From Pseudomonadota bacterium (GTDB taxonomy: Bacteria; Pseudomonadota; Alphaproteobacteria; Puniceispirillales; Marisalimonadaceae), in NCBI GenBank assembly GCA_027625145.1, contig JAQBXK010000018.1, positions 1-40,228 of the forward strand: a DNA stretch of 40,228 bases. The letters are read 5' to 3'. Position 1 is the stretch's first letter. Every line of letters starts with the position of its first letter. A program made the position numbers and the translations under genes. This document shows positions 1-40,228 of the stretch, in pieces. The notes beneath the pieces are model-generated. The model saw nothing but the letters and a program-made list of their open reading frames with translations, made no database searches and was not told the DNA's origin.

Positions 1-22
1 ATTTTAAAAGAAATATTATATA

Positions 23-1159
23 ATGTTAACAAACACCAGATTTCCATATATTATTTACAAATATTTTACAAAAGAACTCTTAAAATATTGTTTATTGGCT
101 TTATTAGCTTTCGTTACACTTATTTTTTTTATAGATATAATTGAATTATTTAGACGATCTTCAAATAAAGTTGGAGTTGTTCATCTTATTAAAGCTAACT
201 TAGAAGATATAATTGGTATGGCAAGCTTAAAAATTATAGGTAACATGGAAAAGGTTATCCCTTTTTCAGTGCTGATTGGATCTATTACTTGTTTTAATCA
301 ATGGCGTAAAAAAAATTATTATATTACCTCTAGAACATTTGGAATATCTTTGTGGAAAACTGTTTTACCAATATCTATTATTATGTTTATGATTGGCATA
401 ATATCTATTGTTTTTTTAAATCCACTATCAAGTATACTTAATAAGAAATATGACAAACTACAAAGTATTTATTTTGGATCATCTAATCTACAATCTTTTT
501 CTTTTGACACAAAAGGTTTTTGGATTAAAGAATTTTTAGATGAAAACAAATCAATAATAAATGCAAAAAAAATAGATGAAAAAAATAAAACACTCTATGA
601 TATTAATGTTTTTGTTTTTAATAAAAATAATTTGATAGAGAAAAGAATTTCCGCAATTTCAGGATTTTTTGTTGAAAACAAACTTAATTTATACAAAGTA
701 AAAGTATCAACTAGAGATGTTAGCTCAAAAGAAATTGAAAAATATAGTTTGCCTGTTAAACGTGAAGCTGATGGCATTAAAGTAAGTATTGCTGAACCAT
801 ATACAATTTTTATTCTAGATTTACCTAAATATATTTTATCCATGAAAGAAAATGGCTTAAATACATCTAAACACTTAATACATATGTATAAATTAATATG
901 CCAACCATTTCTTATAATTGCGATGGTTTTACTTTCAGCCTCTTTAATGTTAAAAAGTAGTGAAAGAAATGATCAGTTCGGTATAATTTCCACTTCATTA
1001 ATTGTTGGGTTTAGTCTATATTTTATAGGAGATGTAATTTTTGCCTTAGGATCGTCTGAAAAATTACCATCTTTATTATCTGGTTTTGGACCTACTCTAA
1101 TTGGACTGTTTTCAGGCTGTTTTCTTATCAGTTCTATTGATGAGCCTAAAAAAAACTAA
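23..1159 (+). CDS. lptG: LptG-like LPS export ABC transporter permease
   Basis: A 378-residue YjgP/YjgQ-family permease. In the family, LptF and LptG with the LptB ATPase extract lipopolysaccharide from the inner membrane and drive it over the periplasmic bridge. Visible here are one N-terminal hydrophobic segment (about residues 18-38), two more near 65-125, a periplasmic domain of about 150 residues, and three C-terminal membrane segments (about 290-375). That layout and the length fit LptF/LptG. LptG is preferred over LptF because surA follows; lptF would lie just upstream, outside the window. The ATG at 23 follows an A-rich stretch with only a weak ribosome site. The lptD gene often found between lptG and surA is absent. 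Confidence 0.85.
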   Translation: MLTNTRFPYIIYKYFTKELLKYCLLALLAFVTLIFFIDIIELFRRSSNKVGVVHLIKANLEDIIGMASLKIIGNMEKVIPFSVLIGSITCFNQWRKKNYYITSRTFGISLWKTVLPISIIMFMIGIISIVFLNPLSSILNKKYDKLQSIYFGSSNLQSFSFDTKGFWIKEFLDENKSIINAKKIDEKNKTLYDINVFVFNKNNLIEKRISAISGFFVENKLNLYKVKVSTRDVSSKEIEKYSLPVKREADGIKVSIAEPYTIFILDLPKYILSMKENGLNTSKHLIHMYKLICQPFLIIAMVLLSASLMLKSSERNDQFGIISTSLIVGFSLYFIGDVIFALGSSEKLPSLLSGFGPTLIGLFSGCFLISSIDEPKKN

Positions 1160-1192
1160 TAGAATTATAATATTAAAGCTACAGAGTTAAAA

Positions 1193-2464
1193 TTGATTAA
1201 AAATAAAATAAATAAACTTTATTTCCAAAATTTAATAATTATGGGAATGTTCCTTGTGTTTTTGATTTGCAATAAAGTTAATGCAAAAGAAAATTATATT
1301 GTAGCTCTAGTAAATAATATTCCTATAACAAAAATAGATGTTGAAGATAAAGCTAAATTATTAGCCTACTCTATTGAAAAAGACATAAGTCAAAAAAATT
1401 TAAATAAATTTTTTAACCAATCACTTAAATCCTTAATTACCGAAAATTTAATAAGAGGTGAAGGGCTTAAATTCAACAAAAATATTTTAAATTTAGTCAA
1501 GAATAAAGCATATTCCAATCTATTATCTGACTATAATCAATCAGATTTTTTTTTAAATCAATTGATTCAAGAATTAAACATTTCTAAATCAGTGGTTTTA
1601 AATAAGTATGAGACCGAAATAATCTTAGGCATATTATTACAAAATAAATTTAAACAACAATTTGAAAATTTAAACCAAGAAATTCAAGAAATTATAACGG
1701 AAAAAGAATTAGAAAAAAATAAAGATAAATTTGAATTAGCTGAGATAATAATACCTAAACCAGGTAATCTAGAACTGTTTAATAAAATAAAAAATGCTCT
1801 CAATAAAGGCTCTAACTTTTCTTATATAGCCGAACAAGTATCTATTAATCCTTCTGCAAAAAAAGGAGGAAATATAGGCTGGAGAACTTTAGAGAATTTA
1901 CCTATTGAAATAACTTCTAATAATCAATTGATTAATGAAGGTGATATTTTTTATTTTATAAAAAAAAATACCTATAGAATTATAAAAATTCTAGTAAAGC
2001 GACATCAAGGAAAAATAAGTAATATTGAAGATCAGATTTTATTAGCAGTTATTAATTTTAAAATTAATTTTGGAGAAAAAAAAGCAGTTTACCTTACTGT
2101 TAAGGATGAAGTTGATGACTTACTAAAAAATAATAAAGGTTGTAATGAATTAAAAAAGTTTAATAATAATATCAATAAAGACATAACATTAAGAGTTATT
2201 AATTCAAGAATTGCAGACTTAGATGTTAATTTACAAAATAAAATTAATAATCTTAAACTATATGAAATTATGAAGCCAATTTATGAGGGGAATAAAGGTT
2301 ATTTATATATTTTATGTGATAAGGCTAAAAATCAATTAATAAATTTCAATCCAGATTTAATAAAAAAAGAATTAATAGATGAACGCATATCTATTTTAAG
2401 TAGTAGGTACTTAAAAAAACTAAATCAAAACGCAGTTATTAAACTAATAAATGATAAATTTTGA
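1193..2464 (+). CDS. surA: SurA-like periplasmic chaperone / peptidyl-prolyl isomerase
   Basis: 423 residues, close to the usual SurA length. The N-terminus is a signal peptide: a basic start, a hydrophobic core (about residues 14-27) and a cleavage-like site after NKVNA. A SurA N-terminal helical region follows, then one recognisable parvulin domain at about 180-270 with the family pattern AEQVSINPSAKKGGNIGW. The second parvulin region is strongly degenerate. SurA escorts outer-membrane proteins across the periplasm. The start is a TTG at 1193 with a GAG six bases upstream; an in-frame ATG at 1241 would cut into the signal peptide and has no ribosome site. The stop overlaps the pdxA start. 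Confidence 0.86.
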   Translation: MIKNKINKLYFQNLIIMGMFLVFLICNKVNAKENYIVALVNNIPITKIDVEDKAKLLAYSIEKDISQKNLNKFFNQSLKSLITENLIRGEGLKFNKNILNLVKNKAYSNLLSDYNQSDFFLNQLIQELNISKSVVLNKYETEIILGILLQNKFKQQFENLNQEIQEIITEKELEKNKDKFELAEIIIPKPGNLELFNKIKNALNKGSNFSYIAEQVSINPSAKKGGNIGWRTLENLPIEITSNNQLINEGDIFYFIKKNTYRIIKILVKRHQGKISNIEDQILLAVINFKINFGEKKAVYLTVKDEVDDLLKNNKGCNELKKFNNNINKDITLRVINSRIADLDVNLQNKINNLKLYEIMKPIYEGNKGYLYILCDKAKNQLINFNPDLIKKELIDERISILSSRYLKKLNQNAVIKLINDKF

Positions 2465-3501
2465 TGTCAAATATAGAAAAAATTGAATTACAAAAAAAAG
2501 TTATATTAATTACTTCTGGAGATCCATCAAGCATTGCTCCAGAAATTACAATAAAAGCATTGCAATCTTCTACAATTAACAAAAATATTTTTCCTATAAT
2601 AGTAACTGATCCTCAATTATTACAAAATTATAATGATATAATTAAAAATAATTGGAAGATAAATGAAATTAAAGATCAAAGTAATTTCACTGATTATAAA
2701 GTTAACTATTTTAATATAATACCTATTTCAATTAATGATATTGTTAGATTAGGAAAACCGTCTATTATAAACTGTGAATTCATTAAAGCTTCTATTTTAA
2801 AATGTATAGAATTAGAAAGCAAAACGTCTGCTTCTGCTATTGTAACTAACCCTATAAATAAAAATATAATGTATAAATCAGGATTTAAGTATTCTGGCCA
2901 TACAGAGTTTTTAGCCTCCCATTCAAAAAAAAATACCCAACCCGTTATGATGCTTGTTGTACAAGATCTAAAAACGGTTCCTTTAACAATTCATGTTCCT
3001 ATATCAGAAGTTTCAGGCTTGATTAGTAAGGAATTAATAATAAATACTGTAAAAATTGTTGCAAAGGACTTAAGTAAATATTTTGGCATTAAAAAACCTA
3101 TAATATTTATAACTGGTCTTAATCCTCATGCAGGCGAAAATGGTGAAATTGGCTCTGAAGAACAAAATATAATAATACCTACAATAAGAAAAATTAAAAA
3201 ATCTAATGACTTCGAAATTCAAGGGCCTTTTTCAGCAGATGCATTATTTTCATCTGAAGCGAGAAAAACATATGATGTAGTAATTTGCATGTATCATGAT
3301 CAAGCCCTAATTCCTATTAAAACAATTGACTTTAACAAAGGTGTTAATGTTACGCTTGGTTTAGATTTCATAAGAACATCGCCTGATCATGGTACTGGCT
3401 TTGATATCGCTGGCAAAAACAATGCAAGACCAGACAGCCTTATTGCAGCAATTAATCTTGCATACTTTATGAGTGTTAATAAAGATAGATCTTCAAACTA
3501 A
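2464..3501 (+). CDS. pdxA: 4-hydroxythreonine-4-phosphate dehydrogenase PdxA
   Basis: 345 residues. PdxA oxidises 4-phosphohydroxy-L-threonine in the DXP-dependent pyridoxal phosphate pathway. The sequence shows the N-terminal GDPSSIAPEI motif (usually GDPAGIGPE), the TNPINK segment, and the three metal-ligand histidine contexts GHTEFLA (near 145), HVPIS (near 177) and MYHDQALIP (near 278). The C-terminal segment RTSPDHGTGFDIAG is also typical. The ATG at 2464 overlaps the surA stop in TGATG, which indicates translational coupling. A TTG one codon upstream is possible but unlikely. The usual alphaproteobacterial order surA-pdxA-rsmA supports the call. Confidence 0.95.
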   Translation: MSNIEKIELQKKVILITSGDPSSIAPEITIKALQSSTINKNIFPIIVTDPQLLQNYNDIIKNNWKINEIKDQSNFTDYKVNYFNIIPISINDIVRLGKPSIINCEFIKASILKCIELESKTSASAIVTNPINKNIMYKSGFKYSGHTEFLASHSKKNTQPVMMLVVQDLKTVPLTIHVPISEVSGLISKELIINTVKIVAKDLSKYFGIKKPIIFITGLNPHAGENGEIGSEEQNIIIPTIRKIKKSNDFEIQGPFSADALFSSEARKTYDVVICMYHDQALIPIKTIDFNKGVNVTLGLDFIRTSPDHGTGFDIAGKNNARPDSLIAAINLAYFMSVNKDRSSN

Positions 3502-4334
3502 TGAATGAAACTCTCCCAACTATAAAAGAAATACTTAAAAAAAATAATATTACAATACATAAATCTCTTGGTCAAAATTTTTTGTTTGACTTAAACTTAA
3601 CTGACAAAATAGTAAAAATGTCTGAGCCTATTTCTTCTACTATTATTGAAATTGGACCTGGTCCCGGAGGTTTGACAAGGTCTATTCTTAAAAAAAACCC
3701 TGATATTGTTTTTGCAATAGATAAAGACCCTCAATCAGAACTTATGCTTACTGAACTTAAAGAAATTTATAAAGAGAAATTACAATTAATTACAGCTGAT
3801 GCTATCAACTATCCTATATGGGATTTAGGAAATTATCCGAGACAAGTTATTGCCAATTTACCATATAATGTTGGAACAAAAATGTTAATCTCTTGGTTAA
3901 GGCATATAAAAAAATTTAATAAACTAACATTGATGTTTCAAAAAGAAGTTGCAGATAGAATTATAGCACCTGTTGGATCATTACATTATGGCAGATTATC
4001 TATTTTAACAAATTGGTTAACTCAAAGTAGAAAGTTATTTGATATCCCCGGTTCTGCTTTTATACCATCACCCAAAGTAACATCCACAGTAATAGAGTTA
4101 ATTCCATTAGAAAAACCAATTTTAGATATATCTTTTAATGCTTTAGAGAAAATTACTCATTTAGCGTTTAGTCAAAGAAGAAAAATGCTTAAAAGCAGTC
4201 TAAAAACAATAAATGGAGAAGCAATTTTAGATGAATTACAAATTTCTTCTAGATTACGTCCTGAACAGTTAACTATCAATGATTTTTGTAGAATTGCAAA
4301 AAAAGCTTTTCCATCCTCGTCACAGGAAAATTAA
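3501..4334 (+). CDS. rsmA: 16S rRNA (adenine1518/1519-N6)-dimethyltransferase RsmA (KsgA)
   Basis: 277 residues. The enzyme dimethylates two adjacent adenines in helix 45 of 16S rRNA during small-subunit maturation, using S-adenosylmethionine. Evidence is the N-terminal KSLGQNFLFD motif, the SAM-binding motif IEIGPGPGGLTRSIL (about residues 49-63), the catalytic NLPYN motif (about 119-123), and the C-terminal FIPSPKVTSTVI and FSQRRKMLK segments. The ATG overlaps the last base of the pdxA stop (TAATG). It converges on gmk with only 11 bases between the stops and no clear terminator. Confidence 0.96.
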   Translation: MNETLPTIKEILKKNNITIHKSLGQNFLFDLNLTDKIVKMSEPISSTIIEIGPGPGGLTRSILKKNPDIVFAIDKDPQSELMLTELKEIYKEKLQLITADAINYPIWDLGNYPRQVIANLPYNVGTKMLISWLRHIKKFNKLTLMFQKEVADRIIAPVGSLHYGRLSILTNWLTQSRKLFDIPGSAFIPSPKVTSTVIELIPLEKPILDISFNALEKITHLAFSQRRKMLKSSLKTINGEAILDELQISSRLRPEQLTINDFCRIAKKAFPSSSQEN

Positions 4335-4345
4335 TAAAAATAGAA

Positions 4346-4969
4346 TCAAATAAGTTTTTTTACAAAATCTGTTATTCCAAGCTGTCTAGATTTTCTTTGT
4401 CTTTCAGAATATAGAATTGATTTTACCGAAGCAACAGCTTCATTTACATTTTCATTTATTATTATAAAATCATACTCATCAAAGTGACTAATTTCTTTTC
4501 TAGCTTCTAGCATTCTCTTAAAAAAATCTTCTTCATTTTCACTTGCCCTATTTCTTAGTCTATATTCTAATTCTTTAATAGAAGGTGGTAAGATAAATAT
4601 TTTAACTATATCTTCTGGCATGTGTTTTTGAATCTGCCTTGTGCCCTGCCAATCAATGTCTACTAAAACATCAACTCCATTTTTAATTTTTTTTAATACT
4701 TCTTCCTTAAGAGTACCGTAATAATTTCCAAAAACCTTTGCATTTTCAATAAATTCATCATTCTTTATCATAAGAAGAAATTCTTCATCATTTTTAAAAA
4801 AATAATCTACTCCTTCTACTTCATCCTTTCTTTTTTTCCTTGTGGTAACGGATACAGACAAGTTAATTCCATTAACTTCTTCTAGAATTTTCTTGCATAT
4901 CGTAGTTTTACCAGCACCAGATGGGGACGAAATAACTAACACCACACCTCTTAAATTATTTTTTTTCAA
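4346..4969 (-). CDS. gmk: Guanylate kinase
   Basis: 207 residues, the normal length. It phosphorylates GMP to GDP with ATP. The P-loop ISSPSGAGKTT is at about residues 13-23, followed by the GMP-binding region STRKKRKDEVEGVDYFF and the DIDWQGTRQI segment, all characteristic of guanylate kinases. The start is TTG at 4969, inside the 3' end of mltG (14-base overlap). An AAGGA about eight bases upstream (4976-4981) supports this start. It is the last gene of the minus-strand fatty acid/cell wall block. Confidence 0.95.
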   Translation of the reverse strand: MKKNNLRGVVLVISSPSGAGKTTICKKILEEVNGINLSVSVTTRKKRKDEVEGVDYFFKNDEEFLLMIKNDEFIENAKVFGNYYGTLKEEVLKKIKNGVDVLVDIDWQGTRQIQKHMPEDIVKIFILPPSIKELEYRLRNRASENEEDFFKRMLEARKEISHFDEYDFIIINENVNEAVASVKSILYSERQRKSRQLGITDFVKKLI

Positions 4970-5933
4970 TTGTACTATCCTTAATTTTAAATTCTTTCCA
5001 CAATTTTACATTTTTCCTATGTAATTTATAAGTACTAGAAAACCTATGTCCACCAATACCATTACTAACAAAGTACAAATATTCTGATTTTTTTATATCA
5101 TTTAATGCATTTATAGCACTTTTACCTGGATAAGAGATTGGAGTTGGCGGCAGCCCATTAATTAAGTAAGTGTTGAAAGGATTATTTGATTTTAACATTT
5201 TTTTAGTAATTTTTGTTCCATTGATTTTCATTCCATAAGCTAATGTAACATCTGATTGAAGCCTCATTTTGTTTTTAAGTCTGTTTATAAAAACACTAGC
5301 TATCAATTGGCTATCATTAACATTACCACTTTCTTTTTGAATTATAGAAGCAAGAATAAGAATTTGATTTTTATTTTTTAATATAAAATTTTTAGGTCTA
5401 TTTTCCCAAACTTTATTTAATAATTCATTTTGACCTAGTTTCATGCGTGTTAATAAATTTTGTCTAGAGTAACCCCATTTATAATTATAAGTATCAGGCT
5501 TATATATCCCTTCTTTTAAGACAGGCATTTCTCCAGATAAACCATAAGCAGTTATCATTGCTTTTTTTAAATCAATTGCAGTCCAGCCGTCTATGAGAGT
5601 GAAATATCTTGTATATGTATTTCCACTTTGAAATAATTTCTGAATATTTTTAATTGATGAACCTTTAGGGATAAAATATTCCCCAGCCTTTGGAATAAAA
5701 TTTTTATTATTAAATAAAGAGGTTAATCTCCAATTATAGTATTCTATTTTTATTTTTTTAAAATTAAGTTGTTTGATTATTTCTTTTTGAGAATCATTTC
5801 GTTTTAATAAAAAAAGACTGTCTTTCTCTACAATTACAATGTTACTTATTTTATTAATATACCAATATGATGATATTATTGCAGCTGTAAAAAATAATAA
5901 GAGATACAGTAAAACTTTATATCTAAAATTCAA
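4956..5933 (-). CDS. mltG: Endolytic murein transglycosylase MltG
   Basis: 325 residues, YceG/MltG family, an inner-membrane enzyme that cleaves nascent glycan strands. It has one N-terminal membrane anchor (about residues 8-26) and a large periplasmic domain. Diagnostic segments are ILASIIQKES with the catalytic glutamate, ASVFINRL, the MRLQSDVTLAYG motif, NTYLINGLPPTPISYPG and the terminal YFVSNGIGGHRFSST. The start is a TTG embedded in the fabF stop (TTGA), so the two genes are coupled. The context fabF-mltG-gmk is common in alphaproteobacteria. Confidence 0.93.
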   Translation of the reverse strand: MNFRYKVLLYLLLFFTAAIISSYWYINKISNIVIVEKDSLFLLKRNDSQKEIIKQLNFKKIKIEYYNWRLTSLFNNKNFIPKAGEYFIPKGSSIKNIQKLFQSGNTYTRYFTLIDGWTAIDLKKAMITAYGLSGEMPVLKEGIYKPDTYNYKWGYSRQNLLTRMKLGQNELLNKVWENRPKNFILKNKNQILILASIIQKESGNVNDSQLIASVFINRLKNKMRLQSDVTLAYGMKINGTKITKKMLKSNNPFNTYLINGLPPTPISYPGKSAINALNDIKKSEYLYFVSNGIGGHRFSSTYKLHRKNVKLWKEFKIKDSTIEKK

Positions 5934-7198
5934 TCCGAATTACCTATTATAAGACTAGCGTTTGTACCTCCAAATCCAAAAGAATTTGATAACACATTTC
6001 TTACTACTCTTTTTTTAGATTTTAATGGAACTAAATCAAACCCATACGCACCCTCATCTGGCGTTAATAAATTATTTGTAGGAGGAACAGTTTGATTTAC
6101 AATGGATAAAATAGAATATATTGCTTCTATAGCTCCTGCTGCACCTAAAAGGTGTCCAGTAGCAGATTTTGTTGAACTAATGCTTATTTTGTTAAAATCA
6201 TTTTCTAGAAGCCTTCTGATTGCTTTTAATTCTATCATATCTCCTAAAGGAGTGGATGTCCCGTGAGCATTAATATAATCAAGATCAGATACTGTTAATT
6301 TAGAGTCTTTCAATGCTGATTGCATAGCTCGAAAACCACCATCTCCACTTTCGGCTGGAGCAGTTATATGATGAGCATCTCCAGACATCCCATAACCTTT
6401 TATTTCAGCATAAATTTTTGCCCCTCTTGCCAAAGCATGTTCTCTTTCTTCTAAAACCAATACACCAGATCCCTCACCCATAACAAATCCGTCTCTATGT
6501 TGATCCCATGGCCTAGAACTCTCAAGCGGGGTGTCATTAAAATTTGTACTTAGCGCTCTTGCTGCTGCAAAACCTGCCATGCCTATTCTACAACATGCTG
6601 CCTCAGCACCACCTGCAACCATTACATCAGCATCGCCATATTTTATAATTCTTGAAGCGTCACCAATCGCATGAGCTCCTGTAGAACAAGCTGTTACAAC
6701 AGAATGATTAGGTCCTTTGAAGCCATACTTTATACTTACTTGACCTGATAATAAATTTATAAGAGCTGAAGGTATAAAAAAAGGACTGACTTTTCTGGGT
6801 CCTTTTGTAAGCATCAGTTCAGTTGTATTAGCAATGCTTTCAAGACCGCCAATTCCTGAACCAAGAATAACGCCGGATCTAGATTTTTGGACTTCACTTA
6901 ATGGTACCCAACCTGAATCTTCTACAGCTTGAATAGCTGCTACTATTCCATAAGCAATAAATCTATCAATACGCTTTTGTTGTCTAGGTTCAATCCAATC
7001 ATCTAAATCTAAGCCAGCTTCGGCATCATCAGACTTTAGAGGGATTTGACCAGCTATCTTGCAAGCAATGTCTGAGACATCAAAGTTAAGTATTTTTTTT
7101 ATACCTACATAACCAGATATTAAACGTTTCCAGTTTATGTCAACCCCATTGCCTAATGGAGTTAAGATACCTAAGCCTGTAACAACAACTCTACGCAT
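5930..7198 (-). CDS. fabF: 3-oxoacyl-ACP synthase II (FabF)
   Basis: 422 residues, the condensing enzyme of fatty acid elongation. The Cys-His-His triad is visible: nucleophile in VVTACSTGAHA (Cys171), histidine in NAHGTSTPLGD, histidine in KSATGHLLGAAGA. The C-terminal SNSFGFGGTNASLI motif is also present. The ATG at 7198 has a GGGAG ribosome site just upstream (about 7207-7211). It is 44 bases downstream of acpP, its substrate carrier, and overlaps mltG. Confidence 0.97.
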   Translation of the reverse strand: MRRVVVTGLGILTPLGNGVDINWKRLISGYVGIKKILNFDVSDIACKIAGQIPLKSDDAEAGLDLDDWIEPRQQKRIDRFIAYGIVAAIQAVEDSGWVPLSEVQKSRSGVILGSGIGGLESIANTTELMLTKGPRKVSPFFIPSALINLLSGQVSIKYGFKGPNHSVVTACSTGAHAIGDASRIIKYGDADVMVAGGAEAACCRIGMAGFAAARALSTNFNDTPLESSRPWDQHRDGFVMGEGSGVLVLEEREHALARGAKIYAEIKGYGMSGDAHHITAPAESGDGGFRAMQSALKDSKLTVSDLDYINAHGTSTPLGDMIELKAIRRLLENDFNKISISSTKSATGHLLGAAGAIEAIYSILSIVNQTVPPTNNLLTPDEGAYGFDLVPLKSKKRVVRNVLSNSFGFGGTNASLIIGNSD

Positions 7199-7242
7199 AA
7201 GAAACTCCCAGTCATAACACGAGCAAAATACTTTTTATGAAA

Positions 7243-7476
7243 TTAAGTATTTGCAGATATAAAATCTATTGCATCTTTAACGGTTTGAATTTTTTCTGCT
7301 GCATCATCAGGTATTTCGCATTCAAATTCTTCTTCAAAAGCCATAACTAATTCAACAGTATCTAAGCTATCTGCACCTAAATCATCAATAAAGCTTGCGC
7401 TTTCAATTACTTTTGCTTGATCTACACCTAAATGTTCTACTACTATTTTGGTAACGCGGATAGCTATGTCACTCAT
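7243..7476 (-). CDS. acpP: Acyl carrier protein
   Basis: 77 residues, acidic. The phosphopantetheine attachment motif GADSLD is present with the acceptor Ser37, followed by the conserved helix [24 protein letters not shown]. It carries the growing acyl chain for the adjacent FabD, FabG and FabF enzymes. A strong AAGGGGC ribosome site precedes the ATG. A 146-base gap upstream, the longest within this block, leaves room for a promoter of its own. Confidence 0.98.
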
Positions 7477-7622
7477 TATTCTTGCCCCTTAAAATTATTT
7501 TTATTTAAAGCTACGATTAGATTTAAAATTTATGTTGTTTATGTTGTTTAGCTTTTCTCGAGTACCATATTAAAGGAAATATGCCAAGCATATATTATTT
7601 TTTATTATAACTTGATAAGGCC
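7477..7622. promoter_or_regulatory. acpP upstream region with inverted and direct repeats
   Basis: This 146-base gap separates fabG from acpP. It holds a perfect inverted repeat with arms ATATGC and GCATAT and a 3-base centre (7579-7593), and two tandem copies of TATGTTGTT (7531-7548). On the minus strand the inverted repeat could be a weak hairpin after fabG or an operator for acpP; the run of T after it lies on the plus-strand side, so it is a poor terminator for fabG. I see no convincing -35/-10 pair. Confidence 0.35.
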
Positions 7623-8360
7623 TCACAACATCGCCATGCCACCATTTACATGTAACGTTGTTCCAGTTATGAAACTACTTTCTTCACTCGCTAAATAAAC
7701 ACATGCTGCTGAAATGTCTTGTGGCGAACCTAATCTGTCTACAGGAATGTTTTTAATTATATTATTTTTTTGATCTTCTGTAAGTTTTTCAGTCATTGGT
7801 GTTGATATAAAACCAGGTGCAACTAAGTTGCAAGTTATACCTCTGCTAGCAACCTCAGCAGCTAAAGTTTTACTTAATCCAATTAAACCAGCCTTAGATG
7901 CAGAATAATTACTTTGGCCTGCATTACCTGTATAACCTACTATAGAGCTTATAAAAATAATTCTTCCATATCTTCTTTTCAACATTCCTCTTAAAACTTG
8001 TCTTGTCAACCTCATGCAAGCTGTAAGATTGACGTTTATAACTGTATCCCAATCTTCATCTTTCATTCGCATTAAAAGACCATCAATTGTTATCCCAGCA
8101 TTATTTACAAGAATATCTATTTTGCCATAACATGCTTCAGCATTTTTGGCCATAGAAAGTATACTATCTTTATCTTGCAAATTTGCGACAACACTTTTTA
8201 CATCATCTCCTAAATCTTTCACCATTTGATTAAGAACATTTTCTTTTGTACCAGACAAAATCAATTTAGCCCCTCGTTCTTTCATTTGCTTAGCAATAGC
8301 TTGCCCTATACCTCCTGTAGCCCCTGTTATCAAAGCTGTTTTACCTGTTAAATCAAACAT
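7623..8360 (-). CDS. fabG: 3-oxoacyl-ACP reductase FabG
   Basis: 245 residues, classical short-chain dehydrogenase. It reduces 3-oxoacyl-ACP with NADPH. The Rossmann glycine motif is TGATGGIGQAIA (about 13-24), followed by NNAG (about 86-89), the active-site serine in FISSIVG and the YSASK motif (Tyr about 152, Lys about 156). The C-terminus FITGTTLHVNGGMAM is typical of FabG rather than other dehydrogenases. A GGAG ribosome site precedes the ATG. It lies between fabD and acpP, which fixes the assignment. Confidence 0.96.
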   Translation of the reverse strand: MFDLTGKTALITGATGGIGQAIAKQMKERGAKLILSGTKENVLNQMVKDLGDDVKSVVANLQDKDSILSMAKNAEACYGKIDILVNNAGITIDGLLMRMKDEDWDTVINVNLTACMRLTRQVLRGMLKRRYGRIIFISSIVGYTGNAGQSNYSASKAGLIGLSKTLAAEVASRGITCNLVAPGFISTPMTEKLTEDQKNNIIKNIPVDRLGSPQDISAACVYLASEESSFITGTTLHVNGGMAML

Positions 8361-8391
8361 TCTATTTCTCCAATAAGTTTATAATCTATAA

Positions 8392-9330
8392 TTAAATGGC
8401 TTTTAATAACTCGTCAAAATCTGATGGTTTTTCTATATTTATAGCATTTGCATTATTGAGCATTCTTTTAGCAATGCCTGTTAATACTCTACCATTTCCA
8501 AGCTCTATAACTTTATCTACGTTTAACTTATTAGCTAAATGCATAGTTTCTCTCCATCTAACAGTTCCCGTCACTTGATCAATTAAATTTTGCTTTAACT
8601 TAGTCGTTTCTTTTTCAGGCAAAGCATTAATATTAGATATTACTGGAACAGTTGGTATATTAAAGTTTAAGTTATTTAATGCTTTCTCCATTATCATTTG
8701 AGCTGGTCGCATTAAACTACAATGAAAAGGAGCACTCACTGGAAGAATAACTGCTCTTTTTACTCCAAAATCTTTAGATATCTCTATTGCCTTGTTAACT
8801 GCCAAGATATCGCCACTAATTACCACTTGACCATCAGCATTATCATTCCCAATATTACAAACTCCAATTGATGATACTTGCTCAAGTATTTTTAGAGAGG
8901 TTGTTATATCAACTCCAATAAACGCAGCCATTGCACCTTTGTTAATAGGTACAGCTTGTTGCATTGCTTCACCTCGTAACCTTAACAAATTTGCACATTC
9001 TTTTAACGAAAAAACTCCAGCTACCGTCATTGCTGTATATTCTCCAAGAGAATGACCACAAACATAACTGGCTAATTCGGGTAATTTTTTATTACTTAAC
9101 TTCGACAACACTCTATAAACGGCTACGCCACATGCCATTAAAGCTGGTTGGGCATTCGACGTTAATGCTATATCTGTATCAGAACCTTCCCACATTAGTT
9201 TACTTAAATTAAAACTAATGGCTTCATTAACTTCTTCAAAAACTTCCTTAGCTTCAATGAAACTGTCTGACATTTCTTTACCCATGCCAACTTTTTGAGA
9301 ACCTTGTCCTGGAAAAACAATTAAATTCAT
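8392..9330 (-). CDS. fabD: Malonyl-CoA:ACP transacylase FabD
   Basis: 312 residues, the usual length. It transfers malonyl from CoA to ACP. The N-terminal FPGQGSQ motif (residues 6-12) and the active-site GHSLGEY motif with Ser94 are present, as is the conserved histidine in PVSAPFHCSLM. A strong AAAGGAG precedes the ATG at 9330. It is the first gene of the minus-strand fab block and is transcribed divergently from rpsF. Confidence 0.96.
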   Translation of the reverse strand: MNLIVFPGQGSQKVGMGKEMSDSFIEAKEVFEEVNEAISFNLSKLMWEGSDTDIALTSNAQPALMACGVAVYRVLSKLSNKKLPELASYVCGHSLGEYTAMTVAGVFSLKECANLLRLRGEAMQQAVPINKGAMAAFIGVDITTSLKILEQVSSIGVCNIGNDNADGQVVISGDILAVNKAIEISKDFGVKRAVILPVSAPFHCSLMRPAQMIMEKALNNLNFNIPTVPVISNINALPEKETTKLKQNLIDQVTGTVRWRETMHLANKLNVDKVIELGNGRVLTGIAKRMLNNANAINIEKPSDFDELLKAI

Positions 9331-9522
9331 TAAATCTCCTTTAGATAAATTAATTTTTCTATTTTTTTAATTAAATCATTGCAAATTTTGAATAAACATT
9401 TATGTTCCAGAAATAATTTAAATACTAGCATAAAATATATTTTTTGTTTTGTGTGCTCCTTGCTAGATAATTTATTATCTGGTCAATCTGGGTTAAGCCC
9501 GAACAGCCATAAGGAGAATAAA
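9331..9522. promoter_or_regulatory. Divergent fabD / rpsF promoter region
   Basis: This 192-base AT-rich gap separates fabD (minus) from rpsF (plus) and must carry promoters for both. On the plus strand TTGAAT at 9388-9393 could be a -35 element, but no good -10 lies at the right distance; TAAAAT at 9431-9436 is a possible -10 without a clear -35. The 3' half folds into the rpsF leader described separately. Exact promoters are not resolved. Confidence 0.4.
9462..9516 (+). promoter_or_regulatory. Candidate S6:S18-binding leader of the rpsF operon
   Basis: Two stem-loops precede the rpsF ribosome site. The first pairs AGATAA (9465-9470) with TTATCT (9475-9480), extended by wobble pairs. The second pairs CTGGG (9488-9492) with a 3' side CCCGAACAG (9498-9506), leaving an unpaired CGAA-type bulge before CAG. 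A bulged CCG next to a short stem just upstream of rpsF is the hallmark of the known S6:S18 autoregulatory leader, so excess S6:S18 probably represses this operon. The match is from memory of the motif, not a covariance search. Confidence 0.5.
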
Positions 9523-9912
9523 ATGGCATTATACGAAAGTGTGATAATTGGAAGACAAGATTTAACTGTAAGTCAATTAGATACCTTAATTGATGAGTTT
9601 ATAACAGTACTTAAGTCGCAAGAAGGCGACGTGAAAAAAAGAGAGTACTGGGGACTTAGAAACTTAGCATACAAAATAAATAAGAATAGAAAGGGACATT
9701 ATACAATGTTAAATATTGATGCGCCCGCTTCTGCAATTTCAGAATATGAAAGATTAATGGGATTACATGAAGATATTGTGAGGTTTTTAACTGTAAAAAT
9801 TGATAAGATTGATGACAATCCTTCTCCTATGATGAATAGTAAAAGTGATCGACCAAGATCAGAAGGACATGAACAAAGTTTTAAACCATTTACTGGCAAT
9901 GATGTGAATTAG
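9523..9912 (+). CDS. rpsF: 30S ribosomal protein S6
   Basis: 129 residues. It begins MALYESVIIGRQDLTVSQ, matching the S6 N-terminus, and contains the conserved YWGLRNLAYKINKNRKGHYT region and the C-terminal LRF-type segment HEDIVRFLTVKID. The open frame extends further upstream (to 9379), but the AAGGAG at 9511-9516 and the S6 homology set the start at the ATG at 9523. S6 pairs with S18 on the platform of the small subunit; rpsR follows directly. Confidence 0.96.
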   Translation: MALYESVIIGRQDLTVSQLDTLIDEFITVLKSQEGDVKKREYWGLRNLAYKINKNRKGHYTMLNIDAPASAISEYERLMGLHEDIVRFLTVKIDKIDDNPSPMMNSKSDRPRSEGHEQSFKPFTGNDVN

Positions 9913-9921
9913 GAGATTTAT

Positions 9922-10176
9922 ATGACACAATTAACAATCACAAGCCTTGCGTTAAGAAAACCATCACAAAAAAGAAGAAAATCTTGTCCATTTTCTGCTC
10001 CCAACACACCACCTATAGATTATAAAGATTTAAAAGTTTTAACTAGATATGTGTCGGAGAGAGGGAAAATTATTCCTTCTAGAATTTCTGCTGTATCAGC
10101 AAAAAAACAAAGAGAGTTATCCAAAGCAATTAAACGAGCAAGATTTTTAGCATTAATGCCTTACGTTGTAGGTTAG
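9922..10176 (+). CDS. rpsR: 30S ribosomal protein S18
   Basis: 84 residues, basic. The S18 core is clear: [32 protein letters not shown] and [22 protein letters not shown]. It binds 16S rRNA together with S6. An AGGAG ribosome site overlaps the rpsF stop region nine bases upstream. It is part of the rpsF-rpsR-rplI operon. Confidence 0.98.
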
Positions 10177-10191
10177 AGTCTGGAGAGTAAC

Positions 10192-10857
10192 ATGAATATA
10201 ATTCTATTAGAACGCATAGAGAAATTAGGCCAAATAGGTGACTTAGTAACTGTTAAATCTGGCTATGCAAGAAATTTTTTACTTCCACAAGGAAAAGCAG
10301 CCTTCGCTTCAAAAGAAAATATAAAGCATTTTGAAACACAGAAGATACAATTAGAAGGTGAAGATATTGCCAAAAAAAAAGAAGCTTCTAAGTTAGCAGA
10401 AAAAATCAATGTAAAAGAAGTAATTATCATTAGGGCTGCTAGTGAAGCTGGTCAATTATATGGATCAGTGTCAGCAAAAGACATAGCACAATCAATCACT
10501 GATGCAGGATTGACAATAAACAAAAACCAGGTTGTTTTAAATAAATCACTAAAAAACTTATCTTATGAAGACATAGATATAAAACTTCATCCAGAAGTTT
10601 CTATTAATCTTAAACTAAATATTGCTAGATCTAGCGAAGAAGCTATTGAGCAGAAAAAGTTAGGAAGAGCAATAATTATTACAGAGACAGGTGGAGGCGA
10701 TATTAGATCAGAGAGAGCTCAAAAAGACGCAAAAAGATTTGAGACAAAAGATGATAAACCCAAAGACAAAGATCTTAAAAATATTTCAGTATCAGAAACA
10801 TTAGTAGAACCGAATAATCATGTAATTTCCACTGACAACGAAATTAATGATGTTTAA
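10192..10857 (+). CDS. rplI: 50S ribosomal protein L9
   Basis: 221 residues. The N-terminal domain has the L9 signature MNIILLERIEKLGQIGDLVTVKSGYARNF LLPQGKA, followed by the long connecting helix and the C-terminal domain (to about residue 150). After that comes an extension of roughly 65 residues, rich in Lys, Asp and Glu and probably disordered. L9 is usually about 150 residues, but long acidic or charged tails are common in alphaproteobacteria. A GGAG precedes the ATG. It closes the S6-S18-L9 operon; dnaB follows after 86 bases. Confidence 0.95.
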   Translation: MNIILLERIEKLGQIGDLVTVKSGYARNFLLPQGKAAFASKENIKHFETQKIQLEGEDIAKKKEASKLAEKINVKEVIIIRAASEAGQLYGSVSAKDIAQSITDAGLTINKNQVVLNKSLKNLSYEDIDIKLHPEVSINLKLNIARSSEEAIEQKKLGRAIIITETGGGDIRSERAQKDAKRFETKDDKPKDKDLKNISVSETLVEPNNHVISTDNEINDV

Positions 10858-10943
10858 AATTAAATAATTTTTTATTAGTTTAATTAATCTAGTATTGTTA
10901 TCTTCAAATTTATTGAAAATACTTTTTTTTTGTTAGTGTTATT

Positions 10944-12452
10944 ATGGATGAAAATATAAATAAGTTTACTAATGTTGCTAATCAACTAGAGACAGATAAA
11001 ACAACAACATCCATAAATAAAATGCCTCAAAACATTGAAGCTGAACAAAATTTAATAGGTTCCATTCTTTTTGATAACAAAGTTTTAGAAGACCTTCCTA
11101 CTAATTTTGCAAGCAGGCATTTTTTTGATCCTCTCCATACTAATATTTTTGAAGCTTGCATATCACTTACTGATAATGGAAGATTAGCTGATCCAATAAC
11201 TCTTAAAGGTTATCTTAAAGATGAAATTTCTTTAAGAGACATTGATATAGAACAATATCTTATAGACTTACGAGAAGGCACATTATCGCTAAGTAAAGCA
11301 AAGTTTTATGCAGACGAAATAAGAAATTGTTATGTCAGAAGATCTCTTATAAGGATTGGGGATGATTTAATAGAAAGATCGATGAATCCTTCTTTAGACA
11401 TACCTCCAGATACAGAAATATCAAATACTGAAGAACAATTATATAACCTTGCAGAAACTGATCAGGTAAACACTGGCCCGAAAGATTTTAAAACTGTTCT
11501 AGCCAACGCAACAAATCAAATAAATGAAGCTTACCAAAGAAAAGGAAGTTTATCTGGTTTAGATACAGGGTTTTCTGGACTTAACCGGCAATTAGGTGGT
11601 TTAAATAACTCAGATCTTCTAGTTTTAGCCGGCCGACCAGGTATGGGAAAAACAGCCTTAGCTACAAACATAGGTTTTAATGCTGCAAAAGCCAGTAAAA
11701 GAGATGGTAATAAATCAATACTAATTTTTTCACTTGAAATGTCTGCTGAACAATTAGCACAGAGAATTCTTGCGGAACAATCTACTATTGATTCTCATAA
11801 ATTAAGAAGTGGTGACATAAACGATAATGATTTTTCAAAACTTGTCTTAACTCAAAATGAAATACAAAGTTTACCTTTTTTTATTGATGATACTCCTGCA
11901 ATTTCTGTTGGACAAATGGCCTCAAGAGCTAGACGATTAAAAAGAACTAATGGCTTAGCCGTGATAATAATTGATTATATACAATTAATTCAAAGCTCTA
12001 AGCCTAGTGACGCACAATATAGAGTTCAGGAAGTTTCTAACATAACAAGAAGTCTTAAATCACTTGCTAAAGAATTAAATGTTCCTATTCTTGCATTATC
12101 TCAACTTAGCAGAGCTGTAGAGCAAAGAGAAGATAAGAGACCAATACTTGCAGACTTGAGAGAATCAGGTTCCATAGAACAAGATGCAGATGTTGTAATG
12201 TTTGTATATAGGGAAGAGTATTACCTAGATAAAAGCGAACCAACACAGAGAGAAAATGAAAATCAAGATGGTTTTAGTGAAAGGTTCTTAAGGTGGCAAG
12301 ATCGAAGAAATCTAGCTGAAGGCAAAGCTGAAATTATAATATCTAAACAAAGACAAGGACCAACAGGAATTATACAAGTGCAATTTGAAGCAAAGTATAC
12401 AAGATTCATGGATTTAGCCCAAGATGATAGATTACCTGAACAAACTTATTAA
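10944..12452 (+). CDS. dnaB: Replicative DNA helicase DnaB
   Basis: 502 residues. The N-terminal DnaB domain (PQNIEAEQNLIGSILFDN, about residues 28-45) binds primase; the RecA-like C-terminal domain has Walker A AGRPGMGKTALA (about 229-240), Walker B VIIIDYIQLI and the SQLSRAVEQREDKRP and DLRESGSIEQDAD motifs. It is the hexameric 5'-3' helicase of the replication fork. No intein or insertion is seen. The ribosome site upstream of the ATG is weak. The order rplI-dnaB-alr-radA is standard in alphaproteobacteria. Confidence 0.97.
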   Translation: MDENINKFTNVANQLETDKTTTSINKMPQNIEAEQNLIGSILFDNKVLEDLPTNFASRHFFDPLHTNIFEACISLTDNGRLADPITLKGYLKDEISLRDIDIEQYLIDLREGTLSLSKAKFYADEIRNCYVRRSLIRIGDDLIERSMNPSLDIPPDTEISNTEEQLYNLAETDQVNTGPKDFKTVLANATNQINEAYQRKGSLSGLDTGFSGLNRQLGGLNNSDLLVLAGRPGMGKTALATNIGFNAAKASKRDGNKSILIFSLEMSAEQLAQRILAEQSTIDSHKLRSGDINDNDFSKLVLTQNEIQSLPFFIDDTPAISVGQMASRARRLKRTNGLAVIIIDYIQLIQSSKPSDAQYRVQEVSNITRSLKSLAKELNVPILALSQLSRAVEQREDKRPILADLRESGSIEQDADVVMFVYREEYYLDKSEPTQRENENQDGFSERFLRWQDRRNLAEGKAEIIISKQRQGPTGIIQVQFEAKYTRFMDLAQDDRLPEQTY

Positions 12453-12489
12453 AATATATAATTTTAATATTTATAAAGTATGCAACTAA

Positions 12490-13587
12490 ATGCATGGAAT
12501 TTTAAATATATCTCTAGATATAATTAAATCTAATTGGAGAAATCTCAATAACGCTTCCAATGGCAAGGCGGCCGCAGTAATCAAAGCAAACTCTTATGGT
12601 TTAGGAATGTTACAGGTTGCAAAAAGTTTAATCGATGCCGGTTGCCGTTATTTTTATGTAGCTAATATAGAAGAAGCAATAGTATTAAGAAAAGAAAACC
12701 CTTCTAAAGAAATTTCAATTGCTATATTTGAAGGTTTTTTTGAAGGAAATGAGCTAGTTTATAAAAACAATAATTTAATTCCAGTGATTAATAATATAAT
12801 TCAACTAAAAAGATTAAAAAAGTATAATGATTTAAATAAAAAAAATTATCCCATTAAAGCTATTTTAAATATTGATACTGGGATGAATAGACTTGGATTA
12901 GAATTAAGTGAAGTTGACTTTCTTCATACAAATAGGTCTATCTTAGAAAATATTAAATGGGATTTTATTATGTCTCATTTAGCAAACTCAAGTGATACTG
13001 AAAATAATAGTAATTTTGAACAATTAAAAAAATTAAACCTATTTTCTAAATTAATTCCAGATGCAAAATTAAGTCTTGCCAACACAGGTGGTATATTACT
13101 AGGAAAAAACTATTGCTTAGATCAAACCAGACCAGGAATTGGTTTGTATGGAATTGATTCCCATGGAAATCATATAGATATTCTCTCTAAAAAATTGAAA
13201 GTTCCATTTGAATTGCATTGCCCTATAATCCAAATCAGAAACGTTGGTATTGCAGAGAAAATTTCTTATGGAGGAATTGATACAACGATTAAAAAATCAA
13301 AATTAGCTACAATAGGGATTGGATATGCTGACGGATGGCTAAGATTATTAAAAAAAAATAGCTCATTTTTAATAGGTGACCAGACATGTAAAATAATTGG
13401 AAATATTACAATGGACAGTTTTATGATAGATATTACAAGTGTAAAAGTTAACAGCTTAAAAGAAGGATGCCATATAAATTTGATTAACGATTCTAATCTT
13501 CGATATATTTTAAAAGATTCTAAAATTATTAGCTATGAGTTTTTAACGGGAATTGGTAATAGAGTAATAAGAAAATACAACTCATGA
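12490..13587 (+). CDS. alr: Alanine racemase
   Basis: 365 residues. It interconverts L- and D-alanine for peptidoglycan, using pyridoxal phosphate. The cofactor lysine is Lys32 in AVIKANSYGLG, and the opposing catalytic tyrosine lies in KISYGG, about 260 residues in. NIDTGMNRLGL and the C-terminal GNITMDSFMIDIT are further family motifs. It starts at an ATG at 12490 without a strong ribosome site. It follows dnaB by 37 bases. Confidence 0.95.
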   Translation: MHGILNISLDIIKSNWRNLNNASNGKAAAVIKANSYGLGMLQVAKSLIDAGCRYFYVANIEEAIVLRKENPSKEISIAIFEGFFEGNELVYKNNNLIPVINNIIQLKRLKKYNDLNKKNYPIKAILNIDTGMNRLGLELSEVDFLHTNRSILENIKWDFIMSHLANSSDTENNSNFEQLKKLNLFSKLIPDAKLSLANTGGILLGKNYCLDQTRPGIGLYGIDSHGNHIDILSKKLKVPFELHCPIIQIRNVGIAEKISYGGIDTTIKKSKLATIGIGYADGWLRLLKKNSSFLIGDQTCKIIGNITMDSFMIDITSVKVNSLKEGCHINLINDSNLRYILKDSKIISYEFLTGIGNRVIRKYNS

Positions 13588-13620
13588 AATGTTATTTTAA
13601 ATAATAGGATTTATAGTTTT

Positions 13621-14406
13621 TTGAAAAAAAGAATATTAAATATATTAGAATCTATTGGTTACACTTGTATAAGGTTTCTATCTCAAATTGGAAATTTTTT
13701 TATTTTTTGTATTTCATCAATTTTTTGGGCTATAAGGCCACCATGGTATTTTAAACAAATACATTCACAAATCATTGATATTGGTTATTTTTCATTGCCT
13801 GTTGTTGGTTTAACTACTTTTTTTTCTGGAATGGTTTTAGCTCTTCAAACATCCATTGGCTTTTCTGAATTTAACTCAGAATCAACTGTTGCACGCGTTG
13901 TACTCACATCTATTACAAAAGAGTTAGGACCAGTGTTAACTGGCCTTATGGTAGCAGGAAGAGTTGGAGCAAAAATGGCTGCAGAAATTGCTACTATGAA
14001 AGTTACAGAACAAATTGATGCTCTAGGAACTCTTGGAACAAGGCCAATGCAATATTTAATTGCTCCTAAACTAATAGCATCATTAATTTGTGTCCCGTTT
14101 TTAGTTTTAATAGGTAATACAATTGGAATTTTAGGAGGTTATGTAATAGCAATTTATAAATTAGATTTTAATCCTGATTTATACCTTTATGCTACAATTG
14201 AGCATTTATATTGGATTGATGTAGTACAAGGTTTAGTAAAAGCATCAATTTTTGGATTTTTAATTTCGATGCTCAGTTGTTATTTTGGATATAATGCATC
14301 AAGAGGAGCTGAAGGCGTAGGATATGCAACAACTTCAGCTGTAGTTACTTCATCAGTTATGATACTTACAAGCACCTATATAATTACAGCTTTATTTTTT
14401 GGTTAA
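13621..14406 (+). CDS. mlaE: MlaE-family ABC transporter permease
   Basis: 261 residues, an integral membrane protein with about five to six hydrophobic segments. The MlaE/YrbE signature is plain: TTFFSGMVLALQTS, then TKELGPVLTGLMVAGRVGAK and ATMKVTEQIDALGTLGT. In the Mla system it forms the membrane part of a transporter that moves phospholipids between the two membranes. The start is TTG at 13621, preceded by an AGGAT about ten bases upstream. The ATPase mlaF follows after five bases; the substrate-binding MlaD gene is not in this window. Confidence 0.9.
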   Translation: MKKRILNILESIGYTCIRFLSQIGNFFIFCISSIFWAIRPPWYFKQIHSQIIDIGYFSLPVVGLTTFFSGMVLALQTSIGFSEFNSESTVARVVLTSITKELGPVLTGLMVAGRVGAKMAAEIATMKVTEQIDALGTLGTRPMQYLIAPKLIASLICVPFLVLIGNTIGILGGYVIAIYKLDFNPDLYLYATIEHLYWIDVVQGLVKASIFGFLISMLSCYFGYNASRGAEGVGYATTSAVVTSSVMILTSTYIITALFFG

Positions 14407-14411
14407 AAAAA

Positions 14412-15179
14412 ATGGACCAGTCATATAAAAAAAAAAAAATAGAAATAAGAAATTTAACAAAAAAATTTAACGAAAAAATTATTTTAAAAAATATTAATTT
14501 TGATTTATATGAAGGAGAATCACTTGCCATAATTGGTGCTTCAGGGTCAGGTAAATCTGTACTCTTAAAAAATATTATAGGGTTATTAAAACCTGAAGCA
14601 GGATCTATAAAAATCAATAATGTTGAAACTGTAAACTTATCAAGATCAAAAAGAGAAAATTTATTATTAGAACTTGGTATTACTTTTCAACATGGAGCAC
14701 TTTTTGACTCTCTTACAATTTGGGAAAATGTAATTTTTAAAATTCAAAGAATAAATAAATTATCTAAAATAGATGGTCAAAAGCTTGCGTTAGACATCAT
14801 TAAAAATTTAGGGCTAGGATCTGATATTTTAAATTTATACCCGTCAGAAATTTCTGGTGGAATGCAAAAAAGAATTGCCATAGCTAGAGCAATCAGCAGC
14901 GATCCATCAATATTATTATTTGATGAACCTACCTCAGGATTAGATCCTGTTACAGGAAGTGTCATAGATGAGTTAATAGTTAAATCTGTAAAAAGATTAT
15001 GTGCAAGTGCAATAACAATTACCCATGACATGGCTTCTGTAAGTAGAATTGCTGATAAAGTAATTTTAATAGATGATCAAACAATTTCATGGACTGGGAA
15101 ACCAAATGAAATGCTAAAATCAAATAATGCAAAAATACAGCAATTTATTAAAGCTCTTAACCCTAAATTATTTAAATAA
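14412..15179 (+). CDS. mlaF: MlaF-like ABC transporter ATP-binding protein
   Basis: 255 residues. Walker A is GASGSGKSVLLK (about residues 42-53), the Q-loop lies in GITFQHGALFDSLT, the ABC signature is ISGGMQKRIAIARAI, and Walker B is ILLFDEPTSGLDPVTG; the switch histidine is in TITHDM. GALFDSLT and SGGMQKR are typical of the MlaF subfamily. It powers the MlaE permease encoded five bases upstream. It is followed after three bases by radA. Confidence 0.92.
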   Translation: MDQSYKKKKIEIRNLTKKFNEKIILKNINFDLYEGESLAIIGASGSGKSVLLKNIIGLLKPEAGSIKINNVETVNLSRSKRENLLLELGITFQHGALFDSLTIWENVIFKIQRINKLSKIDGQKLALDIIKNLGLGSDILNLYPSEISGGMQKRIAIARAISSDPSILLFDEPTSGLDPVTGSVIDELIVKSVKRLCASAITITHDMASVSRIADKVILIDDQTISWTGKPNEMLKSNNAKIQQFIKALNPKLFK

Positions 15180-15182
15180 ATT

Positions 15183-16541
15183 ATGAAAATAACTAAACAG
15201 TACATTTGTCAATCTTGTGGTTCTATTCATATGAAATGGAATGGAAAATGTGAGCAATGTAATGAATGGAACTCATTAATAGAAGAAAGTACGAATAAAT
15301 CTGCTGGCCCTTTATCTAGAACAAAAGGCAAGGTTATTAATTTTGAACTTTTGAATGCTGAAACGAAAGATCATCCAAGGTTAAAAACTAATTTAGAAGA
15401 AATGGATAGAGTTATGGGTGGTGGCTTTGTATTAGGCTCCGCAACTCTTATTGGAGGAGACCCTGGTATAGGAAAATCTACTCTTCTATTACAATTAACT
15501 GGCTATTTTTCTAAAATAAATCAAAATTGCCTCTATATTTCTGGTGAAGAAAGTCTTTCACAAGTTAAGATGCGTTCAGATAGATTGGGTTTAAAAAATA
15601 CAAATATTCAGTTTGCTTCAAGTACTAATGCAAATGACATAGCTCATACTATCAAAACAATTAATAAAAAATCTATACTAATAATTGATTCTATTCAAAC
15701 AATGTACCTTCCCCAAATTGAAAGTGCTCCTGGAACAGTTAGTCAAGTGAGAGCTTGTGCTAACGAATTGATTATTGCTGCGAAAGCTTCTGATTCAATT
15801 TTAATTCTGATTGGGCATGTCACAAAAGACGGTTCTATTGCTGGACCCAGAATTTTAGAACATATGGTCGATACAGTTCTTTATTTTGAAGGAGATAATC
15901 ATTTTCAATATAGAGTTTTAAGAAGCATTAAAAATAGATTTGGTCCCACAAATGAAATCGGCGTTTTTGAAATGTTAAGCAATGGACTTAAACAAATTAT
16001 CAATCCCTCAGAATTATTCCTGTCAGATAGAAAAAAAAATGTTTCAGGAAGCGCTATTTTTGCTGGATTAGAAGGAACAAGACCTATTTTAATTGAAGTG
16101 CAAGCCCTAGTCACGCCTTCAACCCTTCCATCACCTAGAAGAACAATAGTTGGATGGGATATAGCACGTTTATCAATGTTATGTGCGGTACTTGAAGCAA
16201 GATGTAAAATTCATTTATCTAATATGGATATTTTTCTAAATATTGCAGGCGGTTTAAAAATTTCTGAACCAGCAGCAGATTTAGCTGTTGCCGCGGCCTT
16301 AATTTCATCTGTAAGAAATATACCTTTATCATTTTCTACTGTTTATTTTGGCGAAGTAGGTTTAACAGGCGAAATCAGGAAAGTTCCTCAACCTGAATTA
16401 CGGATTAAAGAGGCCTATAAACTAGGTTTTGATAAAATCACATTACCAAGCAAACAAAAGGTTACGATAAAAGAAGATTTGAGTTATATTAATATAACAT
16501 TATTAAGTGATTTAGTTAATTTGATTACAAAAAATGTATAG
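15183..16541 (+). CDS. radA: DNA repair protein RadA
   Basis: 452 residues. RadA is a RecA-like branch-migration helicase in recombination. Domains in order: an N-terminal zinc finger with Cys9, Cys12, Cys23 and Cys26; an ATPase with Walker A GGDPGIGKST (about 93-102) and the RadA-specific KNRFG motif; and a C-terminal Lon-protease-like domain with GGLKISEPAADLAVAAAL. Length and motif order are canonical. It follows mlaF by three bases and precedes cvpA by 14. Confidence 0.97.
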   Translation: MKITKQYICQSCGSIHMKWNGKCEQCNEWNSLIEESTNKSAGPLSRTKGKVINFELLNAETKDHPRLKTNLEEMDRVMGGGFVLGSATLIGGDPGIGKSTLLLQLTGYFSKINQNCLYISGEESLSQVKMRSDRLGLKNTNIQFASSTNANDIAHTIKTINKKSILIIDSIQTMYLPQIESAPGTVSQVRACANELIIAAKASDSILILIGHVTKDGSIAGPRILEHMVDTVLYFEGDNHFQYRVLRSIKNRFGPTNEIGVFEMLSNGLKQIINPSELFLSDRKKNVSGSAIFAGLEGTRPILIEVQALVTPSTLPSPRRTIVGWDIARLSMLCAVLEARCKIHLSNMDIFLNIAGGLKISEPAADLAVAAALISSVRNIPLSFSTVYFGEVGLTGEIRKVPQPELRIKEAYKLGFDKITLPSKQKVTIKEDLSYINITLLSDLVNLITKNV

Positions 16542-16555
16542 AGTATTTTTTTTAA

Positions 16556-17125
16556 ATGGATTTTTTTCATAATATATCTTTTAATATAATAGATATAATA
16601 GTAATTATTTTTATCATAATATCTTGTATTATGGCTTCTTACAGAGGTTTTGTAAAAGAATTATTTAGTATGATTTGCTGGATTGGTGCTATTTTTACTG
16701 CTTTTTACGTATATCCAAATTTAAAAATAGAAGTTGAATTGTACTTTAAAAATAAGGTTATTATTGATGCTATTTCTTTTTTGATACCATTTTTAATTAC
16801 TTTATTTGTATCAAATATCATTTCAAAATGGCTTTCTCCTAAGTTTTCTTTGCCAGGTTTATTGTTTTTTGATAAAATGGGTGGCTTATTTTTCGGTGCA
16901 TTAAGAGGATTTTTATTAATTATTTTATTATACCTAGGATATATTTATCTTCTTGGAAAAGAAATAAACTCACCTTTACCTAATATATTATTAGAATCTA
17001 ATACATATCCTTACATAGAAAAATCAGTTTCTATAATACGTGATTTATTTTCAGAAGAGCTGAATTCAATAGATATAATAAATGAAGAAATAATAGAAAA
17101 AAAAGATATTTTAATTAACAAATAA
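16556..17125 (+). CDS. cvpA: CvpA-family membrane protein
   Basis: 189 residues with four hydrophobic segments (about 8-27, 35-52, 72-92 and 104-132). The family pattern is seen in DIIVIIFIIISCIMASYRGFVKELFSMICWI at the N-terminus and LLFFDKMGGLFFGALRGFLLI in the third region. CvpA proteins affect colicin V export and envelope stress tolerance; the exact activity is unknown. The position between radA and purF is conserved and supports the call. Confidence 0.9.
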   Translation: MDFFHNISFNIIDIIVIIFIIISCIMASYRGFVKELFSMICWIGAIFTAFYVYPNLKIEVELYFKNKVIIDAISFLIPFLITLFVSNIISKWLSPKFSLPGLLFFDKMGGLFFGALRGFLLIILLYLGYIYLLGKEINSPLPNILLESNTYPYIEKSVSIIRDLFSEELNSIDIINEEIIEKKDILINK

Positions 17126-17158
17126 TTTTTAACTAAGTTTAATAATTAAGGGTAAAGA

Positions 17159-18580
17159 ATGTATTGTAAATATAGCGATCACATGAAAGAAGAATGCGGA
17201 GTATTTGGCATTTTTGGAAGTGAAGAAGCTTCAGTCCTTACGACCCTAGGACTGCATTCTCTTCAACATAGAGGGCAAGAAGGAGCAGGAATAGTCAGTT
17301 TTGACGGCAATAATTTTCATTCAATTAGAAAGCAAGGTTTAGTTGGAGATAATTTTAATAACACAGAGATTTTATCACAGCTTCCAGGAAAAAATGCAAT
17401 TGGTCATGTAAGGTATTCTACAACAGGAAATTCCAAACCTGAAAACCTTCAGCCATTTTTTGCCAATCTTGCTCTTGGTGGATTTTCATGTGCTCATAAT
17501 GGGAATTTAACAAACACTAATTCATTAAGAAAAAAATTAGTAGAAAATGGTTCTATATTTCAAACTACCACTGATACAGAGATAATTTTACAATTAGTAG
17601 CTTTATCAAAAAAAAAAACACTGACAGACAAATTAATTGATGCTCTTCAACAAATACAAGGAGCATACTCGTTAGTTATTTTAACAAATAAAAAACTTAT
17701 TGGTGTAAGAGATCCATACGGTATTAGGCCTTTAGTGCTTGGAGACAAAGATGGCTCTCCAGTTCTTGCATCTGAGACTTGTGCGTTAGATATGGTCGGA
17801 GCTAAATATATTAGAGATATAGAAAATGGAGAAATTGTGATAATCACAGATTCAGGAATAGAATCAATCAAACCATTTGTAAAATTAAAAGAGAGACCAT
17901 GTATATTTGAAATAATTTATTTTGCAAGCCCCGATAGTATAGTTGGTGGAAGAACTGTTTATACATATAGAAAAGCACTTGGAGAACAACTTGCTCTAGA
18001 GAATAAAATAGATGCAGACGTAGTTGTCCCTATTCCGGATTCTGGTGTCTCAGCAGCTATAGGTTTTTCACAAAAATCAAATATTCCTTTTGAACTAGGT
18101 ATTATTAGAAGCCATTATGTCGGCCGAACATTTATAGAACCATCTCAAACAATAAGACAATTTGGTGTTAAACTTAAGCATAGTGTTAATAGATCATGTA
18201 TAGAAAATAAACGAGTGATACTGATAGATGATTCCATCGTCAGAGGAACAACAGCAAATAAAATTGTTAAAATGGTTTATGATGCCGGTGCTAAAGAAGT
18301 TCATTTAGGTGTTTCATGTCCACCTATAAAACATCCTGACTTTTATGGAATTGACACTCCTAATTATAATGAATTAATTGCTTCACATACTAACATTGAA
18401 GAGATGACCAAGTTAATTGGAGCTACCTCACTTTTCTTTTTATCTTTAGAAGGAACTTATAAAGCTATGGGATGTACAGAAAGAGATTCACAACAACCAC
18501 AATTTACCGATCATTGTTTTACTGGTGACTACCCAATAGATGTCTCCGAAATTTTAAAAATAAATTCAAAAAATGGATGA
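17159..18580 (+). CDS. purF: Amidophosphoribosyltransferase PurF
   Basis: 473 residues, the first committed step of purine synthesis. A 12-residue propeptide precedes the N-terminal nucleophile Cys13 (EECGVFGIFG). The glutaminase domain continues with HRGQEGAGIV and GHVRYSTTG; the PRPP-binding loop is VILIDDSIVRGTT. Only two of the four cysteine positions expected for the Bacillus-type iron-sulfur cluster are seen (PDFYGID lacks one), so a cluster-free form like that of E. coli is likely. The GGTAAAG before the ATG at 17159 supports this start over the ATG at 17183. Confidence 0.96.
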   Translation: MYCKYSDHMKEECGVFGIFGSEEASVLTTLGLHSLQHRGQEGAGIVSFDGNNFHSIRKQGLVGDNFNNTEILSQLPGKNAIGHVRYSTTGNSKPENLQPFFANLALGGFSCAHNGNLTNTNSLRKKLVENGSIFQTTTDTEIILQLVALSKKKTLTDKLIDALQQIQGAYSLVILTNKKLIGVRDPYGIRPLVLGDKDGSPVLASETCALDMVGAKYIRDIENGEIVIITDSGIESIKPFVKLKERPCIFEIIYFASPDSIVGGRTVYTYRKALGEQLALENKIDADVVVPIPDSGVSAAIGFSQKSNIPFELGIIRSHYVGRTFIEPSQTIRQFGVKLKHSVNRSCIENKRVILIDDSIVRGTTANKIVKMVYDAGAKEVHLGVSCPPIKHPDFYGIDTPNYNELIASHTNIEEMTKLIGATSLFFLSLEGTYKAMGCTERDSQQPQFTDHCFTGDYPIDVSEILKINSKNG

Positions 18581-19280
18581 GAATAAAAAAATTGCATTAA
18601 TTACTGGAGCTAGTGATGGGATAGGCTCTGAAATTGCTATAGAATTATCAAAAAAAAATACTCATGTAATAATTACTGGAAGAAAATTATCTGGACTTGA
18701 AATAACAGAAGACAAAATAAAATCAAATGGTGGTACTTGTACAATTGCTCAATTAGATATGACTGATTTTATTGGAATTGATAGACTAGGAATAGAAGTT
18801 TTCAAAAGATGGGGTAAGTTAGATATATTAATTGCGAATGCAGCAATACTTGGGACATTAGGACCTATTCATCATCAAAGTAGCGAAGAGTTTTTTGATG
18901 TTATAAATATTAATTTACTAAGTAATCATAGATTAATTAGATCATTTGACTCATTGCTAAAGAATAGTAACTTTTCAAAAGCTCTATTTTTGAGTTCTTC
19001 AGTAGGATCTATTCCTAAACCATTTTGGGGAGCATATGCAGTTTCTAAATCAGGGTTAAATCATATGGTTAAAATATGGGCTGAAGAAAACAAAACTAAC
19101 AACTTATCTGTTACAATTATAAACCCAGGAAAAACAAGAACTAAAATGAGATTAAAAGCAATGCCTGGGGAAATTCAAGATACTCTACCATCTGCAAATT
19201 TCATAGCAAAAAAAATAATTAATTTAATTTTTTTAGATAAAAAACAAAAAAATATTACTGTTAATCTCAATGATATTTAA
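18573..19280 (+). CDS. Short-chain dehydrogenase/reductase
   Basis: 235 residues, a classical Rossmann-fold oxidoreductase. Visible motifs are TGASDGIGSEIA (about 10-21), the IANAAILG segment replacing NNAG, the active-site serine in LSSSVGSIP and YAVSKSG with the catalytic Tyr and Lys. The substrate cannot be read from sequence. It overlaps the purF stop by eight bases, so it is translationally coupled; an SDR directly after purF is a conserved alphaproteobacterial arrangement. It ends 21 bases before a convergent gene, with no strong terminator between. Confidence 0.88.
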   Translation: MDENKKIALITGASDGIGSEIAIELSKKNTHVIITGRKLSGLEITEDKIKSNGGTCTIAQLDMTDFIGIDRLGIEVFKRWGKLDILIANAAILGTLGPIHHQSSEEFFDVININLLSNHRLIRSFDSLLKNSNFSKALFLSSSVGSIPKPFWGAYAVSKSGLNHMVKIWAEENKTNNLSVTIINPGKTRTKMRLKAMPGEIQDTLPSANFIAKKIINLIFLDKKQKNITVNLNDI

Positions 19281-19301
19281 TAAATATTTGTATAAATAAA
19301 T

Positions 19302-20009
19302 CTAGCTCTCTAAAACTGCAGGTTCAAGATAAGAAAAATAAAAATCAATTTTATTATCTATTTGTCTTGCTAACTTTTGAGCTTTCTGATCATTAATTTC
19401 GCAGAAGCTTAACCATAGCTTATAATTATTAAATCTATAGAAGTACTGAAGTATTTCAATTTGGTTGTTACCTACGTACCATGACTTTAAAACCCATCCA
19501 ATACAAAATAACCAAGGAGATGTTATTAATAATATTGAATAATAAACCATAGATATACCAAAAAGCATCCAAAGCCTATTCTGTATCATCCATAAAGGTG
19601 GTGCTAAACTAGCTAAAATTGTTGGAAAAGTATTTAATAGAATACATACATTTCCCATATTTTTATAGATTTCATATTGTTGATAAAAAGCATTTACATC
19701 CATTATTGTTTTTAAATCAATTTTATCTATATCAGGAATTTGATTATCATTTATCTGTTCACAAATGACACCAAGAGAGCCATATACATAGGTATTAAAA
19801 TGAATGCCACCTCTAAGTATAGTCAGAATGCTTTTGTTATCTATATCATTTAATTTTTTTGAAAATACTTCATATGATAAATTCATAAATTCACCATCAA
19901 GACACAATATTATATCATCCTCTTTTAATTTCATTTGATAAGCACGAGAAGAGGTTCTAATAGATGTAATTTTTAAAAATTTTTTTTCTAAATTTTCTTG
20001 ATTATCCAT
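19302..20009 (-). CDS. PDZ-like domain plus membrane protein, unknown function
   Basis: 235 residues; I do not recognise the family. Residues about 10-75 look like a PDZ domain: SSRAYQMKLKEDDIILCLDG matches the carboxylate-loop/GDxIl-xxxG pattern, ending in LTILRGG. Then come two hydrophobic segments (about 121-138 and 146-172) separated by PPLWMIQNRLWM, and a soluble tail of about 60 residues. No signal peptide precedes the PDZ-like domain, so it is probably cytoplasmic. It is the last of four co-directional genes behind flhB, 35 bases after the previous one, and converges on the purF-linked SDR. A flagellar or motor-related role is an inference from position only. Confidence 0.7.
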   Translation of the reverse strand: MDNQENLEKKFLKITSIRTSSRAYQMKLKEDDIILCLDGEFMNLSYEVFSKKLNDIDNKSILTILRGGIHFNTYVYGSLGVICEQINDNQIPDIDKIDLKTIMDVNAFYQQYEIYKNMGNVCILLNTFPTILASLAPPLWMIQNRLWMLFGISMVYYSILLITSPWLFCIGWVLKSWYVGNNQIEILQYFYRFNNYKLWLSFCEINDQKAQKLARQIDNKIDFYFSYLEPAVLES

Positions 20010-20044
20010 TTATAATTAATCCTATTTAATTCTTTTTTAAAATA

Positions 20045-20758
20045 TTATGGATATTTAATTCTACTTGTTTTATCTGCAATTTTACCCAACAAACCATTAT
20101 TTTGTTTAACAAGTTTTGAAATTTGCTGCGCTTGAACTGCTTGATTAGCAATAATTTGTTTGTAAATTGCTTGATTACTAATATCTTTAATAACCTTACT
20201 AATTTTTGTAGTATTTGAAACGGTTATATTTTTTAAAGTGGCATTCATTTTATTATTATTATCCGCATACACTTTTGAGTTTTTATTCAGTTCATCAACT
20301 AAGGTTTGTGAAATAACGCGCAATTCACCTATAGTATTATCGTTACCAGTTTCAATTCTTTTTTCAATTTTTTCCAAAGTTATTACTAATTTTTGATTAA
20401 CAGCTAATAAATCTCCTTGTTTTTTTATTGCCTCATTTAAATTTTTTAAAGATGTGTTTACCCCATCTACATTTTCGGCAAATACAACTAAAGCTTCTCT
20501 ACTTGTTTCCGTCATATTAGTTAATTTATTTGAGCCTTGCATGAATAAAAAAGCACTTACAGCCACGACTATAAGTCCCGAGAAGATAGACGACAAAAAA
20601 ACAACTGTTGTGTATTTATGAATTTGTTTCACTTTTCCCTCCAATATAGCATGTTCTTTTCTTACTTTATTATATTCTGAAGTTACATCAGTTGCGGCAT
20701 CTGCCGCGTCTAAAGCAAGTTTTATACTTTCCTGAACAGCGTCTAATTTATTATCCAT
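20045..20758 (-). CDS. Single-TM coiled-coil protein, unknown function
   Basis: 237 residues, no recognised family. An N-terminal helix rich in Ala, Glu and Lys (about 1-48) is followed by one membrane segment (about 50-73) and a long domain of about 160 residues with heptad-like spacing of hydrophobics, rich in Lys, Asn and Ile. The architecture recalls the signalling or stalk part of chemoreceptors, but the conserved receptor hairpin is absent. The sequence begins MDNKLDAVQESIKLALDAAD and has no cysteine. It sits 26 bases downstream of the cysteine-motif gene in the tail of the flhB operon. A structural or tethering role at the flagellar base is possible but unproven. Confidence 0.7.
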   Translation of the reverse strand: MDNKLDAVQESIKLALDAADAATDVTSEYNKVRKEHAILEGKVKQIHKYTTVVFLSSIFSGLIVVAVSAFLFMQGSNKLTNMTETSREALVVFAENVDGVNTSLKNLNEAIKKQGDLLAVNQKLVITLEKIEKRIETGNDNTIGELRVISQTLVDELNKNSKVYADNNNKMNATLKNITVSNTTKISKVIKDISNQAIYKQIIANQAVQAQQISKLVKQNNGLLGKIADKTSRIKYP

Positions 20759-20784
20759 TTAATTATCCTATAAAAACAAACTAA

Positions 20785-20991
20785 TTATAAAATTTTATTA
20801 TTTAAATTCTTATCAATTCTATATGCACATTCTGTACCAGTTGTATTATAAACTTCAGATGATGGCATAAACTTAGAAATAAAACCAAATTTTTTACATC
20901 CCCATGGACGTTCTTTTTTAAAGGTAATATAAAAATAGATACAACCATGACACCTAATTTTATTGTTTGAAATTATATTTTTATCATCCAT
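20785..20991 (-). CDS. Small four-cysteine protein, putative metal binding
   Basis: 68 residues. It has Cys14-x2-Cys17, Cys32 in RPWGCKKFGF and Cys55 in TGTECAY. The pattern C-x2-C-x2-F...P-x-G-C-x3-G-F-x-S...P-S-x2-V...G-x2-C resembles a widespread family of small conserved proteins that I recall seeing annotated inconsistently; the cysteines suggest a zinc or iron-sulfur site. It lies in the tight run of genes behind flhB, 11 bases after the 74-residue membrane protein. Too short for much else to be said, but the motif conservation argues that it is a real gene. Confidence 0.75.
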   Translation of the reverse strand: MDDKNIISNNKIRCHGCIYFYITFKKERPWGCKKFGFISKFMPSSEVYNTTGTECAYRIDKNLNNKIL

Positions 20992-21002
20992 AAATTAATA
21001 CT

Positions 21003-21227
21003 TTATTTACTAATTTTTTTTTTTATTTTCAAACACCAATATATAAATTCAGCTATCTTAAATCTAAATGCTCCTAAAATAGCTGTAAAACCACAAAACC
21101 AATACAAAATAGCTTTGAGTAATTCTCCTTGTTCTTGCAATTCACTAGCTTCAAAATGACACAACAAAGCTGACCATATAAACATGGCTGTAATAATCAC
21201 TTGACCTAATGTTTTTCTTTTATTCAA
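21003..21227 (-). CDS. Small two-TM membrane protein, unknown
   Basis: 74 residues with two hydrophobic segments (about 8-26 and 39-55) separated by a short acidic loop ELQEQGELLK, and a basic C-terminus (KIKKKISK), suggesting both ends are cytoplasmic. No family recognised. It starts 15 bases after the flhB stop, is co-directional and is followed after 11 bases by the four-cysteine gene, so it is very likely in the fliO-flhB transcript. The start follows GAGGTTATTTTG-type sequence with a plausible GAGG ribosome site. Confidence 0.65.
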   Translation of the reverse strand: MNKRKTLGQVIITAMFIWSALLCHFEASELQEQGELLKAILYWFCGFTAILGAFRFKIAEFIYWCLKIKKKISK

Positions 21228-21242
21228 AATAACCTCATTAAT

Positions 21243-22388
21243 TTATTTGATATTTTTTCCATACTCATCAAAGTTCATTTCATCAGGCACATCAAATTCA
21301 GGATAATCACTTTCTTCTCCTCTTTCAATTTTAAAAATATAGGCAAGGACAGACGCTACTGCTGAATATAAGTTTTCTGAGATTTCTTTTCCTATTTCTC
21401 CTGTAAAATAAATTGCTCTTGCTAAAAGAGGACTTTGAAAAACAGTGACTTGAGCATCTTCAGCCAAACTAATTATTTTTTCTGCCATCATTCCTCTACC
21501 CATTGCTAAAATAATCGGAGCACCTTCTTTGCCTACTTCATATTTAATTGCCACAGCAAAATGTGTAGGGTTGGTAATGATCGCTGAAGCATCTTTCACA
21601 TTCTCTAATGCTGCCGTTTGAGTTGATGCTCTTTGAAAAATTTCATTTTGTAATCTTCTAATTTTTTGTTTAACTTCTGGTGAACCATCTGAATCTTTAT
21701 TCTCGTCTTTAACTTCCTTAAATGTCATTTTTAATTTTTCAACATGAGTATATTTCTGCCACATATAATCGAAAACAGCTATAAAGCCGAGTACTATCAA
21801 TAATGAAATCATTAATTTTGGAAAGTTATCTAAAAGACTTATTAGTGCTGTAAATAAATGTCTTTCTGATAAAATTATAATATCTTTAATATTCAAATAA
21901 ATAATACTAATAGTGATCCCACCAAGCAAAGCTACTTTGAATATCGATTTAATTAATTCAACTAATCCTTTTGATGAAAATATTCTTTTTAATCCTGAAA
22001 AAAGATTTAGTCTATTTGACTTAAATTCAAAACTTTTGGGAGCAAAGTTAATGCCTCCTACTACCATCTGCGTTAAAATAATTGTTATAATTAAAGGTAT
22101 TCCTATAACTAAAGTAATATAAACAACTTGCTTAATTAATTTTCCTATTCCAATCATTGGTGAAGAATTTTCTAAAAAATCCAAATCAAATAAGAAAAAA
22201 ATTTTCCATATAAATAAAAAATCTCTTACGAAAAAAGGTAATGTACTTAAAACGCACAATCCCATAATCAATGTTGTAAAAACAAACATTTCCTTGGAAG
22301 ATAATACCTGACCATCTTCTGCAGCTTTTTCAAGTTTTTTAGCTGAAGGTTCTTGGGTTTTTTCTTGTGAATCATCTTGTTCTGCCAT
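21243..22388 (-). CDS. flhB: Flagellar export apparatus protein FlhB
   Basis: 381 residues, the type III export component that switches substrate specificity from rod/hook to filament. The N-terminus QEKTQEPSAKKLEKAAEDGQV is characteristic; four membrane segments follow (to about residue 215). The cytoplasmic domain carries the autocleavage motif NPTH at about residue 272, within ITNPTHFAVAIKYE. The C-terminus is acidic. Its ATG abuts the fliR stop with no gap. It follows fliO-P-Q-R as in many polar-flagellum operons. Confidence 0.97.
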   Translation of the reverse strand: MAEQDDSQEKTQEPSAKKLEKAAEDGQVLSSKEMFVFTTLIMGLCVLSTLPFFVRDFLFIWKIFFLFDLDFLENSSPMIGIGKLIKQVVYITLVIGIPLIITIILTQMVVGGINFAPKSFEFKSNRLNLFSGLKRIFSSKGLVELIKSIFKVALLGGITISIIYLNIKDIIILSERHLFTALISLLDNFPKLMISLLIVLGFIAVFDYMWQKYTHVEKLKMTFKEVKDENKDSDGSPEVKQKIRRLQNEIFQRASTQTAALENVKDASAIITNPTHFAVAIKYEVGKEGAPIILAMGRGMMAEKIISLAEDAQVTVFQSPLLARAIYFTGEIGKEISENLYSAVASVLAYIFKIERGEESDYPEFDVPDEMNFDEYGKNIK

Positions 22389-23204
22389 TTAAAAAATACT
22401 CTGCGGTGGAGAGTGAAGAACATTATCAATTATATTTATTGCCATTCCTGTTATATCAGAAAAAGCGTTCGATATTGGTCCTACTGCACCATATAAAAAT
22501 ATAAATACACTAATCAAAGTGATGGGAAAGCCAAATGAAAACAGATTTAAGGAAGGTGCTGAACGTGTTATTACTCCAATTGAGCATTGAATTAAAAGTA
22601 AACCGCCAACCACTGGAAGCATTATTAGTGCTGCTAAATATAACATCTTACCAAATGTATCTACACCCACTTGACTTACTTCAGAAAAGTTTAAAGTCAT
22701 ACCAATAGGTAAATAAGTATAACTTTCTAATATCATCTTAATTAAATATAAATGTCCATCTAAAGATAAGAAACATGAGACAAGAAACAATGAAAGTATT
22801 GAGCTTAATACAAGAGTTTGCCCTCCTGATTGTGGATCAACCATATTTGCCATTGAAAGACCCGCAGTAGATGCAATTTTTTCACCAGCTAATGTTGCTG
22901 AAGCAAATAGAATATTTAAAATGAGACCTACAGATAAACCAATTCCTATTTCCGATAAAATTAATAAGAATAATTTAAATCCTTCAATCTCATTAATATC
23001 AGGAACCTTAATCACAGGAAATAAGAACGCCGTTATAGCTATACTAACAACTATCCTAGCTTGTAAAGGTATTGATCCACTTGAAAAAAAAGGTGCACTT
23101 ATTAAAAAAGATGAAATACGTAAAGACGCAATAAAAAAAATAATTAAATACTGTGTTAAGTTAAATAAATTTAAACCTGGTATATTAAATTCTGTTCCAC
23201 TCAT
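22389..23204 (-). CDS. fliR: Flagellar export apparatus protein FliR
   Basis: 271 residues, about six hydrophobic segments. FliR is part of the FliPQR export gate in the inner membrane. Family segments include RISSFLISAPFFSSGSIPLQARIVVSI near the N-terminus, the GEKIASTAGLSMANMVDPQSG motif, and the LPVVGGLLLIQCSIGVITRSAPSLNLFSFGFP region. It lies 18 bases after fliQ and directly abuts flhB. Confidence 0.96.
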   Translation of the reverse strand: MSGTEFNIPGLNLFNLTQYLIIFFIASLRISSFLISAPFFSSGSIPLQARIVVSIAITAFLFPVIKVPDINEIEGFKLFLLILSEIGIGLSVGLILNILFASATLAGEKIASTAGLSMANMVDPQSGGQTLVLSSILSLFLVSCFLSLDGHLYLIKMILESYTYLPIGMTLNFSEVSQVGVDTFGKMLYLAALIMLPVVGGLLLIQCSIGVITRSAPSLNLFSFGFPITLISVFIFLYGAVGPISNAFSDITGMAINIIDNVLHSPPQSIF

Positions 23205-23222
23205 TATAAATTACCTTTAAAT

Positions 23223-23495
23223 TTAATTTTGTCCAACGCCTGCAACTTGATCAAAAATAAAGGCAAAGTAATCTGTTAAACCCATCATCAGAAAGTTACC
23301 AAAAAGACCTATACCTAACAAAACTATCACAACTTTAGGAACAAAACTTAAAGTCATTTCATTAATTGAAGTAGCCGCTTGGATGATACCAATAAAAAGT
23401 CCAATCCCTAAGGCAAGTGCTAATAATGGACCCGCAATATACACAACCTGATAGAAGGCCATGCTTAACATACTAACATTTTCATCAAAAGTCAT
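23223..23495 (-). CDS. fliQ: Flagellar export apparatus protein FliQ
   Basis: 90 residues with two hydrophobic segments (about 15-40 and 52-76). The conserved QAATSINEMTLSFVPKV segment between them identifies FliQ of the export gate. It starts five bases after the fliP stop and precedes fliR by 18 bases. Length is the family norm. Confidence 0.97.
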   Translation of the reverse strand: MTFDENVSMLSMAFYQVVYIAGPLLALALGIGLFIGIIQAATSINEMTLSFVPKVVIVLLGIGLFGNFLMMGLTDYFAFIFDQVAGVGQN

Positions 23496-23500
23496 CGTAA

Positions 23501-24343
23501 CTATCCTGCTGCAAATGTACTAACAAGAGAGCCAACTGTCATGCTCCACCCATCTACGAGTACAAATAATAAAAGTTTAAAAGGAAGGGCAACAAGCATG
23601 GGTGATAACATCATCATTCCGAGAGACATTAAAATAGACGATATCACCATATCAATAACTAGGAATGGTAGAAAAAGTAAAAATCCAATTTGAAACGCTG
23701 TCTTAAGTTCACTTGTCATAAAAGCTGGTAAAGCAATCCTAAATGGTATGTCTTTAACTTCATCAAATTTATCTAACCCTGCCAGTTCTGAAAACATTAT
23801 TAAATCACTTTTTCTAGTATTTTTAACCATAAAACTTTTCATTGCTGCGCTTGCTGTTTCAAGAGCAACATCTGCTGCCATTGTTTTTTCCATATATGGT
23901 AAAGCTGCATTATCATAAACTTTGTTAAAAGTTGGAGCCATTATAAAAAAAGTAAGAAAAAGAGAAATAGCTATTAAAACTTGATTAGGAGGAGTTTGTT
24001 GAGTTCCTAGAGCTTGTCTTAGTATAGACATGACTATAATAATTCTAGTAAAACTAGTCATACCTAAAACTAATGAAGGAAGCACAGTTAAACCTGTCAT
24101 TAGTAATAATATTTGTAATGGAAAAGAGTACTCTGTATTATTTCCGTTTGTAGAAACGTTTAAAGCAGGAAACCCTGAAAATGCATTTTCTCCAAAAGCT
24201 TGAGATGCAAAACCACTTATAAATAATATACCAGTAGATAAAGAAAGAACCTTTATAAATTGATATATTTTGTTATTGATTATGTCTTTTTGATTAATAA
24301 AATTAATTCTTTTACTTGGCTGGGGACATATTGCTTTACGCAT
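23501..24343 (-). CDS. fliP: Flagellar export apparatus protein FliP
   Basis: 280 residues. An extended basic N-terminus precedes a signal-like hydrophobic segment ending near ASQAFG (about residue 50), then the mature FliP core: LLMTGLTVLPSLVLGMTSFTRIIIVMSILRQALGTQQTPPNQVL, and the C-terminal PAFMTSELKTAFQIGFLLFLPFLVIDMVISSILMSLGMMML. FliP forms the export pore with FliQ and FliR. A strong AAGGGGGG lies upstream of the ATG at 24343. It overlaps the end of fliO by eight bases. Confidence 0.97.
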   Translation of the reverse strand: MRKAICPQPSKRINFINQKDIINNKIYQFIKVLSLSTGILFISGFASQAFGENAFSGFPALNVSTNGNNTEYSFPLQILLLMTGLTVLPSLVLGMTSFTRIIIVMSILRQALGTQQTPPNQVLIAISLFLTFFIMAPTFNKVYDNAALPYMEKTMAADVALETASAAMKSFMVKNTRKSDLIMFSELAGLDKFDEVKDIPFRIALPAFMTSELKTAFQIGFLLFLPFLVIDMVISSILMSLGMMMLSPMLVALPFKLLLFVLVDGWSMTVGSLVSTFAAG

Positions 24344-24770
24344 TTGTACCCCCCTTCTTGTGAGCTGATAATAAGTCAGATATATTTACATGTTGTAAAG
24401 GTTTTCTTTCAGATATTTCATTTTTAAATAATTTAGATGGATTATTATTAATTTTATTATTTGGAGCATTAATAATGTTTTTATTTTCGAAACTTACTTC
24501 AGATACAGTTTCTTTAATCACTTGAGTTAAAGTTCCTCTGCCTGATTTATGGCCAACAAAAAAGAATTTTTCTTCTCCAACTTTAAATACATAAGAAAGA
24601 TAACCATTTCTTAAAGGAGAATGATGTAAAACCTCTAAATATTCTTGTTTTTTTATTATTTTTTTGAGAGAACCACTCTTAATTTTTATTACGAAACCAA
24701 TACCCGCTAAAACTAACAAAAATAAAATTGTAATTATTGCAGTAGTGAAATCTGGAACTGTTTGTGACAT
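24336..24770 (-). CDS. fliO: Flagellar biosynthesis protein FliO
   Basis: 144 residues. A short N-terminus and one membrane segment (about 8-27) precede a small basic domain with LEVLHHSPLRNGYLSYVFKVGEEKFFFVG, the pattern of FliO (basic linker, then GxxxxxxVxVGxxxFLVG). FliO helps assemble the FliP ring. The frame is open further upstream, to 24818, but a sigma-54-type promoter at 24803-24817 would lie inside that longer version, and AAGGAAG sits just before the ATG at 24770. I therefore choose 24770. The end overlaps fliP. Confidence 0.85.
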   Translation of the reverse strand: MSQTVPDFTTAIITILFLLVLAGIGFVIKIKSGSLKKIIKKQEYLEVLHHSPLRNGYLSYVFKVGEEKFFFVGHKSGRGTLTQVIKETVSEVSFENKNIINAPNNKINNNPSKLFKNEISERKPLQHVNISDLLSAHKKGGTNA

Positions 24771-24802
24771 ATTAATACTTCCTTTACATTTGATGTATAG
24801 AA

Positions 24803-24817
24803 GCAAGAAGTATACCA
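24803..24817 (-). promoter_or_regulatory. Candidate sigma-54 promoter for fliO-P-Q-R-flhB
   Basis: Read on the minus strand this is TGGTATACTTCTTGC, with GG and GC exactly 12 positions apart as in the -24/-12 consensus TGGCAC-N5-TTGC. Transcription would start near 24791, about 20 bases before the fliO ATG. It lies in the only sizeable gap (105 bases) in the fli series, after fliN. Confidence 0.6.
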
Positions 24818-24875
24818 AAAAAAATTATATTAACTCATTGATTTTACTTGTTTTTTATCGTCAATTTTTTGTATT

Positions 24876-25190
24876 TTATAGTTTTTTAACACGATTTTCT
24901 GGGTTTGTTACTTCAGTAAACCTAATACCAAATCTTTCCCCAACCATTACTACTTCGCCTTTTGCAATTGGCACTCCATTAGCTAATATATCTAATGGAT
25001 CTCCTGCTAATCTCTCTAGTTCAACAACAGAACCTTCATTAAGCTTAAGTAAATCTTTAATTTTCAACTCTGTAGATCCAACTTCAACCGTAAGCTTAAC
25101 TTCAATATTTTCTAATACTTTAAGATTTTCAACACTTGCATCATTAGATTTAGTCTCTTCATTAATAGCTGTAGATTCATTTTCTGCCAT
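24876..25190 (-). CDS. fliN: Flagellar motor switch protein FliN
   Basis: 104 residues. An acidic N-terminal stretch precedes a SpoA domain with the FliN signature: VEVGSTELKIKDLLKLNEGSVVELERLAGDPLDILANGVPIAKGEVVMVGERFGIRFTEV contains the conserved GDPLDI and GEVVMV motifs (only parts quoted as landmarks). FliN builds the lower C-ring with FliM. The frame is open to a TTG at 25202, but the ATG at 25190 has TTGGAG seven bases upstream and is preferred. It starts 18 bases after fliM. Confidence 0.96.
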   Translation of the reverse strand: MAENESTAINEETKSNDASVENLKVLENIEVKLTVEVGSTELKIKDLLKLNEGSVVELERLAGDPLDILANGVPIAKGEVVMVGERFGIRFTEVTNPENRVKKL

Positions 25191-25208
25191 TTTAAACTCC
25201 AAATATTA

Positions 25209-26177
25209 TTATAATCTATTTTTTAAACTTACTGCAACCTGCCCATTAGTTTCACCAATCTCAGCTTTAAATAGAAGCTTATCATCAACAAAAAAGTTAA
25301 CCCCATCAATAGGTGGAAGATTAATAATATCTCCTTTTTTTAACCTTACTAATTTAGATAATGATAAAGAAGGCTCACTTAAAATTGCAGAAACAGGAAG
25401 TGGAACATTTAGAACAGATCTCTCCAATCTTTCTCTCCAACTAACGTCATCATCTACTACGTCAGACTGAATACGTGATCTTAATAAAGATGCGATAGGT
25501 TTGAGAGTTTGCAGAGGATATATAATATCAAAAGAAGCAGAATCAATATTAGGCAATTGAACAACGAATGAACAAATTATAACAGAATCGGTAGATTCAA
25601 CTAAAGTTGCAAATTGAGGGTTCACTTCTCTTGCTTGATGCTTTATTGTTATTGGCATAAGGTCTTTCCATGCGTTTTGAAGACATTGAGAGATACCATC
25701 AGTGACTATTTCAATTATTCTTTCTTCTGTTGCTGTAAATTCAGCTTTGGCAGAAGGAAAATTAGCAAGTTTTCCTCCATAATAACAATTAGTTAAAACA
25801 CTTATAAATGAAGGTTCAAGAACTAATAGCATTGATCCTCTAAGTTCATCAATTCTACTAGTTGTCAAACTCATAAAACTATTTAAACCGGCGCTATACT
25901 CATCATAAGTCTTAACTTCTGGAGGAAATGGATTTATCTTTGGTTGAATACGTATCATTGGCAAAAATATGCTTCTAACTAGCCTTGCAAATCTTTCATT
26001 AATTAATCTAAGAGCATAATAATCACCTAAAAGCTCTAAGTTGTCTGAACCAAAAGTAAAATCAGTAACCTCAATATCAGTGTTTATTCCAGAATTAGTA
26101 TTTATGTCGCCACTTTGAAGGCCTGCCATTAATGCAGAAACCTCATCGGAAGATAGTTTGCGTGATGTATTAGACAT
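25209..26177 (-). CDS. fliM: Flagellar motor switch protein FliM
   Basis: 322 residues. The N-terminal helix SSDEVSALMAGL corresponds to the CheY-binding motif (usually LSQDEIDALL), so signalling by phospho-CheY is likely kept. A middle CheC-like domain includes FARLVRSIFLPMIRIQPK and the YYGGK segment. The C-terminal SpoA domain has LSKLVRLKKGDIINL. FliM links FliG to FliN in the C-ring. It follows fliL by 21 bases. Confidence 0.96.
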   Translation of the reverse strand: MSNTSRKLSSDEVSALMAGLQSGDINTNSGINTDIEVTDFTFGSDNLELLGDYYALRLINERFARLVRSIFLPMIRIQPKINPFPPEVKTYDEYSAGLNSFMSLTTSRIDELRGSMLLVLEPSFISVLTNCYYGGKLANFPSAKAEFTATEERIIEIVTDGISQCLQNAWKDLMPITIKHQAREVNPQFATLVESTDSVIICSFVVQLPNIDSASFDIIYPLQTLKPIASLLRSRIQSDVVDDDVSWRERLERSVLNVPLPVSAILSEPSLSLSKLVRLKKGDIINLPPIDGVNFFVDDKLLFKAEIGETNGQVAVSLKNRL

Positions 26178-26198
26178 GGTTTTTAATGTTTCTCTTTA

Positions 26199-26804
26199 TT
26201 ATTGGAGTATAAAAGCTGTAAAATACACGTCTTCAATTCCAGGAAATTCTTTCAATTGATCAAGTTTCTTATTCAAAACCTCTCTTAATTTAACTGAAAG
26301 TTTTTTCTTACCATCACTTCCTGCAATATCTTCTTCTGTAAAATCACTTATTGTTGATAATATTTCTGAACGTAATGATAATTGATGCTGATCAACAGTT
26401 TGCATTACCTTTTCATCATATTGAGTTGAAACACCAACACTTACTTGTAAAAATTTTCTACTACCTTTTAGATTTGTTGTAAAATCTCCAGGAAATTCAA
26501 AATATGTTGTTTCGTAACTATCTATTTCTGGAATAGCTTTAACATTTTTTTTCACAATGCCACCTTCAGTTTCACCTTCAGATGCTTTATTTTTTTCTTC
26601 CATTTCCTTCTTTTTTTGTAATCCCTTATCTTTACCCTCTATGATTTGGTTCACTTCCGATGAAGGATCAGTTTCCGGCTCTCCTCCAAATAATAAATAT
26701 CCAATGCCCAGGCCAATTACTAAAAGTAATACTCCTCCAATAACAAACATTAATATTTTAATAAGAGGACTTTTTTTTGCTTCTTCTTCAACAACTTCTG
26801 CCAT
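26199..26804 (-). CDS. fliL: Flagellar basal body-associated protein FliL
   Basis: 201 residues. A short cytoplasmic N-terminus and one membrane segment (about 14-38) precede a Glu/Lys-rich linker (about 45-85) and the periplasmic FliL domain with TYFEFPGDFTTNLKGSRKFLQVSVGVSTQYDEKV and the C-terminal DQLKEFPGIEDVYFTAFILQ. FliL encircles the stator and supports torque. It is the first gene of the fliL-M-N segment after fliK; no separate promoter is evident. Confidence 0.93.
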   Translation of the reverse strand: MAEVVEEEAKKSPLIKILMFVIGGVLLLVIGLGIGYLLFGGEPETDPSSEVNQIIEGKDKGLQKKKEMEEKNKASEGETEGGIVKKNVKAIPEIDSYETTYFEFPGDFTTNLKGSRKFLQVSVGVSTQYDEKVMQTVDQHQLSLRSEILSTISDFTEEDIAGSDGKKKLSVKLREVLNKKLDQLKEFPGIEDVYFTAFILQ

Positions 26805-26832
26805 TTTTTTCTCACTAAGTAGTTATATTCAA

Positions 26833-28242
26833 TTATGCTATTACATTTACTATATGTCTAGACGAATCGTTTTCATCTAACAGGTTTTTGTTTTTAGTTT
26901 CTTCATCAATTAACTTACTTTTATCTTTATTATTTTCTTTAGAATTCTGTTCATTTTGATTAAAATTATGAGTTGACCCAAAATTTTCATTACCATTATG
27001 CGCCATAAAATCTAAATTCATGCCTTGATCATTAAAAAGTTTTTGTAAAAAACCCTCATTTTGCTGCAAAGTATTAGTTACAAAACTATTTTCAGCTATA
27101 ATTTGAACTTTTCCAAGACCTTCCTTTAAAGTTAATGAAATCTTTAAAACTCCAAGATTTTTAGGTTTTAAGTTAAACTCAATTTCTTCTCCACCATTAA
27201 TAAATGCCTTTTCAATTCTAGCCGCTAATTTAGACGTCCAACCTTGTTCCGTTAAGTCTAAGTGATCCAATAAATTTTCTAATACAGAGTTATAGCTATT
27301 ACTAGAAAGATCGGAATTATTACTTTGCGAATATTGATTATTATTATCATGAATTGTAGAAATTTGATAAGGGTTAGTATTAGTATTAGTATTAGTATTA
27401 TTGATGTTTTTATTATCAATAATCTTATTTAGCATCAAATTATTAACCATATTGGGAGTAACTTGTGTCAAACCTTGATTTGAATTTGCAACATCAATTT
27501 TAAATATCTCTTTATTAATGTTATGTAAATTATTTTTATTAATTGTATTAAGATTATAAATTTTATTTGGATGATTATTTTTTTTAACCTTTTTAACAAA
27601 TTCAGAATTGTTTTTTATATCTTTACTTTTTAAATTGTTATCAGAGTAATCACCTTGATTAACCTTTTTTACCAAATTAGTATTATTTTCAACAATGCTG
27701 GAATCCTTAACATTATTTTTTATAACAGCTTCAATTTTATTATTATTTGTAGCATTTTCATTTTTATTATTATTTTTTACAGTTTCAGTTTTATTATTAA
27801 GAACATCTATTGGATTAATTTTTAATTTTTTAGATAAATTATGTTCATCAAATTTTGATGAATTAAAATTGCTGTTTATAGATATAGTCAATGTTTTATT
27901 TTTACCAACATTTAAACCTATTTTAGCAAAATCTAATATCTGATTACGTTCTAAAGGATTTAAACTAGTATCTTTTTCTACTGCATATTCTATTTTTTTA
28001 AAATCTGAAATATCTATTTTTTTATTATGTAAATCTGGAATAACATTAGAAATATAATCTATTATTTTGCTTTCTCCTAAGTTGATGACAAATTCTTTTG
28101 GAGTATCAACTTGATTTTCTAAATTTTCAATTGGTTCAATGATTGAAAATAATGAACCTAAAACTAACAAATTTTTTTCATCAGGAGTAACTCCAGACAA
28201 AGAATCTGATATTTTAGCGGCATCATTACTAACGTTAATCAT
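26833..28242 (-). CDS. fliK: Flagellar hook-length control protein FliK
   Basis: 469 residues from the ATG at 28242, which has GGA eight bases upstream; the frame extends to 28314 but without a ribosome site. Residues about 120-320 are an Asn/Lys-rich low-complexity region. The C-terminal domain (about 330-420) matches Flg_hook: FNLKPKNLGVLKISLTLKEG, then IIAENSFVTNTLQQN and a final LFNDQGMNLDF. FliK is a secreted molecular ruler, and a long disordered middle fits that role. A hexanucleotide repeat lies inside. It lies 84 bases after fliJ. Confidence 0.88.
   Translation of the reverse strand: MINVSNDAAKISDSLSGVTPDEKNLLVLGSLFSIIEPIENLENQVDTPKEFVINLGESKIIDYISNVIPDLHNKKIDISDFKKIEYAVEKDTSLNPLERNQILDFAKIGLNVGKNKTLTISINSNFNSSKFDEHNLSKKLKINPIDVLNNKTETVKNNNKNENATNNNKIEAVIKNNVKDSSIVENNTNLVKKVNQGDYSDNNLKSKDIKNNSEFVKKVKKNNHPNKIYNLNTINKNNLHNINKEIFKIDVANSNQGLTQVTPNMVNNLMLNKIIDNKNINNTNTNTNTNPYQISTIHDNNNQYSQSNNSDLSSNSYNSVLENLLDHLDLTEQGWTSKLAARIEKAFINGGEEIEFNLKPKNLGVLKISLTLKEGLGKVQIIAENSFVTNTLQQNEGFLQKLFNDQGMNLDFMAHNGNENFGSTHNFNQNEQNSKENNKDKSKLIDEETKNKNLLDENDSSRHIVNVIA
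27374..27397 (-). repeat. In-frame hexanucleotide repeat in fliK
   Basis: Four perfect tandem copies of TTAGTA on the plus strand, encoding alternating Asn and Thr (NTNTNTNT) in FliK. The six-base unit keeps the frame when copies are gained or lost, so slippage would alter the length of the ruler linker, not disrupt the gene. Confidence 0.85.
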
Positions 28243-28325
28243 TATAATTTCCAAAAATATTTCATCATTATATGCAAATATAATGCCATTATATTTTTTT
28301 AATAAATTACACAATACAGAATATA

Positions 28326-28715
28326 TTAAATATTTTTATTTTCTAATTCTTGGATATATTGTTTTTTATATTCATATGTTTTTTCTTCAGCTTTATTTTT
28401 TTTAATATTATTAGCTGTTATTTTAGATTGAATTATTTTTTTTTCAGAAAGAAGATAATTTTGTCTATTATTAGCAATATTTTTTTGGCTTTGAAGAGTA
28501 TTTAATAATTGTAAATTATTTTTTAAAAACCCTGCACTTACTAATTCTTTATTTGAACCAATTTTACCATTTTCCATAATTAAATCAATTTGATTAATTA
28601 AACTTTGGTTTTTCATTATCTCCGTCTCTAATAAATTAGAATTAGATATTTCTTTAGACATATCGCGTTTTCTTAACATTGATAATCTTTGATATCGTTT
28701 TATTTTTTTTAACAA
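28326..28715 (-). CDS. fliJ: FliJ-like flagellar export chaperone
   Basis: 129 residues, almost entirely helical and coiled-coil: Lys, Glu and Asn rich with regular hydrophobics and no membrane segment. FliJ proteins are poorly conserved; the call rests on size, coiled-coil character and position directly after fliI (nine-base gap) and before fliK. FliJ acts as the stalk of the FliH-FliI ATPase. The start is a TTG at 28715 with AGGAAT upstream. Confidence 0.8.
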   Translation of the reverse strand: MLKKIKRYQRLSMLRKRDMSKEISNSNLLETEIMKNQSLINQIDLIMENGKIGSNKELVSAGFLKNNLQLLNTLQSQKNIANNRQNYLLSEKKIIQSKITANNIKKNKAEEKTYEYKKQYIQELENKNI

Positions 28716-28724
28716 ATTTTATTC

Positions 28725-30044
28725 CTAATTATATAATGTTAATAACTCTGATATAGAAGCTTCATAATCTGCCTTTTGATTATGAGGTTGTGTAATAAAA
28801 TTTATTATTCTTGGCCACATTGTTATTGCATCATCAATATCTTTATCATGACCTTGGGTATAACCACCCATTAACAATAAATCTTTATTCTCAATATAGT
28901 TGGTAATATGCTTCCTAAATATTTTAGCAGCATTAGTATGTTCACTTGAGACTAAATCATTCATTACTCTGCTTATAGAACTTGATACGTCTACTGCAGG
29001 ATAAATTCCCATTTGTGCATTTAATCTACTTAAAACTATATGTCCGTCGAGAATGGCACGTGCTGTATCAACAACAGGATCATTATTATCATCTCCATCA
29101 GCTAAAATAGTATAAAAAGCAGTAATGCTTCCTTCGCCTTTATCACTCGTTCCAGCTCTTTCAATTAAATTGGGTATCATAGATATAACTGATGCTGGAT
29201 AACCTTTTGATGTAACAGTTTCACCTAGAGACAAACCTATTTCTCTTTTTGCATGTGCAATTCTTGTTAAACTATCCATAATAAGTAAAACATTTTTATT
29301 TTGATCTCTAAAATACTCAGCTATTGCAGTTGCTCTATTTGCAGCTCTAATTCTCATTAAAGGAGACCTGTCAGCAGGCACGGCTACAACAGTTATTTTT
29401 TTGGAGGTCTCATCATCAAATAAATCATTGACCATAGCTCCAACTTCTCTCGCTCTCTCACCTATTAAAGCAATCACTACAACGTCAGCTTCTGTGTATT
29501 TACTCATCATACCTAATAATACAGATTTTCCTACTCCTGAACCTGCTATTATTCCTAATCTTTGACCTCTTCCAACAGTTAATAATGAGTTAATAATTCT
29601 TACACCTACGTCTAATGGCTTTGTGATTAGACTTCTTTTTAATGGGTTCATAGATCTTCCCATAAGTGGCCATTTATTTTTTATTTCTAAATTAGGCTTG
29701 TCGTCCAAGGGTTTACCAAAAGCATCCGTCACTCTTCCTAACAAAGTATCATCAACATTTATATATCTTCCATCATCAAATAATGTAACTTCACATCCTG
29801 CAACAATATGAGAAGAATGCTCCAAAATAGCTAACATGTTATGATTTTGATCAAAACTAATAACCTCTGCTAAAATTTCTTTAGACATTTGATCTTTAAC
29901 AATACATAAACTGCCAATTGGCGCGGGGAAAGGATCACAATATAATACATTGCCATCAAATCTATTAACTCTACCTGAGCTTACAATTGTTTTTTTTCTT
30001 TTTATTTGAGAAATATTTTCAATAATTTTTGCTTCAAGAGGCAT
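28725..30044 (-). CDS. fliI: Flagellum-specific ATPase FliI
   Basis: 439 residues, F1-ATPase beta-like. Walker A is AGSGVGKSVLLG (near residue 170), Walker B is VLLIMDSLTR, and the GERAREV and YPAVDVSSSISR motifs are typical of FliI/type III ATPases. The N-terminal barrel includes RVNRFDGNVLYCDPFPAPIGS. FliI energises export of flagellar proteins at the C-ring. It follows fliH by 22 bases. Confidence 0.97.
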   Translation of the reverse strand: MPLEAKIIENISQIKRKKTIVSSGRVNRFDGNVLYCDPFPAPIGSLCIVKDQMSKEILAEVISFDQNHNMLAILEHSSHIVAGCEVTLFDDGRYINVDDTLLGRVTDAFGKPLDDKPNLEIKNKWPLMGRSMNPLKRSLITKPLDVGVRIINSLLTVGRGQRLGIIAGSGVGKSVLLGMMSKYTEADVVVIALIGERAREVGAMVNDLFDDETSKKITVVAVPADRSPLMRIRAANRATAIAEYFRDQNKNVLLIMDSLTRIAHAKREIGLSLGETVTSKGYPASVISMIPNLIERAGTSDKGEGSITAFYTILADGDDNNDPVVDTARAILDGHIVLSRLNAQMGIYPAVDVSSSISRVMNDLVSSEHTNAAKIFRKHITNYIENKDLLLMGGYTQGHDKDIDDAITMWPRIINFITQPHNQKADYEASISELLTLYN

Positions 30045-30066
30045 TAAATTTTCCTGGTATTAGTAA

Positions 30067-31071
30067 TTACTTTTTCTTTACACTTTGATTATTATTAATA
30101 GTCTTTTCTGAATAATACATCCCATCACAATTCAAAATAATATCACCCCTAGATATTTCAGAATTAGGTATAAACTTTATGTCTTTATTTAAGTTTTTAA
30201 AATTTTCAATTTTTGATAATGCTTCGTAATCTTTATCATTAGTTTCAATTGCTATTTTTTCATCGAAACAATTAATATTTTTTAAAAAAGATTTTATTTT
30301 TTTTTCATATTTTTCTGGCATTTTATCAATTTGATAACCTGCTAATTCTTGGGCAATTTCAATTATTTTATTTTCTATAGTTTCACATACTAAACTTTCA
30401 GTCATATTTTTTAATTCAGAAAAAATACTTTTAAAATTTTCAATATCTTCTGTAATTTGATTCGAAGCAGAGGTTTTTGTGTCGTTTTGATTGCCCGAAT
30501 CATTATTGCTATTAGTCATTTCAATAGAATTGTTAATCGATTGTGAAACAGCATCCCTAACAGAATTAAGTGCCTGTTTCGTCTCTTCAATTTCAATATT
30601 ATTAGTTACAACTTCAATATTATTTTTAACATTATTTTCTTGTTCCTCAAGCTGCGCACCAATTGGAGAAACGTTTTCAACTATATTTGCATTAGAGGGA
30701 AGATTACTATCATCTATTTCATTAGATTTTATAGATAAATCAGCTCCAGATTTATCATTATTATTATCGTCTTCTGATATAACTTTATTTTCTATTACCT
30801 TATCTTCAATATAGGGTTCCACAATATCTGCATTATCTTCATTATTAAGATCTTCTTTAACCTTTATCTGATCTGCTTTATCTTGAAATTCTAAAGCTAT
30901 ATCTATTAATGATTTTTTAATAAAAACAGCTTTATCAGGTCCCATTTTTTTTTCTTCAATAAAAACGGCTTCTGATTGGCTTTTTAATATAGATTTAATT
31001 TCAGAGTGACCTAATGGAACAACATTACCTTTAATATTATTCACATCGTCATATTTAGCTTTTAAAGACAT
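30067..31071 (-). CDS. fliH: FliH-like flagellar assembly protein
   Basis: 334 residues. The first two thirds (to about 210) are acidic low complexity, rich in Asp, Glu, Asn and Ile, and not recognisable. The C-terminal 120 residues carry the FliH pattern: a helical region ESLVCETIENKIIEIAQELAG, then a small domain ending EISRGDIILNCDGMYYSE, which matches the GDIxIexxDG of FliH. FliH regulates FliI and links it to the C-ring. The position between fliG and fliI confirms the call. The long N-terminus is unusual. Confidence 0.85.
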   Translation of the reverse strand: MSLKAKYDDVNNIKGNVVPLGHSEIKSILKSQSEAVFIEEKKMGPDKAVFIKKSLIDIALEFQDKADQIKVKEDLNNEDNADIVEPYIEDKVIENKVISEDDNNNDKSGADLSIKSNEIDDSNLPSNANIVENVSPIGAQLEEQENNVKNNIEVVTNNIEIEETKQALNSVRDAVSQSINNSIEMTNSNNDSGNQNDTKTSASNQITEDIENFKSIFSELKNMTESLVCETIENKIIEIAQELAGYQIDKMPEKYEKKIKSFLKNINCFDEKIAIETNDKDYEALSKIENFKNLNKDIKFIPNSEISRGDIILNCDGMYYSEKTINNNQSVKKK

Positions 31072-31091
31072 AATATTTTATCTCATCTATT

Positions 31092-32135
31092 TTATACATA
31101 ATCATCGCCACCACGGCCAGCTAATACAATAGATCCTTCATCAGACATACGTCTTGCAACAGCTATAATTTGTTTTTGAGCTTCTTGAACTTCAGTTAAT
31201 CTAACTGGACCTAAAGCCTCCATTTCATCTTGAATATTTGCAGCAGCACGCTGAGACATACATCCAAACAATTTGTCTTTTAATTCCTGATCCGCACCTT
31301 TAAGAGCAAGTATAATTAAGTCATTTTCAACATTTCTTAATAATGTTTGCAGAGATTTATCGTCTGATAATAATAAAGTTTCAAATACAAACATACTATC
31401 TTGTATTGCTTGCATTAAGGATTTATCTTCTTTTAATATATCTTTCATGATCCTTGCTTCGCCATCTTGACTTGAAAAATTCATTATTTTAGCCGCAGCT
31501 TGAACACCTCCAACTTTACTTGCCCTTAAGCTAGCATTTGATGAAAAGACTTTTTGCATAACTCTATCTAATTCTCTAAGAGCTTCAGGTTGAACTGTTT
31601 GTAAAGTAGCAATTCTTTTTATAATATCAGACTGGTTTTTTTCAGGTAAGAAATGTAATACATCTGAAGCAATTGCAGGCTCCAAATAAGAAATTATAAG
31701 AGCAATTATCTGTGGGTGTTCATCAATGATTAAATCGGTTATTGACCTTGCATCCAGCCAATCCAAAATTTCTATAGCCTTAATACTATCAGTTGGAGTA
31801 ATTTTTCCTAAAACACTCTGCGCTTTATCTTGACCTAAAGATTTAGTTAATACATTTTTTATATAATTACCTCCAGAAATGCCTAAGCTAGTCTGAGCTT
31901 TAATTATAGCTAAAAATTCATCCAAAACTAAATTAACTGTATCTTGACCAAGTCCTTGAACAGAGTACATTGCTGCACCTAGAACCTGAACTTCTTTTGG
32001 AGATAAATTGCCCATTATTTCTGCAGCTTCATCTTCACCTATAAGCATCATTAATATAGCACATTTTTGAGTGCCATTAAGACCTTCATAAATTTCATTA
32101 GATTTAACAACTACATTTTTTGCCGCTTCTGCCAT
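31092..32135 (-). CDS. fliG: Flagellar motor switch protein FliG
   Basis: 347 residues, the rotor protein that meets the stator. The N-terminal region LNGTQKCAILMMLIGEDEAAEIMGNL binds FliF; the middle domain has the EHPQ motif (IDEHPQIIALIISYL) that contacts FliM; the C-terminal domain includes the conserved torque helix NVENDLIILALKGADQELKDK. A C-terminal extension SIVLAGRGGDDYV is normal for alphaproteobacteria. It starts 27 bases after fliF. Confidence 0.97.
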   Translation of the reverse strand: MAEAAKNVVVKSNEIYEGLNGTQKCAILMMLIGEDEAAEIMGNLSPKEVQVLGAAMYSVQGLGQDTVNLVLDEFLAIIKAQTSLGISGGNYIKNVLTKSLGQDKAQSVLGKITPTDSIKAIEILDWLDARSITDLIIDEHPQIIALIISYLEPAIASDVLHFLPEKNQSDIIKRIATLQTVQPEALRELDRVMQKVFSSNASLRASKVGGVQAAAKIMNFSSQDGEARIMKDILKEDKSLMQAIQDSMFVFETLLLSDDKSLQTLLRNVENDLIILALKGADQELKDKLFGCMSQRAAANIQDEMEALGPVRLTEVQEAQKQIIAVARRMSDEGSIVLAGRGGDDYV

Positions 32136-32162
32136 AAAAATATCCTACTTTCTTTAAAACAA

Positions 32163-33878
32163 TTAATTATCGTTTTGCATCATTCTCTTAAATACACTTG
32201 ATACTCTTCCAGCTTCGTCACCAACAATCATCCTGATAACTGCGACTTTATCATCATATGTGTTAGCTGTATCTAACATTTCAGCTGATATAGATGATTT
32301 TTTAGGCTTTAACTTAGCTTTTATATCTTCTAATGTCTCACCTTCTGAGACTTCAATTTTTTCGTTATCCATTTCATCATCATCACTAGGCATAGCACCC
32401 ATTCCAGTTGAATAACCTGAAGGTACAAGAACTCTTTTTAGTAAAGGATGTAACGCTCCAAAAATAACGATTGCCAATATTAAAACCGTTGCTAATTGCT
32501 GAGCAAGGTCTCTAACCGCATCACTTTCATACCACGGCGCAGCAACCACTTCCATTATATCAACGAATGGACTACTCGTTACAGTTACACTGTCACCTCT
32601 AACCTTATCAAAACCAAGTGCTTCTTGCACCAAAGATTTAATTTCTAATAATTTTTGATCACTAAGCTTGTCAAATGTAATAGTTCCATCAGCAGCAATT
32701 ATTTTTTTCTCTCGAATAATTACCGCTGCTTTTATTTTCTTTATTTGACCATATTGAGCAGTCGTTGTTTCAATTTTTCTACTAACTTCATAATTTTTAA
32801 CTGAAGTTTGACTTCTTTGTTTTAAATCTTTGCCTGAGTTTTGAGCATCCGGTGCTTCTGTCTTCAAGTTAGCTGCTAAAGGTGCAGCATTTGATAAAGC
32901 ACCTGGAATACCTCTTGCTTCAGGATTTGCACTTTCATCTAATGATGTCTGCTCACTTCTTAAGGCATTACCTGTAGGGTCAACTGACTCTTCAGTAATT
33001 TCACTTTTAGTAAAACTCATATCTACATTGATTTCAGCCTTTAAATTGCCGGCACCAACCATAGGTGTTAAGAGAGATACAACTCTAGATCTATATATTT
33101 CACCTAATCTCATAGTTTGAGACATTTGTTCATCCGTAGCTGTCGAACCTGCATCGCTAGAAGGCTTAGATAATAATTCACCAAATTGATCGATAACTGT
33201 TATATTTTCTGAAGGTAAACTAGGAACAGAAGATGCAACTAGATGAACAATAGATTGAACCTGTTGTCTTCCTAAGGATCTTCCATTTGCAAGTTTGATA
33301 AATACAGAAGCCGTTGGCAATGCTAATTCTCTAGCAAAAACTGTTTTCTCAGGAATTGCTAAATGCACCCTAGCGGAACTTATTCCAGATATAAAAGTTA
33401 TAGAACGCGATAATTCAGCTTCTAAACTTTGTTTAATTTTTATAGCTTCAACAGAACGACTCGTTCCCATAGGCATATCCCCTAAACTTTGATATCCATC
33501 AGGAACTGATGCTGGCAAACCTTCCGCAGCCAAAAGCATTCTAGATTGATGATAATCATTCAAAGGAACTATAACTTCTCCTGTTGATGGGTTTAGAGAT
33601 ACATCTACTCCATTTTGTTTTAAAGCCTGAACAACTGCTGATTTCTCACTTTCAGGAAGAGAAGCAAACAATGTTGTCATTTCAGATTTTTGCATAGTAA
33701 AAAATACAATTATGCCTATAAAAGCAACTATAACTCCAAATACTAATGGAACAGATTTTTGAACTGCAGGATCAGCCGTCATTTTTCTAACATTTGAAAC
33801 AGCAGATGAAATTCTGCTGATTATACCTGTACCTTGATTAATTCCTACCAAGTCATTTGCTGTTGATACTTCTGCCAT
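32163..33878 (-). CDS. fliF: Flagellar MS-ring protein FliF
   Basis: 571 residues. Two membrane segments (about 43-63 and 450-470) bracket the periplasmic ring-building domains; the segment QSLEAELSRSITFISGISSARVHLAIPE belongs to the first. A serine/threonine-rich loop lies at about 285-345. The C-terminal tail GDEAGRVSSVFKRMMQND is the FliG-binding region. FliF forms the membrane base of the flagellum. It follows fliE by 24 bases. Confidence 0.97.
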   Translation of the reverse strand: MAEVSTANDLVGINQGTGIISRISSAVSNVRKMTADPAVQKSVPLVFGVIVAFIGIIVFFTMQKSEMTTLFASLPESEKSAVVQALKQNGVDVSLNPSTGEVIVPLNDYHQSRMLLAAEGLPASVPDGYQSLGDMPMGTSRSVEAIKIKQSLEAELSRSITFISGISSARVHLAIPEKTVFARELALPTASVFIKLANGRSLGRQQVQSIVHLVASSVPSLPSENITVIDQFGELLSKPSSDAGSTATDEQMSQTMRLGEIYRSRVVSLLTPMVGAGNLKAEINVDMSFTKSEITEESVDPTGNALRSEQTSLDESANPEARGIPGALSNAAPLAANLKTEAPDAQNSGKDLKQRSQTSVKNYEVSRKIETTTAQYGQIKKIKAAVIIREKKIIAADGTITFDKLSDQKLLEIKSLVQEALGFDKVRGDSVTVTSSPFVDIMEVVAAPWYESDAVRDLAQQLATVLILAIVIFGALHPLLKRVLVPSGYSTGMGAMPSDDDEMDNEKIEVSEGETLEDIKAKLKPKKSSISAEMLDTANTYDDKVAVIRMIVGDEAGRVSSVFKRMMQNDN

Positions 33879-33902
33879 TTTTTTTTCCTAATAAAATATT
33901 AA

Positions 33903-34217
33903 TTAAACGGGCATATTCATAATATCTTTATATGAACTCAGTACTTTATTTCTAACGTTTAAAGTCATTTGAAATGCAATATTAGAAATTTGTTGTTGCA
34001 TAATAACTTTAGTTAAATCTGTTTCTTTTCCTAACTCATAATCTTTAGTAATTTTTTCAGCTTTTGCTTGATTATCTGAGACTGAATTAATGGCATCATT
34101 AATTTTTTTTGAAAAATCTTCAGCTTTTTCTCCGCCTGAGAAAGCTTGATTGGCTTTTTCTAAAATATTTTGCCTTGCTAAATTAGTTAATCCACTATTT
34201 TGATTTGTTACTTGCAT
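33903..34217 (-). CDS. fliE: Flagellar hook-basal body protein FliE
   Basis: 104 residues. The C-terminal half has the FliE pattern TKVIMQQQISNIAFQMTLNVRNKVLSSYKDIMNMPV (landmarks MQQQ, FQMTL, VRNK, YKDIMNMPV). FliE connects the MS ring to the rod. The AAGGAAAA ribosome site overlaps the stop region of the upstream activator gene, only 12 bases away. It heads the fliE-to-fliN series. Confidence 0.94.
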   Translation of the reverse strand: MQVTNQNSGLTNLARQNILEKANQAFSGGEKAEDFSKKINDAINSVSDNQAKAEKITKDYELGKETDLTKVIMQQQISNIAFQMTLNVRNKVLSSYKDIMNMPV

Positions 34218-34229
34218 TATATTTTTCCT

Positions 34230-35429
34230 TTAATATGTCGCTCTAGCAAATGCTAATTGGTCTGCCAGTGTTTCTATTGAAGATGTTTCGTTAACATTTG
34301 AAAGTGATTTATCAATCATAATAGATGAAGCTGTAATTGTAGAATCATCACTCAAAACCAAGGCTCTTTGAAGAGTATTTTCTAACTCTCTAACATTACC
34401 AGGCCAACTATGATTTAATAATAAGTCTCTTGCTTGTGAAGTTACAAACGGAATATTTCCATTTTGCTTTTTATGTTTATCCAATATTTTTATTGCGATA
34501 GGTAGAATGTCATCCTGTCTTGAAGATAGGTTTTGTGTTTGCAAAGGAAAAACGTTTAGCCTGTAATATAAATCTTCTCTAAATCTTGACGCCCTAACTT
34601 CGGATGCCATATCTCTATTTGAGGTAGCAAGAACTCTTACATCAACTTCAATATCTCTTTGCCCCCCTACAGGTGTAACTTTTCTTTCTTGGAGAACTCT
34701 TAATAGTTTTGCTTGTAAAGATAATGGCATTTCAGAAATTTCATCCAACAATAAAGTTCCCTTGTCAGCAGCTCTAAAAATACCCTTGTTCGCATTAGAA
34801 GCACCAGTAAAAGCACCTTTCTCATGACCAAACAAAATAGCTTCTAACATATTTTCTGGAATGGCTGCACAATTAACCGCAACAAATGGTTCTTCTTTTC
34901 TACTAGAGTTTTCGTGTAAATAATTTGCTAAAACTTCTTTTCCAGAACCAGTTGGGCCGTTTATAAATACTGTTACATCTGTGCGAGCAACTCTTCTAGC
35001 TAAAGATAACAACTCGAATGTCTTAATATCACCTGCAGAAAACAAAACATCAGGACAACAAACATTAAAGATTAATTCTAATGAATATGGATCAGTGAAA
35101 TCTTCAACTGTAATTCTTTTTATAGCACCACCTAACTCATCTTTTATATCTATCCCACTAATTGTATGATTGTTAGCAATAATAATAACTTTAGTTAATT
35201 TAGCTTGCCTGGCAACAGATACTAGCTTTGATGACCCTCCTATTTCTTTTTCAAAAATATCGGAACAAACAATCGTATTTGCATTGTAACCTACAAGATC
35301 AATTCCAAGAAAATCTGGTTTTGAACTATCTGTTCCAGCTTTTATAACTGTAACATCTCTATTTTCAAGCAAATCACATAAATTATTTGCAATGTTTAAA
35401 CTATTTTTGACTACAATAACTTGGCTCAT
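34230..35429 (-). CDS. FlbD/FleR-like sigma-54 activator lacking the DNA-binding domain
   Basis: 399 residues. Residues 1-125 resemble a degenerate receiver domain: the first strand reads VIVVKNSL with no acidic pair, and no clear phospho-acceptor Asp is seen. The AAA+ domain (about 130-370) is intact: Walker A GPTGSGKEV, the sigma-54 contact loop GAFTGA, Walker B LLLDEISEMP, and the HSWPGNVRELEN motif. It then ends about 30 residues later in LADQLAFARATY, with no Fis-type helix-turn-helix. Caulobacter FlbD and Pseudomonas FleR carry one. The stop is followed after 12 bases by fliE, so no lost segment remains. Its own sigma-54-type promoter lies at 35462-35476. Confidence 0.9.
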   Translation of the reverse strand: MSQVIVVKNSLNIANNLCDLLENRDVTVIKAGTDSSKPDFLGIDLVGYNANTIVCSDIFEKEIGGSSKLVSVARQAKLTKVIIIANNHTISGIDIKDELGGAIKRITVEDFTDPYSLELIFNVCCPDVLFSAGDIKTFELLSLARRVARTDVTVFINGPTGSGKEVLANYLHENSSRKEEPFVAVNCAAIPENMLEAILFGHEKGAFTGASNANKGIFRAADKGTLLLDEISEMPLSLQAKLLRVLQERKVTPVGGQRDIEVDVRVLATSNRDMASEVRASRFREDLYYRLNVFPLQTQNLSSRQDDILPIAIKILDKHKKQNGNIPFVTSQARDLLLNHSWPGNVRELENTLQRALVLSDDSTITASSIMIDKSLSNVNETSSIETLADQLAFARATY

Positions 35430-35461
35430 TTATAACTCCTCATATTTGATGAAATAGAGAA

Positions 35462-35476
35462 GCAAGAATCTTGCCA
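35462..35476 (-). promoter_or_regulatory. Candidate sigma-54 promoter for the activator-fliE-N operon
   Basis: On the minus strand this reads TGGCAAGATTCTTGC, a near-consensus -24/-12 element with GG and GC 12 positions apart. Transcription would begin near 35450, about 20 bases before the activator ATG at 35429. No comparable element was seen before fliE, fliF, fliL or fliM, so it probably drives the whole series. Confidence 0.7.
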
Positions 35477-35562
35477 ATTCATGCTCTTATTTTTTTTTAA
35501 ACATTAATACATATTAAATGATGTAACTTTTTATTTTATTTAATTGATTTTTTTAATTAATA

Positions 35563-35576
35563 GTCATTATTATGAC
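35563..35576. promoter_or_regulatory. Inverted repeat between the divergent activators
   Basis: GTCAT and ATGAC form perfect arms around a TATT centre, 42 bases before the ATG at 35619. The position fits an operator for the plus-strand activator gene or an enhancer site for either gene. Its role is a guess from symmetry and place. Confidence 0.3.
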
Positions 35577-35618
35577 ATTTAAAATAATTTTTTATTCAAT
35601 TATTTGACGAGCTTAAAT

Positions 35619-36755
35619 ATGAATGTAGTTGATAAACAAATGGACCAAACAAATAATAATAAGTCTGTTTTAGATATCCTTAATGAAATGATAGACGGTG
35701 ATAGTCCTGAAACTAAATCAATGAAGAAGTTGATAGCAATGGTTTCACAAACAGATAGCACTGCATTGGTTTTAGGAGAAACTGGAACAGGAAAAGATGT
35801 TGTTGCGCAGGCTATTCATAAGTGTTCAAAAAAAAAAGGCGCTTTAGTTACTGTTAATTGTGCGGCTATACCTTCAGAACTATTAGAGTCAGAGTTGTTT
35901 GGTCATGAGAAAGGTTCTTTTACAGGAGCTGATAAACAAAGAAAAGGAAGATTTGAACAATCAAGTGGCGGTTCTCTGTTCCTTGATGAAATTGGTGACA
36001 TGCCCCTTCCCCTTCAAGCTAAGCTTTTAAGAGCTATAGAGAGTAGAACTATTCAAAGAGTTGGCGGCGCAGAAGATATAAAAATCGATCTAAGATTAAT
36101 TTGTGCAACACATAGAGATTTAGAAAAAAAAGTTGAAAGCGGTGAATTTAGAGCAGACTTGTACTTTAGAATAAATGTCTTACCGATTAATGTTCCCTCT
36201 TTAGCAGAAAGAAGAACAGATATTCCTGATTTGTATAATAAACTTTTAAAAAACCTCAACCTAAGTAGAGAAATGCAGCCAATTTTTTCTCCAGAGGCTA
36301 TTACTGCCCTGTCAAAACACAACTGGCCAGGTAATGTAAGAGAGCTAAAAAACGTTATTGAAAGAGCGTGCATAATTTTTCCTGGAAAAGAAGTTACAAG
36401 CTCTAATGTGTTCGAAAATCTACTAAGGTTAAAAGTACCTACGTTAGCAGAAGAAAAAAATGCTATATGGGAAATGACTGCAGATTTAAGTGGTGTAAAT
36501 CATATTGATATTGATGATAAACTTGATAGTCCTGAAGATTATTTACCACATCCTAAAAATTATAAAAATTGGTTTACCTTTTATGATGAAATAGATTTGA
36601 GAAGGCACTTACAAGATGTTGAGATAGTTCTCATAGAACAAGCTTTAGAAAAAACAGGTAATAAAATAGCGAATGCTGCAGACAAACTTAAATTAAGAAG
36701 GACCACCCTTATTGAAAAAATGAAAAAATATTCTATTACTAAAATTATAGAATAA
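35619..36755 (+). CDS. FleQ/FlrA-like sigma-54 activator without N-terminal sensor domain
   Basis: 378 residues from the ATG at 35619; a TTG at 35604 would add five residues. Only about 45 residues precede the AAA+ domain, so there is no receiver or FleQ-type regulatory domain. Walker A is GETGTGKDV, the sigma-54 loop is GSFTGA (Ser instead of the usual Ala), Walker B is LFLDEIGDMP, and HNWPGNVRELKN follows. The C-terminus keeps a Fis-type helix-turn-helix: ALEKTGNKIANAADKLKLRRTTLIEKMKKY. It is divergent from the other activator and ends two bases from the convergent fliT-like gene. It is probably the master activator of this flagellar cluster. Confidence 0.9.
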   Translation: MNVVDKQMDQTNNNKSVLDILNEMIDGDSPETKSMKKLIAMVSQTDSTALVLGETGTGKDVVAQAIHKCSKKKGALVTVNCAAIPSELLESELFGHEKGSFTGADKQRKGRFEQSSGGSLFLDEIGDMPLPLQAKLLRAIESRTIQRVGGAEDIKIDLRLICATHRDLEKKVESGEFRADLYFRINVLPINVPSLAERRTDIPDLYNKLLKNLNLSREMQPIFSPEAITALSKHNWPGNVRELKNVIERACIIFPGKEVTSSNVFENLLRLKVPTLAEEKNAIWEMTADLSGVNHIDIDDKLDSPEDYLPHPKNYKNWFTFYDEIDLRRHLQDVEIVLIEQALEKTGNKIANAADKLKLRRTTLIEKMKKYSITKIIE

Positions 36756-36757
36756 GA

Positions 36758-37051
36758 TCAGTAATTATAAGCTTTCAATCTTTTTATAAAACTTGCCCTT
36801 TCATTTTTTAATTTTTTATATTTTGTTTCTATTCTTTCTATATTTTTAAAATTGTTAATATTGATTTCAGAAATAATCTTCTGAAAATATTTATTGTTTT
36901 TATCATTAAAGTTCTTAATCAATTCTAATCTTTTGTGATCAAGATGTGTGATAGTTTCATACTTACCTATATGAATTAAATCTGAAATTTTTTTTGATAG
37001 ATTTTCTATTTGTTGTAAATGCATAACATCAATTTCTTGATAACTTGTCAT
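36758..37051 (-). CDS. FliT-like flagellar chaperone (tentative)
   Basis: 97 residues, helical, charged, no membrane segment and no cysteine. The sequence has the size and helical pattern of FliT (filament-cap chaperone), but FliT is poorly conserved and the call rests mostly on position: it starts inside the last codon of fliS with a four-base ATGA overlap, as fliS-fliT pairs do. It ends two bases from the convergent sigma-54 activator. Confidence 0.6.
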   Translation of the reverse strand: MTSYQEIDVMHLQQIENLSKKISDLIHIGKYETITHLDHKRLELIKNFNDKNNKYFQKIISEININNFKNIERIETKYKKLKNERASFIKRLKAYNY

Positions 37052-37488
37052 GTCGCTTGGCTTTTCTGTAACATATCATTCCATGCTAATAAAATTTGTT
37101 CCAATGCCTCTCTTGCTTTAAGAATTCCGGTGTTGATTGATTTTGTAAAGCCACTTATTATTTGCAAACGGCAATATTCATAAAGTTGGAATAAACCAGT
37201 AGCAATTGAGCCCCCCTTATCAAAATCTAAACTTGTTTGAAGGCTATATATAGTTGCAAGAGATCTAGAAACGTTTTTTGAAATTGATTTTTGGATTATA
37301 ATTAAATCTTGAGTGTCTTTATTAATTGTATAAATATTTTTTTTATCGATCTCTTCACTTAGGATTTTCATTGTTCTACTTAATTCATTCAAAATTAATT
37401 TAACAACCTCATATGGATTTTTTTGTAAATCTCCTGACTTAACTACTTTTTTGTAAACATTAATTATGTTAGATCTGTTATTTGTCAT
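37048..37488 (-). CDS. fliS: Flagellin export chaperone FliS
   Basis: 146 residues, all helical. The FliS pattern is seen: a YKK near the N-terminus, NPYEVVKLILNELSRTMKIL (helix 2), then SLDFDKGGSIATGLFQLYEYCRLQI, with the conserved GG-IA-L-LY-Y arrangement. FliS caps the flagellin C-terminus in the cytosol before export. AAGAGAAA precedes the ATG. Most studied alphaproteobacteria use FlaF and FlbT for flagellin control, so a FliS here is of note. It is followed by the fliT-like gene with a four-base overlap. Confidence 0.85.
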   Translation of the reverse strand: MTNNRSNIINVYKKVVKSGDLQKNPYEVVKLILNELSRTMKILSEEIDKKNIYTINKDTQDLIIIQKSISKNVSRSLATIYSLQTSLDFDKGGSIATGLFQLYEYCRLQIISGFTKSINTGILKAREALEQILLAWNDMLQKSQAT

Positions 37489-37540
37489 TAAATTTCTCTT
37501 AAATTTGATATTTATTCTCGTATATGGTACATAATTAAAT

Positions 37541-37894
37541 ATGAATGTGATTAACGCACCAACAAATTATAACTTAAATCAGTACTCATTAAATAATATG
37601 AATACTAAGATTTCTGATAAACTTGCAAACAACATGCCAAATGGTTTGCTAAGAATTACTGAACCTAAAGATACTAAATTCCTTTCTAATAATATTAATA
37701 ACATAAATCTAAGGCAGATCTATTCACCAAGACTTGCGCCATCAAGTGGTTCATTCACTGAAAATTTTTTGAAATCAAGATCAAACTTGTCTCCTGTATT
37801 CAAATTCAATGAAGCTGCAACAAGATATCAAATGACGAGTGTTCCCCCGACTTTTCTAAGGCAAATTAAAAGTAATATAGACCTTATTATATAG
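37541..37894 (+). CDS. Orphan 117-residue protein beside flagellin
   Basis: Not recognised. It is Asn and Ser rich, has no signal peptide or membrane segment, and no cysteine. The C-terminal 50 residues (PRLAPSSGSFTENFLKSRS and onward, to SVPPTFLRQIKSN) look less biased than the Asn-rich start and might be the conserved part. It lies between fliS (divergent) and the flagellin gene (same strand, 260 bases downstream), where flaG or fliD is found in other clusters; it resembles neither. No clear ribosome site precedes the ATG. A real but unknown gene is more likely than not. Confidence 0.55.
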   Translation: MNVINAPTNYNLNQYSLNNMNTKISDKLANNMPNGLLRITEPKDTKFLSNNINNINLRQIYSPRLAPSSGSFTENFLKSRSNLSPVFKFNEAATRYQMTSVPPTFLRQIKSNIDLII

Positions 37895-38022
37895 TATGTA
37901 TATCTAACGTGCTCTATATATAAAGTTATTACTAACTTAACTTAATTTGTTTATAAATGCATAAAAGTAACTTAGCTCATTATAAAATCTTGATATTTTC
38001 ATAAAATTGACAGTATAAATTT

Positions 38023-38083
38023 ATTTTATTTAATAAATAAAATTTCTATAAGTTATTGATATATATAAATAAATTTTATTTAT
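38023..38083. promoter_or_regulatory. Pair of AT palindromes upstream of the flagellin promoter
   Basis: Two perfect inverted repeats: arms ATTTTATTT and AAATAAAAT around a 3-base centre (38023-38043), and arms ATAAATAAA and TTTATTTAT around one base (38065-38083). They lie about 30 to 90 bases upstream of the -24 element, where enhancer-binding proteins and IHF bind at sigma-54 promoters. The AT-rich background makes chance palindromes possible. Confidence 0.35.
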
Positions 38084-38110
38084 TGGCTTTGGAAATAATT
38101 TTTTTAAATT

Positions 38111-38125
38111 TGGCATAATGATTGC
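38111..38125 (+). promoter_or_regulatory. Candidate sigma-54 promoter of the flagellin gene
   Basis: TGGCATAATGATTGC matches the -24/-12 consensus with correct 12-position spacing between GG and GC. Transcription would start near 38137, giving a short leader that begins just before the AAAGGAG ribosome site (38141-38147). No sigma-28-type element was found. Confidence 0.7.
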
Positions 38126-38154
38126 AGATTTTATCCGAATAAAGGAGATCAAAT

Positions 38155-39924
38155 ATGCCATCAATTAACTCAAATACAAGCGCTTTGTATTCTGTAAACG
38201 CTGCTAGAAAAACTGACAGAGACATGGAATCGTCTATGCAGAGATTATCTACTGGGCTAAGAATTACAAATGCAGGAGATGACGCCTCTGGAGCAGCTAT
38301 ATCGGATAGAATGACAGCCAATATCAAAGGTATACAGCAGTCTATAAGGAATGCTGGTGATGTTATTTCAATGGCTCAAGTATCAGAGGGTGCCTTAGGT
38401 GAAGCATCCAGCGTACTTCAAAGAATACGAGAATTAGCTATTCAATCAGCATCAGATGTTATGAGTGCTACTGAAAGAAATTATATTCAGACTGAAGTAA
38501 GTCAATTGATTCAAGAATTTGATAGAGTTACTAAAGATACCACTTTTAATGAAATAAACGTGCTTGATGGCTCATTTGCAAGTAGAACGTTTCAAATTGG
38601 TATTAAAAAAGGCGAATCTGCGTCTATATCTGTAGGTTCTATGAGAATAGATCAATTAGGTGCTTACGAACATTCAACAGATATGGACAGCACAGACTTT
38701 GACGCATCAACTGGTGCTAAGCTAGTAGCTAGTGCTTCAGTCGTCAACCATGTTGAAGCGGATACTATAACTATTGCAGGACAACTTGGATCAGCAAATG
38801 TTGCTGTAGCTGTAGGTGCAACAGCCAGAGATATTGCTACTAATATTAACAATGTATTTGAAAGTACAGGAGTAGATGCTAATGCATCAACACAACTGAA
38901 ATTTGAAGGTTTGGCCTCTACTGGCAACACAGGTGTTGTAAGTGTTGCTTTTGACCTTCATGGCTCAAATACAACTGCTGTTAAAATTTCTGGATCTGTT
39001 AATTTAGGAGCAACTACCGGAGTATCAGATTTTACAGAATTAAGAGATAGTATTAATGCTTACACAGCTCAAACTGGTGTAGAAGCTGTTTTATCTACAG
39101 ATTTCTCATACCTATATTTAACCCAACCAGAAGGTTACGACATTAAAATCGCCGATGTTGATTTTGATGTGGAAACTACTGCAAGTGCTAATGCCACAAC
39201 ACTTGGAGCACCGGCAGCGGCAGCTGATACTACTCTTACGGTAGCAAGCTCACTTAATATGCTTGTAGGTGATCTAGTTACAGGTGTGGGCATAGCTCCT
39301 GGTACAAAAGTAGCAACTATTGCTAGTGGTGGTACATCAATCACTATATCTCCTGGCGTTGAAACAGCTATGTTGATTAGTGCAGCCATTACTGTTGGAG
39401 CAGACCGTGTTTTTAAAATAACTGGAATGAGTGAAGATCTTACAACTGCTGGTTATCAAGCTGACTTGTTTGATAAAGACCATATTAGTGGTGTTCACGA
39501 CTCAGCAATTGTAACTGGACAAGTAACAATGGCATCAAGTAAACAATTTACAGTTAATGGTGACGTTACTAAAGGTCTTTTTACAACTAACCCAGGTGCT
39601 GCAACTTTAAATAAATTATCCACTTTAAGCGTTCTAACAAGACAAGGTTCAACTGACAGTCTTGTCGTATTAGATAAAGCAATGGATAGAATAAATCTTG
39701 AAAGAGCGAAGCTTGGAGCCATTATGAGTAGAATGGAGAAAGCGGTCGATAACTTATCAAACGTTGCTATGAACACAACAGCATCAAAAGGTAGAATAGT
39801 AGACGCAGATTTTGCTTTAGAATCAGCTAACTTAACTAAGGCTCAAATTCTTCAATCATCTGCAACAGCAATGATAGCTCAAGCAAGTAAGTCAATGCAA
39901 ACAGTTTTAGAATTATTACGTTAA
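38155..39924 (+). CDS. fliC: Flagellin, large, with extended variable domain
   Basis: 589 residues. Residues 1-140 are the conserved D0/D1 region (INSNTSALYSVNAARK, STGLRITNAGDDASGAAISD, ELAIQSASD) and about 495-589 the C-terminal partner (IVDADFALESANLTKAQILQ, ending VLELLR). The 350-residue middle has two Flagellin_IN-like units (near 210-260 and 295-335) and an Ala/Gly-rich segment (near 345-420) with the surface-protein pattern GDLVTGVGIAPGTKVATIASG. The ribosome site AAAGGAG lies seven bases before the ATG. The base composition is richer in GC than the neighbours, as expected for a highly expressed gene. Confidence 0.96.
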   Translation: MPSINSNTSALYSVNAARKTDRDMESSMQRLSTGLRITNAGDDASGAAISDRMTANIKGIQQSIRNAGDVISMAQVSEGALGEASSVLQRIRELAIQSASDVMSATERNYIQTEVSQLIQEFDRVTKDTTFNEINVLDGSFASRTFQIGIKKGESASISVGSMRIDQLGAYEHSTDMDSTDFDASTGAKLVASASVVNHVEADTITIAGQLGSANVAVAVGATARDIATNINNVFESTGVDANASTQLKFEGLASTGNTGVVSVAFDLHGSNTTAVKISGSVNLGATTGVSDFTELRDSINAYTAQTGVEAVLSTDFSYLYLTQPEGYDIKIADVDFDVETTASANATTLGAPAAAADTTLTVASSLNMLVGDLVTGVGIAPGTKVATIASGGTSITISPGVETAMLISAAITVGADRVFKITGMSEDLTTAGYQADLFDKDHISGVHDSAIVTGQVTMASSKQFTVNGDVTKGLFTTNPGAATLNKLSTLSVLTRQGSTDSLVVLDKAMDRINLERAKLGAIMSRMEKAVDNLSNVAMNTTASKGRIVDADFALESANLTKAQILQSSATAMIAQASKSMQTVLELLR

Positions 39925-39937
39925 ATAAATTTTGAAT

Positions 39938-39970
39938 AAAAAAAACCCCCAATAAATGGAGGTTTTAATT
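39938..39970. terminator. Bidirectional terminator between convergent flagellin genes
   Basis: Arms AAAACCCCC (39942-39950) and GGAGGTTTT (39958-39966) pair with one C-A mismatch around a 7-base loop. A run of A precedes and a run of T follows, so it can end transcription from both the flagellin on the plus strand and the one on the minus strand. Confidence 0.8.
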
Positions 39971-39985
39971 TAGTTTTTATTAAAT

Positions 39986-40228
39986 TTATCCTTGTAGTAA
40001 GGCTAATACACTTTGCTTAGAAGAGTTTGCCTGAGCTAACATTGAAGTTGCAGCTTGTGATAAAATCTGAGCTCTTGATAATTTGCTTGTCTCAACAGCA
40101 AAATCAGCATCCCTTATCATAGACAAAGAACCTTCAACATTAATAGCTACATTACTTAAGTTAGAAATCGTAGAATCCAACCTATTTGATATAGCACCTA
40201 AATTTGATCTAGACTGGTTTATCTTATT
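39986..40228 (-). CDS. Second flagellin, C-terminal part only
   Basis: 80 residues in frame up to the window edge; the 5' part lies outside. The sequence is a flagellin C-terminal D1/D0 region: INQSRSNLGAISNRLDSTIS, then IRDADFAVETSKLSRAQILS and the end SKQSVLALLQG. It differs clearly from the neighbouring flagellin (VLALLQG versus VLELLR), so it is a separate paralogue, convergent with it across a shared terminator. The internal start-like TTG at 40180 is not a true start, since the family sequence continues upstream. Confidence 0.92.
   Translation of the reverse strand, partial: NKINQSRSNLGAISNRLDSTISNLSNVAINVEGSLSMIRDADFAVETSKLSRAQILSQAATSMLAQANSSKQSVLALLQG

Follow-up and report, generated by a model that had tools for sequence, protein, structure and literature searches.

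A conserved gene cassette behind flhB in SAR116 and other marine alphaproteobacteria encodes a MotF orthologue and a predicted PDZ membrane protein

The closest described counterpart of the locus analyzed here is the Fla1 flagellar locus of Cereibacter sphaeroides. MotF of this species is a 24-kDa protein with a transmembrane (TM) segment at residues 54-74 and a periplasmic C-terminal part (PMC7277832). It is required for Fla1 rotation, and motF mutants are non-swimming (paralysed). Single changes in the MotB plug restore swimming of these mutants, and the same alleles bypass the loss of FliL (PMC7277832). The FlgT H-ring is needed for the recruitment of GFP-MotF and FlgT binds MotF; MotF and its partners FliL and FlgT act on the MotB plug (PMC7277832). 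The PflC, PflA and PflB proteins of Campylobacter jejuni are likewise motor accessories, with a role in positioning or supporting the stators, and PflC has a PDZ domain. To our knowledge, MotF has so far been described as Cereibacter-specific or limited to some Rhodobacteraceae.

We analyzed a stretch of 40,228 nucleotides (the window) from contig JAQBXK010000018.1 of a SAR116-type (Puniceispirillales) alphaproteobacterial genome of 2.27 Mb. ORF calling placed four genes, orf74, orf68, orf237 and orf235, downstream of flhB and co-directional with it, all on the minus strand (Table 1). The gaps from flhB through orf74, orf68 and orf237 to orf235 are 15, 11, 26 and 35 bases, in exact agreement with a preliminary description of four same-strand genes at this site. 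A convergent SDR gene ends 21 bases past orf235. The terminator scan of the locus returned no terminator-like sites between the four genes, and the promoter scan of the window returned no excess relative to shuffled sequences. Sigma-54-like sites are weakly enriched in the window (20 versus 13.3 +/- 3.3 in shuffles; 3 of 100) but give no evidence that the four genes have a promoter of their own. Individual sites of this -24/-12 type lie just 5' of fliO (24802-24817, minus strand), of a sigma-54 regulator gene (35461-35476, minus strand) and of a flagellin gene (38111-38126, plus strand). The flagellin-like protein of the window (38155-39924) is long, at 589 aa, with a big central stretch flanked by conserved ends.

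Table 1. Positions of the flhB-linked genes, their predicted domains and fliL in the window
Feature	Coordinates	Strand	Description and support
flhB	21243..22388	-	381 aa, export-gate gene, first of cassette; PF01312 E=7e-99; FlhB belongs to the cassette-bearing clade
orf74	21003..21227	-	74 aa, TTG start, predicted 2-TM hairpin; conserved position downstream of flhB and charge pattern
orf68	20785..20991	-	68 aa, four-cysteine protein, C14/C17/C32/C55
orf68 cysteine core C-x2-C-x14-C-x22-C	20827..20952	-	alignments A3 and A6
orf237, identified as motF orthologue	20045..20758	-	237 aa; predicted cytosolic N-terminal helix (N-in), one TM, periplasmic coiled coil
MotF transmembrane helix, about residues 50-72	20543..20611	-	hydropathy; C. 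sphaeroides MotF 54-74
MotF C-terminus IKYP-COOH, predicted periplasmic	20048..20059	-	conserved end among homologues
orf235	19302..20009	-	235 aa, predicted PDZ plus DUF2628-like membrane hairpin; motF neighbour
orf235 PDZ domain, residues 7-90, predicted cytosolic	19740..19991	-	AF2 model; RseP/GRASP PDZ matches
orf235 helical membrane hairpin, residues 147-193	19431..19571	-	model; DUF2628 matches in family; charges
fliL, functional partner of MotF	26199..26804	-	PF03748 E=1.6e-19

The arrangement resembles that of the Fla1 locus. Common to both are a motF gene behind flhB, directly so in C. sphaeroides and here with two extra genes (2-TM and four-cysteine) in between, as well as a TM segment near residue 54, a periplasmic C-terminus (here predicted) and a [YF]P end of the protein. 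A PDZ-DUF2628 gene comes next in both, and FliL, FlgT, LPP20/FlgP and MotB are encoded in both. The periplasmic part differs, being a coiled coil here and lacking the Ala/Pro/Lys-rich linker that C. sphaeroides has. The flagellar cluster on plasmid pOA238_118 of Octadecabacter arcticus likewise has flhB followed by the four genes in this order, with FlgT and LPP20 genes nearby and with the counterparts of orf74 and orf68 left unannotated, but differs by an extra small ORF and rpoN after the PDZ gene. This extra ORF (L032 20736-21026), between the PDZ gene and rpoN, encodes 96 aa and is annotated as 87 aa.

Scanned singly against Pfam and NCBIfam, none of the four proteins gave a match over the cut-off, and family profiles were therefore built first. 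About 25 of the 394 Rhodobacteraceae genomes searched with the orf237 profile gave a homologue, in a smooth E-value series from 5e-74 to 1e-6. The genome of C. sphaeroides 2.4.1 was recognized by a 105-kb contig that matches the 2.4.1 plasmids at 99.9%. Its flhB is followed by a 258-codon ORF matching the A1 profile of orf237 (E=3.6e-8), then by an orf235 homologue (E 4.9e-15) and then by rpoN on the opposite strand. We take motF of C. sphaeroides to be RSP_0067, as reportedly given by Ramirez-Cabrera et al. 2012, and this assignment has independent checks in position, mass and TM segment. A published table lists RSP_0066 as flhB and describes RSP_0067 as hypothetical and co-regulated with genes of the flagellum (PMC9779115). 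Read from its second Met, the C. sphaeroides ORF has a computed length of 239 aa, a mass of 24.8 kDa and a TM segment at 54-72; orf237 has a computed mass of 26.2 kDa and a single TM segment with its core at 52-70. Comparison of the SAR116-only and the Cereibacter-like MotF profiles gave an hhalign probability of 99.4% (E=9.7e-22). SAR116 and C. sphaeroides MotF share only 13-14% identity, most of it within the first 110 residues. The charge bias of orf237 is compatible with an N-in/C-out orientation; the periplasmic location of the C-terminal part is experimental in C. sphaeroides only. Searching for MotF phylum-wide outside the Alphaproteobacteria returned only matches at E 1e-4 that are limited to the coiled coil, which we read as chance.

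Sequence and position together identify orf237 as an orthologue of MotF, and on the same comparison MotF is neither Cereibacter- nor Rhodobacteraceae-specific. What is new here is the extended MotF family, its PDZ partner and a near-invariant Tyr/Phe-Pro C-terminus. The preliminary description had treated all four proteins as uncharacterized, which does not hold for the 237-aa protein, characterized as MotF in C. sphaeroides; its suggestion of an envelope or motor accessory module gains support from this homology, beyond position, and from the association of the genes with one FlhB clade. We considered two further candidates. The protein called MotF in Sinorhizobium and Agrobacterium is like orf237 in name, in its motility role and in its suppression by stator mutations, but it is a FliL paralogue. 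The FliL domain is absent from orf237 and its family, and we rejected this Rhizobiaceae protein as the identity of orf237; the two are unrelated and their names clash. The Roseobacter CP1-4 proteins were also considered, and are reported only in fla1-type clusters and absent from fla2 and fla3 (PMC12363192).

Tyr-Pro or Phe-Pro closes 131 of the 133 complete MotF homologues, for example as IKYP here, IRYP in C. sphaeroides and IKFP in Octadecabacter. The sequence before this tail diverges, and in Rhodobacteraceae it is an Ala/Pro/Lys-rich linker. The aromatic-Pro end may be a docking tail that closes a periplasmic tether; because FlgT binds MotF, it would be the first partner to consider.

The gene next to motF is orf235 in all 131 testable loci (137 loci in total, 6 of which lie on contigs that end there). 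The SAR116 and C. sphaeroides-like orf235 profiles match with an hhalign probability of 99.9% (E=2.5e-32). In the AlphaFold2 model of orf235 (pLDDT 86.7, pTM 0.80), residues 7-90 adopt a PDZ fold; a beta hairpin, a membrane hairpin of helices and a last beta-alpha unit make up the rest. Among solved structures, the PDZ domains of RseP and GRASP match the model with Z about 8-10, and those of DegP/DegQ match orf235 by profile. The structure-search list was filled by PDZ chains, so it is informative for the PDZ half of the protein and barely for the second half. PDZ_6 matches 19 of 23 family members and DUF2628 (PF10947) matches 14 of 23 at E<1 (best 1.3e-4), with no match of either to the window protein alone. 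DUF2628 thus resembles, weakly, the C-terminal membrane hairpin of orf235 relatives, which differ from it in the PDZ fusion and the flagellar linkage; we found no literature tying DUF2628 to flagella. Lys and Arg residues lie on both flanks of the membrane hairpin and none in its loop, and both ends of orf235 are therefore probably cytosolic. No signal peptide was found in orf235, and the PDZ domain is probably cytosolic as well. In this it differs from PflC, a periplasmic HtrA-like protein, whereas orf235 combines an N-terminal PDZ domain with a DUF2628-like hairpin. The PDZ call of the preliminary description is borne out by the family matches and the modelled fold; its remark that such a domain mix is unfamiliar from flagella needs amending, as PDZ domains are known in flagellar motors from C. 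jejuni PflC.

The two small genes are more variable in their distribution. Downstream of flhB, orf74 was found in SAR116, other marine alphaproteobacteria, Octadecabacter and most Rhodobacteraceae loci, and was missing beside flhB in C. sphaeroides itself. It matches no Pfam family, and its predicted topology is N-in/C-in. The cysteines C14, C17, C32 and C55 of orf68 are invariant (alignments A3, A6), and orf68 probably binds metal. A Cys4 zinc ribbon is a candidate fold for it; its AlphaFold model is too poor to use (pLDDT 49), and PDB profile matches to GATA fingers, only at E 0.4-0.8, were not used. Eight Rhodobacteraceae loci, the C. sphaeroides-like ones, lack orf68, and orf74 and orf68 have been lost in some Rhodobacteraceae where motF remains. 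Within 387 alphaproteobacterial genomes, the orf68 profile matched 14, and the matches outside SAR116 are all behind flhB with orf237 next. A wider family with the features CxxC, FGFKS and C is widespread in other proteobacterial classes and is covered by no Pfam family. In a sample of 396 genomes from the phylum, 47 further genomes have it, most of them from other classes; the 29 loci inspected show no flhB, fliR or other member of the cassette in a surrounding stretch of about 1.5 kb. Rieske genes stand beside the orf68 relatives in two of four fully read loci, together with Fe-S assembly-like genes in one. The orf68 gene was probably drawn from this wider family, and orf74 and orf68 would be older, losable parts of the cassette. 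In the gene-neighborhood comparison proposed by the preliminary description, homologues of the 74-, 237- and 235-aa proteins are not mostly found away from flagellar genes; the same is true of the four-cysteine family in alphaproteobacteria, but not of its non-flagellar branch in other proteobacterial classes.

We assessed how far the gene order is conserved, using genome samples that are draws and not censuses. The order recurs in all SAR116 families checked, in other marine alphaproteobacteria and on the Octadecabacter plasmid, and in shortened form in C. sphaeroides. Chance ORFs are ruled out because homologues of all four genes, arranged as here, occur throughout the taxonomic order and outside it. 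The SAR116-order loci (n=30) read fliR-flhB-(orf74)-orf68-orf237-orf235 wherever flhB was reached; orf74 lacks a tblastn match in some of them, where it has usually diverged and its absence is not demonstrated. All five genes are present in 75 of 80 loci of the genome collection, the remaining 5 being short contigs or contig ends. Homologues of orf235 were detected in 46 of 61 relatives from the same order. Of these 61 genomes, 45 have FlhB together with orf235 and 14 have neither, with one mismatch each way (Fisher p=1e-11, computed over related genomes that are not independent). Both mismatches are contig breaks: in G027, flhB is on a 7.4-kb contig ending after motF, and in G039, orf235 is at the extreme end of a 4.6-kb contig. 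The single-contig genome G043 has neither gene.

The search for FlhB in 389 genomes gave a bimodal distribution, with 12 proteins of the cassette type (E 4.5e-83 or better) and the next at 2e-64. The cassette is present in 11 of these 12 genomes. The exception, G399 (Rhodobacteraceae; L197 7130-7339), has kept a cassette-type FlhB and, of the four genes, orf74 only; MotF was not detectable there. In a tree of 58 FlhB proteins (quick method, midpoint root), a branch with SH-aLRT 100 separates the 33 cassette-bearing rows and G399 from the four beta/gamma FlhB sampled and the ordinary alphaproteobacterial FlhB. By these comparisons the four genes are a real conserved cassette that travels with one FlhB clade, and its history fits a single gain with later losses.

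The source genome encodes FliL, MotB with a plug, FlgT and an LPP20/FlgP-like lipoprotein, whose gene adjoins that of FlgT. Across the order, FlgT tends to be found in the same genomes as orf235 (p=0.003). In a second flagellar locus (contig C33, locus L299 7316-14128), the LPP20/FlgP-like and FlgT genes share one strand, and the opposite strand has flhA, flhF-like and flhG-like genes along with a gene for a FliA-type sigma factor. Genes of the flhA, flhF and flhG kind, which the preliminary description expected after flhB, are thus missing from this site but present in the genome.

We consider it very likely that the four genes form a flagellar motor-activation cassette, with MotF and its PDZ-DUF2628 partner orf235 as the core. 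MotF would be an inner-membrane protein made up of a short helix in the cytosol, a single TM segment, a long periplasmic coiled coil and the aromatic-Pro tail. By orthology to C. sphaeroides, it would be recruited to the basal body via the FlgT H-ring and, with FliL, would rearrange the MotB plug so that the stator proton channel opens. The orf235 protein would lie on the cytosolic face and hold MotF or another protein tail at the motor, and the 2-TM and four-cysteine proteins may be assembly or stability helpers that were lost in some lineages. More tentatively, orf235 could be a motor regulator of a new kind, a membrane-anchored PDZ receptor for a protein C-terminus that would make the opening of the stators by way of MotF depend on a completed export gate or basal body. 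Its ligand may be a tail in the cytosol, with FlhB and MotA as examples, or, with reversed topology, the aromatic-Pro tail of MotF. A lock on the periplasmic side, in which a periplasmic orf235 PDZ domain binds the aromatic-Pro-COOH of MotF between the stator collar and the membrane, seems improbable. Strict pairing of MotF with orf235 (131/131) and the constancy of the MotF end (131/133) are the pattern expected of a PDZ domain and its ligand, PDZ domains bind C-termini, and the closest solved ones include the periplasmic PDZ of RseP. However, orf235 has no signal peptide, its charges put both ends of the hairpin in the cytosol, and Pro is an unusual last residue for a PDZ ligand.

Two other readings, each of which we hold to be a little less probable still, concern the cassette as a whole. 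Its position directly behind fliO-fliP-fliQ-fliR-flhB, and its being missing together with flhB, would suit a module for flagellum assembly or export via the FlhB gate instead of stator activation. Yet C. sphaeroides motF mutants are paralysed and suppressed by MotB plug changes, not defective in assembly (PMC7277832), and in G572 motF and orf235 are retained at a locus whose 16 kb of sequence yielded no flhB. Alternatively, the cassette could be only a linked passenger: its position would be conserved without any shared function, and the four-cysteine and 2-TM genes would have nothing to do with MotF. The orf68 relatives near Rieske and Fe-S genes in two non-alphaproteobacterial loci, and the Rhodobacteraceae in which motF outlasts orf74 and orf68, are in line with this, but deeply divergent families and a plasmid all preserve the order, and in testable loci orf235 is never apart from motF. 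Against the motor-activation reading itself stand the low identity of the SAR116 and C. sphaeroides MotF proteins and genome G399, with this FlhB type and orf74 but no detectable MotF.

MotF, known from one species, would thus be the core of a conserved cassette in one flagellar lineage present in SAR116 and other marine alphaproteobacteria. The MotF alignment now holds well over a hundred sequences, and a PDZ partner and a conserved tail can be named. The comparison also bears on the origin of the C. sphaeroides Fla1 flagellum, as its FlhB groups with those of these alphaproteobacteria, apart from the four beta/gamma FlhB sampled.
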